Part shown: positions 1 through 40,932 of the stretch, piece after piece
Layout of the letters: each line of letters opens with the position of its first letter
How positions within the stretch are numbered: position 1 is the first letter of the stretch
Virus record (IMG/VR): IMGVR_UViG_3300037842_000302
Location: 1-40,932 of that record
Strand: one strand, 5' to 3'
DNA: 40,932 nucleotides
Origin: a virus
Notes under the pieces: generated by a model
Seen by the model: the letters and a program-made list of their open reading frames with translations, nothing else
Database searches by the model: none
Told to the model about the DNA's origin: nothing
Translations under genes and position numbers: made by a program

Positions 1-209
1 TCAATATTATAGACAATCAGCCCAACGTCCATGTCAGACTGACTGAGTTTGAGACTCCGCTACGCAGTGGTCTCGAGTTGAATCTGCTTCTACCACTCTT
101 TTATGAGTTATTGAACCATTAAGACAATCTTAACAGTTCATATCTTAGTGGTTAGTCTCACTAACCGTTTCCTGCATTCAACTGTACGATATTATCTGTG
201 TACTTTCTT
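1..209. repeat. Left copy of the terminal direct repeat
   Basis: Bases 1-74 equal 40698-40771 and bases 111-209 equal 40834-40932. The middle differs: 36 nt here, 62 nt in the right copy. This is what a terminally redundant podovirus genome, or an assembly that closes on itself, would show. The repeat carries two inverted repeats: GAGAC (51-55) with GTCTC (70-74), and GGTTAG (150-155) with CTAACC (161-166), the latter a 6-bp stem with a 5-nt loop. No gene is seen in 1-228. On the joined molecule this sequence separates the last late gene (ending at 229) from the holin gene. Confidence 0.9.
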
Positions 210-228
210 CATTCATTTATTTCACCTT

Positions 229-765
229 TTATTTAGGAAAATAATTAAAATTTAGTATAATTCTTTTATTCTCATCTGAGCAAGTTGCCCCTTTATGAGA
301 CATAGCTGAAGGAAATGAAATAAACCTATTTGCTACAGACTCTATTTTTGTCCCATCTTCAAATAATGTATAGCCATTATTGGTGTTTAAATATAATATC
401 CCAGTTCGCCATTCACTCATCCTACCATGATCTATAAAAGACAAATCTCTATGGAATCTATTCTCTCTAATTTCATCTGTCCTTGGGAGCATATTAGCTT
501 TCACAGATAAAAAAGTTAATGGATCAATCTTTTCAAGAGCAGGTGCGATTACATCATAGAATGGTGAAAAAGGATGCCCACTCAAAATGAAGACATGAAT
601 AAATTGGAACTTGCCAACCCCATCATCCTCGTAATCTATACCATCTTCAAATTTCCATAGTGGTTCATGGATTAAAGAGTTCTGTATTTCTCTAAATAAT
701 TCAAAATCCAAAAAACCATCTTCAAGGCATATAGAGCCACCCTGTGAGGTAGTGTTTTTGTCCAT
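229..765 (-). CDS. 2OG-Fe(II) oxygenase family protein (first of a pair)
   Basis: Predicted 178-residue non-haem iron, 2-oxoglutarate-dependent dioxygenase. Visible signature: an HxD iron-binding pair (H105, D107 in a FHRD context), a distal histidine (H157, in MSHKG) and a following basic residue for the 2-oxoglutarate carboxylate (R168, in NKRIILNF), all within a jelly-roll-like run of short strands. Family members hydroxylate protein or small-molecule substrates; the substrate here is unknown. It is the last gene of the leftward late operon and overlaps the second oxygenase by 44 nt. A purine-rich AAGGAAAG lies just before the start. Similar genes are common in marine phages. It may modify a virion or host protein, which is inference. 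Confidence 0.8.
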   Translation of the reverse strand: MDKNTTSQGGSICLEDGFLDFELFREIQNSLIHEPLWKFEDGIDYEDDGVGKFQFIHVFILSGHPFSPFYDVIAPALEKIDPLTFLSVKANMLPRTDEIRENRFHRDLSFIDHGRMSEWRTGILYLNTNNGYTLFEDGTKIESVANRFISFPSAMSHKGATCSDENKRIILNFNYFPK

Positions 766-1306
766 CTTTCCTTATCGGGTTCCCCCTGTGTGTATGAGTA
801 AAACCAGCAGGGAAAATCAACATACGCCCTGCCTTTGGTTCTATTCTATGTCCGTAATATAGGAACTCAAGTTCTCCTTCATCGGTATGGTCAGACAATG
901 ATAAATGCCAAACCAAATGCCTTTCTGGTTCTGTACCCTGTTCATAATGCCAAGCATGATATCCTCCATGCTTTTCAACTGTGTGCCACTTTAGATGCCT
1001 CCAACTGACTTGCCTACCATCATTTAAAAATGGGTACTTTTCTAAATACTCATTTAGGCATTGTTCTATAGTCTCATTTACCCATTGCAAATGTTCCATT
1101 GGGTTCGATTGCGAGGATAAAAAATAAACGTAATCTTGCCTGTGGGTTGCAGTACTTGGTAAAATTCCTCCATCTGAAATTGTCCTTGATCTATAAGTAT
1201 CAATGCTCTCGCCATTCTTTTCAAAATGACTAATCATATCTGCTACTTGTTCTTTACTTAAAGCATTATCATTGTAGTAAATAAAATCCTGCCATTGTTC
1301 TATCAT
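722..1306 (-). CDS. 2OG-Fe(II) oxygenase family protein (second of a pair)
   Basis: Predicted 194-residue dioxygenase of the prolyl-4-hydroxylase-like type often seen in marine phages. Features: GGYHAWHYEQ with H120 and E122 (an HxE variant of the usual HxD), an FPAGFTHTHRGNP stretch with the distal iron ligand (H171 or H173), and a basic residue further on (K179 or K184) that could bind 2-oxoglutarate. It shares little sequence with its neighbour at 229-765, so the two are probably not a recent duplication. A strong AGGGGGAAG ribosome-binding site precedes the ATG. Substrate unknown. HxE in place of HxD is tolerated in some family members, so activity is likely but untested. Confidence 0.8.
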   Translation of the reverse strand: MIEQWQDFIYYNDNALSKEQVADMISHFEKNGESIDTYRSRTISDGGILPSTATHRQDYVYFLSSQSNPMEHLQWVNETIEQCLNEYLEKYPFLNDGRQVSWRHLKWHTVEKHGGYHAWHYEQGTEPERHLVWHLSLSDHTDEGELEFLYYGHRIEPKAGRMLIFPAGFTHTHRGNPIRKDGQKHYLTGWLYMP

Positions 1307-1319
1307 CTTCCCCCTTTCT

Positions 1320-1550
1320 CTATGATTGTCCTGCCTCCTCCTTAATTTGCCTTTCAGTAACTAGAACCCAATCAACCCCTAACTTAACTTCACAGTCTGA
1401 CCATTTCTTGATCTCCTGCAAAGAGCCATCGGGAAAATAAAGCAACATCTTATCCTGATCAGCTTCCAATTTATGTCCAACGACATTTATCTTATGCCAA
1501 AACCATCTTCTTCGCCAGCGAAATTTGTACTGGTCATTAGTACTAGGCAT
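1320..1550 (-). CDS. Small hypothetical protein
   Basis: Predicted 76 residues, not recognised. The N-terminal half is rich in Arg, Lys and Trp (FRWRRRWFWHK), followed by a short beta-rich part. It overlaps the stop of the 229-residue gene upstream by 8 nt and lies 13 nt before the oxygenase pair, so it is almost certainly translated as part of the late operon. Position after the fibre gene suggests a small virion accessory or fibre-related protein; this is inference from context only. Confidence 0.6.
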   Translation of the reverse strand: MPSTNDQYKFRWRRRWFWHKINVVGHKLEADQDKMLLYFPDGSLQEIKKWSDCEVKLGVDWVLVTERQIKEEAGQS

Positions 1551-2232
1551 CCGTCACATCATTAAATATATCACGACTTTTCAAATACGTATAAATTTGA
1601 GAGGTCACATTTGTATCTTTCGGACTCTGAGCATCCGTACCGAAAAAGGAATCCCAATCAGATGCCATAAATGGTCTGTAAGATTCTCCCTTACCTATCT
1701 CCCTCATTGTAACGTTTTCAATGTCATTATACCAATACGTACCATCCTTTAACTTATAATAGAGAGAGGTAGCTTGGTTTTCGTGGTATTTCCACACTTT
1801 ATGTGTTGGTACTTTAAGGGCATCTAATTCAGATTGAGCTAGCAACTCTCCATCCATCTGCCTTTTTACTTGTTCATCAGTTACTTCCGGGTAAACATCG
1901 AACCTTTCAGTAGTTTCTTCTATTTGATAAATACAGCAATGTACTTCTCCAGAAGTATCCGAATGCCTTAAATACTTTTTCTGGTCTTCCCATTTAGCAC
2001 CAGTTTCAATTGTAATATCGGCTGGTCTTTCTGTTACAAATGATTCAATCTCTGGTATGTTTGTAATATCACCAAAAACGTCAAACGACTGAGTTGTGAT
2101 AAGATCAGTCGGATATTTATTGGCGTTTTCGTATATAGAAAGTCTAAAAGTTATCCTTTTATCTTTCTTACTGAAATCCACATTATCAATATGTGAGTAG
2201 GTTCCAGATTTTAAATATCCTCCTAAAGCCAT
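1543..2232 (-). CDS. Hypothetical protein downstream of the tail fibre
   Basis: Predicted 229 residues, not recognised. The N-terminus (MALGGYLKSGTYSHIDNVDF) and the following alternating strands look like a compact beta domain. The C-terminal half holds a Trp/Tyr-rich segment (about residues 140-200). It follows the fibre gene after 21 nt with a GGAG-type ribosome-binding site. Genes here in podoviruses often encode fibre-associated or host-range proteins, or small assembly factors. No chaperone, peptidase or glycosidase motif is visible. It overlaps the next gene by 8 nt. Confidence 0.65.
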   Translation of the reverse strand: MALGGYLKSGTYSHIDNVDFSKKDKRITFRLSIYENANKYPTDLITTQSFDVFGDITNIPEIESFVTERPADITIETGAKWEDQKKYLRHSDTSGEVHCCIYQIEETTERFDVYPEVTDEQVKRQMDGELLAQSELDALKVPTHKVWKYHENQATSLYYKLKDGTYWYNDIENVTMREIGKGESYRPFMASDWDSFFGTDAQSPKDTNVTSQIYTYLKSRDIFNDVTDA

Positions 2233-2253
2233 TTTAACTCCTTCCTTTTTAAA

Positions 2254-5200
2254 TTAAATTACTCTTATTAAATAAACTACTCTCAAGTATGTAGGTACAA
2301 TACTAAAGGCAGTGCCTGAGCCAGTATTAGCACAAGACATTCCGTGTGTGTGACCGTAACTATGACTGTGATCCATGCCATGAGTATGATTCGCAGAAAA
2401 GTTTCCTGTATTACCATGATGGTGAGCGCCTGTATTACTGGTACTCGCATTACCTGATCTAGTCACAACATTTGTCCACGCATAAAAGTCATTTACAGAA
2501 TAAGTATTTCTGTGAGTGTTATGACTATGGTTTCCAGTATTACTTCCAGAATTGTGATAGTGGTTTGCACTTGTAGTACCAGTGTTGGCAGAACTCGCAT
2601 TCCCTGTAGTCGATGCTGATTGACTGCTAGTTGTGACTGTATGACTGTGAGCAGGGAGATTACCTACAGCAAGAGTTATAGTATTATTTGTTCCTGTACC
2701 CCCTGAATTTCCGTGTGAATTTCCTTGCAAGAATCTACCATCACTTAGATTGGGTGTATTTCCAGATAATGTTTGACTCCCCGGAATAGACGCACCGTCA
2801 CATAACATCCATCCTTCTGAACTTACGGCACCTGACCCCGGAAGACTATATGCACCACTAAGCTGAGATTGTACAGGAACTATTCCTCCAACTGGAACAA
2901 CTCCATAACCTGTTGCTCCTGAACCCAGTATAGGATTTTTAATATTCGTATCACCAGTTCCATGCGGCTGAATATCAATGTCTGCATTAGAAACTGATAC
3001 TATATCGTTCCCATTACAATCTAAATTTCCGCCAAGTTGAGGGGTGCTGTCATCGACTAAATTATTAAATGTGGGAGTACTTAGCTGTGCAAAACTAGAA
3101 CCATTGTGGAATTTCAATACATGATTTGTAGTATCCATCCATAAGTCCCCTTCACTAGGTGAACCCGGTTCTGAAGATGCTATTAAATATTCATTAGCAT
3201 AACGATTAACATCAGCAATACTGCCTGCTACCGTTGTAACATTAGCACTAACGCCAGCAACAGTAGTTACGTTGGTCGATATGCCTGCTACTGTAGTTAC
3301 ATTTGCACTTATCCCTGCTACTGTTGTTATGTTTGCATCATTTGTTGCTACTGTAGTGACGTTACTATCGTTTGTTGCAACTGTAGTTACGTTGGCTGAT
3401 ATACCTGCGACTGTGTTAACATTTGCAATATTATTCCCAACAATATCTACATTTACTACACTCGCTGCTACTGTATCAATCTCAGAGACTGCCTCATTAA
3501 GATCATTAGCCACAGTTTCTACTTCTGATATTGCTTCAGACAGATCATTTGCAACAACTATCACATCTGCGATGTTAGTCGCTACTGTATTAACACTTGA
3601 TATGTTTGTAGCAACAGTAGTCACATTAGCAGAAATCCCTGCTACTGTAGTCACGTTTCCACTAATCCCTGCTACCGTAGTTACATTTGCCTGAATACCT
3701 GAAACAGTATTTATGTGACCCTGTTCTGTAGTTGTTGGTTGCATCCGTCTCCAAGTTGAAGAGGTTGCATCATATACCAACATGACATCATCCGTAGTAT
3801 TAAAATATTTAACACCATCAGTTAATGCGTCACCATCATTGTTTAATGCAGGCCCATCCTTTGTGCCGTTGAAATCACCATATATGCCATAACCTGTAAA
3901 AGTAAGCGCAACCCCTGAACCAGCCGCTGGCATATTATCTGAGATTGTTACTACGCTTCCAGCGATAGATATTACATTTGGTTTTGGAGATGTGGGAATT
4001 CCTGTGCCTGTTACGACTTGCCCTACTTTTATATTGGATGTACTTACTACTGTAATAGCGGAAGCATCCTTAGCCCACGTACCGTTAGTAGTTGGGTTAG
4101 TTCCTTGAGATGCACTGTCTGCCATCTCACCTAGGTACTTATCATCAAACTTATCGAATATACGAGAGGCCGCATCTGCAGAAGCATTAGCCGCTGTTTC
4201 ACTAGCCGCCGCCGCTGTAGCTGAAGCCGCACTCTTTGCGGCATGGTGTAATGATGAATAACTAGAACCTGTTACTGCGGAATCCTCTGCCTGTACTGCC
4301 CAATCTTTTGCTGATCCAACCGCTACGGTAGTTCCTATAGCATATTCTTTTGCTGAATATTCTGCTGTATCAACGTATCCGCCTGTAGTTGTGGCCCATT
4401 CCTTTGCTGCACCCTTTAATGCAGTATCAGTAACGCCTGTACCACCTACTGACCATGCTTTTGCCGAGTGATCTGATGTTGCTCCGCTTACTCCACCATC
4501 TACCTTAGTAGCGTAATCTTTTGCAGAACCTCCTGTGCTGGCCTGAGTACCTTGAGAGTATTCCTTAGACGAGTATGACGTCCCATCTACAGTAGCACTT
4601 GTGTCTTGCGACCACTGCTTTGCAGTACCGCCTGTAGCGAATGAACCTTGTGCATACTCTTTAGCGGAAAACTCTGAGCCTGTTACTACTGCACCAGTCG
4701 TTGTCGCCCATGACTTAGAAGAACCATCTGCTTTATGAGTAGAAGTACCAGTAGCCCATTCTTTAGCGGACGCATCTGTACTTGTACTGCTTGGTGTTGT
4801 TGCTAAAGTAGCCCAATCTTTAGATGACCCAGAAGCAGCCGTAACGCCTGTACCACCTTGTGCGTATGCTTTTGAACTAAATTCTCCTGTAGAAGATACT
4901 GCACCATCTGTTTTAATTGCAAAATCTTTTGCTGATCCAGTTGTAACTGCTGATCCAGAAGCATGTTCTTTTGCTGAATATACACCAGTTTGTGCAGTAG
5001 CTATTGTGCCTTCAAAATGATTTACTACTGCTGGAGATTCAGTTGCATAGCTTTTTGATTCAAGTACATAATCTTCAGCTTTATCAATATTAATGGTTGT
5101 TACTCCAAGTGAACCTTGTGCATCAAATTTAAGAGACTTATTTGCACGGTTAGTTGCAGTAACATTTAGACTCGCTTGTGATTCAGTTGCATCAGTAGAT

Positions 5201-5850
5201 ATTAGATTATCGTGGAATCGTAAATCTCTATCCGTTTTAGCATTTAGTTGTTGGGTTTGGTTTACTATTAAGTCTAATTGGTTTTCTAGTGACTCTGCTT
5301 CTATTAACGAGTTGTTTAATAAATCTATTGTTTGTGAATATGGAACTTCTCTAGAAAAATAAAACTTAACGTTATTTAAAGGACGTTTACCGGACATCCA
5401 TGAAACAGTTGCAACATTATTTGTAGAAATAGCTACTGTATAATCTGTCCCAAGAGTCTTTGTCGTTACTCTAGTCCATGTAAGAGAAGAACCATCAGTA
5501 GTTATATTAACAACACCTCCACCTACACTTAGTTCTACTTTGAAAGTTGTACCTACAATGTCTCTGACATAGTAATTAGTGTTTACTACGATACCTACAG
5601 GTAGTGTCCCACCAAATTTAATTATATCACCAGAAGTATGTCCATGTGCAGTATTGGCAACATCATTAACAGTTACATTAGTAAATTTATCAGTACCGTT
5701 TTCTGCTGTAATTGTACCTGTATCTGTTACATAGACTTTGATATGTGAATCTTCCTTTACAGGAATATCAACAGTTCCATCGTTAAATACATAATCATCA
5801 GCAATACCATTACTAGTAAATTCTGCTCTACTTACATCAGTTGTAATCAT
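2254..5850 (-). CDS. Tail fibre protein with repeat shaft and collar-type His-rich tip
   Basis: Predicted 1198-residue receptor-binding fibre. The first ~170 residues match the style of T7 gp17-like virion-attachment domains (MITTDVSRAEFTSNGIADDYVF). Residues ~270-560 are degenerate repeats with an [S/A]-A-K-[E/D]-[W/Y]-A core. Residues ~720-880 are short repeats of the NVTTVAGIS type, expected to form a trimeric shaft. The last ~190 residues are a phage tail collar-like domain (GWMLCDG, GRFLQGN, LPAHSH) ending in a His-rich tip with at least seven HxH motifs. In T4 gp37 such HxH motifs bind iron along the needle. Start overlaps the preceding gene by 4 nt (ATGA). Confidence 0.9.
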   Translation of the reverse strand: MITTDVSRAEFTSNGIADDYVFNDGTVDIPVKEDSHIKVYVTDTGTITAENGTDKFTNVTVNDVANTAHGHTSGDIIKFGGTLPVGIVVNTNYYVRDIVGTTFKVELSVGGGVVNITTDGSSLTWTRVTTKTLGTDYTVAISTNNVATVSWMSGKRPLNNVKFYFSREVPYSQTIDLLNNSLIEAESLENQLDLIVNQTQQLNAKTDRDLRFHDNLISTDATESQASLNVTATNRANKSLKFDAQGSLGVTTINIDKAEDYVLESKSYATESPAVVNHFEGTIATAQTGVYSAKEHASGSAVTTGSAKDFAIKTDGAVSSTGEFSSKAYAQGGTGVTAASGSSKDWATLATTPSSTSTDASAKEWATGTSTHKADGSSKSWATTTGAVVTGSEFSAKEYAQGSFATGGTAKQWSQDTSATVDGTSYSSKEYSQGTQASTGGSAKDYATKVDGGVSGATSDHSAKAWSVGGTGVTDTALKGAAKEWATTTGGYVDTAEYSAKEYAIGTTVAVGSAKDWAVQAEDSAVTGSSYSSLHHAAKSAASATAAAASETAANASADAASRIFDKFDDKYLGEMADSASQGTNPTTNGTWAKDASAITVVSTSNIKVGQVVTGTGIPTSPKPNVISIAGSVVTISDNMPAAGSGVALTFTGYGIYGDFNGTKDGPALNNDGDALTDGVKYFNTTDDVMLVYDATSSTWRRMQPTTTEQGHINTVSGIQANVTTVAGISGNVTTVAGISANVTTVATNISSVNTVATNIADVIVVANDLSEAISEVETVANDLNEAVSEIDTVAASVVNVDIVGNNIANVNTVAGISANVTTVATNDSNVTTVATNDANITTVAGISANVTTVAGISTNVTTVAGVSANVTTVAGSIADVNRYANEYLIASSEPGSPSEGDLWMDTTNHVLKFHNGSSFAQLSTPTFNNLVDDSTPQLGGNLDCNGNDIVSVSNADIDIQPHGTGDTNIKNPILGSGATGYGVVPVGGIVPVQSQLSGAYSLPGSGAVSSEGWMLCDGASIPGSQTLSGNTPNLSDGRFLQGNSHGNSGGTGTNNTITLAVGNLPAHSHTVTTSSQSASTTGNASSANTGTTSANHYHNSGSNTGNHSHNTHRNTYSVNDFYAWTNVVTRSGNASTSNTGAHHHGNTGNFSANHTHGMDHSHSYGHTHGMSCANTGSGTAFSIVPTYLRVVYLIRVI

Positions 5851-8336
5851 TCGCTACCTCCAGATGTCCAAATACTTGTTGGATCATAAAAAAATCCTCC
5901 ATCTTGTCCTTCTTGTCTAGACTGTATTCTGTTTAAATAACCGGGTGAAAAAGTTTCCATAATTCCGTAATGCATTCCATAGTTAAAAGCGGCTTCTGTA
6001 TAGAACAAATTAGCGTATGGTATATTGTATCTCAAGGTTTTCCATGCATCCGATGCATCTTTGTTACCTGTACTTAACCCATATCCTAATTGAGTAAAAT
6101 CCTTAATAGTACTGTAAGCACTACCTAAAACTGCTTCACTAAAATCATGGTGGTATCTACCATATTGACCTCCTATGAAATCACCTACAAAACCTGCAAA
6201 TCCACTTTGTACCAATGCATCTGTTAATGTTTCAGGATTATCAAATGCTGGCGGTTCTTTTCCTGCTACCATATTCTTTAGACTAATTGATACATAACCT
6301 AATCCTATTGCAGGAACTACATGCATAAGAGAAGGTAAACCCATTTCATACATTCTAGGTAGTAAGTTTCTTATTAACTTCATTTGGTGTGTTCTGAACT
6401 GGAAGAACAATCTAGCTGTAGTTTCTGGTAATGATCCTCTCTTTGCATCTCCATACATCCATGCACGTTCAGCAGATCCTGCTTCAGGTACAGCAAGTCT
6501 ACTTTCCATTGTGTAGTAACGATTCAGGTTCTCTTGTAATCTTATTGAACCACCATTTTCTTCTATCCAATCTGAAGTTATAAACTTGTTCTTCTTTGAA
6601 CCTTTTGGATTAAACAATGTTTCATCAAATGCACCTATTTTACGTAATTCATCCCAATCTTTTGCATTGAACTCGTAATCTTCCATTAGTTTTTTAAACA
6701 CAGGTGGCAGATCACTAAACTTATGTTTTAAGTTACTAGCAACATGCATAGACATCATCTTAGCAACACCTTCTCTTGAAGAGTTTGTCCACCAATTGAG
6801 TAAATTCCAATCAAACATCTTGTCTGTCATTTCATTTAGAAGTCCCATTGTTGGATTATTAATAAAGTTACGTGAATAACTCTCAAATATTCCATCAACT
6901 CCTACATTTAATTGTCTTAATAAACCATCTCTTTCCTTATCACCTATCTTCCTAAATGCTTTCTTGAGTATATGGTTTGCCATTCCTAAATATGCCGCAC
7001 CGGGCTTTACTCCTTGGTAATGTAAAAGAATTGCTCCTGTCCACATATCGCTCATTGATGACAATGTAGCTTTACCTAGTTTTGAAAGCATCTGTATAAA
7101 CTGGAAACCTGTAGTCCATTTAGCTACGTTTGGGTTTGCAACCATATATGCATCACCTGATACTTGTGCTAATGCCCCTCTTAAACGTCTAAACTCACCG
7201 TTAGTGATCTTCTTTTTATCTTTTAGTAGTAGTATCGCATTTTTCATCTCTTCTACTGGTGAGATAGCTTCTGTTGACAAATCATCTAGTGCTTTCTTTG
7301 CCTCTGCAATTTCAGTCAAATCACCTTTTGTCTTTGCTTCACCTAATCTTGATTGTGCTTGTTCTTCTAATACTTTATTAGGCTTAACTTTCCTACGGAA
7401 TCCATATCCAAATGCTTCTCCAAATGATAAGTGGTTATCCATCATCGTCATATTTTCAAAAATTGCATTTGCCATATTTGTATGACCATATATTTTGTTA
7501 TATCTGATTAATGAATCACTGTCTTTAAATGCAAGTGTACGTTTTACATGGAGACTATCTAGTATCAAACCATCTTTAGAGCTTTTTACTGTCATTTGAT
7601 CATAGGCTTTACCTAAATACTTATTCATATCAAACTTCTTTTCGTCTATGAGTACTCCTTTAGCTTTTAGATTATATAATATTTGTGCTTTAGTTTTTTC
7701 ATAGTCTAAATGCTTTTGTACATCTACCACCCATTTTTCTTTTCCTGCTTTTAACATCTTGAATGCATCGTGGTATTGCTTAGTTACATAATCACTCCTA
7801 GCAAATATTCCTCCTCCAAATTCATTCACACGTAGTCTTTGGCTTTCTTGAAGTTTATTAATTGCACCTGCTAAGTCATGTGCTAACTTATTCTTAGTCT
7901 TTGGAGTGCCATTATAATCAAACATTTCTTCTATAAAATCTGACGAGAAATTCTTATCATTATTCATCAACTTCTTAATGTCTCCATTAGGCATTTCTAG
8001 TAATGAAGAAACAAACGATGATCGTCTTTGTGAACGTGCCAATGCTTTTGAAGTTACCCCTGACTTGTCTCCTACCAATAAGTCAAATAACCTTGCATAA
8101 GGTTTTTTACCTTTCACTATTTCTTCTAATGAACTTAGGAATGCTTCAGTACGAACTTGAGAATCTACGTTACTTTTATTTCTAAACTTTTTATTCTCTA
8201 TTTCTTCCATTACTTGTTTACTAATCATCTCAGGTGAAAGACCTTCATCCAATAGTTGATTAACCATTTGGACATCATTCTGGTCAAACCCTGCTTCTTT
8301 AAGTATGTTATCGCAAGCACTACTCATTATTGACAA
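5847..8336 (-). CDS. Large internal virion / ejection protein candidate
   Basis: Predicted 829 residues in the position of the T7 internal core protein gp16, last of the core-protein series and directly before the fibre. The N-terminal ~350 residues are charged and helical; the C-terminal half has several Ala/Gly/aromatic helices that could insert into membrane (for example around MHVVPAIGLGYVSISLKNMVAG). No lytic transglycosylase signature is seen. In T7-like phages these proteins leave the head first and build the conduit for DNA through the envelope. Overlaps its neighbours by 10 nt upstream and 4 nt downstream. Assignment rests on position, size and composition. Confidence 0.65.
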   Translation of the reverse strand: MSIMSSACDNILKEAGFDQNDVQMVNQLLDEGLSPEMISKQVMEEIENKKFRNKSNVDSQVRTEAFLSSLEEIVKGKKPYARLFDLLVGDKSGVTSKALARSQRRSSFVSSLLEMPNGDIKKLMNNDKNFSSDFIEEMFDYNGTPKTKNKLAHDLAGAINKLQESQRLRVNEFGGGIFARSDYVTKQYHDAFKMLKAGKEKWVVDVQKHLDYEKTKAQILYNLKAKGVLIDEKKFDMNKYLGKAYDQMTVKSSKDGLILDSLHVKRTLAFKDSDSLIRYNKIYGHTNMANAIFENMTMMDNHLSFGEAFGYGFRRKVKPNKVLEEQAQSRLGEAKTKGDLTEIAEAKKALDDLSTEAISPVEEMKNAILLLKDKKKITNGEFRRLRGALAQVSGDAYMVANPNVAKWTTGFQFIQMLSKLGKATLSSMSDMWTGAILLHYQGVKPGAAYLGMANHILKKAFRKIGDKERDGLLRQLNVGVDGIFESYSRNFINNPTMGLLNEMTDKMFDWNLLNWWTNSSREGVAKMMSMHVASNLKHKFSDLPPVFKKLMEDYEFNAKDWDELRKIGAFDETLFNPKGSKKNKFITSDWIEENGGSIRLQENLNRYYTMESRLAVPEAGSAERAWMYGDAKRGSLPETTARLFFQFRTHQMKLIRNLLPRMYEMGLPSLMHVVPAIGLGYVSISLKNMVAGKEPPAFDNPETLTDALVQSGFAGFVGDFIGGQYGRYHHDFSEAVLGSAYSTIKDFTQLGYGLSTGNKDASDAWKTLRYNIPYANLFYTEAAFNYGMHYGIMETFSPGYLNRIQSRQEGQDGGFFYDPTSIWTSGGSE

Positions 8337-9337
8337 TCTCTAAATCGGTTAATAAGTTTATTTACTCCAACAGTTAAATCTTCTCCTATTGAATTTAGAT
8401 GTTCAACTATAGGGTGTAAGTCTTTATTTAACTTATGTCGCTCACTAGTTCTTAGTTCATCCATTTCTTCTTTATAATTAATCTCTGTTTCAACTTTAGA
8501 GTGTTTGCCTTCACCTAATGGTGATGCACCATCAAGCTGTACTTCTCCATGTTGTTTAAAATCATGTGTTGCTTTTGCAATTGCTATAAGTTGTTGCTTC
8601 TCAGTGAAATTTTTCTTAATAGTTCTAGCAACAGGGATAGTACCTAATGCACTCCCAAATACAGTCGCAATTGATACGTCTAGCATTGCTCCCATGTAAT
8701 CAAAGTCTTTTCCGTTAGATGCCTCTGAGGAGGCTCGTATGATCTGGTAAGCACTTTCTCCTAATGCTCCTTCTGCTCCATACACAGCAATAGGTTTTAA
8801 TGGCTTTATTGCCCCAAGTGCGAATGATTTTATCGGATTCATTTTAGTTGCAACATTTGCTACAGTACCCATTCTTTGACTTATCTTTGCACTTATACCA
8901 ATTGCTTTAGAACCAAGTCCGACCATTGGCACATAAGACAATGGATCAAATATAGCGGCAGAAAAAGCGGCCCCTAAATTATGTAAGTCCCAAGGGTTAG
9001 TATTTGCCATATATTCTGAACGTGTTCTATCTCTGTCATATCTTTCTGCTTCTACAAATGCTTGGTCTTCAGTTAGTCCTTCCCTAAATGGTATGCCCTG
9101 CCTAAAATTCTCATGGTTTTCATAATTCCACATTTCTTTTTCAATAACAGGAGAATCATCATTCATCCCTTTTACTAAATCATATACATATCCAACAGTG
9201 TTATACTCCATAGCAGAACTAAAACTTTCTGCCATTTGAGAAGCAAGTCCTGGTCTAAATCTTTGAACCGCTTCTCTTAAAAAAACCCTACCTAATTCAC
9301 CTTCTGCTCTATCTATATTATAAACTTGAGGTCGCAT
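8327..9337 (-). CDS. Internal virion protein candidate with hydrophobic helices
   Basis: Predicted 336 residues. The N-terminal third is charged (many Arg/Glu). The centre, about residues 120-240, carries small-residue-rich hydrophobic helices (AAFSAAIFDPLSYVPMVGLG; SIATVFGSALGTIPVA) typical of ejection proteins that contact membrane. The C-terminus is hydrophilic. It overlaps the 829-residue gene by 10 nt and the 457-residue gene by 20 nt, so translation is tightly coupled. It may correspond to the N-terminal part of one gp16-like protein split into separate genes, but no frameshift is needed: each gene has its own start and stop. Confidence 0.55.
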   Translation of the reverse strand: MRPQVYNIDRAEGELGRVFLREAVQRFRPGLASQMAESFSSAMEYNTVGYVYDLVKGMNDDSPVIEKEMWNYENHENFRQGIPFREGLTEDQAFVEAERYDRDRTRSEYMANTNPWDLHNLGAAFSAAIFDPLSYVPMVGLGSKAIGISAKISQRMGTVANVATKMNPIKSFALGAIKPLKPIAVYGAEGALGESAYQIIRASSEASNGKDFDYMGAMLDVSIATVFGSALGTIPVARTIKKNFTEKQQLIAIAKATHDFKQHGEVQLDGASPLGEGKHSKVETEINYKEEMDELRTSERHKLNKDLHPIVEHLNSIGEDLTVGVNKLINRFRDCQ

Positions 9338-10691
9338 ACTTTTTTTCTTCTTTCAGCATTTGTTTTTGCTTATCAGTTTTGTTATTTTCTAAGTAAGACA
9401 AATCCATTAATTGTTTTTTATCACCAAAAACAATAGAAGCATCTACTGGACTAGATGAAAATTCATTATTAAAAAAATCATATATTTTATCTCTCATTGT
9501 GAAAGTTTGCTCATCCATAACTTTCTGCCATTCATCTGCGAACTCATCTTCAGATTTATTTTTATTAGCTTTCCAAAATGGTTTAATAACATTTTCCCAT
9601 TCAAACTTTCCTGCATCAAATATCTCTACTCCATTAATTATCGGAGCATAATAAGGAAGCCTTGCTCTTAGTGGAGAAAAATCTTTTTGGGAATATTTAT
9701 CATAATATTTACCCATCCTTGTTTTTAAACCATCTACTTGCATAAAACCTAAATTTGTATCTGTTCTTTCCCAAGGATCATTTTCTGCATCCATAAAATG
9801 TCCTCTCCTCCATGATTGGAACTTTTTGAACATTTCCTGATTATTATATGAAATAGGTCTAGTTATAAAATTACCTTTACTATCATGACCTTGTTCATAC
9901 ATCCTTCCAACCATTTTTGATTTAAACCTATCACCTTTAATTCCAGCCATAACGACTACTTGTACTCCATTTCCATTAGCATTAGGTACAACTGCCGCCC
10001 ACATAGAAGCATCATCTCCAAACCAACCATCACTTTTCTGCATTTCTTTACTCATTTTCTTTAAAGCATCTACACCTTTACCATACTGAGTACCATATTG
10101 TTTTGCATCAGGAATAAATGTACTAGTCCAACCTCTTTTTCTTGGTTCTAAAATAAAATAACGCATTGAATTTTCAATATCATCCCTATTTAGATTATTT
10201 TCTTTTAATTCTTTTTTAGTAAACACCAAGTTAGGTATACCTCCTCCTTCAAATACTTCAGCAAAACTATAAAGTTCTTTTCCAATATCATCTATATCAT
10301 TTGTGCCAAATTCAAGAACATCATTTTGTATAGATAATAAAAGTTGCATTTGCGCATGTTTAGGAGCATTTGCTTCATAACCTGAAGGCCAGCCATTTTT
10401 AGCAATCTGTTCTTGTTGATGACCAGTACCCCAACGCTGAAAATAATTACTTTTTTGTACTGTTCCTCCTTGAGGTAAATCTCCACGTTGAAATAATGAC
10501 TTATATACTCTTTCTGCAAAATCAGGATTATGTTGGAATAAATCACTTGCTATATCTGCAAAAGCTGAAGTTGCTTGTATACTTTTTTTACTACTATTAA
10601 ATCCTCTTTGAGTATCTTTTTCTCTAGCTCTACTGCTTTTACTATTTATACCAGCTATATACTCAATTATATTTGTGTGTCGTTTTTTCAT
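9318..10691 (-). CDS. Internal virion protein candidate
   Basis: Predicted 457 residues, not recognised by motif. Hydrophilic, with Lys-rich ends and a central globular region (around GWFGDDASMWAAVVPNANGNGVQVVVMAGIKGD). No transmembrane segment is obvious. It sits inside the block of genes between the gp14-like protein and the fibre that encodes ejected core proteins in T7-like phages. It starts 14 nt after the previous stop and overlaps the next start by 20 nt. A structural role is inferred from place and size only. Confidence 0.5.
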   Translation of the reverse strand: MKKRHTNIIEYIAGINSKSSRAREKDTQRGFNSSKKSIQATSAFADIASDLFQHNPDFAERVYKSLFQRGDLPQGGTVQKSNYFQRWGTGHQQEQIAKNGWPSGYEANAPKHAQMQLLLSIQNDVLEFGTNDIDDIGKELYSFAEVFEGGGIPNLVFTKKELKENNLNRDDIENSMRYFILEPRKRGWTSTFIPDAKQYGTQYGKGVDALKKMSKEMQKSDGWFGDDASMWAAVVPNANGNGVQVVVMAGIKGDRFKSKMVGRMYEQGHDSKGNFITRPISYNNQEMFKKFQSWRRGHFMDAENDPWERTDTNLGFMQVDGLKTRMGKYYDKYSQKDFSPLRARLPYYAPIINGVEIFDAGKFEWENVIKPFWKANKNKSEDEFADEWQKVMDEQTFTMRDKIYDFFNNEFSSSPVDASIVFGDKKQLMDLSYLENNKTDKQKQMLKEEKKYATSSL

Positions 10692-10705
10692 AGCTTTTTT
10701 ATTAA

Positions 10706-12400
10706 TTATTCTGATTCATCAGATTTGTTCTGAAAATCCCATTCAATCTTTTGTTGAGCGTCACTTCTATAATCACCATCAAATGGAGGTAACCCATAAA
10801 ACTTTGCTTTTTTATCTAACATCTCCATTATTTTTTCATCTTGAGGCGTTGCGCCTAAATCAATATTCTGATCTTCAAATAAAAAATCCTTTGGAGTTTC
10901 TAACATTTTTTTTATTCTAGGGTTAATAAAATTATTTACAAATAAATTAAATACTTCCATTGGTTCTTTAAAAAAACCATCGTCTTTTGTAAATTCTTTT
11001 TTTAAATCATCAACCTTTTTTTGTAATCCAGTAAGTGTTTCTTCTCTATAACTATTAGAAAAAAGTACCGTCTTATCCCAACCAGCTTTATAAAGTGCTA
11101 ACTTTTCTCTTTGATCAGTACTTAAAAGTTCCATGAGTTCAGTTTTTTTTGCTCTTTGTAATGTACTCTCTCCTCTTAATCCTCCTTTATTAGTAATTTC
11201 TTTATAATCCGCTTCTATTGCATTTATAAGTTTATTAAATTCACCACTTTCAATCCCCTGCCCTGCAATTATAGGTTTTTGGCCTACAGCTTGCTCTTCT
11301 AAATATAATTTCGCTTCATCATATCTAACTCTATGATCTAATGCTAATGTTCTTATAGCATCTTCTTTGGGTACTAATTTGTTTTCTACAACATTATAAT
11401 TGTCATTAAGAAATTTAACTTTATCAATTAGAAAAGGTGATTTCATTCCTGCATTGACAGTAGTAGTAAAACTACCCCAATTCTTTTTTTCATCCCGATA
11501 AAATTCTCTTTCTGCTTCTCTTCTTAAATAATCTCCTTGTATTATTGGATCAACACCAACTCCTTCCACTTCATATCCCTCACCTAATCTTAATTTATCC
11601 AATGCCCTATCTGGATCAAAATTCATATGTTGTTTAAAAGTCAGAAATGCTAAATCTTGTTTATGTTTTAATAATCTAGCATCTGCATCAGATTGGATTA
11701 TATTCCCTATAGCAACATTTTTTTGTAATTCTTCTTCAAAACGTTTTGACCAAAAATCTGCTGTTTCTCTTGTATTTCTTTCAAAAAAATTTTCTCTAAC
11801 TTTTCTATTTTCTGGTAAAGGATTATATATAGCATTATGAGTTATAGTAGATAATTGCTTTTCATAATCTATTGTTTGTTTTTTTTCAAAAATATCTAGA
11901 TTTTTAAGACCTCTCTTTTTTAATTCTTTTGCAAATGCTATTTGTGTATCACGTGTAAAATTACTGTTTGCAACTTGGATAGAAGAACTTAATAAGTTTG
12001 ATGCTCTATCAGACAAGTCTTCACTTGCTTTATAAGGTGTAAGTTTACCTTCACCAAAAGGTACTGTTCCACCTTCTTTTTCATATGTTTCTTTAAATTC
12101 TTTTGGTTTAAGTTCATTAGGATTTACTGTACCTATACCATTTTCACGTAATACTGCTTGGTTATTAAAATGTTCTGCCATACGTGCTTGTTCATCTTTT
12201 AATTCAAGATCAACTGAAGCATCATCCATCTTTTGATAAACCTCTGCACCAATATCTATTGCATTAGTTACAGCTTTAAACATTGCTTCATTATTCTGAC
12301 CAGACATATCTAAAGGATTACTATTTTGGATAGCAACAGGTTTAACTTTATTTACTTGTTTCTGTGCAAGTTGAGTATTGCCTTGTTGTAATACTGCCAT
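10706..12400 (-). CDS. Internal virion protein (gp15-like position)
   Basis: Predicted 564 residues, strongly helical and charged, lacking hydrophobic segments. The N-terminal region (QVNKVKPVAIQNSNP, then MFKAVTNAIDIGAEVYQKMDDAS) is followed by long helix-rich stretches and an acidic C-terminus. It matches the size, composition and position of soluble internal core proteins such as T7 gp15, right after the gp14-like gene. In T7, gp15 forms a hub of the ejection apparatus together with gp14 and gp16. Direct homology to gp15 is not claimed; sequence alone shows only a long helical virion-type protein. Confidence 0.55.
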   Translation of the reverse strand: MAVLQQGNTQLAQKQVNKVKPVAIQNSNPLDMSGQNNEAMFKAVTNAIDIGAEVYQKMDDASVDLELKDEQARMAEHFNNQAVLRENGIGTVNPNELKPKEFKETYEKEGGTVPFGEGKLTPYKASEDLSDRASNLLSSSIQVANSNFTRDTQIAFAKELKKRGLKNLDIFEKKQTIDYEKQLSTITHNAIYNPLPENRKVRENFFERNTRETADFWSKRFEEELQKNVAIGNIIQSDADARLLKHKQDLAFLTFKQHMNFDPDRALDKLRLGEGYEVEGVGVDPIIQGDYLRREAEREFYRDEKKNWGSFTTTVNAGMKSPFLIDKVKFLNDNYNVVENKLVPKEDAIRTLALDHRVRYDEAKLYLEEQAVGQKPIIAGQGIESGEFNKLINAIEADYKEITNKGGLRGESTLQRAKKTELMELLSTDQREKLALYKAGWDKTVLFSNSYREETLTGLQKKVDDLKKEFTKDDGFFKEPMEVFNLFVNNFINPRIKKMLETPKDFLFEDQNIDLGATPQDEKIMEMLDKKAKFYGLPPFDGDYRSDAQQKIEWDFQNKSDESE

Positions 12401-12403
12401 TAT

Positions 12404-13021
12404 TTAACCTCTACCATGTTGGTCGCCAGTACCAAATTGTTTACGTTTGCTAGTTGGTGAGTATCCTTTTGAAGCATAAGCCCCACCTTGAACAATTGAA
12501 CTAAATATATCTGCTGTATAAGCATCCTTACTAGCTTTATTTGTCATATTTTCTTTTCTATTTAACTGCGACTGACCAAGTTTTGCATTTCGGTAATTAG
12601 ACTCATTAGTATTCTTAAGATTACGTTGATTTGATTCTATTGCATCTTTAGTTGCATCTACTACACTCAGTTGTCTAACAGTATTGTTTACTGCTTCTGA
12701 CATCATAACGTCCAGTGTACTACCAGAACTAACTATAGCCCCACTACCACTACTTTCTGCCATCATTGCGGCTTGTTCTTTTTGTCCTTGTGTTGCAACT
12801 TCTGATAATGCTCTTGCTCCTTGTTCTAATGTAGATAAATCTGTTTGACGTGATTCCTGATTACGTTGTCGTCTATTAAAAGATTCAGTAAGCATAGTTT
12901 CTTTTGCAACACGTGCATATTCATCAGCTTGTGCTTTACCTGACCTTCTTTTTGCATCTGCACTATATATCCCTGAAACTGCCGATCCTACTGCCATTGC
13001 ACCTGTGACCCACCAACTCAT
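12404..13021 (-). CDS. Internal virion protein, gp14-like
   Basis: Predicted 205 residues. The N-terminus is a short hydrophobic Gly/Ala segment (WWVTGAMAVGSAVSGIYSA), followed by a long Ala/Gln/Arg-rich helix with few strand-forming residues. This is the usual form of T7 gp14-type internal virion protein B in marine podoviruses; T7 gp14 is 196 residues. gp14 is thought to form the outer-membrane part of the DNA ejection channel. ATGA overlap with the cupin-like gene upstream; 3 nt before the next gene. Position between tail tube B and the large core proteins fits the T7 order. Confidence 0.7.
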   Translation of the reverse strand: MSWWVTGAMAVGSAVSGIYSADAKRRSGKAQADEYARVAKETMLTESFNRRQRNQESRQTDLSTLEQGARALSEVATQGQKEQAAMMAESSGSGAIVSSGSTLDVMMSEAVNNTVRQLSVVDATKDAIESNQRNLKNTNESNYRNAKLGQSQLNRKENMTNKASKDAYTADIFSSIVQGGAYASKGYSPTSKRKQFGTGDQHGRG

Positions 13022-13587
13022 ACTCCCTCCAATTCTTTATAATCTTTTGCTATTAATTCTTGTTCAAGTTCATCTAAATCTTTTTTATCAGAAGGATGAA
13101 CAGTTACAAATGTACAATCTGTATGAGCATATATAACTCTTTTTGTACTAACTGGTGTTACTCCATAATAAGGTGCAGATATACGCATTTCACCTTCTTC
13201 AGATAAAATAGACATTTCTCCTTTTAGTAGGAAAAAAGGATGTTCTACTTTATGTATTTTTGTTATTAATATTTCTCCTGCTGGATTAAATATTTCTCTT
13301 ATGTATTGGTGTTTACAAAATGTATGTTTCAGAGGATTAAAGTCTGGATGACTCTCTGGTGTCATAGCACTTTGGTTTTCAATCATGTCTTTTTGTAGAG
13401 CAATTATCCCTGTTCTAAATTCTTCTTTAGTATATTTAGTAGGAAAATACTCATCAGGATGAGTCAAGTTGGTTTGATGACGTTTATATTCAACAAAATC
13501 CCATGCTTCATCGAAGGGGAATGTATGCTCAATATCAAATTTGGTATTCATGTCATCAAATTGCAACTTTGCAGATGCACGATCCAT
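13018..13587 (-). CDS. Cupin-fold protein in the tail gene block
   Basis: Predicted 189 residues. Residues ~90-175 read like a single cupin/RmlC barrel: a hydrophobic strand with KGEMSIL, Gly turns, a proline-rich turn (ISAPYYGVTPVSTKR), then CTFVTVH near the end. Few metal-binding histidines are present, so a structural or ligand-binding role is as likely as catalysis. Similar small cupin-like proteins occur between tail and internal virion genes in marine phages, function unknown. It shares one base with the end of the tail tube B gene and overlaps the gp14-like gene by 4 nt, so it is expressed with the virion proteins. Confidence 0.55.
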   Translation of the reverse strand: MDRASAKLQFDDMNTKFDIEHTFPFDEAWDFVEYKRHQTNLTHPDEYFPTKYTKEEFRTGIIALQKDMIENQSAMTPESHPDFNPLKHTFCKHQYIREIFNPAGEILITKIHKVEHPFFLLKGEMSILSEEGEMRISAPYYGVTPVSTKRVIYAHTDCTFVTVHPSDKKDLDELEQELIAKDYKELEGV

Positions 13588-16391
13588 TATGATCCTCCTG
13601 TTTCTGCTTCAATTATAATTGCATTTATTTGCATAGGGAGAGGGCCGTTAGAGCTTATCTTAACTGTATGGACTTCCCATCCTATACCTGATAGTGATAA
13701 CTTCCTTGTACCAGAGAATAGAGGTATCTGACGACCCATGAAGTCGCTCATTGTTCGGAACAGTAACTCTTCTGATAAATCATTGTAATCTAGTTGAATA
13801 CCTAATGATTCTTCTACAATGACTGCTATTTTTATTAGTCTTTTACTATAGGAAAATTGATTCTCTGGTGCAGATGGTTCTAAAGTATCTACTTCTGCTG
13901 TATAAGGAAGACCTGCAACTATACGATCACCCTCATAATGATTTAGTGTAACTGAACCATTAGAAGCAACTGTTTTATTGACATGTTGCATACCATTGTT
14001 ATAAATCTGTACATCTTCTGCTACCAAATGAGACATGCCATAAAATTGTTTAGTAGTCCAGGAGTGTATGCCTGAACCTGCATCACTCCACGCTATAGCA
14101 GTACCACCAGATGTTGTTGCTAATCTAAATGTATCTACACTTACATATTTAACATAATAATCTGTAGCCAATGCTAAATTTACTGGTAAATCTACTGGAG
14201 TACCTGTACTTGTAACTCTAATTATCTGTGTGTCTATTAAGCCATGTGCAGTAGAAGTAATTAATAGTCCTGAAGATGAACTTGCTGTAAATGTCCCTCC
14301 AATACTTTTAGTTATTGCACTATCAGAAAAGATATAATCATCACGTACAATTGCCCCTTCTGAAGGAAACCTACCTAGAGTCTCCATGTAATACTCTGTT
14401 GTCCCACCAATCGTTCTAGAGACCTTGAGCCATATCTGATCATGACTTGCTTTAGGTATCATTTCTATATCTAAGACCTTAGCATCTGTTCCTCCTATGT
14501 TATGTTCTGCCCATGCCTGAAATTCAAGTCTCATATCAAAACTTAATGTCAATAAACGACCATCTTTCATTAATATCCAGATAATTGCATTTGGTCTTTC
14601 TTGCCAGACCATCTTTGTAATTTCTGAGCTTTTAATGATGTCATAACCTTTTAATGATATTTTACTAGCATCCCACTGACCACCTGTTCCTTTATTTAAG
14701 GATAACTGCTGTAAGTCTTTACCACCTATTTGTGGATATATTAATGAATTAGAAACAACTATAGGTGCTGTATCTGTTGCAGAGAATGATGTTTCACGAT
14801 TAATAGTAAATCTAAAAGGGGTAACAACTAAGTTGGTTTCTGAACCATAAAGCATATAAACTCCGGCAGACGTTCCCAGAGCAAGTTTTTTTGATTCTCC
14901 AAGCCACTTAATTGCATCTAAAGTATCTGAGTCTAAAGTAAAGGTTAGCCCATTTGAATCAGTAATAACTTCTATTGACATTCCATCAACAATTGCTGCT
15001 GGTGAGTCTTGATCCAGAATTTCTGTTGGTGCAAAAGAGTAAAAGTCTCCTGTTCTTGATAACCAGATAGTAGAAGGTTGGAAAGTATTAGCTGCTAGTA
15101 CCATCCGTTGCTGATATATCTGTGAGACTTGAGGCCAACCTTGACTATCAGCAAATGCTCCTAGTCTAAACTCTGAAGTACCAAATATACCTCTAGTGTT
15201 TGATAGTTCAGTTTTTAGAGTTACAGTTACAGTAGGTGGTGTAGCCGTGGTTACTGCTGTTATTTTGCCCCAAGCCCATCTAATACCACCTATATTCTCA
15301 CCGGGTTTAGATAAAGGATTTATACGTATTAAACGTCCTACATCAGTACTACCTGAAGTATTACTTAATAATCCTTGTGCAATTGTATTATTTGCTCCCG
15401 AAGTTGATTTTTTATTAAAAATATTAAATGTAACCGATGTATTAGCTTTATAAGCAATACGATAAAGGGTCACTTCTGCATCAGCTTTACTTTCAGGAGA
15501 ACCGGAGGCAGTTTCTTTTAATTCAAATTCTAATGCTGTACCTCCATCTGTAGTTGATACTTGGAACGAAGTTGCTTCAGAACTAATTACATAATAAGAA
15601 GCATCAACTAATATATGAGTAGCATCTGTACTTTTTTGTGACCTTAAATTGCCCCAACTACCTTCTAAACGTATTAGCATACCTGTTTGAAGACCATGAT
15701 TTGCAAGTACAATAGAATTATTAACAGTATTAAATTCAACTTCTGCTACTTCTATTTTTTGAGACGCATTCGTATAAACAGGTTCATTTGCTAATTTAAG
15801 ACTATATCCTTTTTTCTCAGTTACTTCTGAATAGACATTAATAGAATTATAAGGCCCATCTTCCATTACAAATTCACTTACTGACCAAACACTGCGGTCA
15901 CTTGCACTTGCTCCTGACGTTACAATAGTTCTAGATATTTTATATGGAACTTTAGTAGGACAACAAACAAAGATAATATCACCACTTTGTGTTGTTTTAA
16001 GTGAATCTAGTTCTACTTGGGTAGTCCAAGGTAGACCAGTAACACTATAAACTGTAGATGTTAAAGCACTACTAGAATTGTATGACGTGAGCAAAGTGTC
16101 TTGTGACCAGACTCGTAAAGTACAATTACTACTTGCAGATATAAATGCTATTTCTAGGATATAGGTATTGTCTTGGTCTTTAAAAAAGGGGATAAAACGT
16201 GATGTAGAGTTTAATGCTTCTCCAATAAAGTTAGTACCCGGTCTTTTAACTAAAGGACCAGAAACTACAGGAATCATATTTTTGGATGATTTATATCCAT
16301 AACTATAAAATTCTTCACTAGAACGTCCTTGTAGAGACTTAGCTAGTACTCCTTCAGTAAACCGAGGTTGTAGAAATTCATATTTACTCAT
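13587..16391 (-). CDS. Tail tubular protein B (gp12-like nozzle)
   Basis: Predicted 934 residues. The N-terminus (FLQPRFTEGVLAKSLQGRSS, then KNMIPVVSGPLVKRPGTNFIGEA) is the characteristic opening of T7 gp12-like tail tubular proteins, which have a platform that recognises the head-tail connector complex. The remainder is beta-rich, as expected for the hexameric nozzle through which DNA leaves. T7 gp12 is 794 residues, so this one carries extra domains, with two insert-like segments of similar style (HGLQTGMLIRLEG and HGLIDTQIIRVTS, each followed by DASYYVIS- or ATDYYVKY-like strands). ATGA overlap with tail tube A. Confidence 0.88.
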   Translation of the reverse strand: MSKYEFLQPRFTEGVLAKSLQGRSSEEFYSYGYKSSKNMIPVVSGPLVKRPGTNFIGEALNSTSRFIPFFKDQDNTYILEIAFISASSNCTLRVWSQDTLLTSYNSSSALTSTVYSVTGLPWTTQVELDSLKTTQSGDIIFVCCPTKVPYKISRTIVTSGASASDRSVWSVSEFVMEDGPYNSINVYSEVTEKKGYSLKLANEPVYTNASQKIEVAEVEFNTVNNSIVLANHGLQTGMLIRLEGSWGNLRSQKSTDATHILVDASYYVISSEATSFQVSTTDGGTALEFELKETASGSPESKADAEVTLYRIAYKANTSVTFNIFNKKSTSGANNTIAQGLLSNTSGSTDVGRLIRINPLSKPGENIGGIRWAWGKITAVTTATPPTVTVTLKTELSNTRGIFGTSEFRLGAFADSQGWPQVSQIYQQRMVLAANTFQPSTIWLSRTGDFYSFAPTEILDQDSPAAIVDGMSIEVITDSNGLTFTLDSDTLDAIKWLGESKKLALGTSAGVYMLYGSETNLVVTPFRFTINRETSFSATDTAPIVVSNSLIYPQIGGKDLQQLSLNKGTGGQWDASKISLKGYDIIKSSEITKMVWQERPNAIIWILMKDGRLLTLSFDMRLEFQAWAEHNIGGTDAKVLDIEMIPKASHDQIWLKVSRTIGGTTEYYMETLGRFPSEGAIVRDDYIFSDSAITKSIGGTFTASSSSGLLITSTAHGLIDTQIIRVTSTGTPVDLPVNLALATDYYVKYVSVDTFRLATTSGGTAIAWSDAGSGIHSWTTKQFYGMSHLVAEDVQIYNNGMQHVNKTVASNGSVTLNHYEGDRIVAGLPYTAEVDTLEPSAPENQFSYSKRLIKIAVIVEESLGIQLDYNDLSEELLFRTMSDFMGRQIPLFSGTRKLSLSGIGWEVHTVKISSNGPLPMQINAIIIEAETGGS

Positions 16392-17017
16392 TTAGTTTTC
16401 CATGCGCCTGTGTCAACTTCATAACCTAATTCAGGTGTATTAAACGTCCTATGGGTATATGAATAAAAACCACGCTTTGCATTGAGGTATGAAGACTCTT
16501 CTCTTCTGTCTGGTGTACGGTCTTTGGAGTTAGCACCTCTTGCTTCTTGTAATGCAATAACAAACTTCTGCATCATTTCGTTCTTCAGATTTGCTTTACT
16601 TGTCAATGTCTCAGCAATTTCAACTGCAAGTTTCATTGCAATTGCTTCTGCAAGAAGGACATCTAAATTATTAATATCTGTTGGTTGTGCTACATAAAGA
16701 AGATAGAGAGTAGTTTCATTTGATAGTATGTTTTTCTTTTCTACTTGATATTTAGAGACAGGATTTACTTCAACAACTTTTATACAATCAGAAGGAAGTT
16801 GATACATGTAGTTCCAGCCAAATACAGGTGAACCTATATTAGTTAGTTGTTGTCTTTCAAGTGCTGAGTTCCATACATGCATACGTAAAATAGTTGATAT
16901 GACTCCATCTATACGTGCATTACATGCTCTAGCTCTACCGTTATTATCTGTAAGACTTTGTATTCTTGCTTCGCCTAGATTACTCAAGGCGAGATTAGCA
17001 ATGCCTGTTTTATCCAT
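16388..17017 (-). CDS. Tail tubular protein A (gp11-like)
   Basis: Predicted 209 residues, close to T7 gp11 (196). The opening (GIANLALSNLGEARIQSLTDN) and the pattern A-C-N-A-R-I-D-G-V followed by HVWNSALERQQL are typical of this family of helical adaptor proteins. They form a ring between the portal and the nozzle and are needed for tail attachment. It starts 45 nt after the decoration gene, separated by a G/C-rich hairpin, and overlaps the nozzle gene by 4 nt. Confidence 0.88.
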   Translation of the reverse strand: MDKTGIANLALSNLGEARIQSLTDNNGRARACNARIDGVISTILRMHVWNSALERQQLTNIGSPVFGWNYMYQLPSDCIKVVEVNPVSKYQVEKKNILSNETTLYLLYVAQPTDINNLDVLLAEAIAMKLAVEIAETLTSKANLKNEMMQKFVIALQEARGANSKDRTPDRREESSYLNAKRGFYSYTHRTFNTPELGYEVDTGAWKTK

Positions 17018-17031
17018 AATAAGTATTAGAA

Positions 17032-17054
17032 GGGGGGCTAGTTGCCCAACCCCC
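17032..17054 (-). terminator. G/C-tract hairpin between decoration and tail tube A genes
   Basis: Plus-strand GGGGGG (17032-17037) pairs with CCCCC (17050-17054); an alternative inner stem is GGGC (17035-17038) with GCCC (17044-17047). Read in the direction of transcription it is followed by TTCTAAT, a weak U-tract. It sits between the abundant head proteins and the tail genes, where partial termination or RNA processing would lower tail expression. It could also simply protect upstream mRNA. Confidence 0.55.
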
Positions 17055-17062
17055 GATTATTA

Positions 17063-17548
17063 TTAGTCTATTGAATAAGTAATCATCACTTGAAGGATGA
17101 CTCCTGCGTTTGGATCAGCACCAATAAGTGTTGCAACCACACTAGCTTCATTAGCTATTGATACAGGCGCATTGCTTATTGTATTCAAATTTCCTGTACT
17201 TGTATCAGCACCACCACGCATAAACGCAGTAGTAGTAGTACCAGTACCAACAACACCATCTAGGAAGCCATCTGTATCAGTAGAACCTGTACTGTCTACA
17301 GCAGACCAGCCTAAATCAATTGTTGTTCCACTACCTAAAGTAGCAGAATTATAGATAGACGCATCCCAAACTTTTGCACCTCCGGGTAATCTCCCGAAAT
17401 ATACAATTTGTCCGTCAATGTCTCCTGCAACAACTGTGTAGGTGTCATAAAGAACACGCATCCGACCACCGTTAGTTGAAACATCTGTCAACTTAGCAGG
17501 GGTAGTTACATGTCGTTTTGTGTAATCGACTCCATATGAATTAGCCAT
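17063..17548 (-). CDS. Capsid decoration/cement protein (Bbp16-like)
   Basis: Predicted 161 residues, rich in Thr, Ser, Gly, Val and Asp, with almost no Lys after residue 20: a compact all-beta profile. It lies directly after the major capsid protein, as cement proteins do (Bbp16 follows Bbp17 in BPP-1). The N-terminus (MANSYGVDYTKRHVTTPA) and the short beta turns fit a jelly-roll that stabilises the outer capsid surface at symmetry axes. No enzymatic motif is seen. The gap to the capsid gene is 22 nt and an AAAGGAC motif precedes the start. Confidence 0.65.
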   Translation of the reverse strand: MANSYGVDYTKRHVTTPAKLTDVSTNGGRMRVLYDTYTVVAGDIDGQIVYFGRLPGGAKVWDASIYNSATLGSGTTIDLGWSAVDSTGSTDTDGFLDGVVGTGTTTTAFMRGGADTSTGNLNTISNAPVSIANEASVVATLIGADPNAGVILQVMITYSID

Positions 17549-17570
17549 ATTGTCCTTTCGTGATTATGGG

Positions 17571-18554
17571 TTAAGTTTTGTAACATTCGATTTCAATGAC
17601 CATCTCTTCCCAAACACGCGTTGCGCCAATATCCATTTCAAAATATGCATATGGTACAAACGATTTATCAGAACGACGTTCAATTTCAGTTACAGGATCA
17701 AGCCATGAACAAAAGGCTAAACCTTGAGGGTGAAAAGCCAAAACTTTTTCAACTTGAGTTGCACCAGAACCAGCAACAGGCATACTTTCGTAGCGTATAA
17801 ACTGGAATCCTGCAAAATAGTTGGTTTGACCTTCTACGAGCGCACGGATATTATTATAATCCGAACTTTGGACTCTAGTAGAATGCAATAGTGCTTCAAT
17901 CTGAGCCGCAGAACAAACGATGAAATAAAGTGGATTACCACCTTCATCATATTGATCAGCTTCATTTTCAGAAAGAATCCTACGAGCTTTCAACAATTTA
18001 TCAATTGATAACGTGTAGCCAGTAGAAGCGGTTGAGCTTATTATACCCGAAGTTTCAGCATTTGCAGACGATCCATAATAGAATGTTTTAGCAATAAACT
18101 GATTAGGGTAATTAGTAGAGTTCCAAACTAGCTCAGTTGCTCCATCCATTGCCCCACCATCTGATTCATAAGCAGAACCAAATGCGGCATCAACGATAGT
18201 TGCATCCATCTTACGAGCCATTGCCATGCTGGTTGCTTCCGCATAAGGTTGAAACACATCGTAATTCATACGACGAGTATCAAAACCTTCAACAAAATAT
18301 CCGGCATTTTTAGGCTGAGCAGAGACACGTCTGCGTTTGTGAGCAATTGCTTGGACAGGTGAATCAGCAAAACGTGCAGTTTTGTCTAATGCCTCGGCAG
18401 TACCTATCTTATCGATAAATTCTGCAACTCCAGAGCAATCTGGTTTATTAGTTACGAAGTTACGTAACCGTGAAGTCTTTTGTTGAAGCGAATGTAGTAC
18501 ATCAGCGGAATAGCGATGCACATAAGACGTTTCAATGTCATGATAATTAGCCAT
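17571..18554 (-). CDS. Major capsid protein
   Basis: Predicted 327 residues. Placement after the scaffold gene and before the decoration gene, the size, and features such as a long helical N-arm (HRYSADVLHSLQQKTSRL), a central spine-like region and the C-terminal segment (VPYAYFEMDIGATRVWEEMVIEIE) fit an HK97-fold capsid protein of the Bbp17/podovirus type. The family forms the icosahedral shell around the scaffold. A noncoding leader of 179 nt with several inverted repeats precedes it, unlike the rest of this tightly packed operon, which suggests separate control of its high expression. The start has an AAGGTAA motif 5 nt upstream. Confidence 0.82.
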   Translation of the reverse strand: MANYHDIETSYVHRYSADVLHSLQQKTSRLRNFVTNKPDCSGVAEFIDKIGTAEALDKTARFADSPVQAIAHKRRRVSAQPKNAGYFVEGFDTRRMNYDVFQPYAEATSMAMARKMDATIVDAAFGSAYESDGGAMDGATELVWNSTNYPNQFIAKTFYYGSSANAETSGIISSTASTGYTLSIDKLLKARRILSENEADQYDEGGNPLYFIVCSAAQIEALLHSTRVQSSDYNNIRALVEGQTNYFAGFQFIRYESMPVAGSGATQVEKVLAFHPQGLAFCSWLDPVTEIERRSDKSFVPYAYFEMDIGATRVWEEMVIEIECYKT

Positions 18555-18733
18555 AAGTTACCTTTATGAAATAAAATCTAGGAGTACGAACCATTCGTAC
18601 TCTAATTAGAAATCACTCTAACCTAGAGATTATCCATAAAGGGTCTCAAAGCAGTGTTCGACAGGCCCGGAGGTTGTCTATCTACTTGCTTCTTCTGTTC
18701 GGTCAAACCCTCACTAAGTGAAGGTGTGATGTA
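18555..18733 (-). promoter_or_regulatory. Structured leader between scaffold and capsid genes
   Basis: No gene is present in this 179-nt gap. It holds a perfect 9-bp inverted repeat, GAGTACGAA (18582-18590) with TTCGTACTC (18594-18602), nested inside TCTAGG (from ~18577) and CCTAGA (from ~18624). The adjoining TCTAATTAGA (18601-18610) is a perfect palindrome. Another short hairpin surrounds TCAC-TAA-GTGA near 18712. In the transcript the 9-bp stem lies about 27 nt before the capsid start. Possible roles: RNase processing or stabilising site, partial terminator, or late promoter region. No confident -35/-10 was found. Confidence 0.55.
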
Positions 18734-19558
18734 TTAACGAACTCTTCCTTGGCTTTGATATGCCTGTTTGAAAAGTTTGTCCATTTTATTCATCGCAGTT
18801 TTATGATTAGGGTTGCGATTGTCCCTATATGCTTCAGAAAATTCTTTATCACGATACAGTCCTTGGATTTCATTCTTCGCATCTTCAGGAGAAGTACGAC
18901 TACCTCCAAGTCCTGAACCTATTACTAGGGAGTCTTCGCCTAGCATCTCACCAACTTTGGAAAAGGCACGGATCACTTCAGGGTGATTACCCATACCAGA
19001 TTCGTCCATAAGTTTGCTGAGTTCTGGTGTACCAAATTGCCCATAAGCACGTTTGGCATAATCTAATTTACCATCATAATTTCTCCCCCACTCACGTTGG
19101 AGATTAATTTGTGTTTGTATTTTCATATCTTCCATTTGTTGTACATAATCACTATTTTCTTCTTCCTGTATGTTGTTATACAAACCTAAGATACTATCTG
19201 CTTGTTCTTGACTAAGACCAGTTTCATGAGCAAACTCACGGAAACCATCTAACTCACCATTATCATCACCATACTCTGTGAAATCATAACCATTTGGTTG
19301 TTCTGGTCTACCCATTTGGTTCCAGAGAGAATCTCTACTTTCACCTTCTTGGGGAAGGGTAATAAGATTTTCTGGTTTACCACCAATCATTTTGACTGCA
19401 TTAACGTAAGACTTCGCTAATTTGTCTACTGAGTCAAATGTTTGGAGACTTGGTTCATCCCTCAATCCTTCTGGCATTGTAGAAGCATTAAATTCAAAGG
19501 AATTATTTCCATCAGCGACTTGTCCTGAATCATCAGGGGCTACTGCTTCTTCACTCAT
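18734..19558 (-). CDS. Capsid assembly scaffolding protein
   Basis: Predicted 274 residues, acidic at the N-terminus and helical throughout, with a basic C-terminal tail (KTAMNKMDKLFKQAYQSQGRVR) as scaffolds use to bind the capsid protein. The motifs MPEGLRDEPSLQTFDSVDKLAKSYVNA and PNGYDF are typical of the T7 gp9-like scaffold/assembly family in podoviruses. T7 gp9 is about 307 residues. It lies in the conserved order connector, Bbp19-like, scaffold, capsid. The scaffold is expected to leave the prohead before or during DNA packaging. Confidence 0.82.
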   Translation of the reverse strand: MSEEAVAPDDSGQVADGNNSFEFNASTMPEGLRDEPSLQTFDSVDKLAKSYVNAVKMIGGKPENLITLPQEGESRDSLWNQMGRPEQPNGYDFTEYGDDNGELDGFREFAHETGLSQEQADSILGLYNNIQEEENSDYVQQMEDMKIQTQINLQREWGRNYDGKLDYAKRAYGQFGTPELSKLMDESGMGNHPEVIRAFSKVGEMLGEDSLVIGSGLGGSRTSPEDAKNEIQGLYRDKEFSEAYRDNRNPNHKTAMNKMDKLFKQAYQSQGRVR

Positions 19559-19576
19559 AATAAAGTTATATTAAGG

Positions 19577-19852
19577 TTAAGCTCGTTGCATTAATTGCAT
19601 ACGTGCGGTTTCCTGCATGTCAATTCTTTTACGGATTGCCTCTATGTCTGCACCAACTAGATTGATAATCTCCATTACTACAGTTCTTTGACCTTCCTGC
19701 CATGCAGATTTATAAGGGTCATCTGAATGAGAAGTACGATAAACAAAATGCGATTTAGCTAATAAAGCTAATACGTTTTTACCTTCTTCTGTTCCAAAGA
19801 CCTCTTTAAAACTTTCTCTTTTAAACTTTTCGGTATCAAAGCGTATCTTCAT
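19577..19852 (-). CDS. Bbp19-like small head protein
   Basis: Predicted 91 residues, all helical. The segment FGTEEGKNVLALLAKSHFVYRTSHSDDPYKSAWQEGQRTVVMEI has the spacing of the Bbp19-like family (Gly-x-x-VL-x-x-L at the start, aromatic centre, EGQR with hydrophobics after). Family members follow the portal gene in BPP-1-type podoviruses; their exact role is unsettled. Overlaps the connector gene by 4 nt (ATGA) and precedes the scaffold by 18 nt. Confident as a gene, moderately confident as family. Confidence 0.65.
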   Translation of the reverse strand: MKIRFDTEKFKRESFKEVFGTEEGKNVLALLAKSHFVYRTSHSDDPYKSAWQEGQRTVVMEIINLVGADIEAIRKRIDMQETARMQLMQRA

Positions 19853-21504
19853 TGTGCTTGCGCCTGTGCATTTAATGCCTGTGCTTTTGCTTGTTTCTCA
19901 GTTACATTTGCTGTTGCTTCTGCAACTTGCATTTGTTGTTGTGCTTCTTTTTCTTTTTGCTGTTGTTGAATCATTTGTTGCACTTCTTCTTCACTACGTA
20001 AATTAGATATTGGTATTTGTAATACTTCAGCAGTGTTTTTCAGTATTTGCTGAGTATTAAAGTACATAGGTATAGTTTGATCAATTTGTGCTAACGGCAT
20101 AATCATTTCAAACAACTGGTTCATAGAGTTTATTTCACCAGAACGTAATGATATTGACACAGGATTTAAGTATTCTATTTTGAAATTGTTCTCCATTTCA
20201 GGAGGCATTTCAGGCATAGCAAAACTTCTCATCAATATATTCACTGTACGTCTTATAAGAGGATCAAGGAACTCTGCTTCCTGACGAGCTAGTATTGGTC
20301 CAAGTACAGGCATCCTTTGTCTCATACGTACAGACACTTCTGTTGCACTGAAGCGCATTACATCACCATCTGGAGCTACTGGACCGGGTAGTTCTAACAA
20401 ATCTAGGAAATAACCTTCTCTAATTGCTGATGTACACTTCGCAGAGAGTCTTTCTGCATAATCTGGCCTAGCATTTGTAGGTGCTTCAAAGATAGTATCT
20501 TTTCCACCTAATCCTACTGTGTAGTAGTTAATTGCATCCGGTGTTGTATCAAGTGGATCTAGTAGTCCTGAGTCCGGTACAAACATAGGTGGAGAAACTG
20601 CTTTCTGAACTGCTTTTAAGTATGTCTTATCAACTTCAGTAATTAAGCGTATGTCAGGCATTATCTCCCAAGTTGGACCACGACCATATATTTCACGATC
20701 AGAACGTTCCCATCTAGCACAAATGTATGGCATTTCTTCGTAGCCACCTAATGACAAAATGCTTTTTGTATTTTTAATATAATGTACTGAAACAAAAGGT
20801 TTCTGGAATCCTTCTGGTAACATTTGCTGTACTGTCCATGCAGGTAATACTGCGTGTACTACATCATATTCATCTAATAGTTTTTCTGATGATGCTTTTT
20901 TAATAACTTCTTCAGGTAATGATTCAGGACCAAATCTAGATATTAAATCTTTTGCTGTCTGTTTGTAGTTACGAAAAACTGTGTCAATTTCCATCTCACT
21001 GCCAGAACCAAGAATACAATCCGAAAGAGGAAAATTCCTGTAACGAGGACCAAAGCCGGGAACGTCCTCAACAAAAATAATGCCAGTACCAAAGGAACCT
21101 GCTTCCAGATAGTACTGGAATACTGAACTTTGGAAGTTACTGATTGGTCGTGATACATGGTACTTAACTATTTTAGATGCTTCTTCTAACCAAAGTGCTA
21201 CATTACGATTCTTATCTAATTGACTTACTCCTGTAGTGAGTTTAAACCACTCTGCACCCATAGGAGTAAAGACGTTATGTATATTAGATGCAAAACGTTT
21301 CAGTAATCGCAATGCTGTACCTTCAAACGCCATTTCTAAACGTTCATTACCTTTAGACTGAGCAGTTATAAAATCTGCACGATGAGGTAGTACATACTCT
21401 GCTATATTCTGCCACTGACGTTCCCAATTATGCCGATTGTTTTTCAGCTTATCATGGTGTCTGTCTATTAATGCTCCAAGAGGGCTTGCTTCGCCATACG
21501 GCAT
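19849..21504 (-). CDS. Head-to-tail connector (portal), gp8-like
   Basis: Predicted 551 residues, close to T7 gp8 (536). The N-terminus (LIDRHHDKLKNNRHNWERQWQNIAEYVLPHRADF) is the standard opening of T7-like head-tail connectors. Later portions include the clip/stem style region and the KTYLKAVQKAVSPPMFV segment, also typical. The last ~60 residues are Gln/Ala-rich coiled helix, matching the barrel or crown end. Twelve copies form the portal ring that carries the packaging motor and later the tail. ATGA overlap with the Bbp19-like gene. Confidence 0.92.
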   Translation of the reverse strand: MPYGEASPLGALIDRHHDKLKNNRHNWERQWQNIAEYVLPHRADFITAQSKGNERLEMAFEGTALRLLKRFASNIHNVFTPMGAEWFKLTTGVSQLDKNRNVALWLEEASKIVKYHVSRPISNFQSSVFQYYLEAGSFGTGIIFVEDVPGFGPRYRNFPLSDCILGSGSEMEIDTVFRNYKQTAKDLISRFGPESLPEEVIKKASSEKLLDEYDVVHAVLPAWTVQQMLPEGFQKPFVSVHYIKNTKSILSLGGYEEMPYICARWERSDREIYGRGPTWEIMPDIRLITEVDKTYLKAVQKAVSPPMFVPDSGLLDPLDTTPDAINYYTVGLGGKDTIFEAPTNARPDYAERLSAKCTSAIREGYFLDLLELPGPVAPDGDVMRFSATEVSVRMRQRMPVLGPILARQEAEFLDPLIRRTVNILMRSFAMPEMPPEMENNFKIEYLNPVSISLRSGEINSMNQLFEMIMPLAQIDQTIPMYFNTQQILKNTAEVLQIPISNLRSEEEVQQMIQQQQKEKEAQQQMQVAEATANVTEKQAKAQALNAQAQAQ

Positions 21505-21508
21505 ATTA

Positions 21509-21940
21509 TTATCCTGTCAAAAGTGAAGCGGATTGACCTTGTGTTTGGTTAGCAGCAAGTCTTGCTCTATTACCTGTACCTCTATTCTTTCTCCCTGTAC
21601 CTTGGAAGTTACCTCTTTCTTCGGGGTTGCTAAGTTCTGACTGTATATCCACAACCGCATTTTCATGCGCTTCAGACCCCCTTTCGCCACCAATTTGATT
21701 TGAGTCAGAGGTAACACCTAACAATGCATTATAATCAGCTTCAGTTTTATCGGGGTACTTTTCTAGATAATAATCTAAAGACATATATCTGCCAGAATCC
21801 CGAGGATCATTAGAGCGTGGATTATTCTCTTTTGGCTCCCCAAATTCTACTGGTTCTTCTTCAACTATAGGAGAAGGGGGTGGTTTCATAATATATGGTT
21901 TTGGCCATCCAGTTATAATACTATTAAATCTAGGCATCAT
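21509..21940 (-). CDS. Hypothetical head-region protein, C-terminal SASLLT tag
   Basis: Predicted 143 residues, not recognised. Pro-rich and disordered at the N-terminus, with a short folded-looking part (YMSLDYYLEKYPDKTEADYNAL) and a Gly/Asn/Arg-rich end. It closes with AANQTQGQSASLLTG, nearly the same as the end of the adjacent gene at 21952-22485. Both genes lie between TerL and the connector, so the shared C-terminus may be a docking peptide for a head or packaging component. A GGAGAACAAT ribosome-binding region precedes the start. Confidence 0.6.
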   Translation of the reverse strand: MMPRFNSIITGWPKPYIMKPPPSPIVEEEPVEFGEPKENNPRSNDPRDSGRYMSLDYYLEKYPDKTEADYNALLGVTSDSNQIGGERGSEAHENAVVDIQSELSNPEERGNFQGTGRKNRGTGNRARLAANQTQGQSASLLTG

Positions 21941-21951
21941 ATTGTTCTCCT

Positions 21952-22485
21952 TTATTTAGTTAACAAAGATGCAGATTGACCGCCAGTTTGATTAGCCGCA
22001 CCTCTTCCACGCATAATATTTTGTTGTCGTCTTTGTGCTGTTAATTCTGCACTAGCATCATCTTCTCCTCCTTCATATTGAGTTACTGTAGGGTCAACGT
22101 AATTATCATCGGAATCATCTCCATTATAATCAGTACCAAAAAGATGATGTGATCCTTTATCACTCACTGATCTTGCCCAGTCAGTAAAGCTTTTTACATT
22201 CCCTCCTGGTTTATCTAAATTATTATTTTTAGCTGCTTTAGTCGCTTGATCAGCTATAAACCCTCCTGTAGAATCATACAAATTAGTACCTGCATTAACC
22301 ATTTCATCCCTTATTATGGGATCTACTACTTTTGCAGCTTTTTTAATTATTTTACCAGTTGTTCCACCACCACCTTTGCATTTAGATACTTCACCTTCAT
22401 AGTCAAAGGAGTCTTCAGATACTTTTACTAATTGGTTATCAACAATTTGATAAACAACTTCATTATAAATTTTCATAGTTACCAT
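21952..22485 (-). CDS. Hypothetical head-region protein with the same C-terminal tag
   Basis: Predicted 177 residues. Features in order: hydrophilic N-terminus, a CKGGGGTTGK segment (~residues 36-45), a short helical stretch, an Asp/Gly-rich linker, then QRRQQNIMRGRGAANQTGGQSASLLTK. Cys-Lys-polyGly proteins with Arg/Gln-rich tails occur beside the portal gene in other marine podoviruses, role unknown. The last 15 residues match those of the 143-residue neighbour at 13 positions. Start uncertain: ATG at 22485 or 9 nt later at 22476, neither with a strong ribosome-binding site. Confidence 0.6.
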   Translation of the reverse strand: MVTMKIYNEVVYQIVDNQLVKVSEDSFDYEGEVSKCKGGGGTTGKIIKKAAKVVDPIIRDEMVNAGTNLYDSTGGFIADQATKAAKNNNLDKPGGNVKSFTDWARSVSDKGSHHLFGTDYNGDDSDDNYVDPTVTQYEGGEDDASAELTAQRRQQNIMRGRGAANQTGGQSASLLTK

Positions 22486-22491
22486 TGTTAG

Positions 22492-22917
22492 TTAGAGTTT
22501 TTTACGTAATAAAACGCAGTCTTCTTTATATTCTGTTAAAATTTTCTTCCAGCCTCTCCTAGCGTACATGTCCATATAAGTGCATCCTTGTTCAATAGCC
22601 CATATTTCTAAATCATGTAATTTACTATCAACCCATTCATGTAGTCTTTTTCCTGCTAATGTAACTACCCTGCAAGTTTTATTGCGTGGATAATAAGCAA
22701 ATTCTGTTGTAAAGACTGCAACTATGGTGTTTGAGTTTATTTCTTTTACTAACCATAAAGTATAAGAACCATCTTTTAAGTATTCTTTTACATCTTTTTC
22801 ATTTAGGACTTCATCATTAGTCCTAACGATTTCATCTTTAACTTCATCCCATATTCCATCTATCTGATTTATTGGAACAATAATATTCTCAAAAGTTTTA
22901 ATACTTTCTTCACTCAT
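22492..22917 (-). CDS. GNAT-like acetyltransferase-fold protein
   Basis: Predicted 141 residues. Pattern: helices, a central strand pair (YTLWLVKEI...TIVAVFTTEFAYY), then CRVVTLAGKRLHEWVDSKLHDLEIWAIEQGCTYMDMYARRGWKKIL. This resembles small phage GNAT proteins, in which the RRGW segment near the C-terminus follows the cofactor-binding loop. The classic Q/RxxGxG/A acetyl-CoA loop is not clear, so it may be a degenerate family member. ATGA overlap with TerL and 6 nt before the next gene. Phages place such genes between terminase and portal; substrate unknown. Confidence 0.6.
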   Translation of the reverse strand: MSEESIKTFENIIVPINQIDGIWDEVKDEIVRTNDEVLNEKDVKEYLKDGSYTLWLVKEINSNTIVAVFTTEFAYYPRNKTCRVVTLAGKRLHEWVDSKLHDLEIWAIEQGCTYMDMYARRGWKKILTEYKEDCVLLRKKL

Positions 22918-24350
22918 GCTATCATATTTTCGCTGGTAGCGAAATACTCATAATCACTAATTGCTCTTCTAGGTCTATTTTTCTTCCTACCTACTGAAGC
23001 AAACTGTAAAGATTGTGATGCATATCTAGTTGCACTCATAAGATCGTCATGCACTTTAACGATTTTTCCATCTTTCCTGTGATACATTCTTAATTCTTCA
23101 AACCAAGCATGAAGATAGTTAAATACTTTAAACCTACCTGTTTGCATACGTTGAAGCATATCCATAATCCCCGGTTCTACTGAAATACTTCCATCCGAAT
23201 TTGAGAAGTGCTTATGCACCATATTCAAACCTTGTTTACGGTATAACTCTGCTAGAGGTTTACCTGAACCTTTATCGTGTTGCGAACCATCGTGGGGCCA
23301 TACAACAGGCACCCAATCTCCTCTTTCTCTAATTGCCGCTGAGTGAACCACTGGTGTTTCAGTTGATTTTCTATAGCAATCATAAACATAGACTGTATCT
23401 GTATCACGATCCCATGCTAACCAAACTGCGGCAGTTGGGTGATCCCAACCAAAATCCAAACCACAAATTCTAGGCCAATATTCAGGTAATGCAAATGGTT
23501 CTACTTTTAGATCATCCTCATTTACAGTAAAAACCATACCTGAACCTAGAACTGGTATGCCCTTTGATCTCATATCACGTTCATGTGCTGGTAATGCACG
23601 TAATATTTCTTCTTTTACATTTTCGTCTAAGTGAGTAGCATCGTCCCAAGTTGCATGATATAGTGCTTGAGACTGTCCTAATCTAGTCATAAACTGTGTT
23701 ACTACTTCAGTCATTCCAGATTCAGGAGTAAACGTCATATAGACGATACCGCCACTTTTAAGTGATGCACGTAGTGCTTGGGAGTAAATGTCCTGTGGTG
23801 GTTCTTCGTCCAGCCAGATTACATCTACTGCTTTACCCATCCATTGCATCTTACCCTGCTCATAGGACTTAAACGTGAGCTTAGAGTTTTTCCCGGAGAT
23901 GTGCCTAACCTTCAGCGATTGATACGCATTCGGTACTCCCGGTAATCTTTGTGGTGTGCCGACTATATATTGTTTTGGTATTGATCCTTTACCAAACTCT
24001 TCTTCATCCCCGGCTTCACCTAATAATTCAGTTTGAACTATATCTCTAGTATTGCCTGTCGTATTTCCTGCCGCCCAAGCAATTATTGGTCTATTGAATG
24101 TTGCGCCATTCCACCAAGACGGATAATGACCAGTTAAGTGATATGCCATCTCAGTTGCACCACAGAAGGTCTTACCTGTCTTGTTAGCCGCCATTAAGAG
24201 TCTTTGGCGAGCTAACTTACCTCCCATATCTTTTGCGCTGTGAAAGCGTTTTTGGTACTCATACGGTTCATAGTCTTGCAGACGATTTGTTTCATATAAT
24301 TCAGTAATTCTCTCTGCAATCTCAAATGCTTTTTCTGCAGAGTTGCTCAT
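22914..24350 (-). CDS. terL: Terminase large subunit (packaging ATPase and nuclease)
   Basis: Predicted 478 residues. ATPase half: Walker A-like AANKTGKT (residues 54-61), Walker B VIWLDEE (177-183) with the catalytic Glu, and a coupling-type motif YMTFTPESG (~204-212). Nuclease half: GLDFGWDH (297-304), giving the first metal-binding Asp, then later acidic residues including HDDLMSA near the C-terminus. It drives DNA into the prohead and cuts concatemers. Downstream of the TerS-like gene, but separated from it by a 627-residue gene. Overlaps both neighbours by 4 nt. Confidence 0.93.
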   Translation of the reverse strand: MSNSAEKAFEIAERITELYETNRLQDYEPYEYQKRFHSAKDMGGKLARQRLLMAANKTGKTFCGATEMAYHLTGHYPSWWNGATFNRPIIAWAAGNTTGNTRDIVQTELLGEAGDEEEFGKGSIPKQYIVGTPQRLPGVPNAYQSLKVRHISGKNSKLTFKSYEQGKMQWMGKAVDVIWLDEEPPQDIYSQALRASLKSGGIVYMTFTPESGMTEVVTQFMTRLGQSQALYHATWDDATHLDENVKEEILRALPAHERDMRSKGIPVLGSGMVFTVNEDDLKVEPFALPEYWPRICGLDFGWDHPTAAVWLAWDRDTDTVYVYDCYRKSTETPVVHSAAIRERGDWVPVVWPHDGSQHDKGSGKPLAELYRKQGLNMVHKHFSNSDGSISVEPGIMDMLQRMQTGRFKVFNYLHAWFEELRMYHRKDGKIVKVHDDLMSATRYASQSLQFASVGRKKNRPRRAISDYEYFATSENMIA

Positions 24351-26230
24351 TGGACTTCTTGGATTCCCATATTTCTATTAATCTTACGATACATATAAGA
24401 AGGATTACTTTCTCTAACTTTTTTAGGAAGGAAAGTATATTCGAGAGTCTCTAATACAGAAGGTTCTCTACCTAAATTAGCCTTTGCTTCTTTCTTCCCT
24501 CTAGCTACTCCTAAAACGCTTGATAAAAAACTAAAAGCTCCAAGACCCCTAGTAAATTTAATGCCTTTACCTACAGATTTAATTTTTTTAAATTTATTCT
24601 CTATATTTGGAGTACCATTTGATTTATGAAATACTTTTTGTAATTCAAGGGACGCTTTTTTTGCTGTAGTTGTAACTGTCTTGGTACTTGGCTTACCAGT
24701 TGCTTTTATCTTTTTAAGACTGGGCGTTACTGAAGTAGTGATTTTTTTAGTTATAGGTTGAATCTTTTGTTTTGCTTCTTGGGGATTTTTTGTTCTTACT
24801 TTTGATCTTTGATTAATTTTTCTGTGTACTGGTGCTAAGTATCGTTTCTTTTTGACTATAGAAGCTTCTTTTTTTGGGAATACTGTATTAGAAGGGCTAA
24901 CTGGTTTTGGTTTATTAGCATGAGATGTCGTAACCCCTCTACCACTTGTTATCATACTTTTCTGAGCCGGGACATTTACTTTCTTCTTCGTGGTAATTTC
25001 CTTTACACTTGTTGTTTCACCAGTATGTTTCCTTATAGCAGTTACTTTTTTCTCTGAACTAACTTTTGGTTTATTTTCTGTAGCTTGTGCAACTACATTA
25101 TCGATACGACCTTCTTCTGGTACACTGACTTGTTTATTACCCTTCCTAAATAAATCAATAGCAGGTCTTAATTCTTCTTTACCTGAAATATCGGGTCTAT
25201 TAGTATTTAAGTTAAATTTACCTTCATTTTCAATAATAGCAGTTTGTGTTTTGTACTTTCCTTTTACAAAAGACTTAGCAACTTTATTTGCTATTTTCAG
25301 ATTAGTTTTTGCTACTTTAAATTTACCTTTTACTTTATCGGGATCGATACCAGCATCGGAATTTGGTAGTCTCAATGACTTAGTGTAGTGTTCTTCTACG
25401 TACTCACTATTTGAATTAACATCTAGTGATTTGTCATAAAGTGGTAATTTATCAAATAAATCCCTTTGTGGCCCACTATTAGGATCAAAATCTAATTTAT
25501 CGACACCTTCAGTCCCTTTTTCTGTAAAATATTCATAATTAGTCGGTTCAGGAACTAATGTTTTTGTATCAAAATCTTTTGTAAGTATTGTTCCTTCAGG
25601 GGTTTTGTTATATTCAGGTCTTCCTAGGAGTCTATTGTATTTGTTTAGTTGATCTTTATTTAACCAAGGGATAATATCTTTTGATTTGTCTGTGTATTGT
25701 TTCTTTTCAAATGACTTATACCTTCTTTTGACAAAATCTAGTCCTGCTTGGAATTTTTCTGGATCACTTGTATCACCTATTTCATCTAGTAGTATGTCTT
25801 TAGGTTTATTAAACTGCGAAATAGCTCTACCTAATAGTTTACCTGTATCTGGATCATAAGTATTAGATGGGTTAGTGTCCTTTAAATGTTTAAAGCGATC
25901 ACTCCAATGTTTATCGTGTCCACCTGCTGAATAACCCTCACCTAGCCGAATATATGTTACTCCACCTTTTATTTCTGCTTGTGTTCTTAACTTTGCCCCT
26001 CTTGTTAAATCCTTTGCATCATATTTACTTGCAGGATTGACAGTATAGCCGTAACCACTGCTTTTAATCGTTTTATTGACAACATCCCCTTTTTGGTCTG
26101 TAAGCATAAACCTTACATCACGGTCAGGATATTTCTTAACATATTCTTTAGCTGTGCTTAAAATACGTTCAGGCGATTCCTTATGCCTTCCTGTAATACG
26201 AAAGCGTTTTATTGGTTTATTCTTTGCCAT
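24347..26230 (-). CDS. Large Lys-rich protein between the terminase genes
   Basis: Predicted 627 residues, not recognised. The first ~330 residues are hydrophilic with some folded character (VTYIRLGEGYSAGGHDKHWSDRFKHLKD). Residues ~380-560 are low-complexity, rich in Lys, Thr, Ser, Pro and Val, resembling histone H1-like tails and likely to bind nucleic acid without fixed structure. The last ~70 residues contain a short hydrophobic stretch (GLGAFSFLSSVLGVARG) and a basic end. It overlaps TerL by 4 nt and TerS by 1 nt, so it is made together with the packaging motor. DNA binding is inference from composition. Confidence 0.65.
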   Translation of the reverse strand: MAKNKPIKRFRITGRHKESPERILSTAKEYVKKYPDRDVRFMLTDQKGDVVNKTIKSSGYGYTVNPASKYDAKDLTRGAKLRTQAEIKGGVTYIRLGEGYSAGGHDKHWSDRFKHLKDTNPSNTYDPDTGKLLGRAISQFNKPKDILLDEIGDTSDPEKFQAGLDFVKRRYKSFEKKQYTDKSKDIIPWLNKDQLNKYNRLLGRPEYNKTPEGTILTKDFDTKTLVPEPTNYEYFTEKGTEGVDKLDFDPNSGPQRDLFDKLPLYDKSLDVNSNSEYVEEHYTKSLRLPNSDAGIDPDKVKGKFKVAKTNLKIANKVAKSFVKGKYKTQTAIIENEGKFNLNTNRPDISGKEELRPAIDLFRKGNKQVSVPEEGRIDNVVAQATENKPKVSSEKKVTAIRKHTGETTSVKEITTKKKVNVPAQKSMITSGRGVTTSHANKPKPVSPSNTVFPKKEASIVKKKRYLAPVHRKINQRSKVRTKNPQEAKQKIQPITKKITTSVTPSLKKIKATGKPSTKTVTTTAKKASLELQKVFHKSNGTPNIENKFKKIKSVGKGIKFTRGLGAFSFLSSVLGVARGKKEAKANLGREPSVLETLEYTFLPKKVRESNPSYMYRKINRNMGIQEVQ

Positions 26231-26658
26231 TAGCTTATAGTTGGTCCTGAAATTGTTTTCCTACTCCTAAACGCTCCAACTAACATCTTTGCACCATCAC
26301 TTCCTACCAATGCAACTAATTGGGCATTCAATTCTTCAATAGTCTTTCCAGACTCATTATCGTTGTATGCGGAGTATCCCCCACGATCCAATACTTCTTT
26401 TGCACTATTCAACCTAACTGTATCACTCTCAGATGTGTCCATAAGACCCTGTATGACATTCAATGCCCTTGGTCCACCCTGACGTAACCTCTGTTGGAAA
26501 CGTTTGTCTACATCCCCCTTATGCTGTGCCAATAACTCTTGACCCATTAACTTCAACTTATATACATTCTTCTCTGTATACCCTGCTTCACGCATCGAAT
26601 GTAAATAGTCTCCTGACTCTACAAATGTCGATATAAACTTCTCTGTATCTGTTTCCAT
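26230..26658 (-). CDS. terS: Terminase small subunit
   Basis: Predicted 142 residues. An N-terminal helix-turn-helix-like part (TFVESGDYLHSMREAGYTEKNVYKLKLMGQELL) is followed by a helical oligomerisation region (QGGPRALNVIQGLMDTSESDTVRLNSAKEVLDRGGY). That layout and the phrase N-SAKEVLDR-G are typical of phage TerS proteins, which bind the packaging site and stimulate TerL. It is the first gene of the leftward late operon and begins beside the divergent control region. Confidence 0.78.
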   Translation of the reverse strand: METDTEKFISTFVESGDYLHSMREAGYTEKNVYKLKLMGQELLAQHKGDVDKRFQQRLRQGGPRALNVIQGLMDTSESDTVRLNSAKEVLDRGGYSAYNDNESGKTIEELNAQLVALVGSDGAKMLVGAFRSRKTISGPTIS

Positions 26659-26835
26659 AAACTACAAATTAAATCAATTACAAGTACATTACAACCCTTT
26701 TGTAACTAAACTTGCACTATTGTATAGATAAGATAACATATGGGTTTTTTGCACTAACTAAAGATTATTCCCTCCTTCTTTAAAAAGAGTATCTATATGT
26801 CTTATCAATATATCACCTCCGTGTAAGGAGATTAA

Positions 26836-26877
26836 ATGGGTAATGAATTTTCTCCCCGTGTAGGGGAAGGGGACTAG
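26836..26877 (+). CDS. Possible 13-residue leader peptide
   Basis: An ATG preceded at good spacing by AAGGAG encodes MGNEFSPRVGEGD and stops at TAG. The CCCC/GGGG hairpin lies within its codons, so ribosome passage would disrupt that stem, as in attenuation leaders. No similar peptide is known to me. It could be chance; the ribosome-binding site is the main support. Confidence 0.3.
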   Translation: MGNEFSPRVGEGD

Positions 26878-26901
26878 TATAGGAGAGAGGAAAGGCTTTT
26901 T

Positions 26902-26964
26902 ATGAAGGCCCCCCCTTCGACAAGATTATTTACTAAAGGTAAGTTAATTGGGTGTTTGGGCTAA
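26902..26964 (+). CDS. Possible 20-residue peptide in the early leader
   Basis: An ATG preceded by GAGAGAGGAAAGG encodes 20 residues starting MKAPPST and ending IGCLG before TAA. The C7 tract lies in codons 3-5. The stop falls inside the hairpin at 26952-26979, so translation would interact with that structure. Leader-peptide or chance ORF; evidence is the ribosome-binding site and the placement before the first early gene. Confidence 0.3.
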   Translation: MKAPPSTRLFTKGKLIGCLG

Positions 26965-26979
26965 TCTAGCCGCTAACAC
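26952..26979 (+). promoter_or_regulatory. Hairpin in the early mRNA leader
   Basis: Two stacked stems: GTGTT (26952-26956) with AACAC (26975-26979), and GGCTA (26959-26963) with TAGCC (26967-26971), loop ATC. No U-tract follows, so it is not a standard terminator. It lies about 34 nt before the first early start codon. The 12-nt GGGTGTTTGGGC at its left edge (26950-26961) recurs at 27416-27427. Confidence 0.5.
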
Positions 26980-27012
26980 TAAGATAATCTATATTCAAAC
27001 AAAGGGAAATAT

Positions 27013-27207
27013 ATGGGGATACTAAACAAGAAGAACTCATGGACTAAAGAACTCAACGTTGCTCAAAGAAAGCTACAGTTAGAAAGAATCTTAAGTTCTA
27101 AAATGAATGTGTATATGGGGGAGAACTACGATTCCGTTACCTTATCTAAACGATCAATAGAGCTTAGTAAGTTATATAGTTCTAACAAGTCAGAGCAGTT
27201 GGATTAA
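27013..27207 (+). CDS. Small early protein
   Basis: Predicted 64 residues, basic and helical, not recognised. Its ATG follows AAAGGG at 8-nt spacing. First gene of sound length in the rightward operon. Early T7-like phage genes in this place are often small host-takeover proteins; that is a positional inference only. No Cys motif or membrane segment is seen. Confidence 0.55.
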   Translation: MGILNKKNSWTKELNVAQRKLQLERILSSKMNVYMGENYDSVTLSKRSIELSKLYSSNKSEQLD

Positions 27208-27497
27208 TACCAAGTAAGTATAACTAAAACAAAGAAGGTTTTAAGCAATGAATTTATATTAGATATAACCCAATAAAGCTAGTCAAGTCAAATCGTATTT
27301 ACAGAATAAGTCGTTTAACTAAGGTTAACAGAGAACGTGTAGAACTAGGGGTTGGTGAAATCTAGTATAGCTTTAGTAGTAACAAATAATGCATTTTACT
27401 TAGTGTGAGTATTTCGGGTGTTTGGGCCTTTACAGTCTTAACATCCATTACCTTATCTCAGCATATCGTTGGGATAAAACATTACATGAGAAACATT
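27208..27497 (+). other. Gene-free stretch with a repeated 12-mer
   Basis: No convincing gene is seen. The second copy of GGGTGTTTGGGC lies at 27416-27427, about 70 nt before the next start codon, similar to the placement of the first copy before 27013. The only larger reading frame here is an upstream GTG extension of the next gene, lacking a ribosome-binding site. A promoter or leader for the next gene group is plausible but no clear -35/-10 pair was found. Confidence 0.4.
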
Positions 27498-27902
27498 ATG
27501 AGTATGACTAAAAAAGAACAAGCAGAAATGGACTCACTCAGAGACTATAAAGCAAACAATGCTAAACCAGTAACAACTAACGTACAAGGAGTAGTAAGAC
27601 AGCCTGCAAATGGATTTGTAAATGTATATGAAGAAGGAGGTAACATCAAAGTTATCTACACAGAAACACACCTAGACCATTTACTATCACAATGCAAACA
27701 AGGACATGTAGGCGAGATCATACGATTCCATAAAGCAGGATCTGCAATGGTCATTTATCCAGAAGACTTTTCATCATTTGGAGATGCACTCAATGATCCT
27801 AAGAACAAGATCAACATGGTTCCATGCAACAATCAGTTAGACAAAGTAATCAAATGGAATACAACCAACAAAATAGACTTCCTAGAGGAGGCACATGCAT
27901 GA
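27498..27902 (+). CDS. Early hypothetical protein
   Basis: Predicted 134 residues from the chosen ATG at 27498. That start follows GAGAAACAT at the same spacing as in the gene at 28147 and resembles the GGAGACACA-ATG pattern of other early genes here. An upstream ATG at 27486 is in frame. The protein is hydrophilic, with a likely mixed fold in the middle (NGFVNVYEEGGNIKVIYTE, HVGEIIRFHKAGSAMVIYPEDF). Not recognised. Its stop codon overlaps two possible starts of downstream genes. Confidence 0.6.
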   Translation: MSMTKKEQAEMDSLRDYKANNAKPVTTNVQGVVRQPANGFVNVYEEGGNIKVIYTETHLDHLLSQCKQGHVGEIIRFHKAGSAMVIYPEDFSSFGDALNDPKNKINMVPCNNQLDKVIKWNTTNKIDFLEEAHA

Positions 27903-28020
27903 AGAACTCTTCTTTGAAAAAATACGATTCGGAAGATACAACGATAACTTATATCCATCCGAACAATCATATTCAAAAGACTCAGAACCTGAACCTGAAG
28001 CAGAACTTGACTTCAGTTAG
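27895..28020 (+). CDS. Possible 41-residue acidic protein overlapping another frame
   Basis: The ATG at 27895 opens a 41-codon frame with an acidic composition (about a quarter Glu/Asp, ending EPEPEAELDFS). It overlaps in a different frame the 79-residue membrane protein gene that starts at 27899. The shared GAGGAGG ribosome-binding site lies only 3-4 nt from this ATG and about 7 nt from the other, so 27899 is better spaced. One of the two frames, or both, may be real. Confidence 0.35.
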   Translation: MHEELFFEKIRFGRYNDNLYPSEQSYSKDSEPEPEAELDFS

Positions 28021-28138
28021 TAAATCACACTGGTTACTGTCACTAATAACGGTTTCAGTAGCCTTCGCAGTAATTCCACTGTTTCCAATACTTATTGCAT
28101 TTGTAGTAGGACATTGGCTTTCAAAACAAAATAAATGA
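27899..28138 (+). CDS. Small protein with a C-terminal membrane segment
   Basis: Predicted 79 residues from ATG 27899, in an ATGA overlap with the previous gene and with GAGGAGG about 7 nt upstream. The first ~45 residues are polar. The last ~35 form one long hydrophobic segment (WLLSLITVSVAFAVIPLFPILIAFVVGHWL), so it is probably an inner-membrane protein. Role unknown; small early membrane proteins in phages often alter host envelope or exclusion functions. The polar half is also readable in the 27895 frame. Confidence 0.5.
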   Translation: MKNSSLKKYDSEDTTITYIHPNNHIQKTQNLNLKQNLTSVSKSHWLLSLITVSVAFAVIPLFPILIAFVVGHWLSKQNK

Positions 28139-28146
28139 GAAACATA

Positions 28147-28356
28147 ATGAAAACATACGATGCAGACCAAATGGTTAAAGATATTGCTAACTCAAAGATG
28201 GCACAAAAAGCCAAAGTAGCAACCTCAAAGTTCAATGCAGGTAGTATCTGGACGTTCATCAAATCATTGATCCTAGGACTAGGTAAAGCAGTTCTATTTG
28301 CACCATTATCAATCACCTTATTCCCAATCATTAATGCATGGAAAAGGAGTCGCTAA
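28147..28356 (+). CDS. Small hydrophobic early protein
   Basis: Predicted 69 residues from ATG 28147, chosen because GAGAAACATA precedes it as in the gene at 27498. An in-frame ATG at 28135 would overlap the previous stop. The N-terminal half is a Lys/Ala helix; the second half is hydrophobic (IWTFIKSLILGLGKAVLFAPLSITLFPIINAW), so one or two membrane helices are likely, ending in a basic KRSR tail. Not recognised. It follows another membrane protein, so the two may act together. Confidence 0.55.
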   Translation: MKTYDADQMVKDIANSKMAQKAKVATSKFNAGSIWTFIKSLILGLGKAVLFAPLSITLFPIINAWKRSR

Positions 28357-28478
28357 TGAGCATAAAGCAACGATACGAAAGATGGCTTATGAAACATCTA
28401 TTCAGAAAGTATGACTACTTATACAAGTCACATGATATTACTAGCAAATGGATAGCTAGATCAACGAAGTTTAACTAA
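28356..28478 (+). CDS. 40-residue basic early protein
   Basis: Predicted 40 residues starting in the TAATG overlap with the previous gene (AAAAGGAG lies 10 nt upstream). It is Lys/Arg/Tyr-rich (SIKQRYERWLMKHLFRKYDY), a helix-forming and likely nucleic-acid or membrane-surface binding composition. Not recognised. It is directly followed by a rho-independent terminator, so it ends the first early transcript. Confidence 0.5.
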   Translation: MSIKQRYERWLMKHLFRKYDYLYKSHDITSKWIARSTKFN

Positions 28479-28484
28479 GAACAC

Positions 28485-28532
28485 GACCTTAAGGGTGACA
28501 TGGACGTTGCCTTTAGGGTCTTCTCTTTTTTT
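28485..28532 (+). terminator. Rho-independent terminator of the first early operon
   Basis: GACCTTAAGG (28485-28494) pairs with CCTTTAGGGTC (28510-28520) with one wobble and one bulge, followed by TTCTCTTTTTTT. The stem plus U-tract is the clearest intrinsic terminator on the plus strand. The next gene begins 12 nt later with its own ribosome-binding site, so read-through or a nearby promoter must supply it. Confidence 0.8.
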
Positions 28533-28543
28533 ACACGAGGTAG

Positions 28544-28762
28544 GTGTACCGAACAACATTTTTACGAAAGCTACTCATGGATGATTTATCTATCAATAAC
28601 ATAAAACTAATCAAACACGCACTATTCAGACTATCAGAGTCAATGAGTCCTGAGTCAGAAGGATATGAAAGTTTGTTACTAGATATTCATAGGATAAATT
28701 ATGTTTTAGACAATAAAGCAGAACTTAATAAATCTACCAAACTACCAGTATTACTTAACTAA
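28544..28762 (+). CDS. Small helical protein
   Basis: Predicted 72 residues from GTG 28544 (GAGG upstream), or 61 from ATG 28577. The core is helical (INNIKLIKHALFRLSESMSPESEGYESLLLDIHRINYVLD). Not recognised. The ATG version removes a basic, hydrophobic N-terminus and may be the true start, but lacks a good ribosome-binding site. It sits after the terminator at 28485-28532. Confidence 0.5.
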   Translation: MYRTTFLRKLLMDDLSINNIKLIKHALFRLSESMSPESEGYESLLLDIHRINYVLDNKAELNKSTKLPVLLN

Positions 28763-28802
28763 ATACCTTCACCTAGTGAAGATTTTCTTACAGGAGAACA
28801 AA

Positions 28803-29000
28803 ATGTATCAATGCCCTCAATGTTCAGGTTCAGGAATATACGGAATACTGATAACAGATGTAGTCTATGGAGCTAACTCAATAGTAGACAAATGTGAAAT
28901 GTGTAGTGGCTCAGGAGAACTAGACCGCAATGATTACATGCAAGTAATGGAACCACCAGACATTTCACCTAACCTTATCATAGATGACTTACCCTTCTAA
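28803..29000 (+). CDS. Small zinc-finger protein with DnaJ-type CxxCxGxG motifs
   Basis: Predicted 65 residues. Start at ATG 28803 chosen for the CAGGAGAACAAA ribosome-binding region. Two CxxCxGxG units, CPQCSGSG and CEMCSGSG, are separated by 26 residues, the pattern of a single DnaJ-like zinc-binding domain. The C-terminus is acidic and hydrophobic (IIDDLPF). In other proteins this domain binds unfolded polypeptide or acts as a small protein-interaction module. Its role here is unknown. It shares one base with the next start. Confidence 0.65.
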   Translation: MYQCPQCSGSGIYGILITDVVYGANSIVDKCEMCSGSGELDRNDYMQVMEPPDISPNLIIDDLPF

Positions 29001-29269
29001 TGAAAAATCCAATGAAAAAATACAATCACCATTATAGAATCAAACGAATTCAATACTATAACCCAGTAATCATTAATAAAGAACAACTACGTAAAGACAT
29101 ACTAATTGAAACAGAGAAGTTCCTTAAAAATAACAAGATCACCTTCCTTCCAGACTCACCTACTGGAAAAGTACCTGAAGTACATATAAGAGACTTTGCA
29201 TTTTCAGATACAGCAGAGTTTTACTACTTAGAAGAAGAGGATGACACTAAGAATCAACACTTATTATAG
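29000..29269 (+). CDS. Hypothetical early protein
   Basis: Predicted 89 residues, beginning in the TAATG overlap with the zinc-finger gene. Basic first half (YNHHYRIKRIQYYNP), acidic second half (YYLEEEDD). Not recognised. Translational coupling to the gene before it suggests a shared job. A second in-frame ATG at 29012 is possible. Confidence 0.5.
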   Translation: MKNPMKKYNHHYRIKRIQYYNPVIINKEQLRKDILIETEKFLKNNKITFLPDSPTGKVPEVHIRDFAFSDTAEFYYLEEEDDTKNQHLL

Positions 29270-29277
29270 GAGACACA

Positions 29278-29604
29278 ATGGACAATGATACATACGATGA
29301 TCGTCATTCAAGACAGCAAATATGCAATAAGAATATAGTTAAGAGACTAGAAGATCTTGAAGACTATCAAGCACAAACAATCAAAAAACTAGAAAAACTT
29401 GAAGGTCAAAACAAAGAACAAATCATAGTTGATAATAATCTAATTAAAAGAATAGAAGAAATAGAAGACTTTACACAAACAGCGGCATTAGAAGCAAATG
29501 CAAGGTTTGATATAGGAATAGAAAACAGAACAATTGCCTTTAGGAAAATAAAAGCACTTGAAGACTTTAATGCACAAACAATTAAATTTAATAGTAACAC
29601 ATAG
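29278..29604 (+). CDS. Coiled-coil protein with internal repeats
   Basis: Predicted 108 residues, preceded by TAGGAGACACA. The protein is an almost continuous helix with heptad spacing. A motif recurs three times: LEDYQAQTI, IEDFTQTAA, LEDFNAQTI, suggesting growth by internal duplication. No other domain. It is likely an oligomeric adaptor or inhibitor, but no family is recognised. Confidence 0.55.
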   Translation: MDNDTYDDRHSRQQICNKNIVKRLEDLEDYQAQTIKKLEKLEGQNKEQIIVDNNLIKRIEEIEDFTQTAALEANARFDIGIENRTIAFRKIKALEDFNAQTIKFNSNT

Positions 29605-29614
29605 AGGAGAAATA

Positions 29615-29788
29615 ATGGGAATCATTGAAGAAGTAGAAGATATGAACAAAAAGTCTAAAGACTATCTAGCTAACGTAGCAACTCTTAAAGATTATCTACA
29701 ACCTATATTTGGGAGTAATGATGAAAGAAAAGAAATGTGCGATGTGCGGAGAGTCACTGACTCTGACAGCCCCAGAAAAGATAGGTAA
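29615..29788 (+). CDS. Small helical protein
   Basis: Predicted 57 residues from ATG 29615, well placed behind GAGGAGAAATA. The N-terminal ~38 residues form a helix (GIIEEVEDMNKKSKDYLANVATLKDYLQPIF). The last ~20 residues overlap another gene in a different frame and are highly charged. Not recognised. Confidence 0.45.
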   Translation: MGIIEEVEDMNKKSKDYLANVATLKDYLQPIFGSNDERKEMCDVRRVTDSDSPRKDR

Positions 29789-29876
29789 ATACTGGTTTTG
29801 TACTAATACCTGCGCAGAACAGTGGAGGTCAACGTACCGAACATCAATTTACAAACAACTAATAAAGGGACTATGA
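29718..29876 (+). CDS. 52-residue zinc-finger protein overlapping its neighbour
   Basis: ATG 29718 follows GGGAG. The product holds a C-x2-C then C-x3-C pair (CAMC, CTNTC) with aromatic residues between (KYWFC), the usual form of a tiny treble-clef or zinc-ribbon protein. The last 71 nt of the 57-residue gene upstream overlap it, and its own stop overlaps the next start (ATGA). The intact cysteine pattern in this frame supports it being real. Confidence 0.55.
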   Translation: MMKEKKCAMCGESLTLTAPEKIGKYWFCTNTCAEQWRSTYRTSIYKQLIKGL

Positions 29877-30052
29877 AACTATCAGAAAGAGAAATAGAAG
29901 ACATATGTGATGATATATATGGTAAAGAAAACTTTCTACTATTAGAAGAAATAGAACGTATACAAGAAAAAGCAGAAGAAATCAGTCTACCTAATGAAGT
30001 TATATTTAAAATAGAAGACATTATCCGTGATGAAGTAAACAGCAGATATTAA
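29873..30052 (+). CDS. Small acidic helical protein
   Basis: Predicted 59 residues starting in an ATGA overlap with the zinc-finger gene. Strongly acidic and helical (SEREIEDICDDIYGKENFLLLEEIERIQEKAEEI). Not recognised. Acidic helical early proteins can act as nucleic-acid mimics or inhibitors, but that is speculation from composition. Confidence 0.5.
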   Translation: MKLSEREIEDICDDIYGKENFLLLEEIERIQEKAEEISLPNEVIFKIEDIIRDEVNSRY

Positions 30053-30078
30053 CTAAACAACCCCTTAATGGAGACAAA

Positions 30079-31188
30079 ATGACTATACAAACTACAAGTA
30101 CACCACAAGTAAAGTTCAATGATTTTGATGCCGCTTTAGCATATACAGCTAACAAAAGCACAGAATATATACCTATTGATTACAATTCACTTTATATGAA
30201 TAACTATTTCACGATAAATGGATTTGATTTTACAAATGACGGTATTGAATCAATCAGTAGAGCAATAGAAGTACCATCACTAGGGAAAGTATTACATACA
30301 AGTACTATAGATGATGATGATGCTCCAAATTACTTCAATTCAATAATGAACACTCAAGATTCTAAGAGAAAGCTCAAAAACAAATATCTAGTAGTCCAAG
30401 ACGGCACTATTATCGGTACTGTTGGTTCCAAGTACAAACCATATGACAATAACCAATATTTAGAAGACATCCATAAAATACTTCCCTCTGATTATAAATT
30501 TATAGATGGGAATATCGTTGGTTCTAAAATTAGAGTTAATTTCGGATCAGAATATAATTCATTCGATGTTAAAGGTAGAACTGACGATAAAATCATACCC
30601 GGAGTTCAATTAAGGTCTTCGATGGTGGGTGATACAGTCATAGGTGCTTTAGTTAGGCTTCATAGGCTTGTCTGCCTTAATGGAATGAGCATTACAGATA
30701 ATAAGTCGGATGGTCGTGCATATCACGTAGGCGACGATTTAAAGGCTAAATTGGATCTACTTATGGAACGGACTTCTTCATCTTTGAAAATGGTTCAGGA
30801 GCGTATCGATCAGTTAATCGGGATGCCGTATGTACCTAAACAAACAGCTAAATCATTAATAAAGTTAAATGCTCCATTCAAAATCCTGCCAGAGCATAAG
30901 AAACGTGGTCTCTGGTACAACCCTAAGAAGAAATACAAAGATATATCTGAACATAATAGTGCTTTAGATAGTTCAATATCTATGTTAGACCGCACACCTT
31001 TAAGAGATACATGCCCTATATCAAAAAGGATGTTTGAAAGTCCTTTTAAAGTGCCAATGATGTTTGACTTTGTTGAGTCATTTACTGAATCGGCACAAAG
31101 ATACTCCATTGAAGAGCAAAATTTAATGGAAGAAGAAGCAGGAGTTTTATCAACTCACATTTATAACAATTCTTCATTATATTGTTAG
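30079..31188 (+). CDS. DUF932-like phage/plasmid protein
   Basis: Predicted 369 residues, preceded by AATGGAGACAAA. The segment YLVVQDGTIIGTVGSKYKPYDNNQYLEDIHKIL, then VQLRSSMVGDTVIGALVRLHRLVCLNGM, follows the pattern of DUF932-type proteins found in phages and plasmids (conserved RxVCxNG near the centre). Function is not established; association with replication and recombination genes is common. The C-terminal ~100 residues are variable. It is the largest early gene before the regulatory locus and ends just before a structured RNA element. Confidence 0.6.
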   Translation: MTIQTTSTPQVKFNDFDAALAYTANKSTEYIPIDYNSLYMNNYFTINGFDFTNDGIESISRAIEVPSLGKVLHTSTIDDDDAPNYFNSIMNTQDSKRKLKNKYLVVQDGTIIGTVGSKYKPYDNNQYLEDIHKILPSDYKFIDGNIVGSKIRVNFGSEYNSFDVKGRTDDKIIPGVQLRSSMVGDTVIGALVRLHRLVCLNGMSITDNKSDGRAYHVGDDLKAKLDLLMERTSSSLKMVQERIDQLIGMPYVPKQTAKSLIKLNAPFKILPEHKKRGLWYNPKKKYKDISEHNSALDSSISMLDRTPLRDTCPISKRMFESPFKVPMMFDFVESFTESAQRYSIEEQNLMEEEAGVLSTHIYNNSSLYC

Positions 31189-31208
31189 GTTCCTATTAAC
31201 TAATTTAA

Positions 31209-31289
31209 GCGGACAGCATGAGGCAGGGTGAGGTGGAGGTCTGAGTAAGGTGCTAGATAATGCCGAGGACCGCATGTAATGCTGTTCGC
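31209..31289 (+). ncRNA. Structured RNA element enclosing a start codon
   Basis: GCGGACAGCAT (31209-31219) pairs with ATGCTGTTCGC (31279-31289), 11 bp with one G-U. The 59-nt interior is unusually G-rich for this genome and offers inner stems: GGTC (31238-31241) with GACC (31268-31271), or GGCA (31222-31225) with TGCC (31261-31264). The ribosome-binding site AAGGTG and the ATG at 31260 lie inside the closed loop, so the fold could control the next gene. It matches no riboswitch, tRNA or ribozyme I know. Confidence 0.5.
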
Positions 31290-31574
31290 ATCACTTCTAA
31301 TAAAAAGAAACAAATGGCAGGAGAATACAAGAAATATACATTAGCAGAATATCCAACAATTAAATTTGCCTTAACCTCTGTGCCAATGTACGGAGTAATA
31401 AAAAGGGAGGATTTGACTGAGGAGTTACTAGATATACTCTTACTCTCAAAAGGAGAAAAGGATGCAGATAAATATATAGACATGTTAAAAAACAATGTCT
31501 GTATTCCAATAGAAGAAGTTACTCCAGATAATAAAGTCTGGAGAGCAGACGGAGAACTATTTTTCACATCTTAA
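31260..31574 (+). CDS. Hypothetical protein downstream of a structured leader
   Basis: Predicted 104 residues. Start at 31260 is favoured by AAGGTG about 7 nt upstream; an in-frame ATG at 31314 (MAGEYKKYTL) has no ribosome-binding site but gives a more protein-like N-terminus. The body is Lys/Glu-rich and mixed alpha/beta (YPTIKFALTSVPMYGVIKREDLTEELLDILLL). Not recognised. Its start codon is embedded in the hairpin at 31209-31289. Confidence 0.5.
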   Translation: MPRTACNAVRITSNKKKQMAGEYKKYTLAEYPTIKFALTSVPMYGVIKREDLTEELLDILLLSKGEKDADKYIDMLKNNVCIPIEEVTPDNKVWRADGELFFTS

Positions 31575-31577
31575 TAA

Positions 31578-31919
31578 ATGATTATAGAAATAAACACTGA
31601 CTCTTATAACGAGAAGAGATACGGCAACCCGTGGATTGCAAAAGTGGACTTCTCTGATAATCCCAAAGGAGACTTCATTTTTGGTGATTGGATTGGGGAT
31701 GCAGGATATGCAGGGATTCTTAGATTAGAAGTCTCTGAAGGTGACATAGTTGCCTCTGGTCAAAAAGACCATAGAGCTAGATACCCCAGCCCACCTGTAT
31801 TCCAAATGATTAAAAACGGAGTTGCAACTGACTCAATAACAAGAGCCGTTGCATACAAAACTTGGAAAACATATCAACCAACAAATATAACTGAATTAGC
31901 AACATTCTTACCTGGATAG
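31578..31919 (+). CDS. Hypothetical small soluble protein
   Basis: Predicted 113 residues, beginning 3 nt after the previous stop. Beta-rich first half (MIIEINTDSYNEKRYGNPWIAKVDFSDNPKGDFIFGDW) with conserved-looking Gly/Asp turns, then GDIVASGQKDHR and a short helical end. I recall similar proteins in other phages as hypothetical only. Operon position suggests co-expression with its neighbours. Confidence 0.55.
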   Translation: MIIEINTDSYNEKRYGNPWIAKVDFSDNPKGDFIFGDWIGDAGYAGILRLEVSEGDIVASGQKDHRARYPSPPVFQMIKNGVATDSITRAVAYKTWKTYQPTNITELATFLPG

Positions 31920-31927
31920 GAGACTCA

Positions 31928-32137
31928 ATGAATATTGAAAATATAGACAACCAAACTCTTGCAAGGTACATCGTCAATTTTTTGATTAAGAAGATTGATG
32001 AGGCTGAAGAAGAGGATGTGGAAATATTCCTTCCGATAGTCTTTGAAGCACTTGAAACACTTAAAGGTACATACGGTGAAGATGAATATAACCAAGCCCT
32101 TGTTGAAATGGGCTACACCCTAAAGGAGAAAGTATGA
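31928..32137 (+). CDS. Small acidic protein
   Basis: Predicted 69 residues with GATAGGAGACTCA before the ATG. Helical and acidic (FLIKKIDEAEEEDVEIFLPIVFEALETLKGTYG). Not recognised. The stop overlaps the next start (ATGA). Confidence 0.5.
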   Translation: MNIENIDNQTLARYIVNFLIKKIDEAEEEDVEIFLPIVFEALETLKGTYGEDEYNQALVEMGYTLKEKV

Positions 32138-32406
32138 GCAAACTACCAAATAAAAAAGAAATTGATCCATCTAATAAAATTTCTGCTGAAAAGTGGGAGC
32201 AATTTGTTGAATGTTGGCAGGATGAATTTATGTTAAGAACCAACAGCATGGCAAAGGAAATGTTTTATGATTTTTGCAATGATGATGAGGTTTGGGAAGG
32301 TCTGGATAAACCGGAAGTGGATGAATACTATAAGTATGGAAGTTGGTACTTTCAATATGTAATTCCCTATAAGAAGAATATTACGGACTCCGTAACCATG
32401 CTGTGA
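32134..32406 (+). CDS. Small acidic, aromatic-rich protein
   Basis: Predicted 90 residues starting in an ATGA overlap behind AAAGGAGAAAGT. Rich in Trp, Tyr, Asp and Glu (WEQFVECWQDEFMLR; YYKYGSWYFQYVIPY). Not recognised. It may be translationally coupled to the genes on both sides. Confidence 0.5.
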   Translation: MSKLPNKKEIDPSNKISAEKWEQFVECWQDEFMLRTNSMAKEMFYDFCNDDEVWEGLDKPEVDEYYKYGSWYFQYVIPYKKNITDSVTML

Positions 32407-32495
32407 AACGTAAAGGCATTTTATTGGACTGCAAACAGGCAGAGTATTTAGCCGAGGATCTATTAAAATTTGCCCATGAAATAACTAACAATTAA
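32403..32495 (+). CDS. 30-residue protein with a GTG start
   Basis: A GTGA overlap with the previous stop opens a 30-codon frame (starting KRKGILLDCKQ, ending FAHEITNN). The composition is a plausible amphipathic helix. Too short for family assignment. It is followed directly by the G6/C7 hairpin at 32498-32521. Confidence 0.4.
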   Translation: MKRKGILLDCKQAEYLAEDLLKFAHEITNN

Positions 32496-32497
32496 CA

Positions 32498-32521
32498 GGG
32501 GGGAAAGACAGACACCCCCCC
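32498..32521 (+). terminator. G6/C7 hairpin
   Basis: GGGGGG (32498-32503) faces CCCCCCC (32515-32521) across an 11-nt loop. No U-tract follows, so it is not a classical intrinsic terminator; a 3'-end stabiliser or transcription pause site is possible. Like the stems near 17032 and in 26853-26919, it uses pure G and C runs in an AT-rich genome. Confidence 0.5.
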
Positions 32522-32557
32522 TAGCAACACATACCACACTACTTAATAAAGGATATT

Positions 32558-33304
32558 ATGAATATTGAAGAACTAGACCAAGTATTTGCTACAGCGGCAA
32601 TCGTTAATAAACATTTCCCTAATACCAATGGTAACGGTAGTGCAGAAGATCATCACAGTGTAGCGTTAGATGATTTAAGAGAAGAGATTACTCTAAATTT
32701 CGATAAAGTAAATGGAGAAGCTAAACGTGTTAGTAACAACCTAGAAGTATTAGAAAAGAAACACTATTCAATACTGACATCTCATAAAGAGCAAATAGAT
32801 AATTTAATAATAAAAAACGCTCAGTTACTAGCTAACCAGAAAGTGCTAATAGAGTGGGTTAAAGCTAGTACCAGTGCAGAGAAAGGGAGATTACGTGCAG
32901 AACTATCTGAAGATGAAGAAAGAATAACTGTAGCCCAAGACGATGCTCCTGAATATGTTTATTCTGATGTAATACAAACTCCCAATCTACATAAAAAGAA
33001 AAGACCCTACAAACATAATGTAATTACTACTCCTAGACCTTATATGTCAAAGGATATGAAAAAAAGGTTAGTTTACGTTAAAAAATGGCTAGTAAACATG
33101 TTTGAAGGTCAGAAGAAAATCCTTGCCAGTGATTTAAGGCAACTAGCAGAGATGGATAATATTAAATGGCCGCATGTAAATCTAGTAAAGAACTACTTCA
33201 TGAAAGGTGCTATTACAGTTCATAAAACTGGTGGTAATCGTGGTAAAAAAAGCGAAGGTAACAGAAACCAAAAATGGGAATGGCATCTAAAGGAGGAAGT
33301 ATGA
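32558..33304 (+). CDS. Coiled-coil protein with a basic C-terminal domain
   Basis: Predicted 248 residues behind AAAGGATATT. Residues ~30-120 are charged helix, probably coiled coil (LEVLEKKHYSILTSHKEQIDNLI). Residues ~150-240 form a basic, helical, winged-helix-like region (DMKKRLVYVKKWLVNMFEGQKKILASDLRQLAEM, then IKWPHVNLVKNYFMKGAITVHK) suited to DNA or RNA binding. Not recognised. The ending KEEV overlaps the next start with an embedded ribosome-binding site. Confidence 0.55.
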   Translation: MNIEELDQVFATAAIVNKHFPNTNGNGSAEDHHSVALDDLREEITLNFDKVNGEAKRVSNNLEVLEKKHYSILTSHKEQIDNLIIKNAQLLANQKVLIEWVKASTSAEKGRLRAELSEDEERITVAQDDAPEYVYSDVIQTPNLHKKKRPYKHNVITTPRPYMSKDMKKRLVYVKKWLVNMFEGQKKILASDLRQLAEMDNIKWPHVNLVKNYFMKGAITVHKTGGNRGKKSEGNRNQKWEWHLKEEV

Positions 33305-33594
33305 AGGATATAAATGAGCAACTAGAAAAAACAGTGTCTATGATTAATAAACATTACATTGATAACTCTGATCGACTAGAAAAGTTCCATCATATGAATC
33401 ATTGGGTTGTCAATGATAGAACTAACTTAGCAAAAGAATTAATTGCTGAGTTTCAAAACATGATCTGGAGGCTTGAGGAAGAAAAACTAACTGAGACTTG
33501 TTATAGTTGTAAAGCATTTACGTCAAACTGGACAGGCTCATTAACTTATGTAATCGCAGTAATCGACAACAAAATGAGAAAGGAGGAAGTATGA
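33301..33594 (+). CDS. Hypothetical protein, ATGA-coupled
   Basis: Predicted 97 residues from ATG 33301, chosen because AAAGGAGGAAGT directly precedes it and the start overlaps the previous stop. Mostly helical, with an isolated CYSC pair near residue 67. It too ends in KEEV within the next coupled ribosome-binding site. Not recognised. Confidence 0.55.
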   Translation: MKDINEQLEKTVSMINKHYIDNSDRLEKFHHMNHWVVNDRTNLAKELIAEFQNMIWRLEEEKLTETCYSCKAFTSNWTGSLTYVIAVIDNKMRKEEV

Positions 33595-33872
33595 GACAAT
33601 ATCCGATCTGGTGCAATATCAACTCTTGCGCATATAAGAGCAACGGAGGAAGCACAGGAAATAAAAGTTATGGCATTAAAGAACATGGAGAATGTGAAAT
33701 AGTTATAGGCACAAGCTCCAGAAATTCGCACCACTTCCTAAACCACAAGACAACGCACCGCTTGCTAGATAATGGTGATAACTCTTATCGGTTTTATGTT
33801 GATGGTGTCGTGATTAAAGAAGCAATACTAAAAAAAGGGACAAATTCAATCCATTGTAAGGAGGAAGAATGA
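33591..33872 (+). CDS. Hypothetical beta-rich protein, ATGA-coupled
   Basis: Predicted 93 residues starting in the same AAAGGAGGAAGTATGA junction type as the gene before. Contents: scattered Cys/His/Gly (CNINSCAYKS, NSHHFLNHKTTHRL), a beta-strand style end (YRFYVDGVVIKEAIL) and KEEE at the C-terminus. Not recognised. Confidence 0.5.
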   Translation: MRQYPIWCNINSCAYKSNGGSTGNKSYGIKEHGECEIVIGTSSRNSHHFLNHKTTHRLLDNGDNSYRFYVDGVVIKEAILKKGTNSIHCKEEE

Positions 33873-33895
33873 AAGTAATTATAGCGGAAATATAG
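33869..33895 (+). pseudogene. Remnant ORF of eight codons after a full start module
   Basis: The same AAGGAGGAAG-ATGA junction that couples the two genes before it starts an ORF reading MKVIIAEI and then stopping at TAG. The start signal is intact but the coding part is lost, so this is probably the stump of a deleted gene at the edge of the regulatory locus. Confidence 0.45.
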
Positions 33896-33904
33896 ACCAT
33901 TTCA

Positions 33905-33965
33905 TTGTCCTTTCCTTGTCCTTTCATTTAAGAAAATGGCGTCTATTGTCCCACTTTGTCCTTTC
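33905..33965. repeat. Iteron-like 10-bp direct repeats
   Basis: TTGTCCTTTC occurs exactly at 33905-33914, 33916-33925 and 33956-33965; a partial copy (TTGTCC) begins at 33946. Spacings of 11 and 10 bp put members of each pair on one DNA face. The block lies where rightward early transcription meets the leftward regulator gene. Candidate binding site for an initiator or repressor. Confidence 0.6.
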
Positions 33966-33971
33966 AATTGA

Positions 33972-34208
33972 TCATTTTGAAAAGACCCAAAACCTCTGTA
34001 ATCCGTTGCTATTGCTGGTGGGCCTTGTTAGACCACTAGGAGTAAGACCCATACGCCTTGCAGTCTCGGAGTTATTATTAATTGTGCGTGCATCTTCTGC
34101 AATTAATTCCACCATATTCTCAATTGGTAGTAACCCTATCTTATTCGTTGGACTTAAATATCCACTATCTTGCTCTTCCAATTCACCTCCATTTATATAA
34201 TACTTCAT
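33972..34208 (-). CDS. Putative HTH regulator (leftward arm of a divergent pair)
   Basis: Predicted 78 residues from ATG 34208 (an upstream ATG at 34241 would sit near the presumed transcription start and is not preferred). The C-terminal half, NNSETARRMGLTPSGLTRPTSNSN, reads like a helix-turn-helix with a TPSGL-type recognition helix. It is transcribed against a Cro-like gene from overlapping promoters, as in lysogeny switches. It is shorter than typical CI repressors and has no peptidase domain. Could instead be a small anti-repressor; moderate confidence that it is a gene. Confidence 0.5.
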   Translation of the reverse strand: MKYYINGGELEEQDSGYLSPTNKIGLLPIENMVELIAEDARTINNNSETARRMGLTPSGLTRPTSNSNGLQRFWVFSK

Positions 34209-34223
34209 ACATTTATAAAAACC

Positions 34224-34279
34224 TTGACACTTATGTATCAATTAAGTTACAGTATAGTTAAGTTAAGTTTACATTGCAA
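34224..34279. promoter_or_regulatory. Overlapping divergent promoters of the regulator pair
   Basis: Rightward: TTGACA (34224-34229), 18-nt spacer, TACAGT (34248-34253). Leftward: TTGCAA (34274-34279, read on the minus strand), 17-nt spacer, TATACT (complement of 34251-34256). The two -10 boxes overlap by three bases, so the promoters exclude each other. Between and around them are GTTAAGTTAAGTTT and a partial palindrome TTAAGTTACAG/TATAGTTAA, likely operators. Confidence 0.6.
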
Positions 34280-34327
34280 GTCAATAAGATATTAGTATAT
34301 TCAACCAATAATTACCAAATAAAACTT

Positions 34328-34513
34328 ATGAATTTACGAGATCAATGTAAGGCGTTTAACGTGCGACTAAAACCTATAGCTAGTGAGACAGGATATTCGT
34401 TACCTTATGTAGGAATGGTTGTACGAGGAGAGAGAAAGAACATTAAAATCCTCAGTGCAGTTCATCTAGCACTAGAATCCAGCAAAAAAACATACAGAAA
34501 AATGGTTGCATGA
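34328..34513 (+). CDS. Cro-like HTH DNA-binding protein
   Basis: Predicted 61 residues from ATG 34328, similar in size to Cro proteins. It contains a helix-turn-helix: IASETGYSLPYVGMVVRGERKNIKILSAVHLAL, with SLPYVGMVVRG as turn plus recognition helix. Basic ends suit DNA binding. It lies rightward of the overlapping promoters and leads the recombination/replication genes, so it may control the switch between the arms. No clear ribosome-binding site before the ATG. Its stop overlaps the next start. Confidence 0.6.
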   Translation: MNLRDQCKAFNVRLKPIASETGYSLPYVGMVVRGERKNIKILSAVHLALESSKKTYRKMVA

Positions 34514-34689
34514 GTAAGTTTTCAGAACAACAACTCAGGACACTTATACGTGAACTGTATGCTTCAGAACAAATCCAAAAGATTCAAATAGCCAGAAAAG
34601 ACTTCTTAGACAGACATTTACCTTCAGTCAAATCGTTAATTCAATGGAGAAACAAACATGAACACTCAACAAAACTTCGCAGTAAATGA
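34510..34689 (+). CDS. Small helical protein between Cro-like and exonuclease genes
   Basis: Predicted 59 residues in an ATGA overlap with the Cro-like gene. Helical and basic (SEQQLRTLIRELYASEQIQKIQIARKDFLDRHL). Overlaps the exonuclease gene by 32 nt in another frame. Not recognised; possibly a regulator or DNA-binding accessory by context. Confidence 0.5.
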   Translation: MSKFSEQQLRTLIRELYASEQIQKIQIARKDFLDRHLPSVKSLIQWRNKHEHSTKLRSK

Positions 34690-35554
34690 TTACGATAAAC
34701 GCAACAAGTTATTACTAGGATCTGATGCGCCAGTAATCCTAGACTTATTCGCATACTATAAAGACAATCCTCGCACCCCACTTACTTTGTGGGATGAAAA
34801 AGTTAATAACATCACTCCCCCTGACATAAGTAATAAGCCCAACATTATACGTGGGAACGTACTAGAACCTGTTGTACGTGATGTCCTCATTCCTATATTC
34901 CATCCTGACATTGAAGTAGTAGAAGACTTAAACACTTATTACTCACCAGACAACGACTTCATGGCATGTCATATAGATGGTCAAGTAGTTGGTAAGAAAC
35001 GACTTGCAGAGATCAAGTGTCCTGCATTCGGGCCTATGACTAATTGGAAACGTGATGGTAAGTATTACCTACCAGATTACGTCCGTGCGCAGTGCTTACA
35101 TATCTTAGCCTGTAGACCAGATATAGAAGGTATAGACGTATTTGCTTATGCAGGTATGGAAGTCATTCATTTACCTTTAGAACGTGATCAAGCAGAAGTT
35201 GATACATACGTACAGGTTGCTACTAATTTCTGGAATCATGTTAAGAACAAAACTACACCGGAGCCTATTAACAATCGTGACTTAGGTTACATAGACATAA
35301 GGAAAGAACGATTAGAAAAGTACATAGATGCTTCGGTTAATCTCAAAATTATTCTCAAAGAGCAACAGAAGAAGAAGAAACTCATTAAAATACTAACAGG
35401 TGAAGTAGATACCTTATCTTTTGAAGCAAAGAAAGAAATTGGTAATGCAAAAGGAGCAAAAGATCACGGTGAAATCATCTGTAATCTTATTAGAAGAAAC
35501 AGCAAAAGTGGGACTACATTAAGTCTTACTTTTCCATCGACTAAAGTAGCTTAA
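34658..35554 (+). CDS. exo: YqaJ/lambda-type 5'-3' exonuclease
   Basis: Predicted 298 residues. Catalytic pattern of the YqaJ viral recombinase family: RGNVLEP (G66-E70), HIDG with D107, and AEIKCPA with E118 and K120 (the D-ExK core). The enzyme degrades one strand from a DNA end and loads the annealase. Its partner Bet/RecT is the next large gene, 173 nt on. Late helical extension (residues 215-298) is Lys-rich. The gene ends 2 nt before a pseudoknot-like RNA element. Confidence 0.82.
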   Translation: MNTQQNFAVNDYDKRNKLLLGSDAPVILDLFAYYKDNPRTPLTLWDEKVNNITPPDISNKPNIIRGNVLEPVVRDVLIPIFHPDIEVVEDLNTYYSPDNDFMACHIDGQVVGKKRLAEIKCPAFGPMTNWKRDGKYYLPDYVRAQCLHILACRPDIEGIDVFAYAGMEVIHLPLERDQAEVDTYVQVATNFWNHVKNKTTPEPINNRDLGYIDIRKERLEKYIDASVNLKIILKEQQKKKKLIKILTGEVDTLSFEAKKEIGNAKGAKDHGEIICNLIRRNSKSGTTLSLTFPSTKVA

Positions 35555-35556
35555 AG

Positions 35557-35617
35557 GCTAAGCGAGTGGGTGGAACCTCGATGTTTCTCCGCAGTTTAGC
35601 AATGACTGCCTCACCCT
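35557..35617 (+). ncRNA. Candidate pseudoknotted RNA after the exonuclease gene
   Basis: Four short helices can form: GCTAA (35557-35561) with TTAGC (35596-35600); CGAG (35563-35566) with CTCG (35577-35580); GGGTG (35568-35572) with CACCC (35612-35616); GCAGT (35591-35595) with ACTGC (35605-35609). The first and third pair loop bases with outside bases, a double-pseudoknot topology. No U-tract follows. Possible 3'-end protector, regulator of bet, or chance. Confidence 0.45.
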
Positions 35618-35727
35618 TATTCATTACTTGTAAATCGATATGACTTATTGCACAAATACGAGTCTAAGATGTCTTTAAGCTACACACTTTTATTTAACTT
35701 TAATTTAACATTTAATAGAGAAATATA

Positions 35728-36660
35728 ATGGAAATGGAATTACAAACTTTAGTATTCAGTAAAGAACAAGAAGCATTAATAAAGTCTCAGATAGGGCCAA
35801 CGTTAAATAACGATGAACTATTGGTCTTTATGCATGTTGCAAAACGTGCTGGTCTTGATCCATTGGCAAAGCAGATATATGCAATTAAACGTGGTGGTAA
35901 AATGACTATACAGACTGCTATAGACGGTTTTAGAGCTATTGCAGACAGAACAGGTCAACACGTTTCAACATCAGATGCAGTCTTTGTAGAAGAGAATGGT
36001 CATATACTTAAAGCAACCATAACTGTTCAAAAAATGGCAAAGAATGGAGTTATAGGTGACTTCACTGCAAGTGCATATTTTTCAGAATATCAAGCACAAG
36101 GTACAATGTGGAATAAAATGCCTCATGCTATGATTGCTAAATGCGCAGAAGCACTAGCTCTTAGAAAGGCTTTTTCAGCACAACTCACAGGCATATATAC
36201 GAACGATGAAATGAAGCAAGCAGATAACATTGAAGATAATAACAACGATCATTTACCATCATCATCTAATAATATTAAAGAGATTAATCCTAACAAATCT
36301 TTAAAAGATAAAATGGATGCAAAGTTAGGCAATAGAATAGCTAATATTATTGATAATATAAGTGCATCAATCTTCAATGATATTGCTGATGAACATAAAG
36401 AAGGTGTACCTAATTTTATGCGTATAATATCCGATGCTAATAGAACAGTAGATGATATGCAAAAACTTCGTACATTCTGCAAATATTATGATCATGCGGA
36501 AAAGCCTAGTCAGTACGCAAATGACAACTTTCACACATGGGAACTAACATCTGCTGAAACAAATACAGTGAGAGAACATATAACCTTCCTTAAGAGCTTA
36601 TTTGATAACATTCCATTTGATAATGAGTCAACACAATTTGAATCAGAGGTTCGTATATGA
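35728..36660 (+). CDS. bet: Bet/RecT-family single-strand annealing protein
   Basis: Predicted 310 residues. The family core is clear: LLVFMHVAKRAGLDPLAKQIYAIKRGGKMTIQTAIDGFRAIADRTG, then MPHAMIAKCAEALALRKAF and LTGIYTNDEM. These match phage lambda Bet-like annealing proteins, which coat ssDNA made by the exonuclease and pair it with homologous strands. The C-terminal half is less conserved and may contact host SSB. It overlaps the next gene by 4 nt. Confidence 0.9.
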   Translation: MEMELQTLVFSKEQEALIKSQIGPTLNNDELLVFMHVAKRAGLDPLAKQIYAIKRGGKMTIQTAIDGFRAIADRTGQHVSTSDAVFVEENGHILKATITVQKMAKNGVIGDFTASAYFSEYQAQGTMWNKMPHAMIAKCAEALALRKAFSAQLTGIYTNDEMKQADNIEDNNNDHLPSSSNNIKEINPNKSLKDKMDAKLGNRIANIIDNISASIFNDIADEHKEGVPNFMRIISDANRTVDDMQKLRTFCKYYDHAEKPSQYANDNFHTWELTSAETNTVREHITFLKSLFDNIPFDNESTQFESEVRI

Positions 36661-37445
36661 AAAACCATGAAACTTATAGTGAATTTGTTTGGCACATGAT
36701 TGATTTGATACCTTCTGCTCCAGAAACATTAATTCTATTTGCTCTCAGCTATGTAATGACTGATACAGGAGCAAAAATAAGTAGGAAATACTTATCAATC
36801 AAAACAGGGTTGTCAGTTAGAACTGTTACAAACGTAATTAAATCTTTACGTGAGCAAGGCATTTTAGATGTTAAAAGTTCCATGCGTGATGACGGTTCTA
36901 CCTCTATTAATACCTATAGCTTCTCTCGCTACCCCCCTAGCAGGAAATGCACTGAGGGGGTGCAGGAGATGCCAGACAAATATAATAATATATTAAATAT
37001 AAATAAGACTAATATTATATATAAGTCAAAAAGTAAGTATAACCCATATTTCTTGGAGGTTTATAACTTTTATCCTAGAGAACCAATAGGAAGAACTAAT
37101 AAGTCTAAATCGGCTTTAAAGTTTGGTTTAATAAAAGACTTAGACAATAACCTAATTCTAGAAGCAGTGAAAAATAGACTAACTGCATATTCTTTAGAAC
37201 AAAATAACCCTAATGACTATCAGTTTCTAGAAGGGTTACAGGTATTGCTGGCAAAAGACTTAACTCAGTTTCTCACAAAAACACAACATCCTGACGGAGA
37301 GTTTGTACTACCTGTTGCAACTAGAAATTCAAATATGTTCATCAAAAACACCAACTTAGTTAATACTTCTTCATTATTAGCAAATCCAAACATTAGAAGT
37401 ATTGCAGAAATCTCTAAAGGAAATAATGACAAACAACTCAAATGA
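36657..37445 (+). CDS. Winged-helix replication initiator candidate (O-like)
   Basis: Predicted 262 residues. The N-terminal ~90 residues form a winged-helix domain (ILFALSYVMTDTGAKISRKYLSIKTGLSVRTVTNVIKSLREQGILDV), as in phage O-type initiators. The rest is Asn/Lys-rich, with a helical part at residues ~140-210. In lambdoid phages such a protein binds the origin, often within its own gene, and recruits the helicase loader. The next gene fits a loader. No iterons were found inside this gene by eye. Confidence 0.6.
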   Translation: MKNHETYSEFVWHMIDLIPSAPETLILFALSYVMTDTGAKISRKYLSIKTGLSVRTVTNVIKSLREQGILDVKSSMRDDGSTSINTYSFSRYPPSRKCTEGVQEMPDKYNNILNINKTNIIYKSKSKYNPYFLEVYNFYPREPIGRTNKSKSALKFGLIKDLDNNLILEAVKNRLTAYSLEQNNPNDYQFLEGLQVLLAKDLTQFLTKTQHPDGEFVLPVATRNSNMFIKNTNLVNTSSLLANPNIRSIAEISKGNNDKQLK

Positions 37446-37938
37446 AGCGACTAAGGAGTTTACAGACTTCTTCGTACAGCTTGCTACTGCGTTCAATAAG
37501 CTCTTCACGAACACAGACATTCAGACATGGTGGAAAGAGTTTGGTTATGATTCTACAAATCAAGAATTAGCATTAGACTCTCAACGTCTTTTAAACAAAA
37601 CTTATAAACTACTAATAAAACCACATGGTGGTTACTTTTCTGATACTGAACGAGCTAAGTTCCCTACTTTCCTTCAGTTTAACGATGCTCTTTCAAATGT
37701 ACGTCGTGCTGAAATTCTAGAAAAACGTGAAGTAGAACAGTCTAAACTTCTTAGACTTCCAAATGTAAAAACTCAAAATATAAACATCAAAGAAAATATT
37801 GCTAAGTTAATTAATAACGTTAATTCAAATCCAGTAGTTACTAATTCTTCTGATAGAGAATCTACGTTTGCCGAAAATGGTGTAAGAGGCAAAATTACAA
37901 CTGATGATCAAGGAAGATCATACGTTGAACATATATAA
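37426..37938 (+). CDS. Helicase-loader-like protein candidate (P-like)
   Basis: Predicted 170 residues from ATG 37426 (AAAGGAAATA upstream), overlapping the initiator by 20 nt. The N-terminal two-thirds (TDFFVQLATAFNKLF, WWKEFGYDSTNQELALDSQRLLNKTYKLLI, then AKFPTFLQFNDAL) have the order and spacing of lambda P-type loaders, where a helical part precedes an FPxxxxF motif. The C-terminus is polar. Evidence is pattern and position beside an O-like gene; no Walker motif is present, as in P. Confidence 0.45.
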   Translation: MTNNSNEATKEFTDFFVQLATAFNKLFTNTDIQTWWKEFGYDSTNQELALDSQRLLNKTYKLLIKPHGGYFSDTERAKFPTFLQFNDALSNVRRAEILEKREVEQSKLLRLPNVKTQNINIKENIAKLINNVNSNPVVTNSSDRESTFAENGVRGKITTDDQGRSYVEHI

Positions 37939-37951
37939 ACCTTCAGATAGT

Positions 37952-38019
37952 CTCATACGCAAAGAGAGACACCTAAAGTGTACCATCGGGTATCGTACTG
38001 AGTCTCTTTTCTGTGTGAG
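37952..38019 (+). ncRNA. Long extended hairpin, possible small RNA or terminator
   Basis: Outer stem CTCATAC (37952-37958) with GTGTGAG (38013-38019); inner stem AAGAGAGAC (37962-37970) with GTCTCTTTT (38002-38010), one G-U; small internal loop GCA/CT; apex with TACC (37981-37984) and GGTA (37989-37992). This ~68-nt fold lies between the loader-like gene and the CxxC protein. The UUUU on the 3' side is inside the stem, so a terminator is only partly convincing. Confidence 0.5.
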
Positions 38020-38048
38020 GCGTTCTGAGCATCTATAAAAAGACTTGT

Positions 38049-38342
38049 ATGCGATGTAAACACTGTAAACAAACATTTAGTCACTCACACCTTACTAAAG
38101 AGGATGATAAGTACATTTCTTATCTATTTAATAAAATAGAAGAACAAGTACCTAGAATTATAAAAGATAGATCACCATGTTCACCAAGTATCGCTATCGA
38201 AAGAGAACGAAAGTATAAAGACCAATCCGGTGATAGAAATAACGCAATCCTTTCTATTGTTAATGAACAATTAATTGCTGAAGGTAAACGAATTAGGTTC
38301 CCTGTACCAGAAACAACATACCCTTATGAAAAATACTTATGA
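38049..38342 (+). CDS. Small protein with an N-terminal zinc-binding motif
   Basis: Predicted 97 residues. It opens CKHCKQTFSHSH, a C-x2-C...H-x-H zinc-site candidate, then a charged helical body. ATGA overlap with the RusA gene suggests a joint role in recombination or replication. Similar small CxxC proteins precede RusA/NinG-type genes in some phages. No clear ribosome-binding site; the start lies 30 nt after the hairpin at 37952-38019. Confidence 0.55.
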   Translation: MRCKHCKQTFSHSHLTKEDDKYISYLFNKIEEQVPRIIKDRSPCSPSIAIERERKYKDQSGDRNNAILSIVNEQLIAEGKRIRFPVPETTYPYEKYL

Positions 38343-38704
38343 TAATTAATGTAAATCCACATACAAAACCACGTATGACTGTACGTGATCGATGGGCTAA
38401 AAGAAAATGTTGTTTAGACTACTTTGCCTTTAGAGATATAGTCAAAGAAGCTATTAAAAACGAATATCTAGGCGACAGACTAGATATTACTTTCTTAGTA
38501 CCAATGCCTAAATCTTGGTCTAAGAAGAAACGTTTAATATATGCAGACAAGCCAAAACAGACTCGTCCCGATTTAGATAATTTTGTAAAAGGATTATTGG
38601 ATGCAACTCATGAAGAAGATGCAACTATATGGGACATAACTGCTAGAAAATTGTGGACTGGTTCTACATCTGGCTCAATTATAATACTAAATAAAGTAGG
38701 ATAA
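38339..38704 (+). CDS. rusA: RusA-family Holliday junction resolvase
   Basis: Predicted 121 residues, the usual RusA length (~120). The family signature KQTRPDLDNFVKGLLDA is present, giving active-site Asp residues D78 and D80; D94 (in EEDATIWD) is the likely third. RusA dimers cut four-way DNA junctions symmetrically and resolve recombination or replication intermediates before packaging. Lies between the CxxC protein (4-nt overlap) and SSB (1-nt gap). Confidence 0.88.
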   Translation: MIINVNPHTKPRMTVRDRWAKRKCCLDYFAFRDIVKEAIKNEYLGDRLDITFLVPMPKSWSKKKRLIYADKPKQTRPDLDNFVKGLLDATHEEDATIWDITARKLWTGSTSGSIIILNKVG

Positions 38705-38705
38705 T

Positions 38706-39107
38706 ATGATAAACAAAGATAATAACGTACAAATCAGTGGTAACATTTCTAATGTTCCTCAAACTGGCTCATTTCCGGGCAAAGAAGGTCCAGTTCCTTA
38801 TTGGAATGGTTCTATTGCATATAATCACACACCAAAAGGGGTAATGTTCTTTGATATAGTAGCTTACGGTGCTACTGCTACTAATCTAAGTAAGAATACT
38901 TCTAAAGGTGATGCTGTTACTATTTGGGGGGAACTTCAAAAAGAAGCATGGAAGAAACAAAATCCTGAAGACAAACCTAAATACAATCATAAAATTGTAA
39001 TTAGTGAATATAAAAATTACACTACTATTTATGGTAAAAATGATAAGCCTTTTGCTAATCAAGAAATGCACTCAGGTGATGCACCTCTTGCAGATACTCC
39101 GTTTTAA
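38706..39107 (+). CDS. ssb: Single-stranded DNA-binding protein
   Basis: Predicted 133 residues. An OB-fold profile (NVQISGNISNVPQTG, KGVMFFDIVAYGATATNLSKNTSKGDAVTIWGELQ, then YNHKIVISEYKNY) is followed by an acidic, unstructured tail ending DAPLADTPF, the style of the SSB C-terminal peptide that recruits partners. It would protect ssDNA made by the exonuclease and at replication forks. Its stop codon overlaps that of the convergent endolysin gene by four bases. Confidence 0.82.
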   Translation: MINKDNNVQISGNISNVPQTGSFPGKEGPVPYWNGSIAYNHTPKGVMFFDIVAYGATATNLSKNTSKGDAVTIWGELQKEAWKKQNPEDKPKYNHKIVISEYKNYTTIYGKNDKPFANQEMHSGDAPLADTPF

Positions 39108-39487
39108 TAAGTCCACACAGTAGGTCTTGGCCCTTCTTCAGGAGTTAATGCATCTATATGTATGAATCTTTTGTTGTGAGGGCCTTTCTGAGACAATCCG
39201 ATACCACTCATGCCATGCTTCCTTGCTATATCGTATAGTCTTAATGCATCTGCACCAGAAATAACCAAATCAACAGCTTTCCTTTTAGTGTGTGGTCCAT
39301 TTTTACCAGTTGATGACACATTACTATTATGAGCTTCACATCTTACTGCACTTGTAACAGATAATGGTCTTTGCATCTCATCACGAATCCCCTGTAACTG
39401 CCTCATGAATTCCTCATCCATATCAGAACTTCCACAACCACATTTGCATTCCATTTCTGCAACACTAAAATTCTTTGTAATCATCAT
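39104..39487 (-). CDS. Endolysin, M15 peptidase family
   Basis: Predicted 127 residues from the ATG at 39487, chosen for a GGAGG site 7 nt upstream; a longer 145-residue reading lacks one. Zinc-site pattern of D-Ala-D-Ala/L-Ala-D-Glu peptidases of the M15 family: SAVRCEAHN, then H66 with D73 (HTKRKAVDL), and FIHID with H110 and D112. No signal peptide is present, so release needs a holin. It cleaves peptidoglycan cross-links at lysis. Last gene of the lysis block. Confidence 0.85.
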   Translation of the reverse strand: MMITKNFSVAEMECKCGCGSSDMDEEFMRQLQGIRDEMQRPLSVTSAVRCEAHNSNVSSTGKNGPHTKRKAVDLVISGADALRLYDIARKHGMSGIGLSQKGPHNKRFIHIDALTPEEGPRPTVWTY

Positions 39488-39552
39488 AGCTATTCCTCCA
39501 ATTATCAACCCATTGAATTGTCGTCTAGTACCAACCCACATGGGGAAAGTTT

Positions 39553-39570
39553 AACTGCAATTAAGCAGTT
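39553..39570. terminator. 6-bp hairpin between endolysin and the 59-residue gene
   Basis: AACTGC (39553-39558) and GCAGTT (39565-39570) form a perfect 6-bp stem with the loop AATTAA, which holds the stop codon of the minus-strand gene. On the plus strand TTCTTTTCC follows, so it could stop rightward transcripts that run past SSB. Confidence 0.5.
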
Positions 39571-39740
39571 TTCTTTTCCAAAGATTTTTTAAGTAACCCT
39601 ACTAATTTATCATCAACATCAGAATCTGTTTTCTTAGCTAATGTCTCTAATAATAATATGATCACTTTTTCTATAACTTTGCTATTACCTAACATGCTGA
39701 AAGCCATAGACTTAACTACTCCTGCAATTATAAACGGCAT
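39561..39740 (-). CDS. 59-residue protein in the lysis block
   Basis: Predicted 59 residues (start MPFIIAGVVKS). An N-terminal hydrophobic stretch of ~30 residues (IIAGVVKSMAFSMLGNSKVIEKVIILLLETL) is followed by a Lys/Asp-rich tail. This could be a small membrane-associated lysis protein. Its ATG directly follows the stop of the 44-residue gene. Not recognised. Confidence 0.6.
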   Translation of the reverse strand: MPFIIAGVVKSMAFSMLGNSKVIEKVIILLLETLAKKTDSDVDDKLVGLLKKSLEKKTA

Positions 39741-39875
39741 TTAATAATCCTTTTTAGGTTTACTTGTTAAGATAGAATTACTACTTTTAGTAAATTCTTC
39801 TTTTTCTTCTTCTTCTTTCTTCTTCTTAGGTGGTCTTCCTACTTGATTACCATATGTTCCTTCACCTTGTGGCAT
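39741..39875 (-). CDS. 44-residue charged protein in the lysis block
   Basis: Predicted 44 residues with an AAGGAGA ribosome-binding site 4 nt before ATG. Highly charged middle (PPKKKKEEEEKEE), no membrane segment. Abuts the next gene with no gap. Too short for a family; it may be a lysis regulator or structural tag. Confidence 0.5.
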   Translation of the reverse strand: MPQGEGTYGNQVGRPPKKKKEEEEKEEFTKSSNSILTSKPKKDY

Positions 39876-39876
39876 A

Positions 39877-39948
39877 CTATCTCCTTTTCTTATATTGTTC
39901 GTGTAAATTTCTTAAACGGTCTAAATGATCTTTTTCATTCGGAGTCAT
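39877..39948 (-). CDS. 23-residue protein in the lysis block
   Basis: Starts in an ATGA overlap with the 62-residue gene and stops one base before the 44-residue gene begins. The product, MTPNEKDHLDRLRNLHEQY plus a basic end, would be a single charged helix. The exact packing between two genes is the main support. Confidence 0.4.
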   Translation of the reverse strand: MTPNEKDHLDRLRNLHEQYKKRR

Positions 39949-40133
39949 TCTCTAGCCTTTAATACTTCTAAGTCTTCACTATTTGCACTAACTTGATACT
40001 TTATAACTTTAACATCACCAGATAACTCTGAGACTGTTATCATCAACCATGCAATTGCTCCAATGAACACACTACCAAATACCAACAGAATATTATTAAC
40101 CGACATGTTATGGACTGACATATTCTTCTCCAT
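39945..40133 (-). CDS. One-TM membrane protein of the lysis block
   Basis: Predicted 62 residues with one N-terminal membrane helix (NILLVFGSVFIGAIAWLMITV) and a short polar helical tail (SGDVKVIKYQVSANSEDLEVLKA). Resembles Rz-like or secondary holin/anti-holin proteins in plan: short N-in, long coil outside. Starts on the base at which the previous gene stops. Confidence 0.6.
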   Translation of the reverse strand: MEKNMSVHNMSVNNILLVFGSVFIGAIAWLMITVSELSGDVKVIKYQVSANSEDLEVLKARE

Positions 40134-40411
40134 TAGTATTTTTTAAGGTCATCTCTATGATTTCTACCTGAATCAATACGCAGATCAGTAACCATCTCAC
40201 GTAAATCATTTAAGTCTTCATCTAAATTATTTAACTTCTCTTCTATGTTATCCTTCTTAGAGTCAATCAATATCATCTCGTTCTTAAGATCGATAATACT
40301 ACTAAATAAGAATGTAACTGATCCAATTACCAACGTTAATAGTAAAGGGGTAAGTATCTTTACTAAACTATGCTCAGCTATAGCTTCAAGATTGTTTTTA
40401 GTTGTTGGCAT
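40133..40411 (-). CDS. One-TM protein with coiled-coil tail, Rz-like in plan
   Basis: Predicted 92 residues. Membrane helix at ~residues 18-40 (ILTPLLLTLVIGSVTFLFSSII), then a charged heptad-type coil (EEKLNNLDEDLNDLREMVTDLR). This is the plan of inner-membrane spanins, which span the periplasm at lysis, although an outer-membrane partner lipoprotein is not seen. It could also be an anti-holin. Joined to the genes on both sides by one-base overlaps. Confidence 0.6.
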   Translation of the reverse strand: MPTTKNNLEAIAEHSLVKILTPLLLTLVIGSVTFLFSSIIDLKNEMILIDSKKDNIEEKLNNLDEDLNDLREMVTDLRIDSGRNHRDDLKKY

Positions 40412-40677
40412 TAGTTTTCTTCATCATGTTCTGGATCTCTTTTATCTTTGAACCAATAATCTGTAGATTTAGCGAGGACAGCCACGTAAGCCCCAAGAAG
40501 TATATTAACAAGGTCTCTCGATGAGTCTTTAACCTCTGCAAAAAACAACAAGTATAGTATCGCCAAGAACGTAATACCGTTTGCTGAACTGATGATAAAT
40601 CTAGCCCAAAAGTTAAGTAACTTCCTGTTCTCAACTGCATTACCTGCTCCACCAAATAGTGATCTGTGTTCTTTCAT
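40411..40677 (-). CDS. Holin
   Basis: Predicted 88 residues with two membrane helices (FIISSANGITFLAILYLLFFA; LVNILLGAYVAVLAKSTDYWF) and a charged C-terminus (FKDKRDPEHDEEN). This is the usual size and plan of class II holins and resembles holin genes beside M15 endolysins in marine podoviruses. It opens the inner membrane so the endolysin can reach the wall. First gene of the lysis block, 20 nt from the right terminal repeat, with an AGGA-type ribosome-binding site. Confidence 0.7.
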   Translation of the reverse strand: MKEHRSLFGGAGNAVENRKLLNFWARFIISSANGITFLAILYLLFFAEVKDSSRDLVNILLGAYVAVLAKSTDYWFKDKRDPEHDEEN

Positions 40678-40697
40678 GATTCATCTATTCCTCAGCT

Positions 40698-40932
40698 TCA
40701 ATATTATAGACAATCAGCCCAACGTCCATGTCAGACTGACTGAGTTTGAGACTCCGCTACGCAGTGGTCTCATAGATCGGCAGTGCTACCACCGATGGTG
40801 AATCTTCTGCTTCTACCACTCTTTTATGATCTGTTGAACCATTAAGACAATCTTAACAGTTCATATCTTAGTGGTTAGTCTCACTAACCGTTTCCTGCAT
40901 TCAACTGTACGATATTATCTGTGTACTTTCTT
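40698..40932. repeat. Right copy of the terminal direct repeat
   Basis: Bases 40698-40771 and 40834-40932 are identical to 1-74 and 111-209. The middle, 40772-40833, is 26 nt longer than in the left copy and contains ATCGG (from ~40776) and CCGAT (~40792) as an extra short inverted repeat. The hairpin GGTTAG (40873-40878) / CTAACC (40884-40889) is shared. True terminal repeats of T7-like phages are copied during packaging and should be identical, so this mismatch needs explaining. Confidence 0.9.

Follow-up and report, generated by a model that had tools for sequence, protein, structure and literature searches.

The window, i.e. the whole stretch of 40,932 nt of viral DNA analysed here, carries on its plus strand an intergenic gap whose flanking genes had been read, from the letters alone, as an exonuclease and an annealase gene, an assignment borne out by Pfam and PHROG matches. 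The features that delimit this gap are:

34658-35554, plus strand: upstream gene, YqaJ/RecE-like exonuclease (exo; PF09588, E=5e-11; phrog_434, E=5e-30)
35717-35722, plus strand: probable Shine-Dalgarno sequence AGAGAA of the annealase gene (assigned by position only)
35728-36660, plus strand: downstream gene, RecT-family annealase (PF03837, E=6e-28; phrog_2780, E=7e-46)

The exo stop codon occupies 35552-35554 and is followed, as had been described, by a gap of 173 nt in which the first proposed helix starts at 35557. No promoter-like site was found in the exo-annealase gap and no terminator-like site was recognised there. A small HTH-like gene (34274-34513, MNLRDQCKAFNVRLKPIA...) lies 5' of exo and is kept in exo-type relatives.

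Covariation and fold of the exo-annealase gap

Relatives, i.e. phage contigs encoding homologues of both exo and the annealase, were collected by a RecT-alignment search. Their proteins are mostly 34-40% (exo) and mostly 45-62% (RecT) identical to those of the window, and their exo-annealase gaps comprise 173-202 nt of recognisably similar sequence. A DNA pattern search provided further members with an exo identity of only 25-29%, and a relaxed DNA pattern added no others among the matches listed. Two genome-contig matches to an 18-base pattern were discarded, neither having a covariance-model match. The gap of the closest record (IMGVR_UViG_3300038301_000136) is 100% identical to that of the window and was therefore uninformative as a comparison.

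A covariance model (R1) was seeded with seven other phages, leaving out the window, and N placeholders set the register of the loop L4 and the hairpin P5 described below. R1 matches the window at 35545-35684 (54.3 bits, E=1.6e-10), exactly the exo-annealase gap, and its best score in other viral contigs, 659 kb chosen beforehand by a DNA pattern, was 17.3 bits. A second match in the window (33850-33971, 17 bits, E=0.033), without the conserved joining strands, is probably due to chance; most of it falls in a stretch with few genes 5' of the HTH-like gene.

In the model-fitted alignment (18 sequences), 95.6% of the pair cells hold and double-sided changes are seen in 27 of the 39 pairs; 0 of 500 shuffles reach the observed value and slid versions are 27-45% paired. 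As a control for the structural fitting of this first alignment, pairs were counted again in 14 sequences aligned by sequence alone; this alignment is 83.7% paired, with double changes in 23 of the 34 pairs (0/500 shuffles). Paired columns hold 65 G-U cells against 4 A-C cells, so the folded molecule is the plus-strand RNA. These comparisons lead us to judge that the gap carries a real, conserved structured RNA of ~138 nt, with strong support for its being functional. A coding origin of the element was rejected, since almost every frame contains stops and lengths across the family do not differ by multiples of three; no reading frame is open across the whole RNA family.

The comparative fold is a three-way junction with a closing stem (P1), a long P2-P3-P4 arm and a hairpin (P5), and is made up as follows:

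35546-35683, plus strand: whole conserved structured RNA (covariance-model match 35545-35684; covariation)
35546-35557, plus strand: P1 5' strand GUAGCUUAAAGG, pairs with 35672-35683 and contains the exo stop codon (35552-35554)
35562-35567, plus strand: P2 5' strand GCGAGU, pairs with 35626-35631
35568-35573, plus strand: P3 5' strand GGGUGG, pairs with 35611-35616 (includes the third helix proposed earlier)
35591-35595, plus strand: P4 5' strand GCAGU, pairs with 35605-35609 (the fourth helix proposed earlier)
35599-35604, plus strand: L4 putative kissing sequence GCAAUG (CAAUG in 18/18 sequences)
35605-35609, plus strand: P4 3' strand ACUGC, pairs with 35591-35595
35611-35616, plus strand: P3 3' strand UCACCC, pairs with 35568-35573
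35626-35631, plus strand: P2 3' strand ACUUGU, pairs with 35562-35567
35632-35640, plus strand: J2/5 joining strand AAAUCGAUA (near-invariant AAAUCRAUA)
35642-35645, plus strand: P5 5' strand GACU, pairs with 35661-35664
35646-35651, plus strand: L5 putative kissing sequence UAUUGC (YAUUG in 18/18 sequences), complementary to L4
35661-35664, plus strand: P5 3' strand AGUC, pairs with 35642-35645
35665-35671, plus strand: J5/1 joining strand UAAGAUG (ACGAUG in relatives, near-invariant)
35672-35683, plus strand: P1 3' strand UCUUUAAGCUAC, pairs with 35546-35557

All five stems show double-sided changes: P1 in 9 of 12 pairs, P2 in 4 of 6 (with compensatory changes in the window itself), P3 in 4 of 6 (in relatives), P4 in 6 of 6 and P5 in the 3 pairs modelled (3/3). 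Between L4 and L5, a 5-bp core is kept in 18/18 sequences with one G-U, that of the window, and the sixth pair is standard in 13/18 (G-C, U-A, G-U or U-G). As the core CAAUG/YAUUG is otherwise invariant, covariation tests the sixth pair only, and a kissing contact between the two loops is likely, not proven. In the window, the nested part of the fold has an energy of -39.0 kcal/mol, compared with -40.2 for the unconstrained optimum.

The sequence-only reading had proposed a different fold, a double pseudoknot at 35557-35617 made of four perfect helices, all of which are present in the window (35557-35616):

35557-35561 with 35596-35600, plus strand: helix 1, GCUAA/UUAGC, perfect pairing in the window
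35563-35566 with 35577-35580, plus strand: helix 2, CGAG/CUCG, perfect pairing in the window
35568-35572 with 35612-35616, plus strand: helix 3, GGGUG/CACCC, perfect pairing in the window, part of P3
35591-35595 with 35605-35609, plus strand: helix 4, GCAGU/ACUGC, perfect pairing in the window, identical to P4

The start of this motif is correct; its last helix base is 35616, so that it stops there and not at 35617. Covariance in the exo-annealase gap of relatives, the check then suggested, separates the helices into two pairs: helices 3 and 4 are kept with compensatory changes, while helices 1 and 2 are fully paired in none of the relatives. The double pseudoknot is thus lost with its crossing helices, and GCUAA/UUAGC and CGAG/CUCG are, as judged by this comparison, chance pairings in the window; the UUAGC segment overlaps the loop GCAAUG, itself complementary to another hairpin loop. 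The topology had also been called rare by chance. Of 3000 dinucleotide-shuffled versions of the gap, 16 contain it, but so do 21 of 1360 tiles (both strands) of the same 41-kb window, and it is therefore not rare at the scale read. The single-sequence folding z-score of the region is -1.96, and the earlier observation alone would not establish an RNA. What survives is the claim of a structured functional RNA (covariation, independent covariance-model match, kept position), without the proposed topology and with a larger extent, 35546-35683, P1, P2, P5 and L4-L5 being partly or wholly beyond the coordinates first given.

Distribution and relation to known RNAs

In exo-type members, the RNA begins -9 to +13 nt relative to the exo stop, and 26-43 nt separate its end from the ATG of the annealase or annealase-position gene; in every member it is located upstream of the downstream start codon. 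The protein encoded downstream is a window-type RecT, a RecT ~28-31% identical to the window type, or a protein with no Pfam or PHROG match (L128:3733-4647, L110:10898-11902 and L123:3014-3937). The latter resemble hypothetical proteins of Campylobacter-phage records and probably represent an unannotated annealase family. The contig L132 compared with L127 or L012 has an RNA 74-80% identical, an exo 37-39% identical and an annealase 28-31% identical (80%, 39% and 31%, respectively, against L012). Since the RNA is kept while the downstream protein varies, it is not specific to one annealase.

One member departs from this arrangement. L098, a 7.9-kb contig, has no exo and its RNA ends ~103 nt before a DUF932 gene followed by a SNF2-type helicase gene. 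The RNA of L292 (IMGVR_UViG_3300030382_003271; 3849-3993, minus strand) precedes a DUF932 gene and a SNF2-type helicase, not an annealase; a weak DUF932-like gene of the window (30079-31185) does not have the RNA. In L318 (IMGVR_UViG_3300030450_001820, 3600-4300), a 10-N scaffold joins two versions of one exo-annealase junction, one with and one without an extra GCCGC/GCGGC arm in P5, an apparent strain variation. The apparent tandem RNA pair of this record was rejected as a scaffold artefact (10 N).

R1 and R2 searches of RecT phages without this exo type gave no RNA, and the RNA is absent from a phage with abutting exo-like and recT-like genes. There were no matches in the bacterial genomes searched (369 gammaproteobacterial and 398 Pseudomonadota, a set without a positive-control genome), and neither the gap nor the RNA members gave anything convincing by blastn against GenBank phages. 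Searched with Rfam 15 (4227 models), the window and 8 relatives have no match above the curated gathering threshold, and at E up to 10 only sub-threshold, meaningless matches appear, none of them to xrRNA or ribozyme models. The earlier opinion that the motif is not twister, pistol, glnA or SAM-V agrees with this search, in which no match to any of the four was obtained at E up to 10. No prior description of this RNA was found in the open papers searched, nor was leader-RNA regulation of exonuclease-annealase genes found in the literature searched.

Purine-riboswitch-type junctions (RF00167 and relatives) are P1-closed three-way junctions with conserved joining strands and paired hairpin loops, found in gene leaders. 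The element resembles them in its P1-closed three-way junction, conserved joining strands, complementary hairpin loops and leader position, and differs in having no Rfam match, a second arm broken by two internal loops, a 5-6 bp complementary run between L4 and L5 and a location in phage recombination operons. The GOLLD and ROOL ornate RNAs are structured, phage- and metagenome-associated and several hundred nt long. The element differs from them (PMC12286853) in its length of ~140 nt and in being bound to a single place in an operon. The manA and wcaG motifs (RF01745, RF01761), candidate regulatory leader RNAs of marine metagenomes and phages (PMC2864571), share with it the status of candidate regulatory RNA in a gene leader; they are located in T4-like cyanophages before metabolic genes (PMC2864571), whereas the element has no Rfam match. 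Twister, pistol, hatchet and HDV-like ribozymes also combine a compact multi-helix fold with tertiary loop contacts (putative in the element), but the topology of the element differs from that of small self-cleaving ribozymes, it has no Rfam match and no known catalytic core was seen. The most apt description of the element is, in our view, a new structured leader RNA family of a general kind already known.

Possible control of the downstream gene and competing explanations

The upstream stop codon and the downstream gene's ribosome-binding site flank the element, and we estimate at roughly 50% the probability that it is a control element of that gene, i.e. a new cis-regulatory, riboswitch-like leader. 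A cis-acting sensor would fit the leader position, the near-invariant joining strands, the L4-L5 complementarity and the persistence across exchanged genes. According to this model, the compact kissing-loop fold would act as the sensor domain and control annealase translation in a riboswitch-like manner. With P1 closed, the downstream ribosome-binding site would be free; P1 could open through the absence of a bound factor, or through ribosomes completing exo over the P1 5' strand, and the freed 3' strand could then pair near the Shine-Dalgarno sequence. Because replacement of the downstream gene leaves the RNA in place, the bound factor is probably not the annealase but a host or general phage molecule.

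Averaged over the members, the part of the RNA with the greatest complementarity to the Shine-Dalgarno region consists of J5/1 and the P1 3' strand, which is the classical place for an expression platform. This complementarity is weak, not significant per sequence and dominated by related sequences, and we therefore infer the regulatory step with evenly divided confidence. In the window itself, J3/4 (AUGUUUCUC, 35581-35589) pairs better with the Shine-Dalgarno region than J5/1 and the P1 3' strand do, 8 of its 9 bases being complementary to GAGAAAUAU (35718-35726); sequestration by J3/4 finds no support over the members, this pairing not being conserved in relatives. No obvious terminator or alternative stem was seen for the RNA element. 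Its mid-operon location would be just as compatible with a role for the upstream gene or with action after processing. A more specific proposal, which we put forward tentatively and well below the general one, is that of a new phage riboswitch class, whose kissing-loop three-way-junction aptamer would sense a host metabolite or signal and gate annealase synthesis.

Several other explanations were weighed against a riboswitch-like leader. It is rather unlikely that the element is a protein-binding operator through which a phage or host protein (exonuclease, annealase, ribosomal protein or RNase) sets the exo-to-annealase ratio or mRNA decay. Such an operator would suit the location of the element, a recombination operon of two genes whose upstream stop lies in or beside P1, and mid-operon protein-binding RNAs have precedent; the RNA is nevertheless kept whether the annealase is RecT-type or another protein, and L098, a contig without exo, has it before a DUF932 gene. 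Simple operators, moreover, seldom require joining strands this invariant. A small processed or trans-acting non-coding RNA within the operon would account for the self-contained fold with its 12-bp closing stem, and for an RNA identity uncoupled from both neighbour genes. It would not account for a constant position, after an upstream stop codon and shortly before a start codon, in a gap without a promoter-like or recognised terminator-like site, and we hold it to be quite improbable.

A multi-helix fold, invariant unpaired strands and loop-loop contact are the usual look of small ribozymes, and the element has such a fold, invariant unpaired strands and complementary loops. That it is a self-cleaving ribozyme cutting the exo-annealase mRNA is even so very improbable, given the lack of any Rfam ribozyme match at E up to 10 and of a hammerhead or HDV core sequence by eye. 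We give hardly any credit to a DNA-level element (a boundary for recombinational module exchange, or a cruciform): the operon does encode recombination proteins and the element stays when flanking genes diverge or are swapped, but the compensatory changes preserve structure and not sequence, and the 65 G-U against 4 A-C cells in paired columns speak against a DNA hairpin, which has no reason for such a preference. Finally, the notion that the double pseudoknot was accidental and that nothing functional is there, to which its unconserved exact fold, its chance occurrence elsewhere and a folding z-score of only about -2 would lend themselves, is practically eliminated for the whole element by the covariation and the covariance-model match, and holds for only 2 of the 4 helices first proposed.

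With the element, the exonuclease-annealase operon of metagenomic phages gains a structured RNA family that is well supported and missing from Rfam 15. Being short, conserved and at a fixed position before the downstream gene, the element lends itself to direct probing and to tests with reporters, and the conservation of its joining strands encourages a search for a ligand or for cleavage. If the riboswitch proposal is true, the phage would match recombination to the state of the cell.
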